DNA of 40,072 nucleotides from positions 1-40,072 of the forward strand of contig CAMNRM010000049.1 of the NCBI GenBank assembly GCA_946553025.1, in the 5' to 3' direction. The stretch is from an uncultured Clostridium sp. GTDB taxonomy: Bacteria > Bacillota > Clostridia > Lachnospirales > Lachnospiraceae. The position numbers and the translations under genes were made by a program. The first letter of the stretch is position 1; every line of letters begins with the position of its first letter. Below, piece by piece: positions 1 through 40,072 of the stretch. A model generated the notes under the pieces. The model was not told where the DNA came from. It saw only the letters and a list, made by a program, of their open reading frames with translations, and did no database searches.

Positions 1-7
1 TGCAAAA

Positions 8-202
8 TTATTGTGTATTCACGGTTAAATCCAAAAGAAGCTGCAAAAAAACAGCTCCAATGCACAGGAGGAATTTTAAAAAGTTGGATTCCTCCTGTTC
101 CCGCTCCATTGCCGCCGTCAGCTTCACAAAACGCTGCTCGGACAGGATTCCCTTCTGGTACGTCCGGCAGACCAGATGCGCCCGCACATTTTGAAGAAAA
201 TG
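8..202 (-). pseudogene. Serine recombinase C-terminal fragment
   Basis: On the minus strand an open frame contains the string RTYQKGILSEQRFVKLTAAM followed by EREQEE. This is the typical coiled linker downstream of the catalytic domain of large serine recombinases and resolvases ('Y..G.ls.eRF.kl...ye.EQ.el'). The frame is closed by TGA at 203-205 upstream and TAA at 8-10 downstream. After EREQEE the reading becomes hydrophobic and unlike the family. There is no catalytic serine region and no DNA-binding tail, so this is a broken remnant, probably of an integrative element. Only about 30 residues are diagnostic. Confidence 0.5.
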
Positions 203-340
203 TCAATAGTTTTTGAAAAAAATAAAATTTCTCTTCCGAAGTATGGAGGATGAAATAAAAAAGAGGAACAGAAAAAGAGCGGAAAAGTTTTGGGATACTT
301 TGTGTTGCCTTGATGGAAAAGATATGCAGAGTGATATCAA

Positions 341-574
341 ATGACTGATGGACACAATGAAACTTTGTGGTTAAAATATGCAGAACTTATAGATAAAACG
401 CAATATCCCTATGATTTGAAAGCAGCAAAAAGAATTACAGGTACGTTGATGAAATGTGGCAAACAGGGCGTGTGCAGCGAAAATTGGTCCGAGGCGCTGT
501 GCCAATTTGCAGTTGATTGGGTGTTTAAAAATCCAAATGTGTTTGCACCATTAGAAGCAGATTATCGTCGATAA
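341..574 (+). CDS. Small orphan protein of unknown function
   Basis: A 77-residue ORF starting with ATG; I see no strong Shine-Dalgarno sequence. The protein is soluble, with no signal peptide or membrane segment, and has a Cys/Trp-containing middle (KCGKQGVCSENWSEALCQF). It lies between two recombinase remnants and could be a surviving accessory gene of the lost element or a truncated piece of a longer gene. The stop codon falls inside a perfect hairpin (GATAAAT, loop TCAA, ATTTATC; 570-587). Function not recognised. Confidence 0.4.
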   Translation: MTDGHNETLWLKYAELIDKTQYPYDLKAAKRITGTLMKCGKQGVCSENWSEALCQFAVDWVFKNPNVFAPLEADYRR

Positions 575-588
575 ATTCAAATTTATCA

Positions 589-615
589 GGCAGTAATGCA
601 GAATAACGCACTGCC
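589..615 (+). repeat. Small inverted repeat downstream of the orphan ORF
   Basis: GGCAGT (589-594) and ACTGCC (610-615) form a 6-bp stem with a 15-nt loop, followed by CGTTTTG. It may act as a weak terminator for the orphan ORF. Confidence 0.3.
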
Positions 616-672
616 CGTTTTGCCATTGTAACGAGAATGAAATTAAGTAAACTATCTAAAATAAATTTACAG

Positions 673-706
673 ATATCCGTCGCATTTGACCTGGTGCGGC
701 GGATAT
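673..706 (+). terminator. Hairpin, possible terminator
   Basis: ATATCCGTCGCA (673-684) pairs with TGCGGCGGATAT (695-706) through 12 pairs including one T-G wobble, around a 10-nt loop. The downstream T-run is poor (TTATG), so termination is uncertain; it may instead be an end of the decayed element. Confidence 0.3.
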
Positions 707-776
707 TTATGTTATGAAGCATTTATTTCACGCGCATGGTCTGTCCCATCCCCATACTTTAAACGAACAAATATAA

Positions 777-968
777 GGCAAAGCTGGCGTGTCAGCCATG
801 AGAAATGTTGATGTGGCAAAAACTTTAAATATGGAGCAGATTCTATTGCTTTTGGAGGCAAGTAAAAATACACCGATACATATGCAGGTACTCTTCAATG
901 TACTGATGGGTCTGCGGCGGCAGGAAGGAGAGTATGACGAAGAAGGAACTGCGTTACTGTTCACATAG
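777..968 (+). pseudogene. Tyrosine recombinase (phage-type integrase) fragment
   Basis: Between an in-frame TAA (774-776) and TAG (966-968) the translation includes TLNMEQILLLLEASK and then LFNVLMGLRRQEGE. This matches the start of the tyrosine-recombinase catalytic domain ('Lt.eq...ll.a......l...l.tGlRr.E'), including the first catalytic arginine in GLRR. Everything after 'GLRRQE' (His-X-X-Arg box and tyrosine) is missing. The stop codon lies within a partial copy of the dispersed palindrome starting at 953, which suggests that insertion of the repeat helped to break or replace the gene. Confidence 0.6.
953..968 (-). repeat. Dispersed palindrome, partial copy
   Basis: GTTACTGTTCACAT matches one arm and the core of the dispersed palindrome; the second arm is lost. 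It interrupts the integrase remnant. Confidence 0.55.
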
Positions 969-1014
969 GTCTGCGCACCTGCTGCGCTGACCGTAGGTTA
1001 AACTGGGCCAGTGA

Positions 1015-1084
1015 GCAAAAATCCCATCGACGAAGGCAATTTTCATAGATTTTTGCCCGTTGCTGTGAACGTGTGAACAGCAAC
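1015..1084 (+). repeat. Dispersed palindrome with extended flank
   Basis: 1059-1084 is a full 26-bp copy: arms GTTGCTGT and ACAGCAAC around a 10-nt core GAACGTGTGA. Its left flank TTTTTGCCC is shared with the copies near 9484 (inverted) and 33841. Here the flank forms a second inverted repeat, GCAAAAATC (1015-1023) with GATTTTTGC (1048-1056), making a composite palindromic element. Confidence 0.75.
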
Positions 1085-1100
1085 AATAAGAGAATAAGAA

Positions 1101-1114
1101 AGAACAAACGTTTG
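1101..1114. promoter_or_regulatory. LexA (DinR-type) SOS box upstream of uvrB
   Basis: AGAACAAACGTTTG contains GAAC-N4-GTTT and fits the Firmicute LexA consensus CGAACRNRYGTTYC at 12 of 14 positions. It ends 8 nt upstream of the -35 hexamer of the uvrB promoter, a good place for a repressor. uvrB is a standard SOS gene, which supports the call. Confidence 0.7.
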
Positions 1115-1122
1115 CTCTAATA

Positions 1123-1151
1123 TAGACAAATGAGGGGCCGTATGTTATAAT
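1123..1151 (+). promoter_or_regulatory. uvrB promoter
   Basis: TAGACA (1123-1128), a 17-nt spacer and TATAAT (1146-1151) make a strong SigA-type promoter. The inferred transcript start near 1158 leaves a leader of about 175 nt before uvrB. Confidence 0.7.
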
Positions 1152-1230
1152 CAATCTCAGTTTTACTTCTCGATTTGTCCGTGATAGTTTATTGTTTTCA
1201 TACCGTCCGGAAAATGGAGTTTAGTAACCA

Positions 1231-1284
1231 AAATTCGTCGAAGGAACATTTTTTAGAAAACGGAATATGTGCTTCGACGAATTT
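1231..1284 (+). repeat. Long hairpin in the uvrB leader
   Basis: AAATTCGTCGAAG (1231-1243) is perfectly complementary to CTTCGACGAATTT (1272-1284). A further 4 pairs, ACAT 1246-1249 with ATGT 1267-1270, form after a 2-nt bulge. No T-run follows, so it is not a standard terminator. It may be a leader structure or a short inverted-repeat insertion. Confidence 0.6.
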
Positions 1285-1332
1285 CTGGCGAAATATCGAA
1301 CTTTTTTACTATAGATTTTGGAGGTGGCTTTT

Positions 1333-3330
1333 GTGCAAAGTGAACAAAAACATTTTAAACTTCACTCAGAATATCAGCCTACCGGCGACCAGCCCCAGGC
1401 CATTGAAACCCTGGTCAACGGATTTAAAGAAGGCAATCAATTCCAGACTTTACTGGGGGTTACGGGTTCCGGCAAGACCTTTACCATGGCAAATGTGATT
1501 GAGCGGCTGCAGAAGCCCACTTTAGTCATAGCGCACAATAAAACCCTTGCTGCCCAGTTGTACGGCGAGTTCAAGGAATATTTCCCGGAGAATGCGGTAG
1601 AATATTTTGTGTCCTATTACGACTACTACCAACCCGAAGCCTACGTCCCGTCCACGGATACTTATATCGAGAAGGATTCCGCTATCAATGACGAGATCGA
1701 CAAGCTGCGCCATTCCGCCACGGCGGCGCTTTCGGAGCGGCAGGACGTGATTATCGTGGCGTCGGTTTCCTGTATTTACGGTCTGGGAAGTCCGATTGAT
1801 TACCAGAACATGGTTATTTCCCTGCGTCCCGGTATGGTTAAAGATCGCGACGAGATGATTGAAAAGCTGGTGGATATCCAGTACACCAGAAATGATATGG
1901 ATTTCCACCGCGGAACCTTCCGGGTGCGCGGGGATGTGGTGGAGATCTTCCCGGCCTATTCGGGGAATGAAGCCTACCGGATTGAGTTTTTCGGCGATGA
2001 GGTCGATCGGATTACGCAGATTGACGCCTTAAATGGTGAGAGCAAGATGCTGCTTAACCATGTGGCGATTTATCCGGCCTCGCATTATGTCGTGCCCAAG
2101 GATAAGATGATGGCGGCGACGGAGAATATTCTTGCTGAGATGAAGGAACAGGTGGCAGTTTTTAAAAGCGAGGATAAACTGTTAGAGGCGCAGAGGATTG
2201 CCGAGCGGACGAATTTTGATGTGGAAATGATGCGGGAAACCGGGTTTTGTTCCGGGATAGAAAATTATTCCCGCCATTTAACCGGTTCGGCACCGGGGGA
2301 GCCGCCGTTTACGCTGATGGATTATTTCCCGGACGATTATCTGATTATTATTGATGAATCCCATATCACCCTGCCCCAGGTGCGGGGGATGTTTGCCGGG
2401 GACAGGTCGAGAAAGACGACCCTGGTTAATTACGGCTTCCGCCTTCCCTCGGCCTTAGATAACCGCCCGTTAAATTTCACCGAGTTTGAGAGCAAGATTG
2501 CGCAGATGATGTTTGTTTCTGCGACCCCGTCCGTCTATGAAGCCGATCACGAGTTTTTGCGGGCAGAGCAGGTTATCCGTCCCACCGGTCTTTTAGATCC
2601 GGAGATTTCCGTCCGTCCCGTGGAAGGCCAGATTGACGATTTGGTTTCCGAGGTGAATAAAGAGGTCGAAGGCCATCACAAGGTACTGATCACCACCCTG
2701 ACCAAGAGGATGGCAGAGGATTTGACCGACTATATGCGCGAGGTGGGTATCCGGGTAAAATACCTCCACTCGGATATTGATACCCTGGAACGTGCGGAGA
2801 TTATCCGGGATATGCGGATGGATGTGTTTGATGTGTTAGTGGGAATTAACCTTCTTCGTGAGGGTTTGGATATCCCGGAAATTACGCTGGTGGCAATCTT
2901 AGATGCCGATAAAGAAGGCTTTCTGCGCTCCGAAACCTCGCTGATCCAGACCGTGGGCCGCGCTGCCCGAAATGTGGACGGACATGTGATTATGTATGCG
3001 GATACCATCACGGATTCCATGAAGAAAGCCATCGAAGAAACCGCCCGCCGCCGCGCAATCCAGCAGAGATATAATGAAGAACATCAGATAACCCCGACCA
3101 CGATTAAAAAAGCCGTGCGGGAATTAATTGCCATCTCCAAGGCCGCGGATACGAAGGATAAGTCCTTTGCCAAAGATCCGGAATCCATGGATGCAAAGGA
3201 ACTGGAAAAACTTTCCAAGGAACTTTCCAAGAAAATGCGCCAGGCTGCAGCCGAGTTAAATTTCGAGGAGGCCGCCAAGCTGCGTGACCGGATGCTTGAG
3301 ATAAAGAAGATGCTTTTGGATATGGAATGA
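1333..3330 (+). CDS. uvrB: Excinuclease ABC subunit B
   Basis: UvrB is the damage-verifying helicase-like subunit of nucleotide excision repair. It is loaded by UvrA and recruits UvrC. The product is 665 aa, normal for the family. Visible motifs are Walker A GVTGSGKT (residues 42-49), the beta-hairpin region rich in [12 protein letters not shown], the DESH helicase box, the C-terminal helicase motifs ending in QTVGRAARN, and a terminal UVR domain ([12 protein letters not shown]) that binds UvrC. The GTG at 1333 is chosen because GGAGGT lies 7 nt upstream and the protein then begins [21 protein letters not shown], as UvrB proteins do; an upstream TTG at 1318 would place the ribosome site inside the gene. 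A LexA box and promoter precede it. uvrA is not adjacent in this window. Confidence 0.97.
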
Positions 3331-3348
3331 CAGGTAATCCTAAAAACA

Positions 3349-3377
3349 TTGACTTTTATTCGTCTTGCGCGTACAAT
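3349..3377 (+). promoter_or_regulatory. feoAB promoter
   Basis: TTGACT (3349-3354), a 17-nt spacer and TACAAT (3372-3377), just after uvrB and about 55 nt before feoA. Confidence 0.7.
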
Positions 3378-3381
3378 GGTA

Positions 3382-3412
3382 CTGCCTGATACAGGGTGAA
3401 TAATTCAGGCAG
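3382..3412. promoter_or_regulatory. Inverted repeat at the feo transcript start, possible operator
   Basis: CTGCCTGA (3382-3389) and TCAGGCAG (3405-3412) are perfectly inverted. Inside is the palindrome TGAATAATTCA. It sits exactly at the predicted transcript start, where a metal-dependent repressor (DtxR/IdeR or Fur type) could bind. It does not match a classical Fur box, and the factor is not identified. Confidence 0.35.
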
Positions 3413-3431
3413 AAACAGGAGTAAACCGGAA

Positions 3432-3701
3432 ATGAAGTTAAATGAATGTGAGAAAGGCGGCACTTATTTTGTGCACCGTGTACTGGTAGCAGAAGCCATT
3501 GGACGAAGGTTAGAGGCACTGGGCGTTAATGAGGGAACGGAAATTACGGTATTAAATAAAAAGGGCAGCGGGTCAGTTATCGTGAAGGTTCGGGGAACCC
3601 GTCTGGCTATGGGAAGAAAGATTGCCGAAGGGATTGAGGCAGAAAAGGAAAGGGCAGCATCCCATCAGGTGTTTGCCGACGGCAAAGGGGGCAGGGGATG
3701 A
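3432..3701 (+). CDS. feoA: Ferrous iron transport protein A
   Basis: FeoA is a small cytoplasmic SH3-like protein that works with FeoB in Fe2+ uptake. This one has 89 aa. It contains the usual run of strands with LEALGVNEGTEITVLNKKG (turn and glycine pattern typical of FeoA) and ends RGTRLAMGRKIAEGI ('g..ialg...A..I' signature). ATG 3432 is chosen because AGGAG (3417-3421) lies 10 nt upstream; the frame is open to 3396 but without a better site. Its stop overlaps the feoB start by 4 nt (ATGA), so the two are translationally coupled. Confidence 0.9.
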   Translation: MKLNECEKGGTYFVHRVLVAEAIGRRLEALGVNEGTEITVLNKKGSGSVIVKVRGTRLAMGRKIAEGIEAEKERAASHQVFADGKGGRG

Positions 3702-5698
3702 TGGAAGAGAGCAGACGTCCGATCCGGGTTGGCTTTGTGGGAAATCCCAACTGCGGAAAAACAACATTGTTTAATGCCTTTACCGGAGCGAAGTTAAAGG
3801 TAGCTAACTGGCCCGGCGTTACGGTGGAGCGCGTGGAAGGGGAACTCGATTATAAGGGAAGGCAGATTAAGGTGATTGACCTTCCGGGGATTTACAGCCT
3901 CAGTTCCTTTACGATTGAAGAAAAGGTGACCAGGAAATGTATTGAGGACGGCGAGGTGGATGTGATTATCAATGTCGTGGACGCCTCGTCGCTGGAGAGA
4001 AACCTTTATCTGACCCTGCAGCTTCTGGAACTGAAAAAGCCGGTTATCCTGGCATTAAATATGATGGATATTATTGAAGAGCGGGGAATGGAGATTGACC
4101 TTCACCGTCTGCCGGAGATGCTGGGGAATATCCCTGTCGTCCCGGTTTCTGCCAGGAAGCGCACGGGGTTGGATGTGCTGATGCACGCCGTTGTCCATCA
4201 CTATGAGGAGGAGCCGCAGGGGATTGTGGTGCATTACCACCGGGAACTGGAAAAGAAGATTGCAAGGGTGGAGGCCATCTTAAGGGAGAATTACGGGGAG
4301 ATGGAAAACCTGCGCTGGCACGCGGTTAAACTCCTGGAATATGACGAAGTGGTAGCTGAGGATCATCCCGTGGATGTGCGGGAAATTGCCGATAAAAATT
4401 ACAGCAAACAGATTATTAATGAAAAATACGACTATATTGAGGAAGTTATCGCCGAATGTCTGTTTAATAAGGAAGAAAAATCCGCCTGGACAGACAGGGT
4501 CGATGAGGTTTTATGCCATCCGCTCTGGGGAATTCCCGTGTTCTTAGGAATTATGGCCCTGGTGTTCTTCTTAACTTTTACTGTGGGCGATTTCTTAAAG
4601 GGGTATTTTGAGCAGGCATTGGATGTATTCTCAGGGCTTGTCCTGCATCTTTTGGAAACGGTACATACCTCTTCCTGGATGATTTCGCTGATCGTCGATG
4701 GAATCATTGCCGGCGTGGGGGGAATCCTTACCTTTCTTCCCAATATCTTTATTCTCTTCCTTGCCCTGGCCTTTTTGGAGGACAGCGGCTATATGTCGAG
4801 AGTGGCCTACGTGATGAATGAAACCATGGGGATGGTCGGGCTTTCCGGCCGGGCGTTTTTGCCCATGCTTTTAGGGTTTGGCTGTACCGTCCCGGCGGTG
4901 ATGGCGACCAGGGCATTAGAAAGTCCAAAGGACAGGCGGAGGACGATTTTAATTACGCCCTTTATGTCCTGTTCTGCCCGTCTGCCGATTTATGTGCTTT
5001 TTGCAGGGATGTTTTTCCCGGACAATGCCCTCCTGGTCGCCTACTCCTTATATCTGGTCGGTATGGTGATGGCGATCCTGATTGCCTTTTTTGCCTATAA
5101 GCTTTCCGATTCACCGGAGGACAATGCGCTGTTAATCGAACTTCCTGAATATAAGACACCCAACGCCCGCACCGTTGCCATCTATGTATGGGAAAAGGTT
5201 AAGGATTATCTGACCAAGGCGGGAACGACGATTTTCCTGGCCTCGATCCTTTTATGGTTTGTGTTGAATACAGGCTCTGTTGGTTTTGTTTCGGATGTTT
5301 CCGACAGCTTTGCCGCAGCCTTTGGAAGGATTTTAGCCCCCCTTCTGGCACCTGCGGGTCTGGGACAGTGGCAGATAGCCGTAGCCCTGATTTCCGGTTT
5401 ATCGGCGAAGGAAGTGGTGGTTTCCAGCTTTTCCGTCCTCTATGGGATAGGAAATATTAATTCGGCCCAGGGTATGGAACTCTTAAGCACCCGTCTGGCA
5501 GCCGCCGGCTTTGGCGCGGTAAATGCCTATGCCCTGCTGATTTTCTGTCTGCTGTATACCCCCTGTGTGGCAGCTATCGGTACGATAAAGCGGGAAACCG
5601 GTTCCTGGCGGTGGACGCTTGGGATGGTTGTCTTTCAGCTTTTTGTCGCCTGGACAGGAGCCGTGCTGGTTTACCAGGTTGGAGGATTTTTCTTTTAA
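3698..5698 (+). CDS. feoB: Ferrous iron transporter B
   Basis: FeoB imports Fe2+ across the membrane. This 666-aa protein has an N-terminal G domain: G1 GNPNCGKT (residues 15-22), G3 DLPG (61-64), G4 NMMD (121-124). A helical guanine-dissociation-inhibitor-like spacer and two Gate (nucleoside-recognition-like) membrane halves follow, with the conserved GFGCTVPAVMATR and SGLSAKEVVVSSF segments. Many hydrophobic helices fill residues about 270-665. Length is normal. No feoC follows. The gene overlaps feoA and ends 65 nt before a strong terminator; a dispersed palindrome sits between stop and terminator. Confidence 0.96.
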   Translation: MMEESRRPIRVGFVGNPNCGKTTLFNAFTGAKLKVANWPGVTVERVEGELDYKGRQIKVIDLPGIYSLSSFTIEEKVTRKCIEDGEVDVIINVVDASSLERNLYLTLQLLELKKPVILALNMMDIIEERGMEIDLHRLPEMLGNIPVVPVSARKRTGLDVLMHAVVHHYEEEPQGIVVHYHRELEKKIARVEAILRENYGEMENLRWHAVKLLEYDEVVAEDHPVDVREIADKNYSKQIINEKYDYIEEVIAECLFNKEEKSAWTDRVDEVLCHPLWGIPVFLGIMALVFFLTFTVGDFLKGYFEQALDVFSGLVLHLLETVHTSSWMISLIVDGIIAGVGGILTFLPNIFILFLALAFLEDSGYMSRVAYVMNETMGMVGLSGRAFLPMLLGFGCTVPAVMATRALESPKDRRRTILITPFMSCSARLPIYVLFAGMFFPDNALLVAYSLYLVGMVMAILIAFFAYKLSDSPEDNALLIELPEYKTPNARTVAIYVWEKVKDYLTKAGTTIFLASILLWFVLNTGSVGFVSDVSDSFAAAFGRILAPLLAPAGLGQWQIAVALISGLSAKEVVVSSFSVLYGIGNINSAQGMELLSTRLAAAGFGAVNAYALLIFCLLYTPCVAAIGTIKRETGSWRWTLGMVVFQLFVAWTGAVLVYQVGGFFF

Positions 5699-5724
5699 AC
5701 CGTTATTGCGATTGGGAAAAATTC

Positions 5725-5750
5725 GTTATTGTGAATGTATGAACAGTAAC
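5725..5750 (+). repeat. Dispersed palindrome copy
   Basis: Arms GTTATTGT and ACAGTAAC around core GAATGTATGA. It is followed by GAAAAGT, a flank shared with the copy at 9685. Confidence 0.65.
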
Positions 5751-5763
5751 GAAAAGTCATCTG

Positions 5764-5791
5764 AAAGAGTCCGGATTACCGGACTCTTTTT
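5764..5791 (+). terminator. feoAB intrinsic terminator
   Basis: AAAGAGTCCGG (5764-5774), loop ATTA, CCGGACTCTTT (5779-5789), then further T. A perfect 11-bp stem. The A-rich left side could also serve the convergent gene at 5832. Confidence 0.85.
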
Positions 5792-5831
5792 GCCGGAGTT
5801 ACTGCCTGGATGTATTTCCCCGGATAATAAC

Positions 5832-6812
5832 CTATCCGTTAATACCTGTCAGCGCAGGGGCGTGGGAAACCATCGAAATCTGATCCGTGTCCCGGTGATA
5901 GCAGTAAATCTGATTGGAAAGGCGATCTTCGATGGAAACCTCAGTATCATTAATATCTTTAACTAAAAGTCCCATATCTTCATAATTATAATCTTTGCAG
6001 TCGGCAACTAAAAGAACTTCATGAATACTGGACGGAAGAATAAGAATATCCTGGTCAAGCTGCCGGGCAAAGTCCCGGATGACATGGGGATAGGTCATGC
6101 AGGCAGCGCCGTTTACCCCTACCGGATTGGAGAGAACATAGAGGGTGGGAAAAACCGGCTGTTTTTCCGTGCGCTGTTTATCGGCCTCCTCCAAAAGGGC
6201 ATCTAAGGTTTCCTCCTGATAATTTTCCCCAAGTGCTTCCTTGGCAAGCTGTTTAAGCACGTCGCTCATGGGCTGGATTCTGGGCGGAAGGAGTTTTGGC
6301 GTATTTTCCAGAGCTGCCAAAAATAAGTCTTTTTCCCGTATCTTCCAGGTCTGCACATGATCTTTATGAATCAGCGCCGTCACATAGCCCTGTTCCCGCT
6401 GTTCCATCAAAAGATAGCAAACCAGGGACATATCGTGGAAGGGCATGTGCGGGAGATAATCCAGCATTGTCCGGTTGGCCTGGGTATTCACCAGCTTATA
6501 GACAATCCGATCCTTAACGTCCTGGTAAGAGGCAAAAACCCGGGAATCCAGATAGGGCAGACCGGGATTTTCCAGATAAAGCTGATAAATCATATCAAAA
6601 ATATCTTCCATGGGCCGTCCGTTTTTCATTTCCTGGTAAAAATCATTCAAATAAATCGTCGGTGCAACCTGGTCATGTTTATGGCAGACCGAGATGCCGT
6701 CACGGGTAACACCATTGTTTTTGGGAATAGAGCGCAGAGTGACGATATAATCCTCGCCAAGCCGCTGTTCTAAACCTTTGGTCACTAATTGTAAAAATAA
6801 TTCATAATCCAT
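5832..6812 (-). CDS. DUF5688 family protein
   Basis: A 326-aa soluble protein with no signal peptide or membrane helix. The opening MDYELFLQLVTKGLEQRLGE, the later IYLNDFYQEMKNG, and the strings MLDYLPHMPFHDMSLVCYL and LYVLSNPVGVNGAACMTYP match the DUF5688 proteins that are common in Lachnospiraceae, often several per genome. No catalytic motif is evident; the biological role is unknown. GGAGGT lies 8 nt upstream of the ATG. It converges on feoB. The sequence 'NGAACMTYPHVIRDFA' near residue 230 is a family-conserved stretch. Confidence 0.7.
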   Translation of the reverse strand: MDYELFLQLVTKGLEQRLGEDYIVTLRSIPKNNGVTRDGISVCHKHDQVAPTIYLNDFYQEMKNGRPMEDIFDMIYQLYLENPGLPYLDSRVFASYQDVKDRIVYKLVNTQANRTMLDYLPHMPFHDMSLVCYLLMEQREQGYVTALIHKDHVQTWKIREKDLFLAALENTPKLLPPRIQPMSDVLKQLAKEALGENYQEETLDALLEEADKQRTEKQPVFPTLYVLSNPVGVNGAACMTYPHVIRDFARQLDQDILILPSSIHEVLLVADCKDYNYEDMGLLVKDINDTEVSIEDRLSNQIYCYHRDTDQISMVSHAPALTGING

Positions 6813-6856
6813 AATCGAACCTCCATCACTTAAGTAAAGATTTGTTAGTCAATGTT

Positions 6857-6882
6857 GTTGCTGCTCACATGTTCACAGCAAC
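6857..6882 (-). repeat. Dispersed palindrome copy
   Basis: Minus-orientation copy: GTTGCTGC, core TCACATGTTC, ACAGCAAC. Located upstream of the DUF5688 gene. Confidence 0.7.
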
Positions 6883-7295
6883 GTTTTCCCCATCACAAAA
6901 AAGAGGAAGATTGTACTTTTTCGCAGAAATACACAGAAGAGTACAGAATAAATCCCGAATTACATGGGTTAAAACAGATATAACTTTCATTCAATTGTAT
7001 TATTTTGGAATATTAAAGCTGGAAGAAACCAGCCTTATGCCTGAGAATTAAGTATTAGACAACAGGCATGGGATATGGCAGTACCTTACGAACATGAAGG
7101 CGGTCCTACTTATGGACACTTACAGCGAGAATTCGCTGAATAAGAAGTAATAAAATGATTATAGACGAAATATGGCGAAATTTCAAGAGGAAAATGTAAT
7201 TTTTTGTAAAAAAATATGCACAAAGATTAAAGATTATAGAAGAAAAGTTATAGAAAATTCGAGATGCGCAGTAAAATGGGCACTCCCTCAATAAG
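6883..7295. other. AT-rich intergenic stretch with a short unrecognised coding relic
   Basis: No convincing gene. Around 7036-7140 a plus-strand frame of about 32 codons ends RQQAWDMAVPYEHEGGPTYG then HLQREFAE and a stop. It has biased, protein-like composition but is closed by a TGA just upstream, so it may be the tail of a lost gene. ATGCCTG (7037-7043) and CAGGCAT (7064-7070) form a small inverted repeat. The rest is AT-rich with nothing I can name. Confidence 0.3.
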
Positions 7296-7529
7296 TTAAA
7301 GATTCCGGTGAAGAAGATTCTGCAGAAGTTCTACATCCGAGGCGGTAAGACGCAGGTTGGTGCAGTAATTTTTTTCATCGGGTGTTTTTACGGTCAATTC
7401 CACGATGGTTCCTTCTTTTATTCCATCTTTACCCACAGCCTGAAGAAAAAGAGGGAACTTGGGATGATTTTGCCGAAAAGCCTCCAGCATTTCCTGAAAC
7501 TGCATAAGCTGAAACGGATGAAATCCCAT
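7296..7529 (-). CDS. Small conserved-looking protein of unknown function
   Basis: A 77-aa protein starting MGFHPFQLMQFQEMLEAFRQ, with a helical first half and a strand-rich second half ending in LRLTASDVELLQNLL. The ATG at 7529 is preferred because AGAGGG lies just upstream; a TTG at 7547 extends the frame by 6 codons but overlaps that site. It lies 38 nt downstream of tRNA-Ser on the same strand and might be co-transcribed. Family not recognised. Confidence 0.6.
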   Translation of the reverse strand: MGFHPFQLMQFQEMLEAFRQNHPKFPLFLQAVGKDGIKEGTIVELTVKTPDEKNYCTNLRLTASDVELLQNLLHRNL

Positions 7530-7567
7530 AAGTACCCTCTTTTCCAATGTGTGGATATTTGATATAA

Positions 7568-7657
7568 CGGAGATGGAGGGATTCGAACCCTCGTACCGGG
7601 ATGAACCGATAAACGCATTTCGAGTGCGCCGCGTTACGGCCGCTTCGCTACATCTCC
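7568..7657 (-). tRNA. tRNA-Ser (anticodon CGA)
   Basis: On the minus strand the 5' arm GGAGATG (7657-7651) pairs with the 3' arm CATCTCC, with discriminator G at 7568. The T-arm shows GGTTCGAATCC. The anticodon loop is CTCGAAA on a 5-bp stem, giving anticodon CGA, which reads UCG (Ser). The 90-nt length reflects the long variable arm of a class II tRNA, as expected for serine. The CCA end is not encoded. Confidence 0.95.
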
Positions 7658-7834
7658 TGACTGCAGAGGCGGTAAAACCTCTGCTTTTACTGCAACATTT
7701 TTATTATACATGAAAAAAAACGTTTTGAATAGTAGTAAATTTTAAAAAAATACCGAAAATTCCAGAGATAAATTTAGTAAAATATAACAAAAATCTATAA
7801 CAATAACCGCAGAATACCGCGCTAAATCAATGTC

Positions 7835-9283
7835 TTATTCCTTTCCGCTCCAGCAGTAAGTGCAGAGTTTTTCTGCTCCGATTCCGATGGATTCAATTAA
7901 ATCATCCAGCCGGTGGAATTTCAGGGAGGTGAAATTCAGTTTTTTCCGTATTCCCTCAATCATATCCAGGTATTTCTGGCTGTCCGGATTGACGTATTCA
8001 TCCAGCAGTTTGTCAGTCACCAAGTCGCCTTCCAACTCCCGGATTACCTGTCGGGTAATTAAGTCCATCTCGGATTTGGAGCGGGAGAAGTTTAAATATT
8101 TACAGCCAAAGAGCAGCGGCGGGCAGGCGGGGCGGATGTGCACTTCTTTCGCGCCGCTCTGGTATAAAAATTCCGTAGTTTCCCGAAGCTGTGTTCCGCG
8201 CACGATAGAATCATCAATTAAAAGCAGGCGTTTTCCGCGAATCAGTGCATCGACGGGAATCAGTTTCATTTTGGCAATTAAATTTCGCTGGCTCTGGTTC
8301 TGGGGCATGAATGACCTGGGCCAGGTCGGTGTATATTTAATAAACGGACGGGCAAAGGGAATCCCGGATTCATTCGCATAACCAATTGCATGGGCAATGC
8401 CGGAATCGGGAACACCGGCGACAATATCGGGATGGATTTCTTTTTCCTGGCAGCAGTTTTTCGCACAGCCCTTACATCCCAGATCCCGCTGGGCAAGAAT
8501 CTGTCCGCAGCGGTAGCGCATTTCTTCTACATTTATCCCTTCATAGCTGGAAGTCGGATAGCCGTAATAGGCCCAGAGGAAGGAACAGATTTTCATTTCG
8601 TTTCTGGGTTTGCTCAAGGACTGGATTCCCTCCGGAGTAACCAGAATGATTTCTCCCGGGCCAAGTTCAGAGTAATCATGATAGCCCAGATTAATATAGG
8701 CAAAACTTTCAAAGGATACGCAGAAGGCTTGTTCCTTCCGGCCGATAACGATGGGCGTTCGGCCATAGCGGTCACGGGAAGCGTAAATTCCTTCAGGGGT
8801 CAGAAGAAGAATGCTCATGGAACCTTCGATACATTCCTGGGCATAGAGAAGACCCTCCACCAGGCTCTGGCGCTGATTAATGATGGAAGCCGTCAGCTCT
8901 GTGGCGTTGATCCGGCCCCCGCTCATTTCCATAAAGTGGATGTGTCCGTTTTCATAAGCCTGACGCACCAGTTCCTCTTCATTATTAATCTTTCCCACGG
9001 TAACAATGGCATAGCTGCCTAAGTGGGACTGGATGAGCAGAGGCTGCGGCTCATTGTCCGAGATAGAACCTATGCCGGAACATCCTTCCAGCTCTTCGAC
9101 ATCCCGCTCAAACTTGGTGCGGAAAGGAGAGTTTTCGATATTGTGAATGCTCCTCTGAAAGCCCTGCCTGCCATAGACAGCCATACCGCCTCTTCGGGTT
9201 CCCAGGTGAGAATGATAGTCTGTACCGAAAAATAAATCCATAACACAGTTTTCTTTTGCAGTTACGCCAAAAAATCCACCCAT
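7835..9283 (-). CDS. PurF-like amidophosphoribosyltransferase homologue lacking the N-terminal cysteine
   Basis: A 482-aa protein with class II glutamine-amidotransferase fold followed by a phosphoribosyltransferase domain. The PRPP loop LLLIDDSIVRGTQ is intact. True PurF starts M-C-G-I, where Cys is the glutaminase nucleophile exposed at the N terminus; here the start is MGGFFGVTAKENC, so that residue is Gly. Glutamine hydrolysis at the usual site is therefore not expected; ammonia use or a regulatory role is inferred. A Cys cluster (CKGCAKNCC) lies mid-protein. ATG 9283 is chosen because GGAGG lies about 10 nt upstream and the usual N-terminal motif begins there. It is not in a purine operon: the neighbours are tRNA-Ser and repeats. 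Confidence 0.85.
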   Translation of the reverse strand: MGGFFGVTAKENCVMDLFFGTDYHSHLGTRRGGMAVYGRQGFQRSIHNIENSPFRTKFERDVEELEGCSGIGSISDNEPQPLLIQSHLGSYAIVTVGKINNEEELVRQAYENGHIHFMEMSGGRINATELTASIINQRQSLVEGLLYAQECIEGSMSILLLTPEGIYASRDRYGRTPIVIGRKEQAFCVSFESFAYINLGYHDYSELGPGEIILVTPEGIQSLSKPRNEMKICSFLWAYYGYPTSSYEGINVEEMRYRCGQILAQRDLGCKGCAKNCCQEKEIHPDIVAGVPDSGIAHAIGYANESGIPFARPFIKYTPTWPRSFMPQNQSQRNLIAKMKLIPVDALIRGKRLLLIDDSIVRGTQLRETTEFLYQSGAKEVHIRPACPPLLFGCKYLNFSRSKSEMDLITRQVIRELEGDLVTDKLLDEYVNPDSQKYLDMIEGIRKKLNFTSLKFHRLDDLIESIGIGAEKLCTYCWSGKE

Positions 9284-9384
9284 AGATGATTTTCCTCCAA
9301 AAATGTTTAATTCAACAAGTCTTACATTATTCAATAACCGTATAAGAATAGTAATTTTCCAATGTACGATATTCTGTCCCTTAA

Positions 9385-9414
9385 ATTGTATCATAATTGC
9401 TATTGGTAATACAA
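9385..9414 (-). promoter_or_regulatory. Probable promoter of the PurF-like gene
   Basis: Minus strand: TTGTAT (9414-9409), an 18-nt spacer, TACAAT (9390-9385). The leader is about 95 nt. I see no purine riboswitch core in it. Confidence 0.5.
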
Positions 9415-9483
9415 TCCGGCAGATATATTAAATATTCTTATAAATAAACGGAAAAAATATAACATATAGCGGAACAACGTTTG

Positions 9484-9509
9484 GTTACTGTTCACATGTT
9501 CACCGTAAT
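9484..9509 (-). repeat. Dispersed palindrome copy
   Basis: GTTACTGT, core TCACATGTTC, ACCGTAAT (one arm mismatch). It is followed at once by GGGCAAAAATC, the same extended flank (inverted) as the copy at 1059. The 9284-9791 intergenic stretch holds this and two more copies and no other gene. Confidence 0.7.
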
Positions 9510-9684
9510 GGGCAAAAATCCATAAAAATCAGTCATCCATAAAAATCATCGACAAAAATTGACATCTGAAGAAAATCGAGATAGACTGATAGAAAAGCGG
9601 TTATCGTGAATGCAGAACAACAGCAGCAAAAAGCTTTATGTGTCTGCCCGGCACAGATAAAGCATAAGATGGGGAAGAAAAGTA

Positions 9685-9710
9685 GTTGCTGTGAACATAT
9701 AAACAGTAAC
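9685..9710 (+). repeat. Dispersed palindrome copy
   Basis: GTTGCTGT, core GAACATATAA, ACAGTAAC; followed by GAAAAGT as at 5751. Confidence 0.7.
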
Positions 9711-9730
9711 GAAAAGTATGAGAAAGGGAG

Positions 9731-9756
9731 GTTGCTGTGAACATGTGAACAGCAGC
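9731..9756 (+). repeat. Dispersed palindrome copy
   Basis: GTTGCTGT, core GAACATGTGA, ACAGCAGC. It is only 20 nt after the previous copy and just upstream of the amidase gene. Confidence 0.7.
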
Positions 9757-9791
9757 AAAGGGAGAGCATGGCCGGGAAAGGAGAAGGAGTT

Positions 9792-10592
9792 ATGAACGGA
9801 GAAAGCAGGAGAAGGAGAAGCCGGAAAAAGCCGGGAAAGGCAGGTGCAGATGCCCGAAATAAAGAGATATACAGGAAACAGGAAGCCTATGCTTCAAGGG
9901 AAGGAATCCGGCAGGTGCAGGGAAGAGGACGCAAAAAAAAGGGAGGCGGGATTGCCTTTTTCCTGGGGCTTTTGTGTACGGTTTTTGCTTTTGGCGCTGG
10001 TGTCACCTGCGGATGGATGCGCTGGGGGCGGGAAACCGGGTCGAAGGTTGATCTGGCAAAGATTGAGATTCCTGACTGGATTACACAGGATTTTATCCGG
10101 GAAAATATTTATTCCCGTCCGGCGACTTCCCGCTATATTATCCGGGATATTGTCGTTCATTATGTGGCAAATCCGGGAAAAACCGCGGCACAGAACCGGA
10201 GTTATTTTGACGGGCTGGCAGACCAGAAGCCGGGAGAGGAGGCAGAGAGCGCAAGTGCGCATTTTATTATCGGACTGGAGGGGGAAATTATCCAGTGTAT
10301 TCCCCTGCGTGAATTTGCCTACACCTCCAATTACCGCAATATAGATACCATATCCATCGAGTGCTGTCATCCGGATGAGAGCGGGGAATTTACCGAGGCT
10401 ACCTATAACTCTCTGGTTAAACTGACCGCCTGGCTCTGCGATGAATTAAAAATCAGCCGGAAGCACGTTATCCGCCACTATGACGTTACGGGAAAAAGCT
10501 GTCCCAAGTATTTTGTGGACAATGAAGATGCATGGACGGCGTTTAAAGAGGATGTAGAAGCATTTGGAAGGAAACGGGAAAAAGAACAGTAA
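9792..10592 (+). CDS. Membrane-anchored N-acetylmuramoyl-L-alanine amidase (Amidase_2)
   Basis: A 266-aa type 2 amidase, predicted to cleave the lactyl-peptide amide bond in peptidoglycan. The order is a very basic cytoplasmic tail (residues 1-55), a single membrane helix (about 57-75, GIAFFLGLLCTVFAFGAGV), and an outside catalytic domain. Zinc and catalytic signs are IVVHYVANPG, the AHFIIG strand, and HYDVTGKSCPKYF with the second His and Cys. Start ATG 9792 follows AAAGGAG at 8 nt; ATG 9768 is in frame 8 codons earlier and also has a purine-rich stretch, so the start is uncertain. Three dispersed palindromes precede it. Confidence 0.85.
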   Translation: MNGESRRRRSRKKPGKAGADARNKEIYRKQEAYASREGIRQVQGRGRKKKGGGIAFFLGLLCTVFAFGAGVTCGWMRWGRETGSKVDLAKIEIPDWITQDFIRENIYSRPATSRYIIRDIVVHYVANPGKTAAQNRSYFDGLADQKPGEEAESASAHFIIGLEGEIIQCIPLREFAYTSNYRNIDTISIECCHPDESGEFTEATYNSLVKLTAWLCDELKISRKHVIRHYDVTGKSCPKYFVDNEDAWTAFKEDVEAFGRKREKEQ

Positions 10593-10637
10593 AAAGGCCG
10601 CGAAAAAAGACGGCAAAAAAGAACGGTAAAAATGTAG

Positions 10638-10667
10638 TTGAAAAGCTGTCCAGGTTTATGCTATACT
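10638..10667 (+). promoter_or_regulatory. Promoter of the Na/Pi cotransporter gene
   Basis: TTGAAA (10638-10643), an 18-nt spacer, TATACT (10662-10667). Confidence 0.55.
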
Positions 10668-10743
10668 TAAATCTAATCGGTCTTTATCCGGATACTCACA
10701 GAAGAACCGAATCTATTGGAAAATGTACAGTAAGGGGATAAAC

Positions 10744-12426
10744 ATGGCGATAGGCGATATTTCAAATCTATTTCAGTTCCTGGGCGGATTGGGCATGTTC
10801 CTTTATGGAATGAACATCATGGGCGACGGTATGCAAAAGACCGCCGGAAGCAAGATGAACCAGTTCTTGGGCATGGTCACAAACAAGCGTATTCTTGGCG
10901 TGGTGCTGGGAGCGCTGATTACAGCGATACTGCACAGCAGTGCTGCGACGACGGTTATGGTAGTAGGCTTTGTCAATGCGGGTATTTTAAATCTGACGCA
11001 GGCAGTCGGCGTAATTATGGGAGCCAATATCGGTACGACGATCACCGCATGGATGGTGTCGTTAAACTCCTTAGGCGATGCGTTTGCTATCCTTCAGCCG
11101 TCTTTTTTTGCGCCCCTTTTTGCCGGAATCGGCGCTTTCTGCATGGCATTTTCTAAAAAGCAGAAGGCCAATATGATTGGCGAGATCTTTGTGGGCATGG
11201 GTCTTTTATTTATTGGCCTGACCTTTATGTCCGGGGCGGTGGAGCCTTACACGGATGCACCGATCTTTGCGGATATCTTCCGGGTGCTTGGAGGAAATCC
11301 GATTCTTGGTATTATTGCCGGTGCGATTATCACTGCGCTTTTGCAGAGTTCCACGGCTTCGGTGGGTATCTTACAGACCTTAGCGATGAACGGCGTGGTT
11401 TCCATGAGCGCGGCAATTTACATCACTTTAGGTCAGAACATCGGAACCTGTGTGACGGCGGTGCTTTCAAGTGCCGGGGCAAACCGCACGGCAAAGAGGG
11501 CGGCAGCCATCCACCTGATGTTTAATACCATCGGTGCGATTTTCTTTGCCACGGGCATGTACATCCTGTCCTTTGTCCTGCCTTCCTTTGCCTTTGGCTC
11601 GATTAATGCCGTGCAGATTTCCATGTTCCACACGATTTTTAACCTGACCAATACGGTCCTTCTCTATCCCTTTGCCAACCAGTTAGTGAACCTTTCGGCC
11701 CTGTTTGTAAAGGAAAAGGAAGGGGAGGTTGCCGAAATCACACCGGACGGCGATCAGGAAGAGGCGACAACGCACCGGCATCTTGACAAGCGTATCTTTG
11801 AATCCCCGGCCTTTGCCATCGAAACGGCGGAGATGGAGGTTATTCACATGGGGCAGATTACGTTAAAGAATGTACAGCGGGCGATTGATGCCCTGATAAA
11901 GCCGGGTGAGGTTTCCACCGAGGAGATTTACAAGGTGGAAGAAACCATTGACCGCATGGAAAATATGCTGACCGAATATCTGATTAAGGTAAATAATCTT
12001 TCGTTAAATGAAGAACAGAAGATGGTGGTCAACAACCTTTTTTACAGCATCAGCGATATCGAGCGCGTGGGCGATCACGCAGAAAACTTAGCGGAATCCG
12101 CTGATTATTTACATAACCACAATATCAGCTTTTCCGAAGTGGGTGTGGACGATGTGCTGTCCATGGGAAATACCGTAATCAAAGCCTTCTCCCACGCCAT
12201 TGAAGCAAGACGCACGGGAAATATGGACGAGGTGAGGAAGGTCAGTTCTTATGAAGATACGGTGGACGTGATGGAAGAGGAACTGCGGGAGGAACATATT
12301 AACCGCCTTTCCTCCGGGGAGTGTGCCCCTTCTTCCGGGGTGATTTTTCTGGATATTATCAGCAACTTGGAACGTATCTCCGACCATGCGTATAATTTAG
12401 CCGGATATGTAAAAAATGAACTATAG
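10744..12426 (+). CDS. Na/Pi cotransporter family protein with PhoU-like tail
   Basis: A 560-aa protein of the NptA/YjbB family, predicted to move phosphate with sodium across the cytoplasmic membrane. Two related membrane repeats carry LHSSAATTVMVVGFVNAG and LQSSTASVGILQTLAMNG, the QSS-type substrate motifs. From about residue 360 the protein becomes soluble and helical with DRMENMLTEYLIKVNN and SDIERVGDHAENLAE, the PhoU signature that usually tunes transport. ATG 10744 is chosen because AGGGGA lies about 7 nt upstream; ATG 10723 is in frame but lacks a site. Single gene with its own promoter. Confidence 0.92.
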   Translation: MAIGDISNLFQFLGGLGMFLYGMNIMGDGMQKTAGSKMNQFLGMVTNKRILGVVLGALITAILHSSAATTVMVVGFVNAGILNLTQAVGVIMGANIGTTITAWMVSLNSLGDAFAILQPSFFAPLFAGIGAFCMAFSKKQKANMIGEIFVGMGLLFIGLTFMSGAVEPYTDAPIFADIFRVLGGNPILGIIAGAIITALLQSSTASVGILQTLAMNGVVSMSAAIYITLGQNIGTCVTAVLSSAGANRTAKRAAAIHLMFNTIGAIFFATGMYILSFVLPSFAFGSINAVQISMFHTIFNLTNTVLLYPFANQLVNLSALFVKEKEGEVAEITPDGDQEEATTHRHLDKRIFESPAFAIETAEMEVIHMGQITLKNVQRAIDALIKPGEVSTEEIYKVEETIDRMENMLTEYLIKVNNLSLNEEQKMVVNNLFYSISDIERVGDHAENLAESADYLHNHNISFSEVGVDDVLSMGNTVIKAFSHAIEARRTGNMDEVRKVSSYEDTVDVMEEELREEHINRLSSGECAPSSGVIFLDIISNLERISDHAYNLAGYVKNEL

Positions 12427-12442
12427 CCCCGAAGGTTTTTTT

Positions 12443-12466
12443 CACGGGTATGGCTCTGCTTTGCCG
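12443..12466 (+). repeat. Fragment of the structured intergenic element
   Basis: CACGG-GT followed by ATGGCTCTGCT and TTGCCG matches the right end of the element at 17436-17552 (CGGAAC then ATGGCTCTGCT), with a small deletion. The left half and middle are absent, so this looks like a decayed third copy. Confidence 0.4.
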
Positions 12467-12524
12467 AAGAAAGGGCAAACCTACATGTTTATTCGGATGA
12501 CGGGTTTTTACGGCAATTATGCAA

Positions 12525-12566
12525 AATGGCAAATTTTTAACGTTGCTTGAAAAAGGACTTGCCATT
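12525..12566. promoter_or_regulatory. Inverted repeat over the gap -35 region
   Basis: AATGGCAA (12525-12532) and TTGCCATT (12559-12566) are perfect inverted copies; the right copy includes the -35 hexamer. It could be an operator for a glycolytic regulator, but no such gene (cggR) is adjacent. Confidence 0.4.
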
Positions 12567-12587
12567 TCGTGGAAAAAAAGGTACAAT
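12559..12587 (+). promoter_or_regulatory. gap promoter
   Basis: TTGCCA (12559-12564), a 17-nt spacer, TACAAT (12582-12587). The leader before gap is about 53 nt. Confidence 0.65.
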
Positions 12588-12646
12588 AGGTAAAGGTTGA
12601 TGATTATTTACAAAACTTTTAAGTAAGAAACAGGAGGAATTGAATC

Positions 12647-13678
12647 ATGGCAGTAAAAGTAGCAATTAATGGTTTTGGACGTATTGGACGTTTAGCATTC
12701 CGTCAGATGTTCGGCGCAGAGGGTTATGACGTTGTGGCAATCAACGATTTAACCGATCCGAAGATGCTTGCTAACCTGTTAAAGTATGATACTGCACAGG
12801 GCGGATACTGCGGATGCATCGGTGAAGGAAAGCACACCGTTGAGGCTGGCGAAGATTCCATTACCGTTGACGGAAAGAAAATCACGATTTACAAAGAGGC
12901 AAAGGCTGCTGATCTTCCATGGGGAGAACTGGGCGTAGACGTTGTATTAGAGTGTACCGGTTTCTACTGCTCCAAGGACAAGGCACAGGCTCATATCGAT
13001 GCAGGTGCAAAGAAGGTTGTTATCTCCGCACCGGCTGGCAAGGACTTAAAGACCATCGTATTCTCCGTAAACGAGAAGACCTTAACTGCTGAAGATACCA
13101 TTATTTCCGCAGCTTCCTGTACCACCAACTGCTTAGCTCCTATGGCTAAGGCATTAAACGACTATGCACCGATCCAGTCCGGTATCATGAGCACCATCCA
13201 TGCTTACACCGGCGATCAGATGATCTTAGACGGCCCGCACAGAAAAGGCGATTTAAGAAGAGCAAGAGCAGGCGCTGCCAACATCGTTCCGAACAGCACC
13301 GGCGCTGCTAAGGCTATCGGCCTGGTTATCCCTGAGTTAAACGGCAAGTTAATCGGTTCTGCACAGCGTGTTCCGGTACCGACCGGTTCCACCACCATCT
13401 TAACCGCAGTTGTTAAGGGCGCAGACGTTACCGCAGAAGGCATTAATGCAGCGATGAAGGCTGCTGCATGTGAGTCCTTTGGCTACAACGAAGATCCGAT
13501 CGTATCTTCTGACGTTATCGGCATGAGATATGGTTCCTTATTCGATGCTACCCAGACCATGGTTTCCAAGGTTGCTGATGACTTATATGAAGTTCAGGTA
13601 GTTTCCTGGTATGATAATGAAAATTCTTACACCAGCCAGATGGTAAGAACCATTAAGTACTTTGCTGAGTTAGCATAA
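12647..13678 (+). CDS. gap: Glyceraldehyde-3-phosphate dehydrogenase
   Basis: This enzyme converts glyceraldehyde 3-phosphate, NAD and phosphate to 1,3-bisphosphoglycerate. The 343-aa protein shows the NAD fold start [18 protein letters not shown], the catalytic cysteine in [12 protein letters not shown], the IHAYTGDQ segment and the closing [15 protein letters not shown]. Length is normal. AGGAGG precedes the ATG. The gene is first in gap-pgk-tpiA-gpmI and is followed by a terminator-like hairpin, so it is probably made in excess over pgk. Confidence 0.98.
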
Positions 13679-13698
13679 TTAATCGTATAGCAGACCTT

Positions 13699-13729
13699 GA
13701 GGGTCCGGTCTTAGGACCGGACTCTTTTT
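13699..13729 (+). terminator. Intercistronic terminator or attenuator between gap and pgk
   Basis: GTCCGGTC (13703-13710) pairs with GACCGGAC (13715-13722), extended by wobble pairs from GAGG, then TCTTTTT. It ends only about 28 nt before pgk, which has no clear promoter of its own, so partial read-through is likely. Confidence 0.7.
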
Positions 13730-13757
13730 AAACGAATGGAAAGGGGTAACAAACACT

Positions 13758-14978
13758 ATGTTAAATAAAAAATCCGTAGATGATTTACAGGCAAAAGGCA
13801 AGAAAGTTCTGGTTCGCTGTGATTTTAACGTACCGTTAAAGAACGGTGAAATCACCGATGAAACCCGTATCGCAGCTGCACTTCCGACCATCCAGAAGTT
13901 AATCGGCGACGGCGCAAAGGTTATTCTCTGCTCCCATTTGGGAAAGGTAAAGAACGGCCCGAACGAAGGCGAGTCCTTAGCACCGGTAGCGAAAAGACTT
14001 TCTGAGAAATTAGGCAAGGAAGTTGTTTTTGTTTCCGATTATAATGTAACCGGCGAAGCAGCAACCAAGGCTGTAGAAGCCATGAACGAGGGCGATGTTG
14101 TCCTTTTACAGAACACCCGTTTCCGCGGAAAAGAAGAAACCAAGAACGGCGAAGAGTTCAGCAAGGAATTGGCAGCTCTGGCTGACGATTATGTATGCGA
14201 CGCCTTCGGTTCCTCCCACCGTGCACACGCTTCCGTAGAGGGCGTAACCAAATTTATCACCGAAAAAGGCGGCACCAACGCCGTTGGTTACTTAATGCAG
14301 AAAGAAATTGATTTCCTGGGCAATGCCGTAGAAAATCCGGTTAGACCGTTCGTAGCCATCCTTGGCGGCGCAAAGGTTGCCGATAAGTTAAATGTTATCT
14401 CCAACCTTCTGGAAAAATGCGATACCCTGATTATCGGCGGCGGTATGGCCTTCACCTTCTTAAAGGCACAGGGTCTGAGCGTGGGCAATTCCTTGGTTGA
14501 CGATACCAAGCTTGATTACTGCAAGGAAATGATGGAAAAGGCAGAAAAACTTGGCAAGAAGCTTCTGCTTCCGGTAGATACTGTTATTGCCGCTGCTTTC
14601 CCGAATCCTATCGACGGCCCGGTAGAGGTTAAAGTGGTAGCTTCCGATGCCATCCCGGATGATATGGAAGGTCTGGACATCGGACCAAAGACCGCTGAAC
14701 TCTATGCAGAGGCAGTAAAGACCGCAAAGACCGTAGTATGGAACGGCCCGATGGGCGTATTTGAAAATCCGACCCTGGCAGCAGGAACCATTGCCGTAGC
14801 AAAGGCACTGGCAGAAACCGAAGCAACCACCATTATCGGCGGCGGCGATTCCGCAGCAGCCGTAAATCAGCTGGGCTTTGGCGATAAGATGAGCCATATT
14901 TCCACCGGCGGCGGCGCTTCTCTGGAATTTTTGGAGGGCAAGGAACTTCCGGGCGTAGCAGCAGCAGATAACCGCTAA
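13758..14978 (+). CDS. pgk: Phosphoglycerate kinase
   Basis: PGK makes ATP from 1,3-bisphosphoglycerate. The 406-aa protein starts [20 protein letters not shown] with the [12 protein letters not shown] signature. It then has the [11 protein letters not shown] loop, the EVVFVSDY strand, [11 protein letters not shown] in the C-domain, and the nucleotide-binding GGGDSAAAV and [13 protein letters not shown] near the end. Length is normal. GGGG(T) precedes the ATG. It lies 40 nt upstream of tpiA in the same operon. Confidence 0.98.
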
Positions 14979-15018
14979 TCTTTTACGATGATCAATTAAG
15001 GAAAACGAGGAAAAATTC

Positions 15019-15768
15019 ATGGCAAGAAAGAAAATTATTGCAGGCAACTGGAAGATGAATATGACACCTTCCGAGGCTGTTGCTTTGGTAGAAACTTTAA
15101 AACCATTAGTTGTAAATGATGATGTAGACGTAGTATTCTGCGTACCCGCGATTGATATTATCCCGGCGATGGAAGCTGCAAAAGGCACGAATATCAACAT
15201 CGGCGCGGAAAATATGTATTTTGAGGAAAAAGGCGCTTACACCGGCGAGATTTCCCCGCTGATGTTAAAGGATGCCGGCGTAAAGTACGTAATTATCGGT
15301 CATTCCGAGAGAAGAGAGTATTTTGCAGAAACCGATGAAACCGTAAATAAGAAAGTATTAAAGGCTTTCGAGCACGGCTTAACCCCGATTATCTGCTGCG
15401 GTGAGTCCTTAACCCAGAGAGAGCAGGGCATTACCATCGACTGGATTCGTCAGCAGATTAAGATTGCCTTCTTAAATGTAACCGCAGATCAGGCTAAGAC
15501 AGCCGTTATTGCCTACGAGCCAATCTGGGCTATCGGCACCGGCAAGGTGGCAACCACTGAGCAGGCCGAAGAAGTTTGTGCGGCTATCCGCGTATGTATC
15601 GGTGAGATCTACGATCAGGCGACCGCAGAAGCTATCCGCATCCAGTACGGCGGTTCGGTATCCGCTTCCACCGCTCCCGAGTTATTCGCACAGCCGAATA
15701 TCGACGGCGGCTTAGTTGGCGGCGCTTCCTTAAAACCGGATTTTGGCAAGATTGTAAATTATAAATAA
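15019..15768 (+). CDS. tpiA: Triosephosphate isomerase
   Basis: This enzyme interconverts dihydroxyacetone phosphate and glyceraldehyde 3-phosphate. The 249-aa TIM barrel shows AGNWKMN at the start (catalytic Lys), [10 protein letters not shown] (catalytic His), [12 protein letters not shown] (catalytic Glu) and the phosphate-binding YGGSVS followed by GGLVGGASL. Length is normal. Third gene of the glycolytic run. Confidence 0.98.
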
Positions 15769-15806
15769 GGCATCTCTCCCGTAAACGAGGGATGAATGCG
15801 AAACCG

Positions 15807-15848
15807 GCAGCATCCTTTTGGCTATGGATTTAGCGGAAAGGGTGCTGC
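15807..15848 (+). terminator. Hairpin between tpiA and gpmI
   Basis: GCAGCATCCTTT (15807-15818) pairs with AAAGGGTGCTGC (15837-15848), 12 pairs with one wobble and an 18-nt loop, followed by TTTAAAT. The weak T-run suggests an RNA-processing or attenuation element rather than a full stop. Confidence 0.45.
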
Positions 15849-15871
15849 TTTAAATAAAGGAGATAGAAACC

Positions 15872-17410
15872 ATGAGCAAAAAACCTGTAGTATTAATGAT
15901 ACTTGACGGTTACGGATTAAATGACAATTGCGAACACAACGCCGTCTGCGAGGCCAAAACCCCGGTGATGGATCAGTTAATGAGCCAGTGCCCCTTCGTC
16001 AAGGGCAATGCCAGCGGTATGGCAGTAGGACTTCCCGAGGGCCAGATGGGCAATTCCGAAGTAGGCCACTTAAACATGGGCGCGGGCCGCATTGTCTATC
16101 AGGAATTAACCCGTATTACCAAGTCCATCCAGGACGGTGATTTCTTTGAGATTCCCGCTTTCCTTGAGGCTGTAGAAAACTGCAAAAAGCACGATTCCGC
16201 CCTCCACCTGTACGGTCTGGTATCCGACGGCGGCGTTCACAGCCATTTAACCCATATCTACGGCCTGTTAGAGCTTGCAAAGCGCCAGGGCCTGGAAAAA
16301 GTTTACGTTCACTGCTTCTTAGACGGGCGTGACACCCCTCCGGCCTCCGGCAAAGAATTTGTCGAAACCTTAGAAGCCAAGATGAAGGAAATCGGCGTGG
16401 GAAAAGTAGCTTCCGTGATGGGCCGCTACTATGCCATGGACCGGGATAAAAACTGGGATCGCGTAAAACTCGCCTACGACGCTCTCACCAAGGGCGAAGG
16501 AAAAACCGCCGAAAGCGGCCCCGCAGGCATCCAGGCTTCCTACGACGAAGAAAAATTCGACGAATTTGTAATGCCGACCGTAGTCACCGAAAACGGAAAG
16601 CCTGTAGGCTTAATCAAGGAGCACGACTCCATTATCTTCTACAACTTCCGCCCCGACCGCGCCCGTGAAATCACCCGTGCCTTCTGTGACGACGAATTCA
16701 CCTACTTTGAGCGCGGCAAAAAGATGGATCTGGTCTATGTGTGCTTCACCGACTACGATGAAACCATTGCAAATAAGCTGGTAGCCTTCCACAAGGAAAC
16801 CATCACCAACACCTTCGGAGAATTTTTAGCCGCCCATCATAAGACCCAGGCCAGAATCGCCGAAACCGAGAAATACGCCCATGTAACCTTCTTCTTCAAC
16901 GGCGGCGTAGAAGAACCAAACGAAGGCGAAGACCGAATCCTCGTACCGTCCACCAAAGAAGTACCCACCTACGACTTAAAGCCGGAGATGAGCGCCCCGA
17001 TGGTGTGCGAAAAGCTGGTAGACTCCATTAAATCCGGGAAATATGATGTGATAATCATTAACTTTGCAAATCCGGATATGGTCGGTCACACCGGTGTGGA
17101 AGAAGCCGCAATTAAGGCAATCGAAGCCGTAGACGAATGCGTGGGTAAGGCCGTAGATGCCATCAAAGAAGTAAACGGCGTAATGTTCATCTGTGCAGAC
17201 CATGGAAACGCAGAACAATTAATCGACTATAACACCGGTGAACCCTGGACCGCCCACACGACGAATCCGGTTCCGTTTATTTTGGTCAATGCAGAACCTG
17301 GAGTGAAATTAAGAGAAGGCGGCTGCTTAGCCGACATTGCCCCGACTCTAATCGAACTGATGGGAATGGAACAGCCTAAAGAAATGACAGGAAAGAGTTT
17401 GCTGATATAA
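15872..17410 (+). CDS. gpmI: 2,3-bisphosphoglycerate-independent phosphoglycerate mutase
   Basis: GpmI interconverts 3- and 2-phosphoglycerate using two Mn ions and a serine nucleophile. The 512-aa protein starts MSKKPVVLMILDGYGLND, with the metal Asp in DGYG. The active serine is in MGNSEVGHLNMGAGR. Substrate-binding features include HSHLTHIYGL, CFLDGRDTPP and NFRPDRAREITRAF. The alkaline-phosphatase-like metal sites are in NFANPDMVGHTG and CADHGNAE. AAGGAG precedes the ATG. Last gene of the run; a structured element follows 25 nt after the stop, then a terminator. Confidence 0.98.
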   Translation: MSKKPVVLMILDGYGLNDNCEHNAVCEAKTPVMDQLMSQCPFVKGNASGMAVGLPEGQMGNSEVGHLNMGAGRIVYQELTRITKSIQDGDFFEIPAFLEAVENCKKHDSALHLYGLVSDGGVHSHLTHIYGLLELAKRQGLEKVYVHCFLDGRDTPPASGKEFVETLEAKMKEIGVGKVASVMGRYYAMDRDKNWDRVKLAYDALTKGEGKTAESGPAGIQASYDEEKFDEFVMPTVVTENGKPVGLIKEHDSIIFYNFRPDRAREITRAFCDDEFTYFERGKKMDLVYVCFTDYDETIANKLVAFHKETITNTFGEFLAAHHKTQARIAETEKYAHVTFFFNGGVEEPNEGEDRILVPSTKEVPTYDLKPEMSAPMVCEKLVDSIKSGKYDVIIINFANPDMVGHTGVEEAAIKAIEAVDECVGKAVDAIKEVNGVMFICADHGNAEQLIDYNTGEPWTAHTTNPVPFILVNAEPGVKLREGGCLADIAPTLIELMGMEQPKEMTGKSLLI

Positions 17411-17435
17411 AATATCTATACACCAGCGAAGGCAA

Positions 17436-17552
17436 AGCCATGTTCCGTGAGGAATCCCCTATCGAACGTCGGCGCTTAACGAGGTTCTTCACGAGTTTAG
17501 CGTCCGTTACGTTCTATGCGGAGCGAAAGCGTGGTGACGACGGAACATGGCT
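17436..17552 (+). repeat. Structured intergenic element, copy 1 (candidate ncRNA)
   Basis: The outer stem AGCCATGTTCCGT (17436-17448) is perfectly complementary to ACGGAACATGGCT (17540-17552). An inner stem GAACGT (17464-17469) pairs with ACGTTC (17509-17514) and continues inward (CGG with CCG, CGCTTAA with TTTAGCG). A small hairpin AGC-GAAA-GCG near 17522 has a GNRA-type loop. A second, diverged copy at 31578-31715 on the minus strand keeps every stem with different bases. It lies just after gpmI in the sense direction. Strand is set by the GNRA loop and is an inference. Confidence 0.75.
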
Positions 17553-17582
17553 CTGCTGTAGCGGAAAAGCATGTTAAAAAAT

Positions 17583-17615
17583 AAAACCCCTGGAGATTAA
17601 AAATCCGGGGGTTTT
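17583..17615 (+). terminator. Terminator of the glycolytic operon
   Basis: AAAACCCCTGGA (17583-17594) pairs with TCCGGGGGTTTT (17604-17615) through 12 pairs including one T-G wobble, then CATTTT. Confidence 0.75.
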
Positions 17616-17714
17616 CATTTTCCCAGGAAAGTGGTATACTGGTAAATGTTTATTATCATTTTCGCAATAAATATAGAAGAAAAGCATTTGATAAAAGATA
17701 CGGAGGAACCCCAC

Positions 17715-18902
17715 ATGATAGCAGAAAAAATGAAACCCCTGGTGCAGAATAACTCAGCCATCCGCGCCATGTTTGAAGAGGGAAAGCGACTGGCTGGCAT
17801 TTACGGCGCAGAAAATGTCTACGATTTCAGCCTTGGAAATCCTAATGTTCCCGCGCCCGAAGCGATAAAAACAGCCATTATGGACGTCTTAAACGAAGAA
17901 GAATCCACCTTCGTCCACGGCTACATGAGCAATGCAGGCTATGAGGATGTAAGAGCCGCCATTGCCGAAGAATTAAATGAGCGTTTTCAGACATCATTTC
18001 GCCTGGAAAACCTGATTATGACGGTGGGAGCGGCGAGCGGGCTGAATATTGTATTAAAAACCCTCTTAAATCCAGGGGATGAGGTGATTACCTTCGCCCC
18101 GTATTTCCTGGAATATAATTCCTATGTCCGCAACTATGACGGCATCCTGACGGCGATTGCCCCGAATACGGATACCTTCCAGCCGGATCTTGAAGCCTTT
18201 TCTCAGGCGATCGGCGAAAAGACAAAGGCCGTAATTATTAACTCGCCGAATAACCCCACCGGTGTTGTCTATTCCGAGGAAACGATTTCGCGTATGGGAG
18301 AGATTCTGCGGGAAAAGAGCAGCAAAGTGGGCCATGCCATCATGCTGATCTCTGATGAACCCTACCGCGAGCTGGCTTACGACGGTGTTTTTGTTCCGTT
18401 TGTCACAAAATATTATGAAAATACGATTATCTGCTATTCCTACAGCAAATCCCTGTCGCTTCCGGGAGAGAGAATCGGTTATGTTCTGATTCCCGATGAA
18501 GTTGAGGACAGCAAAGAAATCATCCAGGCCGCTGTGATTGCCAACCGGGTGAGCGGAAGCGTGAACGCCCCGTCTTTAATTCAGCGTGTGATTAAGCGCT
18601 GCGTGCATGAGCGGGCGAATATTAAAGCCTATGAGAAGAACCGAAACCTTCTGTACTCTTCGCTGGTGAAGTTTGGATTTTCCTGCATTAAGCCGGAGGG
18701 GGCATTTTACTTATTTGTAAAATCACCTGTGGCGGATGAAAAGGCATTTTGCGAAATCTGCAAAAAACACAATGTTCTGGTGGTTCCGGGTTCCTCCTTT
18801 GCCTGTGCGGGCTATGTAAGGATATCCTACTGCGTTTCCTATGAACAGATTGAGCGTTCGCTTCCCGCCTTTGAAAAAATTGCCGGGGAATGCGGGCTGT
18901 AA
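17715..18902 (+). CDS. Class I/II PLP-dependent aminotransferase (AspC/AspB-like)
   Basis: A 395-aa fold-type I aminotransferase. Motifs are FSLGNPNVPAP near the start, the cofactor-loop VGAASGLNIVLKTLLNPGD, NSPNNPTGVVYS (substrate Asn), SDEPYRELAYDG (Asp to the pyridine nitrogen), and SYSKSLSLPGERIGY with the Schiff-base lysine. The end has the conserved arginine in GYVRISYCVS. Substrate is probably aspartate or another common amino acid; sequence alone does not decide. ATG 17715 follows GGAGG at 8 nt; the frame is open to 17646 without a site. It is followed 80 nt later by hisC. Confidence 0.88.
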   Translation: MIAEKMKPLVQNNSAIRAMFEEGKRLAGIYGAENVYDFSLGNPNVPAPEAIKTAIMDVLNEEESTFVHGYMSNAGYEDVRAAIAEELNERFQTSFRLENLIMTVGAASGLNIVLKTLLNPGDEVITFAPYFLEYNSYVRNYDGILTAIAPNTDTFQPDLEAFSQAIGEKTKAVIINSPNNPTGVVYSEETISRMGEILREKSSKVGHAIMLISDEPYRELAYDGVFVPFVTKYYENTIICYSYSKSLSLPGERIGYVLIPDEVEDSKEIIQAAVIANRVSGSVNAPSLIQRVIKRCVHERANIKAYEKNRNLLYSSLVKFGFSCIKPEGAFYLFVKSPVADEKAFCEICKKHNVLVVPGSSFACAGYVRISYCVSYEQIERSLPAFEKIAGECGL

Positions 18903-18982
18903 GTGCAGGAATTTTATCCGCTGCTGCGGGCTGTGTAAACGATAAGGCTTTGTGTGCCCGCAGCAGCAGAATGGAGGATGAG

Positions 18983-20044
18983 ATGAGAGGATGGGAAAAG
19001 TACGTCCGCAGGGTTGAACCCTATGTTCCGGGAGAGCAGCCAAAGGGGAACCGATTAATTAAATTAAATACGAATGAAAATCCTTATCCGCCGTCCCCTA
19101 AGGCCGTGGCGGCTTTGCAGGCGATGGAGATGGATGCTCTGCGAAAGTATCCGGACCCGGCAGCCGCGGGACTGAAAAAGGCACTGGCGGATTACTATGG
19201 CCTTGCGGAAAACCAGATTTTTACCGGGGTTGGCTCGGATGATGTTCTGGGGATGGCATTTTTGACGTTTTTTAACGGGGATAAACCAATCCTGTTTCCG
19301 GATGTTAGCTATTCGTTCTACCCGGTGTGGGCAGATTTATTTCGGATTCCCTATAAGACGCCTGCGCTGGATGAAGCATTTCAGATTCGTGCAGAGGATT
19401 ATTTCCAGGAGAACGGAGGAATTGTTTTCCCTAACCCCAATGCACCCACAGGGCTTTTGCTGGAACGGGGAATGGTCGAGGAGATTGTGCGCAAAAATCC
19501 GGATGTGGTGGTGATTGTCGATGAAGCCTATATTGATTTTGGGGGAGAGTCGGCGCTTCCGCTGATTGAAAACTATGATAACCTGTTGGTGGTGCAGACC
19601 TTCAGCAAATCGCGTTCCATGGCCGGTGTGCGGATTGGGTATGCGATGGGAAACCCGGCGCTGATTGAGGCGATGGAAAATGTGCGTTATTCCTATAATT
19701 CCTATACGATGAACCTTCCTTCCCAGATTCTGGGAACAGAGGCGGTGAAGGATCAGGAATATTTTTCTCAAACCGTGGAAAAAATCAGGAAAACAAGGGA
19801 AGAAACCAAGGACTGGATGCGAAAACTGGGCTTTTCCTTTCCAGATTCGCAGGCAAATTTTCTCTTTGCCTCCCATGAAAAGCTGGATGCCTTTACACTG
19901 TTTACTGCACTGAAGCAGGAACAGATTTTTGTGCGCTATTTTCAAAAGCCCCGTCTTGACCGTTTTCTGCGGATTACCATTGGAACGGATCAGGAGATGG
20001 AAGTATTAAAGCAGTTTTTGGAGAAGTATATAAGACAGGTGTAA
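18983..20044 (+). CDS. hisC: Histidinol-phosphate aminotransferase family protein
   Basis: A 353-aa HisC-type aminotransferase (glutamate plus imidazole-acetol phosphate to histidinol phosphate). It shows KLNTNENPYPPSPKA at the start, YPDPAAAGLKKALA, FPNPNAPTGLL, VIVDEAYIDFGG and TFSKSRSMAGVRIGYAMGNP with the PLP lysine, ending RFLRITIGTDQEM. ATG 18983 follows GGAGG at 5 nt; the frame is open upstream into the previous gene's end, which is unlikely to be translated. There is no his operon here, so it may also act on other substrates, as stand-alone HisC paralogues can. Confidence 0.85.
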   Translation: MRGWEKYVRRVEPYVPGEQPKGNRLIKLNTNENPYPPSPKAVAALQAMEMDALRKYPDPAAAGLKKALADYYGLAENQIFTGVGSDDVLGMAFLTFFNGDKPILFPDVSYSFYPVWADLFRIPYKTPALDEAFQIRAEDYFQENGGIVFPNPNAPTGLLLERGMVEEIVRKNPDVVVIVDEAYIDFGGESALPLIENYDNLLVVQTFSKSRSMAGVRIGYAMGNPALIEAMENVRYSYNSYTMNLPSQILGTEAVKDQEYFSQTVEKIRKTREETKDWMRKLGFSFPDSQANFLFASHEKLDAFTLFTALKQEQIFVRYFQKPRLDRFLRITIGTDQEMEVLKQFLEKYIRQV

Positions 20045-20103
20045 TAAGTTAAATGGTTGCCGCCTGTTCGGCGGCAGAGTTTTAAAATAAGGAGGTCTGT
20101 TTT

Positions 20104-21228
20104 TTGGATCGTTTTGTGCGGATGGGGCGGTATTTGCTCAATGTATTGATTCCGTTGTTTGGCTGGGTGCTGCTGTGTACGCTGGGGCCCTGGTGCCTGC
20201 GCTTTTTTATGCCGTTTGTTATCGGGTGGATTTTAGCTTCTGTGGCCAATCCTCTGGTGCGTTTTCTGGAAAAGCGTTTAAAAATTGTGCGCCGCCACGG
20301 ATCGATTGTGGTCGTTGTGCTGGTGCTTGCCGGAGTTATCGGGCTGTTTTACCTGGGTATATCCAAACTGATTATCCAGGGGATGAACCTTGTCCGGGAT
20401 CTTCCGATGATCTATGAACTGGCAAAGGAAGAAATCCTGGAGGCATGGGGGAAGCTAAGTCACTTATTTGTCCGGTTTCCTCTGGGGATGCAGACGTTCT
20501 TTAATGAGTTCTGGAGCAACCTGGGAACTTACATCGGAAGTCTTATCCAGAACATCGCCACACCGACGGTAGCTGCGGCAGGAAATGTGGCAAAACAAAT
20601 CCCCTCTGCGTTTGTAAATTTTATTATCACTCTGCTGTCCTCTTACTTTTTTATTGCCGAAAGGGAGGCAATTATCGCAGCAGTAAAAAAACGGCTTCCT
20701 GCCTGGATCGGCAAATATATTACCTTTTTAAAAGGGGATGCCAAACGCCTGATTGGCGGATATTTTCTGGCGCAGTTTCGCATTATGTTCGTGGTTGCCG
20801 GGGTGCTGGCCGTAGGATTTTTTGTTCTGGGGGTACATTACAGTCTGGTTCTGGCGGTGCTTTTGGCATTCCTGGATTTTCTTCCGATGTTTGGAACGGG
20901 AACGGCCCTTGGTCCCTGGGCTGTGGTTAAATTGCTGTCCGGAGAATATGCCTTTGCGGCAGGTTTGATTCTCCTTTATCTGCTGACCCAGGTAGTGCGT
21001 CAGGTTATCCAGCCAAAGATTGTCGGGGATACCATGGGACTGCCGCCGCTGACCACCCTTTTTCTTCTGTACCTGGGGTTTAAGCTGCGGGGCATTGCCG
21101 GGATGATTCTGGCGGTGCCTGTGGGGCTTTTGGCGGCCAGTCTGTACCGATCGGGTGCGTTTGATGCCATTGTTGAAAATGGGAAGTCTTTTGTCGAAGA
21201 AGTTCAGCGTTTTCGGAGAGGGGAATGA
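20104..21228 (+). CDS. AI-2E/YtvI-family integral membrane protein
   Basis: A 374-aa protein with about eight hydrophobic helices and the C-terminal pattern PLTTLFLLYLGFKLRGIAGM followed by ILAVPVGLL, the signature of the AI-2E transporter family. The charged extracytoplasmic middle (residues about 100-160) and overall layout resemble the sporulation membrane protein YtvI. Start is TTG at 20104, preceded by AAGGAGGT. It follows hisC by 59 nt and converges on the DUF4349 lipoprotein with 44 nt between them and no clear terminator. Transport of autoinducer is not implied. Confidence 0.82.
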   Translation: MDRFVRMGRYLLNVLIPLFGWVLLCTLGPWCLRFFMPFVIGWILASVANPLVRFLEKRLKIVRRHGSIVVVVLVLAGVIGLFYLGISKLIIQGMNLVRDLPMIYELAKEEILEAWGKLSHLFVRFPLGMQTFFNEFWSNLGTYIGSLIQNIATPTVAAAGNVAKQIPSAFVNFIITLLSSYFFIAEREAIIAAVKKRLPAWIGKYITFLKGDAKRLIGGYFLAQFRIMFVVAGVLAVGFFVLGVHYSLVLAVLLAFLDFLPMFGTGTALGPWAVVKLLSGEYAFAAGLILLYLLTQVVRQVIQPKIVGDTMGLPPLTTLFLLYLGFKLRGIAGMILAVPVGLLAASLYRSGAFDAIVENGKSFVEEVQRFRRGE

Positions 21229-21272
21229 GGCGGTCAGCGCAGCAGATGCGCTGACCTGCTTGAACAGTACGT

Positions 21273-22418
21273 TTAAGCCTCATCCTCCTTATTTGATGTG
21301 TCTGCGGACGGATGAACGGGTGCCTGGCTGTCCGGTGTCGGACGGTCTGCCGGCTCTGTGTCCGTCGGCGAAATTTCCCGGGAACTGCCCGAAAAATGCA
21401 TGGAAGAAATCGGGAAGGGCTTTGGCGGTGCCGGTGCTTTTGCTGCTTTGTGCCGGTTGATGCGGCGGACAATCATAACAATAATAAACACCAGAAGGGC
21501 AAGGAAGAGAATCACCGGAAGATTGGATAATAAAGAGATAAAAAACTGTGTCAGATTATCCATCAGGGAAATCAGATTCCTGGTAAAGCCGCGCTGGATT
21601 TGCTGCCATGCGGTTTCCGGCTGGGTGGGACTTTCGATATCCACCTCATCGATGCTTAAATTCACGGTGCTGTAGGTTACGGAATTGTCCAGGTAGCGCA
21701 TCCGGGATTCACAGGATTCGATTTCCGAGGAAACCTCAGTCAGCCGTTCTTCCAGAAGGATGATGGCTTCGGTGGTATCTGCCTTGGCTAAGAGTTCCCA
21801 GAGCCGATCCTGTTCCATGCGCAGGGTTTTTAAGCGGCTTTCGATGTCGGAGTACTGTAAGGTGACATCGCTGACGCTTTCGGACTTATAGATGATATTG
21901 CCGACTGCCTCCACCTGGGCGATAAAGCTGTCCAGTTTTTCTGCGGGAATCCTGAGCGTCATATGGGCATACCGCTTGGAAGGGCGGCCCTGGTTGGTGA
22001 TGCTTTCGCCGGAGATATCCGACTGTTCGATGTAGCCGTTAAATTCGCTGACCTTTGTCTGCAGGGCTGTGATCAGGGGGTCAAAATCCGTGGTTTCGAC
22101 CTGGAGATCCATGTTGCGGATAAGCTTTCGCGTTAGGGGAAGGGGCTGGCTGCTGCCGGTTTCGACGGCCAGGTTATCTGCTGCGCCGTCTTCTTCCATC
22201 GCTGCATATTCCTCCTGGGGAGCGGCGGCAGGGGCCATGGGCATGGGCATTTCGGCGCTGCCGTTAAAGCCGAGATCGTAGCTTCCGGCGCTGGCGGCTG
22301 TTTCTGCAACGCTTACCACCGCATCTGCCGCAGAAAATTTTGATCCTCCGCCGCAGCCGCTAAGAAGCAGGGCGAGGGTCAGGACGAGTACCGATAATGA
22401 CGAAATTCTTTTTTTCAT
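21273..22418 (-). CDS. DUF4349 lipoprotein
   Basis: A 381-aa exported lipoprotein. The signal peptide MKKRISSLSVLVLTLALLLS is followed by the lipobox LSGC, then a linker rich in Ala, Met and Pro. The DUF4349 domain spans about residues 95-320, starting RKLIRNMDLQVETTDFD and including coiled-coil stretches (RLKTLRMEQDRLWELLAKAD) and a TM helix near residue 295 (LLSNLPVILFLALLVFIIVMIV). A Pro/Ser-rich cytoplasmic tail ends the protein. Function unknown; the family is envelope-associated. AAGGAGG precedes the ATG. Divergent from the L,D-transpeptidase gene. Confidence 0.88.
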   Translation of the reverse strand: MKKRISSLSVLVLTLALLLSGCGGGSKFSAADAVVSVAETAASAGSYDLGFNGSAEMPMPMAPAAAPQEEYAAMEEDGAADNLAVETGSSQPLPLTRKLIRNMDLQVETTDFDPLITALQTKVSEFNGYIEQSDISGESITNQGRPSKRYAHMTLRIPAEKLDSFIAQVEAVGNIIYKSESVSDVTLQYSDIESRLKTLRMEQDRLWELLAKADTTEAIILLEERLTEVSSEIESCESRMRYLDNSVTYSTVNLSIDEVDIESPTQPETAWQQIQRGFTRNLISLMDNLTQFFISLLSNLPVILFLALLVFIIVMIVRRINRHKAAKAPAPPKPFPISSMHFSGSSREISPTDTEPADRPTPDSQAPVHPSADTSNKEDEA

Positions 22419-22444
22419 AAAATCCTCCTTTTTGCTGGTTCTAT

Positions 22445-22470
22445 GTTGCTGTGAATGAGTAAATAGTCAT
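22445..22470 (+). repeat. Dispersed palindrome, degenerate copy
   Basis: GTTGCTGT, core GAATGAGTAA, ATAGTCAT. The right arm is decayed. It sits in the predicted 5' leader of the DUF4349 gene. Confidence 0.45.
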
Positions 22471-22476
22471 GGTTTT

Positions 22477-22505
22477 ATCATAGCATGAAGGGGGATTTGG
22501 GGCAA
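22477..22505 (-). promoter_or_regulatory. DUF4349 gene promoter
   Basis: Minus strand: TTGCCC (22505-22500), a 17-nt spacer, TATGAT (22482-22477). Confidence 0.55.
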
Positions 22506-22532
22506 TGGAATGGGGACAGGATTAAGATTCTG

Positions 22533-22561
22533 TTTAAAAACTTTAAGGATTATGTTATAAT
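22533..22561 (+). promoter_or_regulatory. Upstream promoter of the L,D-transpeptidase gene with palindromic -10
   Basis: TTTAAA (22533-22538), a 17-nt spacer, TATAAT (22556-22561). The -10 lies inside a perfect palindrome GGATTAT-GTT-ATAATCC (22547-22563), a plausible operator. Confidence 0.5.
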
Positions 22562-22574
22562 CCTCGAAATACCA

Positions 22575-22604
22575 TTGTATCCGAAGGGGAAAGTATGTTA
22601 TAAT
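22575..22604 (+). promoter_or_regulatory. Downstream promoter of the L,D-transpeptidase gene
   Basis: TTGTAT (22575-22580), an 18-nt spacer, TATAAT (22599-22604), 43 nt after the first -10. Confidence 0.55.
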
Positions 22605-22639
22605 GCCGAAGGATGTTTAATGAGAAAGGTTTGTAGGTA

Positions 22640-25147
22640 ATGAAGAAAGATGAAATAGGAAATGAAGAAAACCGCAGAGAAGATTTAACGCCGGATGACG
22701 GTTATTATCTTGACGGGGATTTCGACGGGGATGATGCCGGTCTTTCGGAGGGAGAATCCTGGGATGAGGACTGGGATGAACCGGTGAGCCAAAAGGCTTT
22801 GAAAGAAAAACGTGCCTGGCAGGAACAGGAAGAGGCCAGGGCAGCCGAAGAAGAGAAGGAAAAGGCCCGGGAAGAGATACTGCGGCGGGCTACGGAGGCG
22901 GTGGCCAGGGCAGAGGCGGTTATGCAGGGCAAAGGCGTTGTGGAGCCGGATATCCGGCGTGCCCGGGCGCTTGAGCGTGCCAGGGAGGAAGGACGAAAGA
23001 GGGCGGAGGCAGCCAGAGAAAGAGATGAGCTTGCCCGGATGAAGGAAGACTGGGTGGAGCCTATCCGCAAGGAGGAAAAGGAAGACTGGCTGGATGCCAT
23101 ACGCAGGGAAGAAGAGGCCATGCGCCGGGAGGCGGACAGGGCCAAAAAAAGAGCAGCCCGGGAAAATGACAGGCTGGAAAATACAGAAATGGATGATGAG
23201 GAAGGGACGGGTCCTTATGAAGAGGATTCGTATGAAGAGATGAACGAAAAAGCAAAGCAGAGTACCGAAACAAAGGGAGAGAAAGCGTCCTCCAAAGGAA
23301 AGGGAGGAAAGATTGCCGGAGGCATAGCAGCCGCAGTGCTTGTGGGCGGCGTGGCTGTATACTGTGTGATGGCACAGCAGTATAAAAAGGAGTTTTTTCC
23401 CAATACAAAGATCAATGGGATAGAAGCAGGAAAAAAGGAAATTGACCAGGTAAAAGAGATGATTTCTTCGGCTATGGACGGCTATCAGATCCGCCTTCAG
23501 GGCCGAAAAGGACAGGAAGAAGTTCTGACGAAGGATGATGTGGGTCTTCACACCGTGTTTGACGGGACACTGGAAGAAATCTTAGAAGACCAGAACCCCT
23601 ATCTCTGGGGCATACATCTATTTAAAAAGGAAGATCTGCAGGTGAGCACGGTAGCTGCCTATGATGAAACCTTATTCCAGCAGAAGGTGGACAGCCTTTC
23701 GTTTTTGGACCCGCAGAACGTCCAGTCCGGGAAAGAAGCTTATATCTCGGAATACATAGAGGGAACCGGCTATGAGATTGTGCCGGAAGATCCGGGAACG
23801 GAAATCAAGAAAGATGTTCTGGCAAGTGAATTAGGGCAGGCGATGCTGACCATGCAGAGCGAATTTATCCTGGAAAATGCGGGCTGTTATCTTAAACCGC
23901 TTCCCGGGGAGCCCGATCCGGAATTAGTGGCACAAAAGGATTTGCTTAACCGTTTCGCCCAGATGACCGTAACCTATACCTTCGGGGACGACCAGGAAGT
24001 GTTAAATGGTGATTCCATCCACGAATGGGTAAGCTTTGACGAAGAAAACCAGCCGGTCGTTGACGAAGAAAAGGTTAAGGCGTTTGTGGAGGATCTGGCG
24101 AAAAAGTACGATACGGCCAATACCGTCCGCAAGTTTACGACCTCCTATGGTTCGGAGGTTGAGGTTTCCGGCGCGTTTGGCTGGAAAATTGACCAGGCAG
24201 CGGAAACCGAAGCGTTAAAGAAGATTATTGCCGACGGGGAGAGCATGGTCAGAGAGCCGGAGTATGCCCAGGAAGGCATTACCCGAAAAGGGCAGGAATA
24301 CGGCGACACTTATGCTGAGGTGAACCTGACGGCACAGCATCTGTTCTTATATAAAGACGGAGAAAAGATTCTGGAATCCGATTTTGTATCGGGAAATGTG
24401 GCAAGGGGCCATACCACGCCGCCCGGCATTTTCAGCATTGCCTATAAGCAGAGAAATGCGGTTCTGCGCGGCCCGGGCTATGCATCTCCGGTAAATTTCT
24501 GGATGCCGTTTAACGGAGGGATTGGCTTCCACGATGCAAGCTGGAGAGGCTCGTTTGGCGGAAGCATCTACCGCACGAACGGCTCACACGGCTGTGTAAA
24601 CATGCCTTATAATGCTGCAAAAACGATGTTTGAAACCGTCTATACCGGGATGCCGGTTATCTGCTATAACCTGGACGGAACCAGCAATACCAAGAGCACG
24701 AACGCTTCCGGAGGTACGGCTCCAAAGGTAAATACACGTCCCGCAGTCCCGGCGGCTCCGGCAGTCCCTGTAGTTCCCGCTGCACCGCAGCCGGTCGCAG
24801 CCCCTGTACTGGGCAATGAAGGCGGCGGTTCCATGGGCGGCGGAAGCGTGGCGGTTCCCGGAACGGTTCCGGAAACCCCGGCACCGGCTCCGGAAGTACC
24901 CGCAGGAAGCGCCGATACCGGTTTAGGCGGGGGAAATGCGGCAGCAGGCGGTGCTGTTGTTCCTGAAGTTCCTGCAGAAACCCCGGCACCAGCTCCGGTT
25001 CCTGCAGAAACTCCGGCACCGGCACCCGTTCCGGCGGAAACTCCGGCACCGGCACCGCTTCCGGTGGAAACTCCAGCACCGGCACCGGCCGTTATGGGAG
25101 GCGCAGGAAGTGTAGTTCCGGAAGTTCCGGCAGTTCCCGGAATGTAA
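22640..25147 (+). CDS. L,D-transpeptidase (YkuD) with long charged cytoplasmic domain and Pro/Ala tail
   Basis: An 835-aa membrane-anchored enzyme predicted to make 3-3 crosslinks or attach proteins to peptidoglycan. Residues 1-222 are extremely charged, Glu/Arg/Lys-rich and probably coiled coil. A TM helix follows (about 225-245, IAGGIAAAVLVGGVAVYCVM), then a peptidoglycan-binding-type region (about 250-545). The YkuD domain (about 555-675) has FHDASWRGS and the catalytic NGSHGCVNM, His650 and Cys652. The last 150 residues are Pro/Ala/Gly-rich with a near-perfect PVPAETPAPA repeat, typical of a wall-spanning linker. Length is well above common YkuD proteins because of both ends. Two promoters precede it; the LCP gene follows. 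Confidence 0.92.
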   Translation: MKKDEIGNEENRREDLTPDDGYYLDGDFDGDDAGLSEGESWDEDWDEPVSQKALKEKRAWQEQEEARAAEEEKEKAREEILRRATEAVARAEAVMQGKGVVEPDIRRARALERAREEGRKRAEAARERDELARMKEDWVEPIRKEEKEDWLDAIRREEEAMRREADRAKKRAARENDRLENTEMDDEEGTGPYEEDSYEEMNEKAKQSTETKGEKASSKGKGGKIAGGIAAAVLVGGVAVYCVMAQQYKKEFFPNTKINGIEAGKKEIDQVKEMISSAMDGYQIRLQGRKGQEEVLTKDDVGLHTVFDGTLEEILEDQNPYLWGIHLFKKEDLQVSTVAAYDETLFQQKVDSLSFLDPQNVQSGKEAYISEYIEGTGYEIVPEDPGTEIKKDVLASELGQAMLTMQSEFILENAGCYLKPLPGEPDPELVAQKDLLNRFAQMTVTYTFGDDQEVLNGDSIHEWVSFDEENQPVVDEEKVKAFVEDLAKKYDTANTVRKFTTSYGSEVEVSGAFGWKIDQAAETEALKKIIADGESMVREPEYAQEGITRKGQEYGDTYAEVNLTAQHLFLYKDGEKILESDFVSGNVARGHTTPPGIFSIAYKQRNAVLRGPGYASPVNFWMPFNGGIGFHDASWRGSFGGSIYRTNGSHGCVNMPYNAAKTMFETVYTGMPVICYNLDGTSNTKSTNASGGTAPKVNTRPAVPAAPAVPVVPAAPQPVAAPVLGNEGGGSMGGGSVAVPGTVPETPAPAPEVPAGSADTGLGGGNAAAGGAVVPEVPAETPAPAPVPAETPAPAPVPAETPAPAPLPVETPAPAPAVMGGAGSVVPEVPAVPGM
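24961..25086 (+). repeat. In-gene tandem repeat coding for a Pro/Ala decapeptide
   Basis: A roughly 30-bp unit coding for P-V-P-A-E-T-P-A-P-A is repeated about four times inside the L,D-transpeptidase tail. Such repeats often vary in number between strains. Confidence 0.7.
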
Positions 25148-25157
25148 AGAGGGATTC

Positions 25158-25283
25158 GGCGGCGGACTTTTATAGTAAACCTTCATGCGCCCACAAGTGA
25201 GTGCACCACTATGAATAAAAGTCTGCTGGGCGCACTTGGAATACCTGAATTAAATCGCCTACGGCGATGGACTTTTAAAGTAA
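25158..25283. repeat. Nested repeats between the L,D-transpeptidase and LCP genes
   Basis: The near-identical 21-mers at 25158-25178 and 25263-25283 (GGCG, two variable bases, GGACTTTTA, one variable base, AGTAA) lie 105 bp apart. Inside are two inverted repeats: GACTTTTAT (25165-25173) with ATAAAAGTC (25215-25223), and TGCGCCCA (25186-25193) with TGGGCGCA (25227-25234). The arms interleave, so the alternatives exclude each other or form a pseudoknot. Confidence 0.55.
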
Positions 25284-25316
25284 CGATTACAAGAAAGAAA
25301 AGCAGGAGGTTCTCCG

Positions 25317-27263
25317 ATGAGTATTGATAAAAACAGCCGTGCGGCAAGGCAGATGAATGGTCAGGCACCGAGAAGGCCAGAACGTCGTCCGGCCAGCCGT
25401 CGTCCTATAAGTTCACCGGGCCGCCGGCTGCCCAGTTCCGAAACTTCCCGTGTTTCTTCGACCTCAGGCTGCCGCCGCGCTGCTTCCGGCGGTGATCGAA
25501 GAGGTACGGGAAAAAGAACAGGAAGAAAATACAAAAAAGGAAGACGTCTGGCTCCATGGAAAATTGCCGTTCTGGCGGGTTTGCTTTTGATTGTCACGTC
25601 GGTGAGCGGGGCTGTCTATTATGTAAATCATTTGCTTGGAAAGACGATGGATCTGGGTGTGGATATGGAAGAAAAGACGAATCCAAACCTGGATATTGAA
25701 ACAAAGAGGGTGCAGAAGGGGTTCTGGAAAATCGCCGTTTTCGGCGTGGATTCCACGGACGGAAATCTGGGAAAGGGTGCCAATTCGGACGTTATTATTA
25801 TCTGCAGCATAAACTGGGAAACCGGGGAGATTAAGATGTCGAGTGTCTACCGGGATACTTTCTTAAAGGTAGGAGAAAAGAATCCTTACCGAAAGGTTAA
25901 TGAAGCCTATGCCCGGGGCGGCCCGGATCAGGCGATCAATGCGCTGAATGAAAACCTGGATATTGAAGTGGATGATTTTGTTTCGGTGAACTGGAAGGCA
26001 ATTGCTGACGGCATAAATATTCTGGGCGGCGTGGATATCGAAGTAACACCGGAAGAATTTACCCAGATTAACGGCTATATCACATCCGTGGTTGAAAATA
26101 CGGGGATACCTTCCTTCCATCTGAAGGCCCCTGGTTTCCAGCATGTGGACGGGGTACAGGCCGTGGCCTACTGCCGCCTGCGGAAGATGGATACCGATTT
26201 TCGGCGTACAGAGCGTCAGAGGGCAGTGATCAGCCAGTGTCTGGCAAAGGCAAAGTCGGCAGATTTAAAGGTGCTGCGCACGGCGATTCTTGCCTGTTTC
26301 CCCCAGGTATCCACCAGCGTAGATATGCAGGATTTAATTGATCTGGCTTTAATTGTAAAAGATTTTCATATCGGGGACACCGCAGGATTTCCATTTGACC
26401 TAAAAATCCAGGATGTGGGAAAACTCGACTGTGTCGTTCCGGTTACGTTAAGCTCCAATGTGGTCAAGCTTCATCAGTTTTTATTTGGAACCGAGAATTA
26501 TAAGCCATCCGATCATGTAGAAGAAATCAGTAAGGATATTGCCTATCTCAGTGCCAAACAGCCGGATTCCGGTGAAAAACTTAACGAGGAAGATATCGAA
26601 CGGATGAATTCCAGTACGGGTTCTTCGGAGAAGACAACCAAGAGCCGGGAAGAGGATGAAGAGGACGAAACAGAAGAAACCAGAGAACGGACTTCGGAGT
26701 CTTCGGATGAATCCGACGAAAATGAAGAGCATGAAGGAAGTACATCGGAAGGAGAGTCTGAGGGCAGGGAAGATCCGGACAACAATCCGGATGAATCGGC
26801 ATCCGAAGGGGAGTCTGAAAGCAATGGTTCCGAGTCCAGAACGCATACGGATGAATCTTCCGGCGACGAGAGAAACCCGTCTTCGGTAACCCGGGACGAC
26901 GGTCATGGAAATACAAACCCGACAGGCTCGACAAGACCCACGGCACCGGCGCAGGAATCCACAACTTCCGAGGAAAATCTCCATCTTGGACCCGGCGGAA
27001 CTTCACCGACCGTACCCGGCACAAATGTGCCCACAGCACCATCTGCCAATCCTTCGGCTGGCCCGGGAGGAAATACATCGGCTGGCCCGGGAGGAAGTCC
27101 TGGCCCGGGGGCAAATACCAGTCAGCCTTCGGCTCCGGGAGGAGATAGCAGCGCAGGCCCGGGAGCAGCGGGAAACGGCCGTTCAGGAACGGTGTACACG
27201 ACACGTCCCATAGCGACAGAACCTAACCAGGAGAATGAAGGCGGCCCCGGCTATGAGCATTAA
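25317..27263 (+). CDS. LytR-CpsA-Psr (LCP) family cell-wall ligase
   Basis: A 648-aa membrane protein. LCP enzymes transfer teichoic acids or polysaccharides from undecaprenyl carriers to peptidoglycan. Residues 1-78 are Arg/Pro-rich and cytoplasmic; a TM helix lies at about 82-103. The LCP domain spans about 135-380: GVDSTDGNLGKGANSDVIII, SVYRDTFLKVG, NEAYARGGPDQAINALNENL, GGVDIEVTPEEF, and YCRLRKMDTDFRRTERQR with the arginines that hold the phosphates. The tail (about 430-648) is low complexity, first Glu/Ser-rich and acidic, then Pro/Gly/Thr-rich. The ATG follows AGGAGG. Confidence 0.92.
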   Translation: MSIDKNSRAARQMNGQAPRRPERRPASRRPISSPGRRLPSSETSRVSSTSGCRRAASGGDRRGTGKRTGRKYKKGRRLAPWKIAVLAGLLLIVTSVSGAVYYVNHLLGKTMDLGVDMEEKTNPNLDIETKRVQKGFWKIAVFGVDSTDGNLGKGANSDVIIICSINWETGEIKMSSVYRDTFLKVGEKNPYRKVNEAYARGGPDQAINALNENLDIEVDDFVSVNWKAIADGINILGGVDIEVTPEEFTQINGYITSVVENTGIPSFHLKAPGFQHVDGVQAVAYCRLRKMDTDFRRTERQRAVISQCLAKAKSADLKVLRTAILACFPQVSTSVDMQDLIDLALIVKDFHIGDTAGFPFDLKIQDVGKLDCVVPVTLSSNVVKLHQFLFGTENYKPSDHVEEISKDIAYLSAKQPDSGEKLNEEDIERMNSSTGSSEKTTKSREEDEEDETEETRERTSESSDESDENEEHEGSTSEGESEGREDPDNNPDESASEGESESNGSESRTHTDESSGDERNPSSVTRDDGHGNTNPTGSTRPTAPAQESTTSEENLHLGPGGTSPTVPGTNVPTAPSANPSAGPGGNTSAGPGGSPGPGANTSQPSAPGGDSSAGPGAAGNGRSGTVYTTRPIATEPNQENEGGPGYEH

Positions 27264-27281
27264 CCCAAAGGGCAGGATATG

Positions 27282-27298
27282 CTGTGAAACGCGCACAG
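27282..27298 (+). other. Short hairpin before glnA
   Basis: CTGTG (27282-27286) and CACAG (27294-27298) with a 7-nt loop AAACGCG. No T-run. It does not carry the A1/G4 hexaloop pattern of ANTAR RNA targets. Confidence 0.3.
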
Positions 27299-27311
27299 AA
27301 TGGAGGAAAAG

Positions 27312-28655
27312 ATGAGCAGATATCAACAGGAAGATATTCTCCGCATTGCAAAAGAGGAGGATGTAGAGTTTATCCGGCTTCAGTTTACGGATATTTTTGG
27401 AATGTTAAAAAATGTGGCGATAACGGTCAGCCAGCTGGAAAAGGCTCTGGACAACCGCTGTATGTTTGACGGTTCTTCAATTGAGGGCTTTGTTCGGGAC
27501 GATGAAACGGATATGTTCCTTTATCCGGATTTGGATACCTTTGAGATCTTTCCCTGGAGGCCCCAGCAGGGAAAGGTAGCCCGTCTGATCTGTGACGTGT
27601 ACCGCCCGGACGGAACGCCCTTTGAGGGAGATCCGAGATATGTGCTGCGCAAGGCGTTAAACCATGCAAAAAATATGGGCTATGATTTCTTTGTCGGGCC
27701 GGAGTGCGAGTTTTTCCTCTTTCACTTAGACGATCAGGGGCTTCCGACGACGACAACCCATGAGAAGGCAGGCTATTTTGATGTGGGGCCGGTAGATTTT
27801 GCAGAAAATGTCCGCAGGGATATTGTGCTGAACTTAGAGGAGATGGGCTTTGAGATTGAAGCCTCCCATCATGAGATTGCTCCAGGCCAGCATGAGATTG
27901 ACTTCCATTACAATGAAGGACTGATTACGGCAGATAATATTATGACCTTTAAGATGGCAGTCAAAGCCATTGCCAAGCGTCACGGCCTTCATGCCACTTT
28001 TATGCCCAAGCCCAAGGAAGGGGTGAACGGTTCCGGAATGCATATTAATCTTTCGCTCTTTGACGGGGACGGGAAGAACGTTTTTGAAGATGTTAAGGAC
28101 CGGAAGGGCCTGGGGCTGAGCAAAACCGCCTATGCCTTTATGGCCGGGGTGTTAAAGCATGTCAATGGAATGGCGCTTTTAACCAATCCCCTGGTAAATT
28201 CCTATAAGCGGCTGGTTCCCGGCTACGATGCGCCGATTTATATTGGCTGGTCGCCCTATGCCAGCAGAAACTGCCTTATGCGTATCCCGATTACCCGCGG
28301 GAACGGAACCCGGGTGGAACTTCGCAGTCCTGATTCTGCGATGAATCCGTATCTGGCTCTGGCGGTAATCTTAGAATCCGGGCTGGAGGGCATAGAAAAG
28401 CATCTGGAGCTCTCCGAGCCGGTGAAGAAAAATCCGTTCACCCTGACCAAAGAAGAGCGTGAGAAAACAGGGATAAGCCAGATTCCCAATACCCTGGGAA
28501 GGGCGATTGAAGCGTTTGAAGAAGATCCGTTTATCCGCAGGGTTTTAGGCGAGCATATTTACAGCAAATACTTAGAAGCAAAAAAAGAAGAGTGGCGCGA
28601 GTTCCGTGCACAGGTAACAAACTGGGAGGTAGACCAGTATCTGTTTAAATATTAA
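27312..28655 (+). CDS. glnA: Glutamine synthetase, type I
   Basis: This enzyme joins ammonia to glutamate using ATP. The 447-aa protein is of GlnA (GSI-alpha) length. It shows FIRLQFTDIFGMLKNV, FDGSSIEGFVRDDETDM (the Asp-loop region), GPECEFFLFH (metal Glu), the ASHHEIAPGQHEIDF metal and ATP box, KPKEGVNGSGMHINLSL, and RIPITRGNGTRVELRSPDS. ATG 27312 follows GGAGG; an in-frame ATG at 27300 lies upstream of that site. Only 48 nt separate it from the LCP stop, so it may be read from upstream or from a promoter inside that gene. The ANTAR regulator follows. Confidence 0.96.
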   Translation: MSRYQQEDILRIAKEEDVEFIRLQFTDIFGMLKNVAITVSQLEKALDNRCMFDGSSIEGFVRDDETDMFLYPDLDTFEIFPWRPQQGKVARLICDVYRPDGTPFEGDPRYVLRKALNHAKNMGYDFFVGPECEFFLFHLDDQGLPTTTTHEKAGYFDVGPVDFAENVRRDIVLNLEEMGFEIEASHHEIAPGQHEIDFHYNEGLITADNIMTFKMAVKAIAKRHGLHATFMPKPKEGVNGSGMHINLSLFDGDGKNVFEDVKDRKGLGLSKTAYAFMAGVLKHVNGMALLTNPLVNSYKRLVPGYDAPIYIGWSPYASRNCLMRIPITRGNGTRVELRSPDSAMNPYLALAVILESGLEGIEKHLELSEPVKKNPFTLTKEEREKTGISQIPNTLGRAIEAFEEDPFIRRVLGEHIYSKYLEAKKEEWREFRAQVTNWEVDQYLFKY

Positions 28656-28739
28656 GCCTGCTTTGTCCTTGCGATCGCATTATGGATTGCTGATCGAATA
28701 GGCTATCGGGCAGGACTTCTGGCAGACGGGGGTGAGGAT

Positions 28740-29291
28740 GTGCAGCCCATTGTGATAGCGTTTTCTAAAATGGAAGACGGAAAAAAGATAAAAACGATAG
28801 TAACGCAGAGCGGATATTCCGTAAGGGCGCTCTGTACTACAGCTTCGCAGGTTTTAAGTATCTGTGACGATATAAAAAGCGGGATTGTGATTCACGGCTT
28901 TCGTTTTCCCGATATGCTGTACGAAGAACTTAGAGAATGTCTTCCCGATTCGGTGGATATGCTTTTGCTTGCATCACCCAGTCACTGGACACATCCGGCA
29001 CCCTCCGGGTGTGTCTACCTGCCCATGCCTTTAAAGGTTCATGAGTTTGTCAGTACACTGGGAATGATGGTTCAGGCGCAGAACCAGAAGAAAAAACTGA
29101 AATACAGCCAGCCCAAAAAACGCACAGAAGAAGAACAGCAGGTGATTCAGAAGGCCAAGCGCCTGCTTATCGAGAGAAATAACATGACGGAAGCCCAGGC
29201 ACACCGCTATATCCAGAAATGCAGCATGGACAGCGGCACGGATATGACGGAAACGGCCTATATGATTCTGCGTCTGGGCTGTGATTTGTAG
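28740..29291 (+). CDS. ANTAR-domain RNA-binding antiterminator
   Basis: A 183-aa response-regulator-like protein. The N-terminal half (1-115) is receiver-like but lacks a clear phospho-acceptor pattern. A coiled linker (about 110-135, Lys/Glu-rich) leads to the ANTAR three-helix domain (about 130-183), seen as QKAKRLLIERNNMTEAQAHR and then YIQKCSMDSG with the closing hydrophobic turn. GTG start. In clostridia a similar protein encoded next to glnA prevents early termination of glutamine-synthetase transcripts; that role is inferred here from position. Confidence 0.85.
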   Translation: MQPIVIAFSKMEDGKKIKTIVTQSGYSVRALCTTASQVLSICDDIKSGIVIHGFRFPDMLYEELRECLPDSVDMLLLASPSHWTHPAPSGCVYLPMPLKVHEFVSTLGMMVQAQNQKKKLKYSQPKKRTEEEQQVIQKAKRLLIERNNMTEAQAHRYIQKCSMDSGTDMTETAYMILRLGCDL

Positions 29292-29303
29292 GGGAGTTTT
29301 TTA

Positions 29304-29335
29304 TTTAATGCTTTAATGCTTCAACGTTTCAACGT
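29304..29335 (+). repeat. Paired octamer tandem repeats
   Basis: TTTAATGC occurs twice in a row (29304-29319), then TTCAACGT twice (29320-29335). The second octamer differs from the first by a few bases. It is in the gap before dapF. Confidence 0.6.
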
Positions 29336-29402
29336 TTTAATTTTGACATTTTGAGGCTTAAGGATTTGATTTTTATTGGATAACAGGTAAAAGGAGAAGC
29401 GG

Positions 29403-30221
29403 ATGAAATTTACAAAGATGCATGGCATCAGTAATGATTATGTCTATGTCAACGGCTTTGAAGAAAACGTAAAAGATCCTGCACGCACGGCCCGTCTGGT
29501 CAGCGAGCGGCGAACGGGGATTGGTTCAGATGGTTTGATTATCATTGCCCCTTCACAAAAAGCGGACTGCCGGATGATTATGTATAACGCCGACGGAACC
29601 GAAGGCGCGATGTGCGGGAACGGTATCCGCTGTGTGGGAAAATACGCCTATGAGCACGGCATTTCCGGAAAAAATCCCATGACGGTGGAAACAAAGGCGG
29701 GAAATAAGGTGCTGCATTTTACCTTGAAGGACGGAAAGGTGGAAAAGGTTACTGTGGATATGGGGATTCCCGAGCAGACCTCCCTTGTTCCCGAGCCGAT
29801 AACGGTTGAAGGAAAAGACTATTCTTTTGTCGGGATATCTATGGGAAATCCTCATGCCGTATATTTTATGGAGGAGATTGACGGGCTGGATCTGGAGAAC
29901 ATCGGCCCGGGCTTTGAAAATCATCCGCGCTTTCCGGATCGGACGAACAGTGAGTTTATTCAGATCGTGGATCGAAACCATATCCGGATGCGGGTGTGGG
30001 AGCGGGGAAGCGGGGAAACCTGGGCCTGCGGAACCGGGGCAACGGCCAGCGCAGTGGCGGCAGTGCTTTCAGGCTATACCGAAAACCGGGTGACGGTTTC
30101 CCTTAGAGGGGGAGATTTGGAGATCTTCTGGGACAGGGAAAGCGGCCATGCATTTATGACAGGGGAAGCGACGGAGGTCTTTACGGGGGAAATCCATCTG
30201 CCCTGGGAAGAGATTGTTTAG
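29403..30221 (+). CDS. dapF: Diaminopimelate epimerase
   Basis: DapF converts LL- to meso-diaminopimelate for lysine and peptidoglycan. The 272-aa protein starts MKFTKMHGISNDYVYVNGFE. It has both catalytic cysteines, in AMCGNGIRCVGKYAYEHG and ETWACGTGATASAVAAV, plus MGNPHAVYF and NSEFIQIV substrate loops. AAGGAG precedes the ATG. With dapL downstream it completes the short aminotransferase route. Confidence 0.97.
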   Translation: MKFTKMHGISNDYVYVNGFEENVKDPARTARLVSERRTGIGSDGLIIIAPSQKADCRMIMYNADGTEGAMCGNGIRCVGKYAYEHGISGKNPMTVETKAGNKVLHFTLKDGKVEKVTVDMGIPEQTSLVPEPITVEGKDYSFVGISMGNPHAVYFMEEIDGLDLENIGPGFENHPRFPDRTNSEFIQIVDRNHIRMRVWERGSGETWACGTGATASAVAAVLSGYTENRVTVSLRGGDLEIFWDRESGHAFMTGEATEVFTGEIHLPWEEIV

Positions 30222-30264
30222 GGCGATGTTTTTTTTGCGGGGTGCGGCAGTGGGGAAATACCTG

Positions 30265-30290
30265 GTTACTGTGAACGTGTGAACAGTAAC
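30265..30290 (+). repeat. Dispersed palindrome copy
   Basis: GTTACTGT, core GAACGTGTGA, ACAGTAAC; both arms perfect. It lies between dapF and dapL. Confidence 0.8.
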
Positions 30291-30334
30291 AATACCTGGA
30301 TGTGTGCTAAAGGATGCACGGGATGGAGGAAGAG

Positions 30335-31549
30335 ATGAAAATAAATCATAATTATCAGAAACTGCCGGGAAGCTATTTGTTTTCTACCATTGCCAAAAAG
30401 GTGGCAGTTTACGGGAAAGAACATCCGGAAGCGGAGATTATCCGGCTGGGGATTGGCGATGTGACCCTGCCGATTGCGCCCTCGATTGTGAAGGCCATGC
30501 ATGAGGCGGTGGAGGAGATGGGTCATGCAGAAACCTTCCGCGGCTATGCACCGGATCTGGGCTATGATTTTCTGCGTGAGGCGATAGCAAAGACGGATTA
30601 TAAGCGGTTAGGCTGTGAGGTTTTTTCGGATGAGATTTTTATCTCAGACGGGGCAAAATGTGACTGCGGAAATATTCAGGAACTGTTTTCCGCCGAGGCA
30701 AAGATTGCCGTTTGCGACCCGGTTTATCCCGTATATGTGGATTCTAATGTGATGGCGGGGCGTACCGGGGAATGGGATGAAGCTTTCGGAAGATGGTCGA
30801 ATGTGATTTATCTGCCCTGTACGAAGGAGAACGGGTTTGTTCCGGAACTTCCAAAAGAAACGCCGGATTTGATTTATCTGTGCAATCCGAATAATCCGAC
30901 GGGGACGACATTAAACCGAGAACAGCTGAAGGTTTGGGTGGATTACGCCAATGCACATGACGCGGTGATTATGTATGATGCGGCGTATGAGGCGTATATT
31001 CAGGAGGAGGATGTGCCGCACAGTATCTTTGAGATTGACGGGGCGAGAAGCTGTGCGGTGGAATTTCGATCCTTTTCCAAAAATGCAGGGTTTACGGGGG
31101 TAAGGCTTGGATTTACGGTGATTCCTAAGGAACTGGTGCGGGAAGGCGTTTCTTTGCATTCGATGTGGGCAAGGAGGCATGGGACGAAGTATAACGGAGC
31201 GCCCTATATTCAGCAGAAGGCCGGGCTGGCGGTTTATGGCGATGAGGGGCAGAAGGAGATTAGGGAGCAGATCCGGTATTATATGCGGAATGCGAAGGTG
31301 ATTTATGAGGGCTTGAAGAAGTTAGGGTATGAGGTGTTTGGCGGGGTGAATTCGCCTTATGTGTGGCTGTATACAGGGGAGAGGAGTTCATGGGAGTTTT
31401 TTGATGAGCTGCTGGATAAAGCCCATGTAGTGGGAACGCCCGGAAGCGGGTTTGGGCCGGAGGGGGAGCATTATTTCCGGCTTACCGGGTTTGGGAGTTA
31501 TGAGAATACGGTGAGGGCGGTTGAGAGGATGAAGGAGATGGGGAGGTAA
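30335..31549 (+). CDS. dapL: LL-diaminopimelate aminotransferase
   Basis: DapL makes LL-diaminopimelate directly from tetrahydrodipicolinate with glutamate as donor. The 404-aa protein shows NYQKLPGSYLFSTIAKKV and IIRLGIGDVTLPIAPSIV, both strongly characteristic. It has SDGAKCDCGNIQELF, LCNPNNPTGTTL, MYDAAYEAYI, and FRSFSKNAGFTGVRLGFTVI with the PLP lysine. ATG 30335 follows GGAGG; ATGs at 30314 and 30323 are in frame but the site lies after them. Codon and G usage near the 3' end is notably purine-rich. Confidence 0.97.
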   Translation: MKINHNYQKLPGSYLFSTIAKKVAVYGKEHPEAEIIRLGIGDVTLPIAPSIVKAMHEAVEEMGHAETFRGYAPDLGYDFLREAIAKTDYKRLGCEVFSDEIFISDGAKCDCGNIQELFSAEAKIAVCDPVYPVYVDSNVMAGRTGEWDEAFGRWSNVIYLPCTKENGFVPELPKETPDLIYLCNPNNPTGTTLNREQLKVWVDYANAHDAVIMYDAAYEAYIQEEDVPHSIFEIDGARSCAVEFRSFSKNAGFTGVRLGFTVIPKELVREGVSLHSMWARRHGTKYNGAPYIQQKAGLAVYGDEGQKEIREQIRYYMRNAKVIYEGLKKLGYEVFGGVNSPYVWLYTGERSSWEFFDELLDKAHVVGTPGSGFGPEGEHYFRLTGFGSYENTVRAVERMKEMGR

Positions 31550-31577
31550 ATGGGAAAGGTTGGTTAGTGTCCCGCCC

Positions 31578-31715
31578 GCGGAGAAAGGGCTGTGTTCCGT
31601 CGTCACCGCGCTCTCGCTCCGCAAAAAACGCAGCGGACGCTAAGTTCGTGGAAGACCTCACTAAGCGCCGGCGTTTTTTGAGGGGATTCCTCACGGAACA
31701 CAGCCCTTTCTCCGC
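31578..31715 (-). repeat. Structured intergenic element, copy 2 (candidate ncRNA)
   Basis: The outer stem is 23 bp, perfect: the arms are 31578-31600 and 31693-31715, and include GTTCCGT and ACGGAAC. Read on the minus strand it aligns along its whole length with copy 1 at 17436. The inner stem here is CAAAAAACGC with GCGTTTTTTG where copy 1 has GAACGT with ACGTTC, and the small hairpin is AGC-GAGA-GCG. It lies 95 nt after the ABC-F stop in that gene's sense direction, and directly after dapL on the other strand. Confidence 0.75.
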
Positions 31716-31810
31716 TGCTTTGTAGGCTGGCTGGGGAAAGGGGGTTTTTGTTTTTAGGATTTTTCTTTTTTGTTATTAGAGTTTCTGGATTTTAATGTGT
31801 GTTCCCCTTT

Positions 31811-33439
31811 TTAGAGTTTTAGGGTTTTTGTTGCTATGGTTTGGGCGAATCTTTGGTCGTGTTCTACGATGAGCATGGTGGGGCGGTAGGTTTGGATTAG
31901 GGTTTCTATCTGCATTCGTGAAAAGATATCGATATAGTTTAGCGGCTCGTCCCAGATGTACAGGTGGGCGGGGGTGAGGAGGCTGGCGGCTATTAAAACT
32001 TTTTTCTTTTGTCCTTCGGAGAATTCTTCCATGGGTTTTTGGAATTGTTCTCTTTCCAGGTCAAGCTGGCGAAGGAGGGCGTAAAATAAGGGCTCGGACA
32101 GGTTATGTTGGTTGCTGAAGGTTTTTAGTTTTCCCTGGAGGAAGGATGTATCCTGGCTTACGTAGGAAACGATGAGGGAGGCTGCGGTGCGCAGGGTTCC
32201 CCATTCGGTTGGGGGAGTTGGAGTGGCTGGGTTGCTTGGGGTGGCGGCGGGGTTTTGTGGGAGTGGGGGTTTTTGGGTGCCTGGGGGGTTTGTGGTAGTC
32301 AGGGGGACTGTGCTGGTTGGGGAGGGGTTTTTTTCCAGGTGGTGCAGCAGGGTCTGGATCAGGGTGGATTTTCCGCAGCCGTTGGCTCCCTGGAGGATGA
32401 TTCGGTCGCCGGTTTGGATGGTGAAGTTCAGGTTTTGGAATAAGGGGGCTTTTGCGCCGGGATATTGGAAACCGTAGTTTTCTGCGCTTACCAGTATCTT
32501 TTTTTCGTGGGTCAGCGGCATGATTTTTAGTGGGACGGGGGTTTCGATATCGTTGAGAAGCCCTTCTTTTTGGCTGATTTCCTGTTCAATGCGTTTTTCG
32601 ATTTGTTTGACGCGGCTTTGCATCTTTTTGGTTTTTGCGCCGATGTAGGCTCTTTTTCCGCCGTGGCCGGGGTCTTTGATGGGGTCGAAGCCGATCTTTG
32701 ATGCTTCGCTTTTGTCTGCCCAGCGTTTTGCCTGTCCGGCGGCGGATTTGAGCTTGGCGATTTCTTTCTGGTGTTTTTCGTTTTCTGCCTGAGCGAACTG
32801 GTCCTTTTTTCGTTTGTTTTCCTGCCAGGAGGAGAAGTTTCCGGACTGGACTTCGATGGTCTGGCGGTTGAGTACCAGGACGTGATCGGTGCAGGCGTCT
32901 AAAAGGTCGCGGTCGTGGGATACCAGGATGAAGCCTTTTTTTCCGGAGAGGTAGGCTTTGACCGAGTCACGGCCTTTTTGATCCAGGTGATTGGTGGGTT
33001 CGTCAATCAGCAGGAAGTCATTTTCCCGGGAGAAGAGAATCGCCAGCATAACCTTTGTCTGTTCGCCGAAGCTTAAGGTGGAAAAGGGGCGGTAGAGGAT
33101 TTCGGGATCGGTGTCTAACAGGTTGAGTTCGCAGATAATCTGCCATTCTTCGACTCCGGATTTTAGGGTTTGGGCAAATGCAGAGGCGGGGCGGGCACGG
33201 TCTTCTGCGGAAATGGGGTAGGGGAAGTAGTCGAATACAGCCGGGGAGTCGATGGTTCCGGTGTAGGTGTAGTTTTCGTTTCCCGAAAGCAGGCGCAGGA
33301 AGGTGGTTTTTCCTTTTCCGTTCCGGCCGATAAAGCCCAGTTTCCAGTTGGTATCGATAGAAAAAGTTGCATGTTCAAAGATATTGTCAAAGCTTCCTTC
33401 ATAGGCGAAGGTGAGATCATTTACACGGATTTGTGCCAT
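31811..33439 (-). CDS. Lsa-type ABC-F ribosome protection protein
   Basis: A 542-aa cytoplasmic protein with two ABC ATPase domains and no membrane helices. ABC-F proteins of this type bind the E site of the ribosome and dislodge lincosamides, pleuromutilins or streptogramin A. NBD1 has Walker A GRNGKGKTT, signature STLSFGEQTK and Walker B LLIDEPTNHLD. The linker is long and basic (about 210-290), as in antibiotic-resistance ABC-Fs. NBD2 has Walker A GANGCGKST, signature EEFSEGQKKK and Walker B LYIWDEPLNYID. A Pro/Thr/Asn-rich insertion of about 45 residues (about 368-413) sits in NBD2 after Walker A. The start follows AAGGAGGA. The closest family I recognise is Lsa; the exact drug profile cannot be read. 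Confidence 0.88.
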   Translation of the reverse strand: MAQIRVNDLTFAYEGSFDNIFEHATFSIDTNWKLGFIGRNGKGKTTFLRLLSGNENYTYTGTIDSPAVFDYFPYPISAEDRARPASAFAQTLKSGVEEWQIICELNLLDTDPEILYRPFSTLSFGEQTKVMLAILFSRENDFLLIDEPTNHLDQKGRDSVKAYLSGKKGFILVSHDRDLLDACTDHVLVLNRQTIEVQSGNFSSWQENKRKKDQFAQAENEKHQKEIAKLKSAAGQAKRWADKSEASKIGFDPIKDPGHGGKRAYIGAKTKKMQSRVKQIEKRIEQEISQKEGLLNDIETPVPLKIMPLTHEKKILVSAENYGFQYPGAKAPLFQNLNFTIQTGDRIILQGANGCGKSTLIQTLLHHLEKNPSPTSTVPLTTTNPPGTQKPPLPQNPAATPSNPATPTPPTEWGTLRTAASLIVSYVSQDTSFLQGKLKTFSNQHNLSEPLFYALLRQLDLEREQFQKPMEEFSEGQKKKVLIAASLLTPAHLYIWDEPLNYIDIFSRMQIETLIQTYRPTMLIVEHDQRFAQTIATKTLKL

Positions 33440-33446
33440 AAAAAAT

Positions 33447-33474
33447 TCCTCCTTTCACGATAGCCAAAGGAGGA
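33447..33474 (-). promoter_or_regulatory. SD-sequestering hairpin of the ABC-F gene
   Basis: On the minus strand TCCTCCTTT (33474-33466) pairs perfectly with AAAGGAGGA (33455-33447), the ribosome binding site of the ABC-F gene; loop 10 nt. This would block initiation unless opened. Confidence 0.75.
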
Positions 33475-33601
33475 TTATGTTCTGTTTCTGAATTTCCCAG
33501 AAGTATTGCAGGATGATGATTGTGGGGGTAAAATCTGCAATAAGGATTGCGGGGGTAAAAATCTGCAATAAAAAAAGAGGGATCAGATGAAAACATAATC
33601 C
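33472..33601 (-). promoter_or_regulatory. Anti-sequestor pairing and direct repeats in the ABC-F leader
   Basis: GGATTATGTT (33601-33592, minus) is complementary to AACATAATCC (33481-33472), which overlaps the left arm of the SD hairpin. The two pairings cannot coexist. Between them are two near-identical direct repeats (33519-33542 and 33546-33571) whose plus strand reads ATTG, C or T, GGGGGTAAAA and ATCTGCAATAA. Confidence 0.65.
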
Positions 33602-33675
33602 ACGTTTGGCAACACGAAAACATGATTCTGCCTTGATTTTGGGCAGAAACTATATACTTGTTTTCTGTTTTCCAA
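33583..33675 (-). CDS. Leader peptide (uORF) of the ABC-F gene
   Basis: A 30-codon uORF starting TTG at 33675, about 10 nt after AGGAGAT, ending TGA at 33583. The peptide begins MENRKQVYSFCPKSRQNHVF and ends in a hydrophobic stretch (VLPNVDYVFI). Its last codons (Asp-Tyr-Val) are the anti-sequestor GGATTATGTT. A ribosome stalled by drug early in the uORF would leave this segment free to open the SD hairpin. A 3-codon ORF (ATG AGG AGA TAA) just upstream is an alternative. Confidence 0.55.
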   Translation of the reverse strand: MENRKQVYSFCPKSRQNHVFVLPNVDYVFI

Positions 33676-33749
33676 CGCTGATTATCTCCTCATCCTTTCA
33701 CCCCTCTCTGTGTTTTTGTTTGTTTTTTGCGGTTTTATTTTCCTTTCTC

Positions 33750-33778
33750 ATTATAGGGGAGGGGGGGAGGGTTGTCAA
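33750..33778 (-). promoter_or_regulatory. ABC-F promoter with G-rich spacer
   Basis: Minus strand: TTGACA (33778-33773), a 17-nt spacer, TATAAT (33755-33750), a full consensus. The spacer on the plus strand is GGGGAGGGGGGGAGGG plus T, able to form a four-tract G-quadruplex with 1-nt loops. The leader to the ABC-F start is about 300 nt. Confidence 0.8.
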
Positions 33779-33792
33779 GAGGTATTTTTTCC

Positions 33793-33857
33793 GTTGGCGG
33801 TGAACGTGTGAATAGTAACTGAACAGTAACTATTTTGCCCGTGCTGTGAACAGTAAC
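33793..33857 (+). repeat. Dispersed palindrome cluster, degenerate
   Basis: 33793-33819 is a degenerate full copy (core GAACGTGTGA); 33820-33830 repeats its right arm (GAACAGTAAC). TATTTTGCCC (33831-33840) then leads into a shortened copy (33841-33857) missing the middle. The TTTTGCCC flank matches the copy at 1059. Confidence 0.55.
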
Positions 33858-33940
33858 GAAGTTTTTTGCAACCACAGAGGAGATAGCGCATATCCTATAG
33901 TTAAAGAGATTTTTTTAAAGTGCTGGAGGTAGGGTAAGAG

Positions 33941-34705
33941 ATGGAAGGAATGCGCACTGTGATTTTAGATCCCGGTCACGGGGGGGTCGAGCCTGGAGCG
34001 ATTTATGAGGGAAGGAAGGAAAAGGACGATAACCTGCGGCTGGCGATGCTTTTGGGGGATATTCTGGAAAATGCGGGGGTGCGGGTTTTGTATACACGGA
34101 CTTCGGATATTGACCAGACTCCGGCGCAGAAGGCAGCGATTGGGAACCGCTCGGATGCGGACTTTTTTATTTCCCTCCACCGCAATGCCATGCCGGTTCC
34201 GGGGAGCGGTTCGGGGGCAATGACCCTGGTGTATGAAAATCAGGGGGATGCGAAGGTTTTGGCGCAGAATATTCAAAATGCCTTGGTTAAGACGGGGTTT
34301 GCGGATTTGGGGATACAGGAGAGGCCGGGGCTGGCAGTGCTGAATCGGACGAAGATGCCGGCGGTTTTGATTGAGAGCGGGTTTATTGACAATGTGAAGG
34401 ATAATCAGTTTTATGATCAGAACTTAGAAAAGATTGCCCGGGCGATTGCGGACGGGATTTTGCTGTCCTTCCAGGAATTAGAGCGGCCGACCTATTACCA
34501 GATCCAGACCGGGGCTTACCGGGATAGGGGGCTGGCGGATCAGATGGAAGAGCAGCTTTACGAACAGGGTTTTCCGGTGTTTATGGTCGATGAAGACGGG
34601 TGGTATAAGCTGCGTGTAGGCTCGTTTCTGGGGATGGACAATGCAGTGCACATGGAACAGAGGCTGCGGCAGAAGGGGTATCCTACGGTGATGATTAAGG
34701 TTTGA
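33941..34705 (+). CDS. N-acetylmuramoyl-L-alanine amidase (Amidase_3) with SPOR-like domain
   Basis: A 254-aa zinc amidase that cuts the stem peptide from muramic acid. Residues 5-175 are Amidase_3: VILDPGHGGVEPGA (zinc His), a KEKDDNLRLAMLLGDIL strand-helix with the usual Glu position, FISLHRNA (second zinc His), and PAVLIESGFIDN (catalytic Glu). Residues about 182-254 form a SPOR-like repeat (YYQIQTGAYRDRGLADQM; YKLRVGSFLGMDNAVHMEQR) that binds denuded glycan. There is no signal peptide, unlike CwlD or LytC; it may act in the mother cell, after lysis, or use another export path. GGAGGT precedes the ATG. Confidence 0.88.
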   Translation: MEGMRTVILDPGHGGVEPGAIYEGRKEKDDNLRLAMLLGDILENAGVRVLYTRTSDIDQTPAQKAAIGNRSDADFFISLHRNAMPVPGSGSGAMTLVYENQGDAKVLAQNIQNALVKTGFADLGIQERPGLAVLNRTKMPAVLIESGFIDNVKDNQFYDQNLEKIARAIADGILLSFQELERPTYYQIQTGAYRDRGLADQMEEQLYEQGFPVFMVDEDGWYKLRVGSFLGMDNAVHMEQRLRQKGYPTVMIKV

Positions 34706-34830
34706 CCGACGGGGCAGAGAGGACGAAAAAACAGGCGGTTAAGGTTTGCGTGATGGGACAGAACGGATGAAAAAAACGGACTGGATCGGCAGGGCAAAAA
34801 ATAGATCGGACAGTCTGGACGAAAAAATGA

Positions 34831-34859
34831 TTGACATTCTCTGGAAAAAGGAATATACT
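34831..34859 (+). promoter_or_regulatory. Promoter of the ATP-grasp operon
   Basis: TTGACA (34831-34836), a 17-nt spacer, TATACT (34854-34859). Near-consensus. Confidence 0.75.
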
Positions 34860-34883
34860 GTGCTTGTAAATTTTTATGGACAA

Positions 34884-34916
34884 AGGCGTTCTGCATAACC
34901 GCAGGGCGTCTTTTTT
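34884..34916 (+). terminator. Leader terminator (attenuator) of the ATP-grasp operon
   Basis: AGGCGTTCTGC (34884-34894), loop ATAACC, GCAGGGCGTCT (34901-34911), then TTTTT to 34916: 11 pairs including three wobbles. It begins only about 18 nt after the predicted transcript start, and the first gene is 68 nt further on, so transcripts should often stop here. Confidence 0.65.
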
Positions 34917-34983
34917 GGTTCATGGAAAATGGAACCTGACAAAAGCAAACATAAGGAAGACTATCCGGGATGGAGGGATGGCG

Positions 34984-36303
34984 ATGAAACAGCAGGAATT
35001 ATTGCAGCACACGGACAAGATTAATGAACTGTTGGCACGTTACGGGGTGAAATTTGGGATTTATAAGAATCATACGTTTAAGGAGCAGCTTTTTCCCTTT
35101 GATTCCATTCCCAGGGTTATTGCGCATGATGAGTTTGCGCAGTTAGAGCGGGGATTAAAGCAGCGGGTTACGGCGCTGAATCTGTTTTTAAAGGATATCT
35201 ATGGGAAGAAGCAAATCGTAAAGGATGGGATTATTCCGGAAGATTTTATCTTTTCTTCCAGCGGTTACATGGCGGAGTGCGAGGGGGTTATGCCGGTGAA
35301 GGGGGTATATTCCCATATCTCCGGTATTGACCTGGTGAAGGGGAAAGACGGGTGCTGGTACATCTTAGAGGATAATCTGAGGGTGCCTTCCGGTGCGTCT
35401 TACCCGATGATTGCCCGGGATTTATGCAGGCGCAGTTCACCGAAAACGTTTCAGGACATCCATCTGGAAGATAACCGGAATTATGCCGGACTTTTGCGGA
35501 AAACCATGGATTATGTAAATACCGGCGGGCATACGGTGATTTTGACTCCGGGAAGATATAATGCGGCTTATTTTGAACATTCTTATCTTGCAGAAAAGAC
35601 AGGGGCGCATCTGGTAACCGGTTCGGAGCTGATGGTGGAAAAAGACCAGCTGTTTTATCTTTCGGCGGACGGAAGGAAGGAGAGGGTCGGCGCGGTATAC
35701 AGGAGAATATCGGATGAATATCTCGACCCGATGAATTTTAACCCGGAATCGCTGATTGGTATCCCTCATCTTTATGATGTATTCCGCAAAGGAAATGTGG
35801 CCTTGTTAAATGCCCCGGGCAATGGCGTGGCTGATGATAAAGGAATTTACTATTTTGTGCCGAAAATGATCCGCTATTATCTGGGCGAGGAGCCGGTTTT
35901 AAGCAATGCACCGACCTATCTGCCATTTTATGAAGAAGATATGCACTATGTTCTGGAGCATTTTGATCAATTGGTCTTAAAGGATGTGGCAGAAGCGGGC
36001 GGTTACGGCGTTGTCTTTGGCCGTTCGATGACGAGGGAGGAAAAAGAGAAGTTTATTGCTTTGTTGAAAAAAGAATCACGGAGGTTTATTGCCCAGGAAG
36101 TGATTGATTTTCAGGATTTGGATATTCTGGATGAAGGAAAAATCGTTCCCCGCAAAGCCGATCTTCGGGCGTTTGTCCTGATGGGAGAAGAACCGATGGT
36201 ATGGAAAAGCGGGCTGACAAGATTTTCCAGAAATCCTGATTCATTTATCGTTAATTCATCACAGGGAGGAGGATTTAAAGACACATGGGTATTGTATCAG
36301 TAG
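34984..36303 (+). CDS. Circularly permuted ATP-grasp type 2 protein
   Basis: A 439-aa soluble protein of the circularly permuted ATP-grasp family, predicted to form an amide (peptide) bond through an acyl-phosphate; substrate unknown. Recognisable family blocks are ILEDNLRVPSGASYP, VILTPGRYNAAYFEHSYLA, VGAVYRRISDEYLDPMNF, NVALLNAPGNGVADDKGIYY and VPKMIRYYLGEEPVLSNAPT, with the C-terminal LKDVAEAGGYGVVFG glycine-rich loop and a basic/acidic metal-site end. ATG 34984 follows GGAGGG at 6 nt; the frame is open to 34876 but that region is leader. It overlaps the alpha-E gene by 19 nt. First gene of a five-gene operon. Confidence 0.9.
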   Translation: MKQQELLQHTDKINELLARYGVKFGIYKNHTFKEQLFPFDSIPRVIAHDEFAQLERGLKQRVTALNLFLKDIYGKKQIVKDGIIPEDFIFSSSGYMAECEGVMPVKGVYSHISGIDLVKGKDGCWYILEDNLRVPSGASYPMIARDLCRRSSPKTFQDIHLEDNRNYAGLLRKTMDYVNTGGHTVILTPGRYNAAYFEHSYLAEKTGAHLVTGSELMVEKDQLFYLSADGRKERVGAVYRRISDEYLDPMNFNPESLIGIPHLYDVFRKGNVALLNAPGNGVADDKGIYYFVPKMIRYYLGEEPVLSNAPTYLPFYEEDMHYVLEHFDQLVLKDVAEAGGYGVVFGRSMTREEKEKFIALLKKESRRFIAQEVIDFQDLDILDEGKIVPRKADLRAFVLMGEEPMVWKSGLTRFSRNPDSFIVNSSQGGGFKDTWVLYQ

Positions 36304-36965
36304 AACAGGCGGATCATCTATATTGGCTGGGAAGGTACAGCGAGCGGGTGTATACCACACTTCGCTATTATTTTCAGAGATTTGACGAGATGATTGATGA
36401 AACGATTGACAGCTATGAAAAATATTGTACATCGGTGGATATTCCCAATATTTATACATCAAAAGAGGATTTTTTGCGACGCTATCCTTTTGATGAAGGA
36501 AATCCCGATTCTATCATCAGCAACTTAAACCGTGCCTATGATAATGCGATTGTGCTCAGGGAAACCATAGGTTCCGAGGCTCTTTCCTATATTCAGATGG
36601 CCGTTTACGATATGCACAGAGCAGCGGCAAGTGAAGCGCCGTTAATCGAACTGCAGCAGGTGATGGATCATCTGCTGGCCTTCTGGGGGATTGCAGATGA
36701 TCAGATTGATTCCGAAGAAATCCGGAACATGATAAAAGCCGGAAAGAGGATTGAGAGGATAGATATGTATGCCAGGCTGGGGATGGAACAGAAGGAACTG
36801 CTCAAAGAGGTTCATCGGATGATTCCGCGGGTGAAACGGAGCAGAATACCCTATGATGAAGGGAAGTTAGAGGAGATAAAAAGCCTTGTGGAGGAAGAAA
36901 AGATGGACAATTATCGGATAGTAGCCGCGGCAGAAACCATTCTTTTGCCTTTTGGCTGTGCATAA
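36285..36965 (+). CDS. Alpha-E domain protein
   Basis: A 226-aa, almost fully helical protein that nearly always accompanies circularly permuted ATP-grasp proteins. It begins MGIVSVEQADHLYWLGRYSE with RVYTTLRYYFQRFDEM, the start of the Alpha-E domain, whose conserved Glu/Arg pairs are visible. It is shorter than the roughly 300 residues common in the family, mainly at the C-terminal end. Its biochemical role is not established; a partner or scaffold of the ligase is inferred. GGAGGAGG precedes the ATG inside the previous gene's end. Confidence 0.85.
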   Translation: MGIVSVEQADHLYWLGRYSERVYTTLRYYFQRFDEMIDETIDSYEKYCTSVDIPNIYTSKEDFLRRYPFDEGNPDSIISNLNRAYDNAIVLRETIGSEALSYIQMAVYDMHRAAASEAPLIELQQVMDHLLAFWGIADDQIDSEEIRNMIKAGKRIERIDMYARLGMEQKELLKEVHRMIPRVKRSRIPYDEGKLEEIKSLVEEEKMDNYRIVAAAETILLPFGCA

Positions 36966-36994
36966 ATTGATTTCATAATACCAGGAGCAGAGTG

Positions 36995-37801
36995 ATGGCG
37001 GTTTTATCTTTTGTATACCATATGGAAATGCATTATGAAGAAATGGTCAGACGGTGCTGTTTTACCATGAAATGCATCCCCAGGGAAGATAAGCGACAAA
37101 GGCTGCGGGAGATTGAGATTGCATTGCTGCCGGATACCGAATTTTCCTGGGGAGAGGATTCTTTTGGGAACCGGCAGATCTACGGATGCGTCCAAAAGCC
37201 TCACCGTCAGTTTGTTCTCGATGTCCGTGGAAGGGCAGAAGTGTTTGCCGGGGAAGCAGAAGAGGAAAAACAGGAGAAAACGACGGGAATCTTTCGCTTT
37301 CCCCATGGAAAATGCGTGCCGGGTGCCGGGCTTTGGCAGTACTTTTCTTCGCTGGATTTTTCCGGCTGCGGGGATGATTTATCCGTGTGCAGGATGATTA
37401 TGCATCGGCTGTATCAGGATTTTACTTATGCGCCGGGGATAACCCGGGCAGATACCGGGGCGGAAGAAGCATGGAATCTGAGGAAGGGCGTTTGTCAGGA
37501 TTATGCACATATTTATATCACCCTGCTTCGGATGGCAGGGATTCCGGCGCGTTATGTGTGCGGGCTGATTTGCGGCGAGGGACAGAGCCATGGGTGGGCG
37601 GAGGCATTGTGCGGGGAGTTTTGGATGGGGTTTGATCCGACCAATAACTGTCTGGTGGGGGAGAGGTACGATCAGTATATCAAGCTGGGGGACGGGAGAG
37701 ATGCGGCAGACTGCGCCATTAACCGCGGAATTATGTGGGGCGGAGGAGCGCAGGTGCAGAAGGTGGAGGCATCGGTGTCGGCGGCAGAACCCGGTGAATG
37801 A
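36995..37801 (+). CDS. Transglutaminase-like cysteine protease family protein
   Basis: A 268-aa protein with an N-terminal bacterial transglutaminase cap (LSFVYHMEMHYEEM; residues 1-90) and a papain-fold core. The triad is readable: Cys167 in RKGVCQDYAHIYITLLR, His199 in QSHGWAEAL, Asp214 in FDPTNN. The string GIPARYVCGL is typical. In this operon type it is expected to cut or transfer an amide bond, perhaps processing the ATP-grasp product. Cytoplasmic, no signal peptide. ATG 36995 follows AGGAG at 7 nt. Confidence 0.92.
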   Translation: MAVLSFVYHMEMHYEEMVRRCCFTMKCIPREDKRQRLREIEIALLPDTEFSWGEDSFGNRQIYGCVQKPHRQFVLDVRGRAEVFAGEAEEEKQEKTTGIFRFPHGKCVPGAGLWQYFSSLDFSGCGDDLSVCRMIMHRLYQDFTYAPGITRADTGAEEAWNLRKGVCQDYAHIYITLLRMAGIPARYVCGLICGEGQSHGWAEALCGEFWMGFDPTNNCLVGERYDQYIKLGDGRDAADCAINRGIMWGGGAQVQKVEASVSAAEPGE

Positions 37802-37830
37802 CTGGGGGGTATCGCAGGATGCAGGGGCTT

Positions 37831-37914
37831 GCCGTGAAGATAGATGAACTGTAATCGGAGAGGAGAAAGCCTGCCATGAAGCTGGATGAACTGTAATCGG
37901 AGAGGAGAAGAAGT
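37831..37914 (+). repeat. 42-bp tandem duplication carrying a ribosome site and mini-ORF
   Basis: Two copies of a 42-bp unit (37831-37872 and 37873-37914) share GATGAACTGTAATCGG then AGAGGAGAA exactly. Copy 1's AGGAG precedes ATG AAG CTG GAT GAA CTG TAA (MKLDEL, start 37876); copy 2's AGGAG precedes the M14 gene start. Copy 1 itself reads GTG AAG ATA GAT GAA CTG TAA (MKIDEL). Confidence 0.75.
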
Positions 37915-37918
37915 CAGC

Positions 37919-38875
37919 ATGATAGAAACAATAGCCGCCGTCAGCCTTCCGGTGGACGAAAAACTGGAAATCCGGAAAAACCGGATTGTACCGGAGTCGG
38001 GGACGGCACAGGAGAAAAGGAAAAGAATCAGCATTGTCACAGGAATCCACGGGGATGAACTTGAAGGGCAGTATGTCTGTTTTGAACTGCAGCGCAGGCT
38101 GGCAGAGGAAAAGGAAAAGCTTGCCGGGATTGTGGATATTTATCCGGCGATGAACCCGCTGGGGATAGACTCGATAAGCCGCGGGATTCCGGCATTTGAC
38201 CTGGATTTAAACCGTCTGTTTCCGGGCAATATCGATGGAAATATGACGGAATATCTGGCGGCGGAGATTATCGAAGACGTAAAAGGATCGGATTGTGTGA
38301 TTGACCTTCATGCCAGCAATATTTATCTTACGGAAATCCCGCAGATCCGGATTAATGAACGCCATCAGGAGCGGCTGGTTCCTATGGCAGAAAAATTAAA
38401 CATGGATTTAATTTGGGTGCATGGGGCAAGTACCGTATTGGAATCGACTTTTGCCTACAGCTTAAATTCCGTAGGGACGCCGGTTTTGGTTGTGGAAATG
38501 GGTGTGGGAATGCGCATTACCAGGGAATACGGCGACCAGATGACCGACGGGATAATGCATCTGATGAAAGCTATGGGCATCTGGGAGGGGGAGGTAAAAC
38601 CCGTGAAAAAACCGGTGATTTCCCGGAACCCGGAGGACGTCTGCTATCTGAATGCGGGTGTTGGAGGGCTGTTCATCCCTCTGGTAAAGCACGGGGCAAG
38701 ACTGAAGAAGAATGAGAGGATAGGCAGGATTGTCGATCCTCTGCGGGGAAAAGTGCTGGATGAGGTGCTGGCCCCGACCGAAGGGATGCTGTTTACTCTG
38801 CGGGATTATCCCATTGTCGATGAAGGGTCATTGATGGGGAGGATGCTGAAAAAGGAGGTCTGCGGCTATGCATAA
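37919..38875 (+). CDS. Succinylglutamate desuccinylase/aspartoacylase (M14) family, zinc site intact
   Basis: A 318-aa zinc amidohydrolase. The ligands are readable: His44 and Glu47 in GIHGDELEGQYV, His131 in VIDLHASNI. DLDLNRLFPG follows the family pattern and holds substrate-binding Asn/Arg. The C-terminal part (about 230-318, GVGGLFIPLVKHGARLKKNE, DPLRGKVLDEVL, PTEGMLFTLRDYP) is the beta-barrel usual for AstE/AspA-like proteins. It is predicted to cleave an N-acyl or side-chain amide of an acidic amino acid or peptide. ATG 37919 follows AGGAG at 11 nt. Its stop overlaps the next gene by 8 nt. Confidence 0.88.
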   Translation: MIETIAAVSLPVDEKLEIRKNRIVPESGTAQEKRKRISIVTGIHGDELEGQYVCFELQRRLAEEKEKLAGIVDIYPAMNPLGIDSISRGIPAFDLDLNRLFPGNIDGNMTEYLAAEIIEDVKGSDCVIDLHASNIYLTEIPQIRINERHQERLVPMAEKLNMDLIWVHGASTVLESTFAYSLNSVGTPVLVVEMGVGMRITREYGDQMTDGIMHLMKAMGIWEGEVKPVKKPVISRNPEDVCYLNAGVGGLFIPLVKHGARLKKNERIGRIVDPLRGKVLDEVLAPTEGMLFTLRDYPIVDEGSLMGRMLKKEVCGYA

Positions 38876-39794
38876 ACGGATCATCTATCAGATAAAGGGG
38901 ATGTACCGGGATGATTTTCGCATTACCGGCTATGAATTCGGTGAAGGAGAAAAGTCGGTCTGTATCGTGGGAAGTTCCCGGGGAAATGAGGTGCAGCAGA
39001 TTTACTGCTGTTCGCGCCTGGTAAAAAAATGCAGGCAGTTAGAGGAAGAAGGGAGGATTAAAAAAGGGCATAAGATTTTAATTATTCCTTCGATAAATCC
39101 CTATTCCATGAATATTCAGAAACGGTTCTGGCCCACGGATAACACGGATATTAACCGGATGTTCCCGGGGTATAATCTGGGAGAAACAACGCAGAGGATT
39201 GCCGACGGGGTTTTTCGGGAAATTAAAGACTATGCGTTTGGAATTCAGTTTACTTCCTTTTATATGCCGGGAGATTTCGTACCCCATGTGCGGATGATGG
39301 ACGAAGGCTTCAGCAGGGTGGAAACCGCAAAACAGTTCGGGCTTCCCTATGTGGTGATTCGGGAGGTGCGGCCCTATGATACCACGACCCTGAATTATAA
39401 CTGGCAGGTGTGGAACACGCAGGCATTTTCGCTGTATACGACGACAACCGCAAGGATAGAACCCAAAGGCGCGGGGCAGGCCGTGCTTGCCGTGATGAAT
39501 TTTTTATCGCGGCAGGGTATGATAAAGTACAGCATACCCGAACAGAATGAACCACAGGTGCTTAGAGATAAAGAAATGATTTCCGTGAGGACGGCAAAAT
39601 CAGGGATATTTGAAGCACTGGTAAAAGCGGGGGAAGCCGTGGATGTGGGACAGCCCCTGGCGAATATTATGGACCCTTATGAGGGGGAGAATCTGGAAAC
39701 CCTTTATTCCCCGGTGCAGGGCGTGGTATTTTTCCAGCACAATGAACCGCTGACGTATGCGGATATGGTGGTGATTAAGATGGTGAAGAGATGA
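38868..39794 (+). CDS. M14 AstE/AspA-like protein with substituted zinc ligands
   Basis: A 308-aa paralogue of the preceding protein. The overall pattern is kept (GEKSVCIVGSSRGNEVQQIY, STNDTDINRMFPG-like TDINRMFPG, barrel-type C-terminus with GIFEALVKAGEAVDVGQPLA). Yet the first zinc histidine is Arg38 (SSRGNE; Glu41 kept), and the second, in the 'DLH' position, is Thr129 (IQFTSF). Metal binding as in AspA is therefore not expected; it may be a regulatory or scaffold partner of the active copy. AAGGAGGT lies 9 nt upstream of the overlapping ATG, so the pair is made together. Confidence 0.85.
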   Translation: MHKRIIYQIKGMYRDDFRITGYEFGEGEKSVCIVGSSRGNEVQQIYCCSRLVKKCRQLEEEGRIKKGHKILIIPSINPYSMNIQKRFWPTDNTDINRMFPGYNLGETTQRIADGVFREIKDYAFGIQFTSFYMPGDFVPHVRMMDEGFSRVETAKQFGLPYVVIREVRPYDTTTLNYNWQVWNTQAFSLYTTTTARIEPKGAGQAVLAVMNFLSRQGMIKYSIPEQNEPQVLRDKEMISVRTAKSGIFEALVKAGEAVDVGQPLANIMDPYEGENLETLYSPVQGVVFFQHNEPLTYADMVVIKMVKR

Positions 39795-39831
39795 GTTGAA
39801 ATTTAGAGTTGAAATTTGTTCTAAAGAATGG

Positions 39832-39860
39832 TTGCAACGATTTGGAAAATATGTTATATT
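39832..39860 (+). promoter_or_regulatory. Promoter of the right-edge small transcript
   Basis: TTGCAA (39832-39837), a 17-nt spacer, TATATT (39855-39860). Confidence 0.6.
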
Positions 39861-39866
39861 ACAAAT

Positions 39867-39962
39867 GGGGAAAGCCAGAGAAGCGGCCTACCCTCAACAA
39901 CGTGTGACTAGCCTCTTACGAGGTCAGCCGCCACTAGTGCTGGTAGTGGCGGCTATTTTCTT
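39867..39962 (+). ncRNA. Candidate small RNA ending in a strong hairpin
   Basis: About 95 nt from the predicted start. It contains CCTC-TTAC-GAGG (39912-39923) and then an 11-bp perfect stem, AGCCGCCACTA (39926-39936) with TAGTGGCGGCT (39944-39954), followed by ATTTTCTTT. Either an independent sRNA or the 5' part of the transcript for the hydrophobic peptide. Confidence 0.5.
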
Positions 39963-40029
39963 TGTATTGGGATTGGTTTTTGTTTTTATTATTAGTTTTA
40001 TATTAAGGAAATTTACAAAATCTGGGTAA
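39937..40029 (+). CDS. Small hydrophobic peptide, possible type I toxin
   Basis: From GTG 39937 the frame gives a 30-residue peptide, MLVVAAIFFVLGLVFVFIIS followed by a basic tail (FILRKFTKSG). One membrane helix plus a positive end is the usual look of type I toxins. GAGG (39920-39923) is 13 nt upstream, inside a small hairpin, and the GTG lies in the loop of the large hairpin, so translation would be tightly limited. An alternative ATG at 39865 would give 54 residues but lies at the transcript start. No antisense RNA promoter was identified. The family is not recognised by name. Confidence 0.4.
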   Translation: MLVVAAIFFVLGLVFVFIISFILRKFTKSG

Positions 40030-40072
40030 AATGTATAGGTAAATCTGTTGCAAAATGTATAGTTTTTGCAAA

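What the first reader, a model, noticed from the sequence alone, without database searches (positions are those of the whole stretch)
17436..17552. Candidate undescribed structured RNA or mobile structured repeat with covarying stems
Two full copies (17436-17552 on +; 31578-31715 on -) align end to end. The outer stem differs in sequence but remains paired in both (AGCCAT/ATGGCT against AGGGCTGT/ACAGCCCT). So does the inner stem (GAACGT/ACGTTC against CAAAAAACGC/GCGTTTTTTG). Both have a short hairpin with a GNRA-type loop (GAAA, GAGA). Conserved unpaired blocks (GAGGAATCCCCT; GGTGACGACGG) look like functional single-stranded parts. Both copies lie just after a stop codon in the sense direction (gpmI, ABC-F). 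Compensatory changes argue for an RNA-level function or a structure needed for mobility.
Basis: seen in the sequence. Interest (0 to 1): 0.85.

Follow-up and report, generated by a model that had tools for sequence, protein, structure and literature searches.

The report
Family-wide folded repeat in gut Lachnospiraceae
The two look-alike hairpins are copies of a roughly 150-base folded element, missing from the RNA family library searched, that is scattered through many Lachnospiraceae genomes and keeps its shape while its letters change, so something in these bacteria probably reads the fold.

Summary
The two copies belong to an interspersed element with 32 strong full-length model matches in this genome and matches in 120 of 299 genomes of the same family. 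The fold is a three-way junction: variable arm P1, helix P1b, long arm P2/P3, and hairpin P4 with a GNRA loop. On 78 distinct sequences from other genera, 43 of 44 pairs change on both sides and 95.1% of cells pair. Rfam has no match.

It behaves like streptococcal BOX elements: a modular structured repeat, sometimes inside a MITE with 8-bp target duplications, elsewhere kept at orthologous loci. The GNRA strand is the folding strand, apparently whatever the neighbouring genes' direction. Neither Y1 transposase nor reverse transcriptase tracks it. Its P3 hairpin also occurs in other repeat types, seen only in this family among 391 genomes. I judge it a new variant of a known kind; the factor reading the fold is unknown.

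The parts
17423..17565 (+). copy 1, whole element as matched by the covariance model
   Evidence: 160.1 bits, E 4.9e-38
17431..17448 (+). copy 1, P1 5' arm (pairs with 17540-17557)
   Evidence: 15 of 18 pairs of this helix change on both sides among 23 own copies
17540..17557 (+). copy 1, P1 3' arm
   Evidence: relatives; own copies L022 and L024 have Watson-Crick pairs there; the G.A step is inferred
17533..17538 (+). copy 1, P1b 3' strand GGTGAC (its first base is shared with the outermost P4 pair in my structure, so the two may compete)
17461..17476 (+). copy 1, P2 5' strand (pairs with 17499-17517, bulges on the 3' side)
17499..17517 (+). copy 1, P2 3' strand
17475..17500 (+). copy 1, P3 hairpin CTTAACGAGGT..CGAGTTTAG, the module shared with other repeat types
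17519..17533 (+). copy 1, P4 hairpin; GAAA loop at 17525-17528
   Evidence: GNRA in 138 of 139 classified loops
31575..31718 (-). copy 2, whole element; GAGA loop of P4 at 31615-31612, P3 at 31640-31665
   Evidence: 160.9 bits, E 3.1e-38; for P3; loop read
15872..17410 (+). gpmI, gene upstream of copy 1 in sense (stop 12 nt before the element)
   Evidence: TIGR01307 724.9 bits, cut-off 330.65
17587..17619 (+). terminator-like hairpin with T-rich tail downstream of copy 1, so the gpmI transcript may contain the element
   Evidence: my own finder
31811..33439 (-). ABC-F gene, upstream of copy 2 in sense (92 nt)
   Evidence: NF000355 438.6 bits, cut-off 380
30314..31549 (+). LL-diaminopimelate aminotransferase gene, convergent; its stop lies 25 nt from the 3' end of copy 2
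   Evidence: TIGR03542 587.9 bits, cut-off 364.7

Best explanation
The two sequences are members of a Lachnospiraceae-wide family of interspersed structured elements, about 140-215 bases long, that works like the BOX elements of streptococci. Shown here: one strand (the GNRA strand) folds as a three-way junction of P1+P1b, P2/P3 and P4; sequence changes freely in the arms while pairing is kept; the core is constrained; copies spread within genomes and some are then kept at orthologous loci. Inferred: the fold acts as RNA. It is made wherever a neighbouring or antisense transcript runs through it, and a host factor recognises the junction and the P3 hairpin (a ribonuclease, an RNA-binding protein or a transcription factor). 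It thereby affects processing, stability or termination of the transcript in cis. Spread is inferred to be non-autonomous: some copies ride in TIR elements with 8-bp target duplications, others insert without duplication through an unknown enzyme.
For: Family and copy number. Covariation. P1b. Strand: G.U 105 against A.C 44 over the pairs of A2, with 18 of the 44 A.C at one column; in P1, G.U:A.C is about 2:1 in all four gene-orientation classes. RNA-type loop: 138 of 139 classified P4 loops are GNRA, the third base a purine; the search required G..A. Constraint at orthologous loci of one genus: in two of five compared pairs the core is 93 and 100% identical while the arms fall to 43-64% and the left flank to 34-38%, with the arms still complementary by eye. 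Mobility: copies 93-97% identical to copy 1 at other loci; 8-bp target duplications; an empty site in a congener. Position: 138 of 154 copies overlap no frame of 150 codons or more by over 60 nt. Modular P3. Possible transcription of copy 1: terminator-like hairpin after it.
Against: No transcription data. No promoter excess points into the elements (32 found, 27.6 expected, of 151). Co-directional neighbours are more often antisense (51) than sense (36) to the GNRA strand, so a purely cis mRNA role does not explain constraint at antisense loci such as pnp-prfC (gene names by eye). In P2/P3 the wider count shows no G.U excess (26 against 30 A.C over the four classes); in A2 alone it is 23 against 1 once one column with 18 C.A cells is set aside. 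In the three other orthologous pairs most flanks are about as conserved as the core (87-98%, except one at 47%), so they show retention but little constraint. Gene conversion or hairpin-templated mutation could mimic part of the compensatory change. The choice of RNA over ssDNA rests on indirect signs. Genes beside the elements that I looked at share no evident function.
Confidence: 0.5

Rival explanations
1. The folded strand acts as single-stranded DNA: a REPIN-like element cut and pasted by an unidentified endonuclease or transposase that reads the hairpins of one strand. RNA plays no part.
For: Strand preference in P1 independent of gene direction; multicopy spread; close pairs of copies usually head to head: 4 of 4 within 150 nt in the own genome and 11 of 11 within 300 nt among the loci of A2 and A3; insertion without target duplication; placement outside genes as described for REPs (PMC3733652, abstract and passages).
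Against: One same-direction pair 31 nt apart exists (G115:C131).
Confidence: 0.25
2. A passive miniature transposon. Pairing is kept not by selection but by hairpin-templated mutation and by gene conversion among copies.
For: 8-bp target duplications in 5 of 9 TIR-bearing own copies (among 30 loci) and two clear cases in G268; the TIR motif occurs 195 times in the own genome (control 1); coordinated arm changes over a short evolutionary distance; degenerate copies.
Against: Templated mutation would not by itself keep a GNRA loop, bulges and a near-identical core at orthologous loci with diverged flanks, nor the G.U excess on one strand; most copies have neither this TIR nor a target duplication.
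Confidence: 0.12
3. A family of independent trans-acting small RNA genes.
For: Compact covarying fold with GNRA loop.
Against: No promoter excess upstream (consensus scan); copies sit in all gene orientations; no terminator-like site within 450 nt of 24 of 30 own copies by my finder, which finds few anywhere in the window.
Confidence: 0.06
4. An unusual two-way transcription terminator between genes, as proposed for most palindromic RNA candidates in PMC8040213 (section 8 read).
For: The element's 3' end lies within 50 nt of the stop codon of an opposing gene in 50 of the 67 copies that have such a neighbour; few canonical terminators near the copies.
Against: I see no T tract directly behind the hairpins (by eye); canonical terminators are rare in the window too, so their absence says little; a two-way terminator needs no strand-specific GNRA loop; copy 1 is followed by its own terminator-like hairpin.
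Confidence: 0.07

Closest known systems
BOX elements of streptococci (PMC3049150, passages read)
   Same: Modular interspersed repeats, predicted to fold as RNA, module number varies, copies persist, no mobilising enzyme named for them in the passages I read.
   Different: Different host family; here a three-way junction with GNRA hairpin and very strong covariation, free-sequence arms, and a P3 module shared by several repeat architectures. No sequence comparison with BOX was run.
REP/REPIN elements and RAYT transposases (PMC3733652, abstract and passages; PMC6006769, passages; PMC3116915, listing only)
   Same: Palindromic, multicopy, mostly outside genes, copies often paired in inverted order.
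   Different: About 140 rather than 20-40 bases; Y1 transposase absent from the own genome at E 1e-8 and not associated in 299 genomes; no GTAG tag seen as a constant feature.
MITEs
   Same: Nine of 30 own loci lie inside GTTACTGTTCAC-type inverted ends (two with variant ends); five of these nine have an 8-bp target duplication.
   Different: Most copies lack these TIRs and any duplication; the core is conserved across genera with different ends.
Palindromic candidate structured RNAs of human microbiomes (PMC8040213, passages and section 8)
   Same: Covarying palindromic intergenic candidates from a screen for new structured RNAs.
   Different: The palindromic examples named in section 8 are mostly or entirely in Bacteroidetes; I could not check whether this motif is among the 3161 candidates.

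Membership tests
any Rfam 15 family | match at or above gathering score | tested here: not met
   window, 20 loci, 17 loci: only tRNA, SSU rRNA, TPP and Clostridiales-1, none over an element or P3 hairpin by their coordinates; permissive scans of three copies gave only sub-gathering matches, the best ohsC_RNA 32.9 bits of 50 and mir-8303 24.3 of 90
REP/REPIN mobilised by RAYT | Y1 tyrosine transposase in the genome | tested here: not met
   0 matches at E 1e-8 in the own genome; no association across 299 genomes
REP/REPIN mobilised by RAYT | constant GTAG or CGTC tag at one end | tested here: inconclusive
   ends vary by subfamily; several genera end in GCGTCC, others do not (by eye)
MITE | terminal inverted repeats with target site duplication | tested here: inconclusive
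   8 bp exact in 5 of 9 TIR-bearing own loci (L077, L080 by script; L071, L072, L073 by eye) and in L110 and L113; no such duplication in most of the 109 rows; the empty-site comparison L234/L233 shows none
BOX element | modular RNA-like repeat with variable number of an inner module | tested here: met
   an extra P3-bearing unit inside P3 of four own copies; tandem P3 hairpins in other loci
BOX element | sequence homology to boxA/boxB/boxC of streptococci | not tested
   no BOX sequence was compared
small RNA gene | own promoter directed into the element | tested here: not met
   32 of 151 upstream regions with a 9-of-12 promoter match, 27.6 expected (consensus scan only, so weak)
intrinsic terminator | GC hairpin followed directly by a T tract | tested here: not met
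   no T tract at the element ends by eye; terminator-like sites within 450 nt at 6 of 30 own copies, none formed by the element
retroelement (SINE-like) | reverse transcriptase available in the genome | tested here: not met
   58 of 120 element-bearing genomes have no RVT_1 match at E 1e-10; no association, p 0.41; the own genome has one match
any | transcription and function of the RNA | not testable with these tools
   no RNA-seq or bench data

The most novel reading that the evidence does not exclude
Lachnospiraceae share a family-specific recognition code: one small hairpin (CTTARYGAGGT..CGARYTTAG with a tandem G.A step) is the read-out module of several otherwise different repeat architectures, of which this three-way junction is the most elaborate. 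A single undescribed protein or RNP of this family, neither a Y1 transposase nor a reverse transcriptase, reads it as RNA and uses it both to spread the elements and to mark transcript ends.
Probability: 0.2. Interest if true: 0.85.

Novelty: new variant of a known kind. Interest (0 to 1): 0.7.

Why it matters
Lachnospiraceae are a major family of the mammalian gut (general knowledge), yet this structured element, matched in 120 of 299 sampled genomes of the family, is absent from Rfam 15 and was not found in my literature searches. Its covariation gives a near-complete secondary structure without an experiment, and the many genera that carry it are a natural mutagenesis set. If a host factor reads it, finding that factor would explain how dispersed repeats shape transcripts in these bacteria; if it only spreads, it is a mobile element whose mobiliser is tied to neither of the two enzyme families tested.

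Tried and rejected
Rfam identity: rejected. Plasmid or phage carriage: no match to copy 1 in either collection at E 1e-3 (one query each). Y1/RAYT mobilisation: not supported. Reverse-transcriptase dependence: not supported. Dedicated promoter: not supported. Intrinsic terminator: not supported, but the test is weak because canonical terminators are rare in the window (a looser tool scan of 20 kb found 24 with 24.6 expected). An autonomous parent of the GTTACTGTTCAC elements: of the places listed (100 of 195 shown), one opposed pair about 0.9 kb apart was fetched (L373); its long frame was not family-searched and reads by eye as a TatD-like hydrolase, not a transposase. Orthologue pair counts from the model alignment (42 both-side changes, 5 one-side, 13 broken, 186 same) are inflated by register shifts in P1 and are not used.

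Rows dropped: seven near-duplicate or enlarged own copies left out of A1, so that 23 of 30 went in; the reverse-strand self-match L131 + and the duplicate L119; three copies with under 150 bases of flank; L131 +, L303:1939, repeated sequences and those under 120 bases; L131 + and repeats. still holds L119 and L131 +. The gene caller skips frames that overlap the element, so 'outside genes' was tested apart (16 of 154 copies do overlap a frame of 150 codons or more). Searches of more than 40 genomes scored at most 8-10 candidates a genome, so copy numbers and genome counts are lower bounds. The class search used model R1 only. Literature: nine searches over open-access PMC only.

Full report
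Observation. The two stretches are real and align as described. blastn with copy 1 finds 42 places in the window's own genome of 4.87 Mb. A covariance model built from 23 of 30 own copies finds 34, of which 32 have E of 9e-25 or better and two are weak. A pattern scan for the P3 hairpin returned 120 loci, of which 80 titles were shown: Lachnospiraceae, genera usually placed there (for example Butyrivibrio, Faecalicatena, Hespellia, Robinsoniella), Clostridium and Eubacterium species, and unnamed Clostridia or bacteria. Of the 62 loci given to the model, 47 matches came back.

Fold. The structure that I wrote by hand has 44 pairs. On the 23 own copies 97.7% of cells pair; partners slid by 1-3 columns give 31-44%; 26 pairs change on both sides; covariation score 0.372, shuffled 0.174, 0 of 500; the number of further pair types does not exceed the shuffles (45 against 44.9). 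On 79 matches from other genera (78 distinct; one is the reverse strand of another), 95.1% of cells pair, 43 of 44 pairs change on both sides, score 0.794 against 0.222, 0 of 500; the slid versions reach at most 0.143. That alignment was fitted to the model, which favours pairing, but the difference is very large. The P1 arms differ widely in sequence between copies and stay paired (96.2% of cells of the main P1 helix).

The two conserved 'unpaired' blocks form a helix, P1b. With P1 columns left out, the duplex energy of the two segments is -7.71 on average over 61 distinct segment pairs, against -4.00 (sd 0.29) for permuted partners, 0 of 500; 56 of 61 are at -4 or below (one search gave the same with three P1 columns included). 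In five of seven own copies printed, the duplex is weak by standard pairs (-2.3 to -2.5) and would hold a tandem G.A step; own copies L022 and L024 have Watson-Crick pairs there (-6.5, -8.4). The tandem G.A reading here and in P3 is my inference; some G207-genus copies have an unbroken P3 helix instead (by eye).

Which strand and which polymer. In A2, non-Watson-Crick cells on the GNRA strand are G.U 105 against A.C 44, 18 of the latter at one column; by part, P1 45:21, P2/P3 23:1 without that column, P4 37:4; in A1 33:8, of which 16 G.U at one P4 pair. In a wider set P1 is about 2:1 whichever way the neighbouring genes run (25:12, 17:7, 16:6, 19:9), while P2/P3, with the odd column included, shows no excess (26:30). 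So the strand with the GNRA loop is probably the one that folds, independently of host transcription. Of 146 distinct element sequences one was dropped by rule, 139 P4 loops were classified and 6 were not; 138 of the 139 are GNRA and one is GACA (the search demanded G..A, so only the inner bases are informative). A purine at the third place points to RNA rather than DNA (general knowledge).

Distribution. Model R1: 96 of 299 genomes of the family at E 1e-3. Model R2, built from other genera: 120 of 299 at E 1e-4. Both are lower bounds. In 391 genomes of the class, 7 match R1, all among the 16 of the own family; 0 of 375 outside. The P3 pattern is found in 10 of those 16 and in 0 of 375, with no control match in any genome.

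Mobility. Several own copies at other places are 93-97% identical to copy 1 over all or most of its length. Nine of 30 own loci lie within GTTACTGTTCAC-type inverted ends, two of them with variant ends. Five have an exact 8-bp target duplication (L077 and L080 by script, L071-L073 by eye), one a partial one, three none. That end motif occurs 195 times in the genome against 1 for the reversed control and bounds another, 132-bp repeat, so part of the family rides in a MITE. In genome G268, L110 and L113 have 8-bp duplications with a related TIR. Most other copies have neither. In the genus of G207 and G475, the murB-rapZ spacing (names by eye) carries an element in G207. In G475 the spacing is uninterrupted: 183 bases are missing, 40 of them A+T-rich bases to the left of the element, with no duplication. 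Three further species have short spacings there without an element. Gain in G207 is the simplest reading; loss elsewhere is not excluded. Degenerate copies exist too.

Retention. In the same genus, four of seven G207 loci matched orthologous loci of G475 with an element. Flank searches added a fifth of the seven (L240/L239, pnp-prfC by eye) and one more shared locus (L237/L238). My comparison finished for five pairs: the cores are 100, 93, 99, 99 and 100% identical. In two of them (L191/L198, L238/L237) the arms fall to 43-64% and the left flank to 34-38% while the arms stay complementary by eye. In the other three most flanks are 87-98% identical, so they show retention only. At L240/L239 the cores differ by coordinated changes, including both inner P4 pairs (by eye). 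This speaks for constraint at single loci, although gene conversion cannot be excluded.

Gene context. Genes were called by a simple longest-frame rule that skips frames over the element. Of 107 copies with a neighbour on the 3' side, 67 have it on the opposite strand, 50 of these with the stop codon within 50 nt of the element; of 50 sense genes on the 5' side, 16 end within 50 nt (two rows are duplicates or reverse matches). In a wider set of 142 copies: antisense to both neighbours 51, sense to both 36, convergent 30, divergent 18, incomplete 7. Tested apart, 138 of 154 copies overlap no frame of 150 codons or more by over 60 nt and 16 do. Close pairs of copies are head to head in 4 of 4 own cases and 11 of 11 among the loci of A2 and A3 within 300 nt; a same-direction pair 31 nt apart occurs in G115. 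Promoter-like sites do not point into the element more than expected (32 against 27.6 of 151 upstream, 21 against 21.9 downstream), while strong ones (10 of 12) point away (16 and 15) rather than in (4 and 0). The elements look like passengers of neighbouring transcripts, if transcribed.

Modularity. The P3 hairpin occurs alone or in pairs in other repeat architectures: in the 120 loci my rule put 72 hits in full-like elements and 85 outside; some of the latter are full elements with a variant P4 that the rule missed. Tandem hairpins about 44 nt apart recur, also in three species of the G207 genus in which R1 found no full element. Four own copies (C6, C27, C30, C65) carry an extra unit with this hairpin inside P3. 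In 17 loci scanned, most of them with such hairpins, no Rfam family matched over them.

Mobilising enzyme. Y1 transposases and RVT_1 reverse transcriptases each occur in 62 of 120 element-bearing genomes and 102 of 179 others (the equal numbers are a coincidence of two different lists; p 0.41 each); 34 bearing genomes have neither. The own genome has no Y1 match and one RVT_1 match.

Comparison and verdict. By anatomy and behaviour it is nearest to BOX elements (PMC3049150, passages) and to REP/REPIN repeats (PMC3733652, abstract and passages). It fails the transposase test of the latter, and no homology to the former was tested. [quoted passage not shown] I could not check whether this motif is one of them. 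I file it as a new variant of a known kind. Shown: the family, the fold, spread, retention and the restriction to one family among 391 genomes. Probable: the folding strand. Inferred: RNA function in cis, and an unknown reading factor.

Noticed in passing
window 955-1093, 5718-5759, 6855-6883, 9477-9529, 9678-9765, 21231-21269, 30258-30299, 33794-33828: Copies or fragments of a separate MITE family with ends GTTACTGTTCAC/GTGAACAGTAAC (full form about 132 bp; L155 shows an 8-bp duplication); the end motif occurs 195 times in the genome against 1 for the reversed control.
   Followed up: partly
L352, L353, L316, L300, L364, L253: Another repeat type with P3-like hairpins next to GGTATAAT-like sequences that resemble -10 promoter boxes.
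   Followed up: no
L263, L339, L298, L257, L195, L202, L337: A two-hairpin unit (P3-like hairpin, then a second hairpin such as GTTCTGGCGAG..CGAGAGCAGAAC); in L337 it follows a tRNA gene. A unit of this kind sits inside P3 of four own copies (by eye).
   Followed up: partly
L095 1501-1840: A head-to-head pair of elements enclosed by long inverted flanks (..GGGGACAGTCCCAAATTGCACATAGTGTCGCAC.. and its complement), so that the whole composite could fold on one outer stem.
   Followed up: no
window 24870-25087: 30-base tandem repeats within the frame 22640-25147; by eye they code a Pro/Ala/Glu-rich stretch.
   Followed up: no
window, whole: Few canonical hairpin-plus-T-tract terminators: eight sites on both strands by my strict rule in 40 kb, not all at gene ends.
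   Followed up: no
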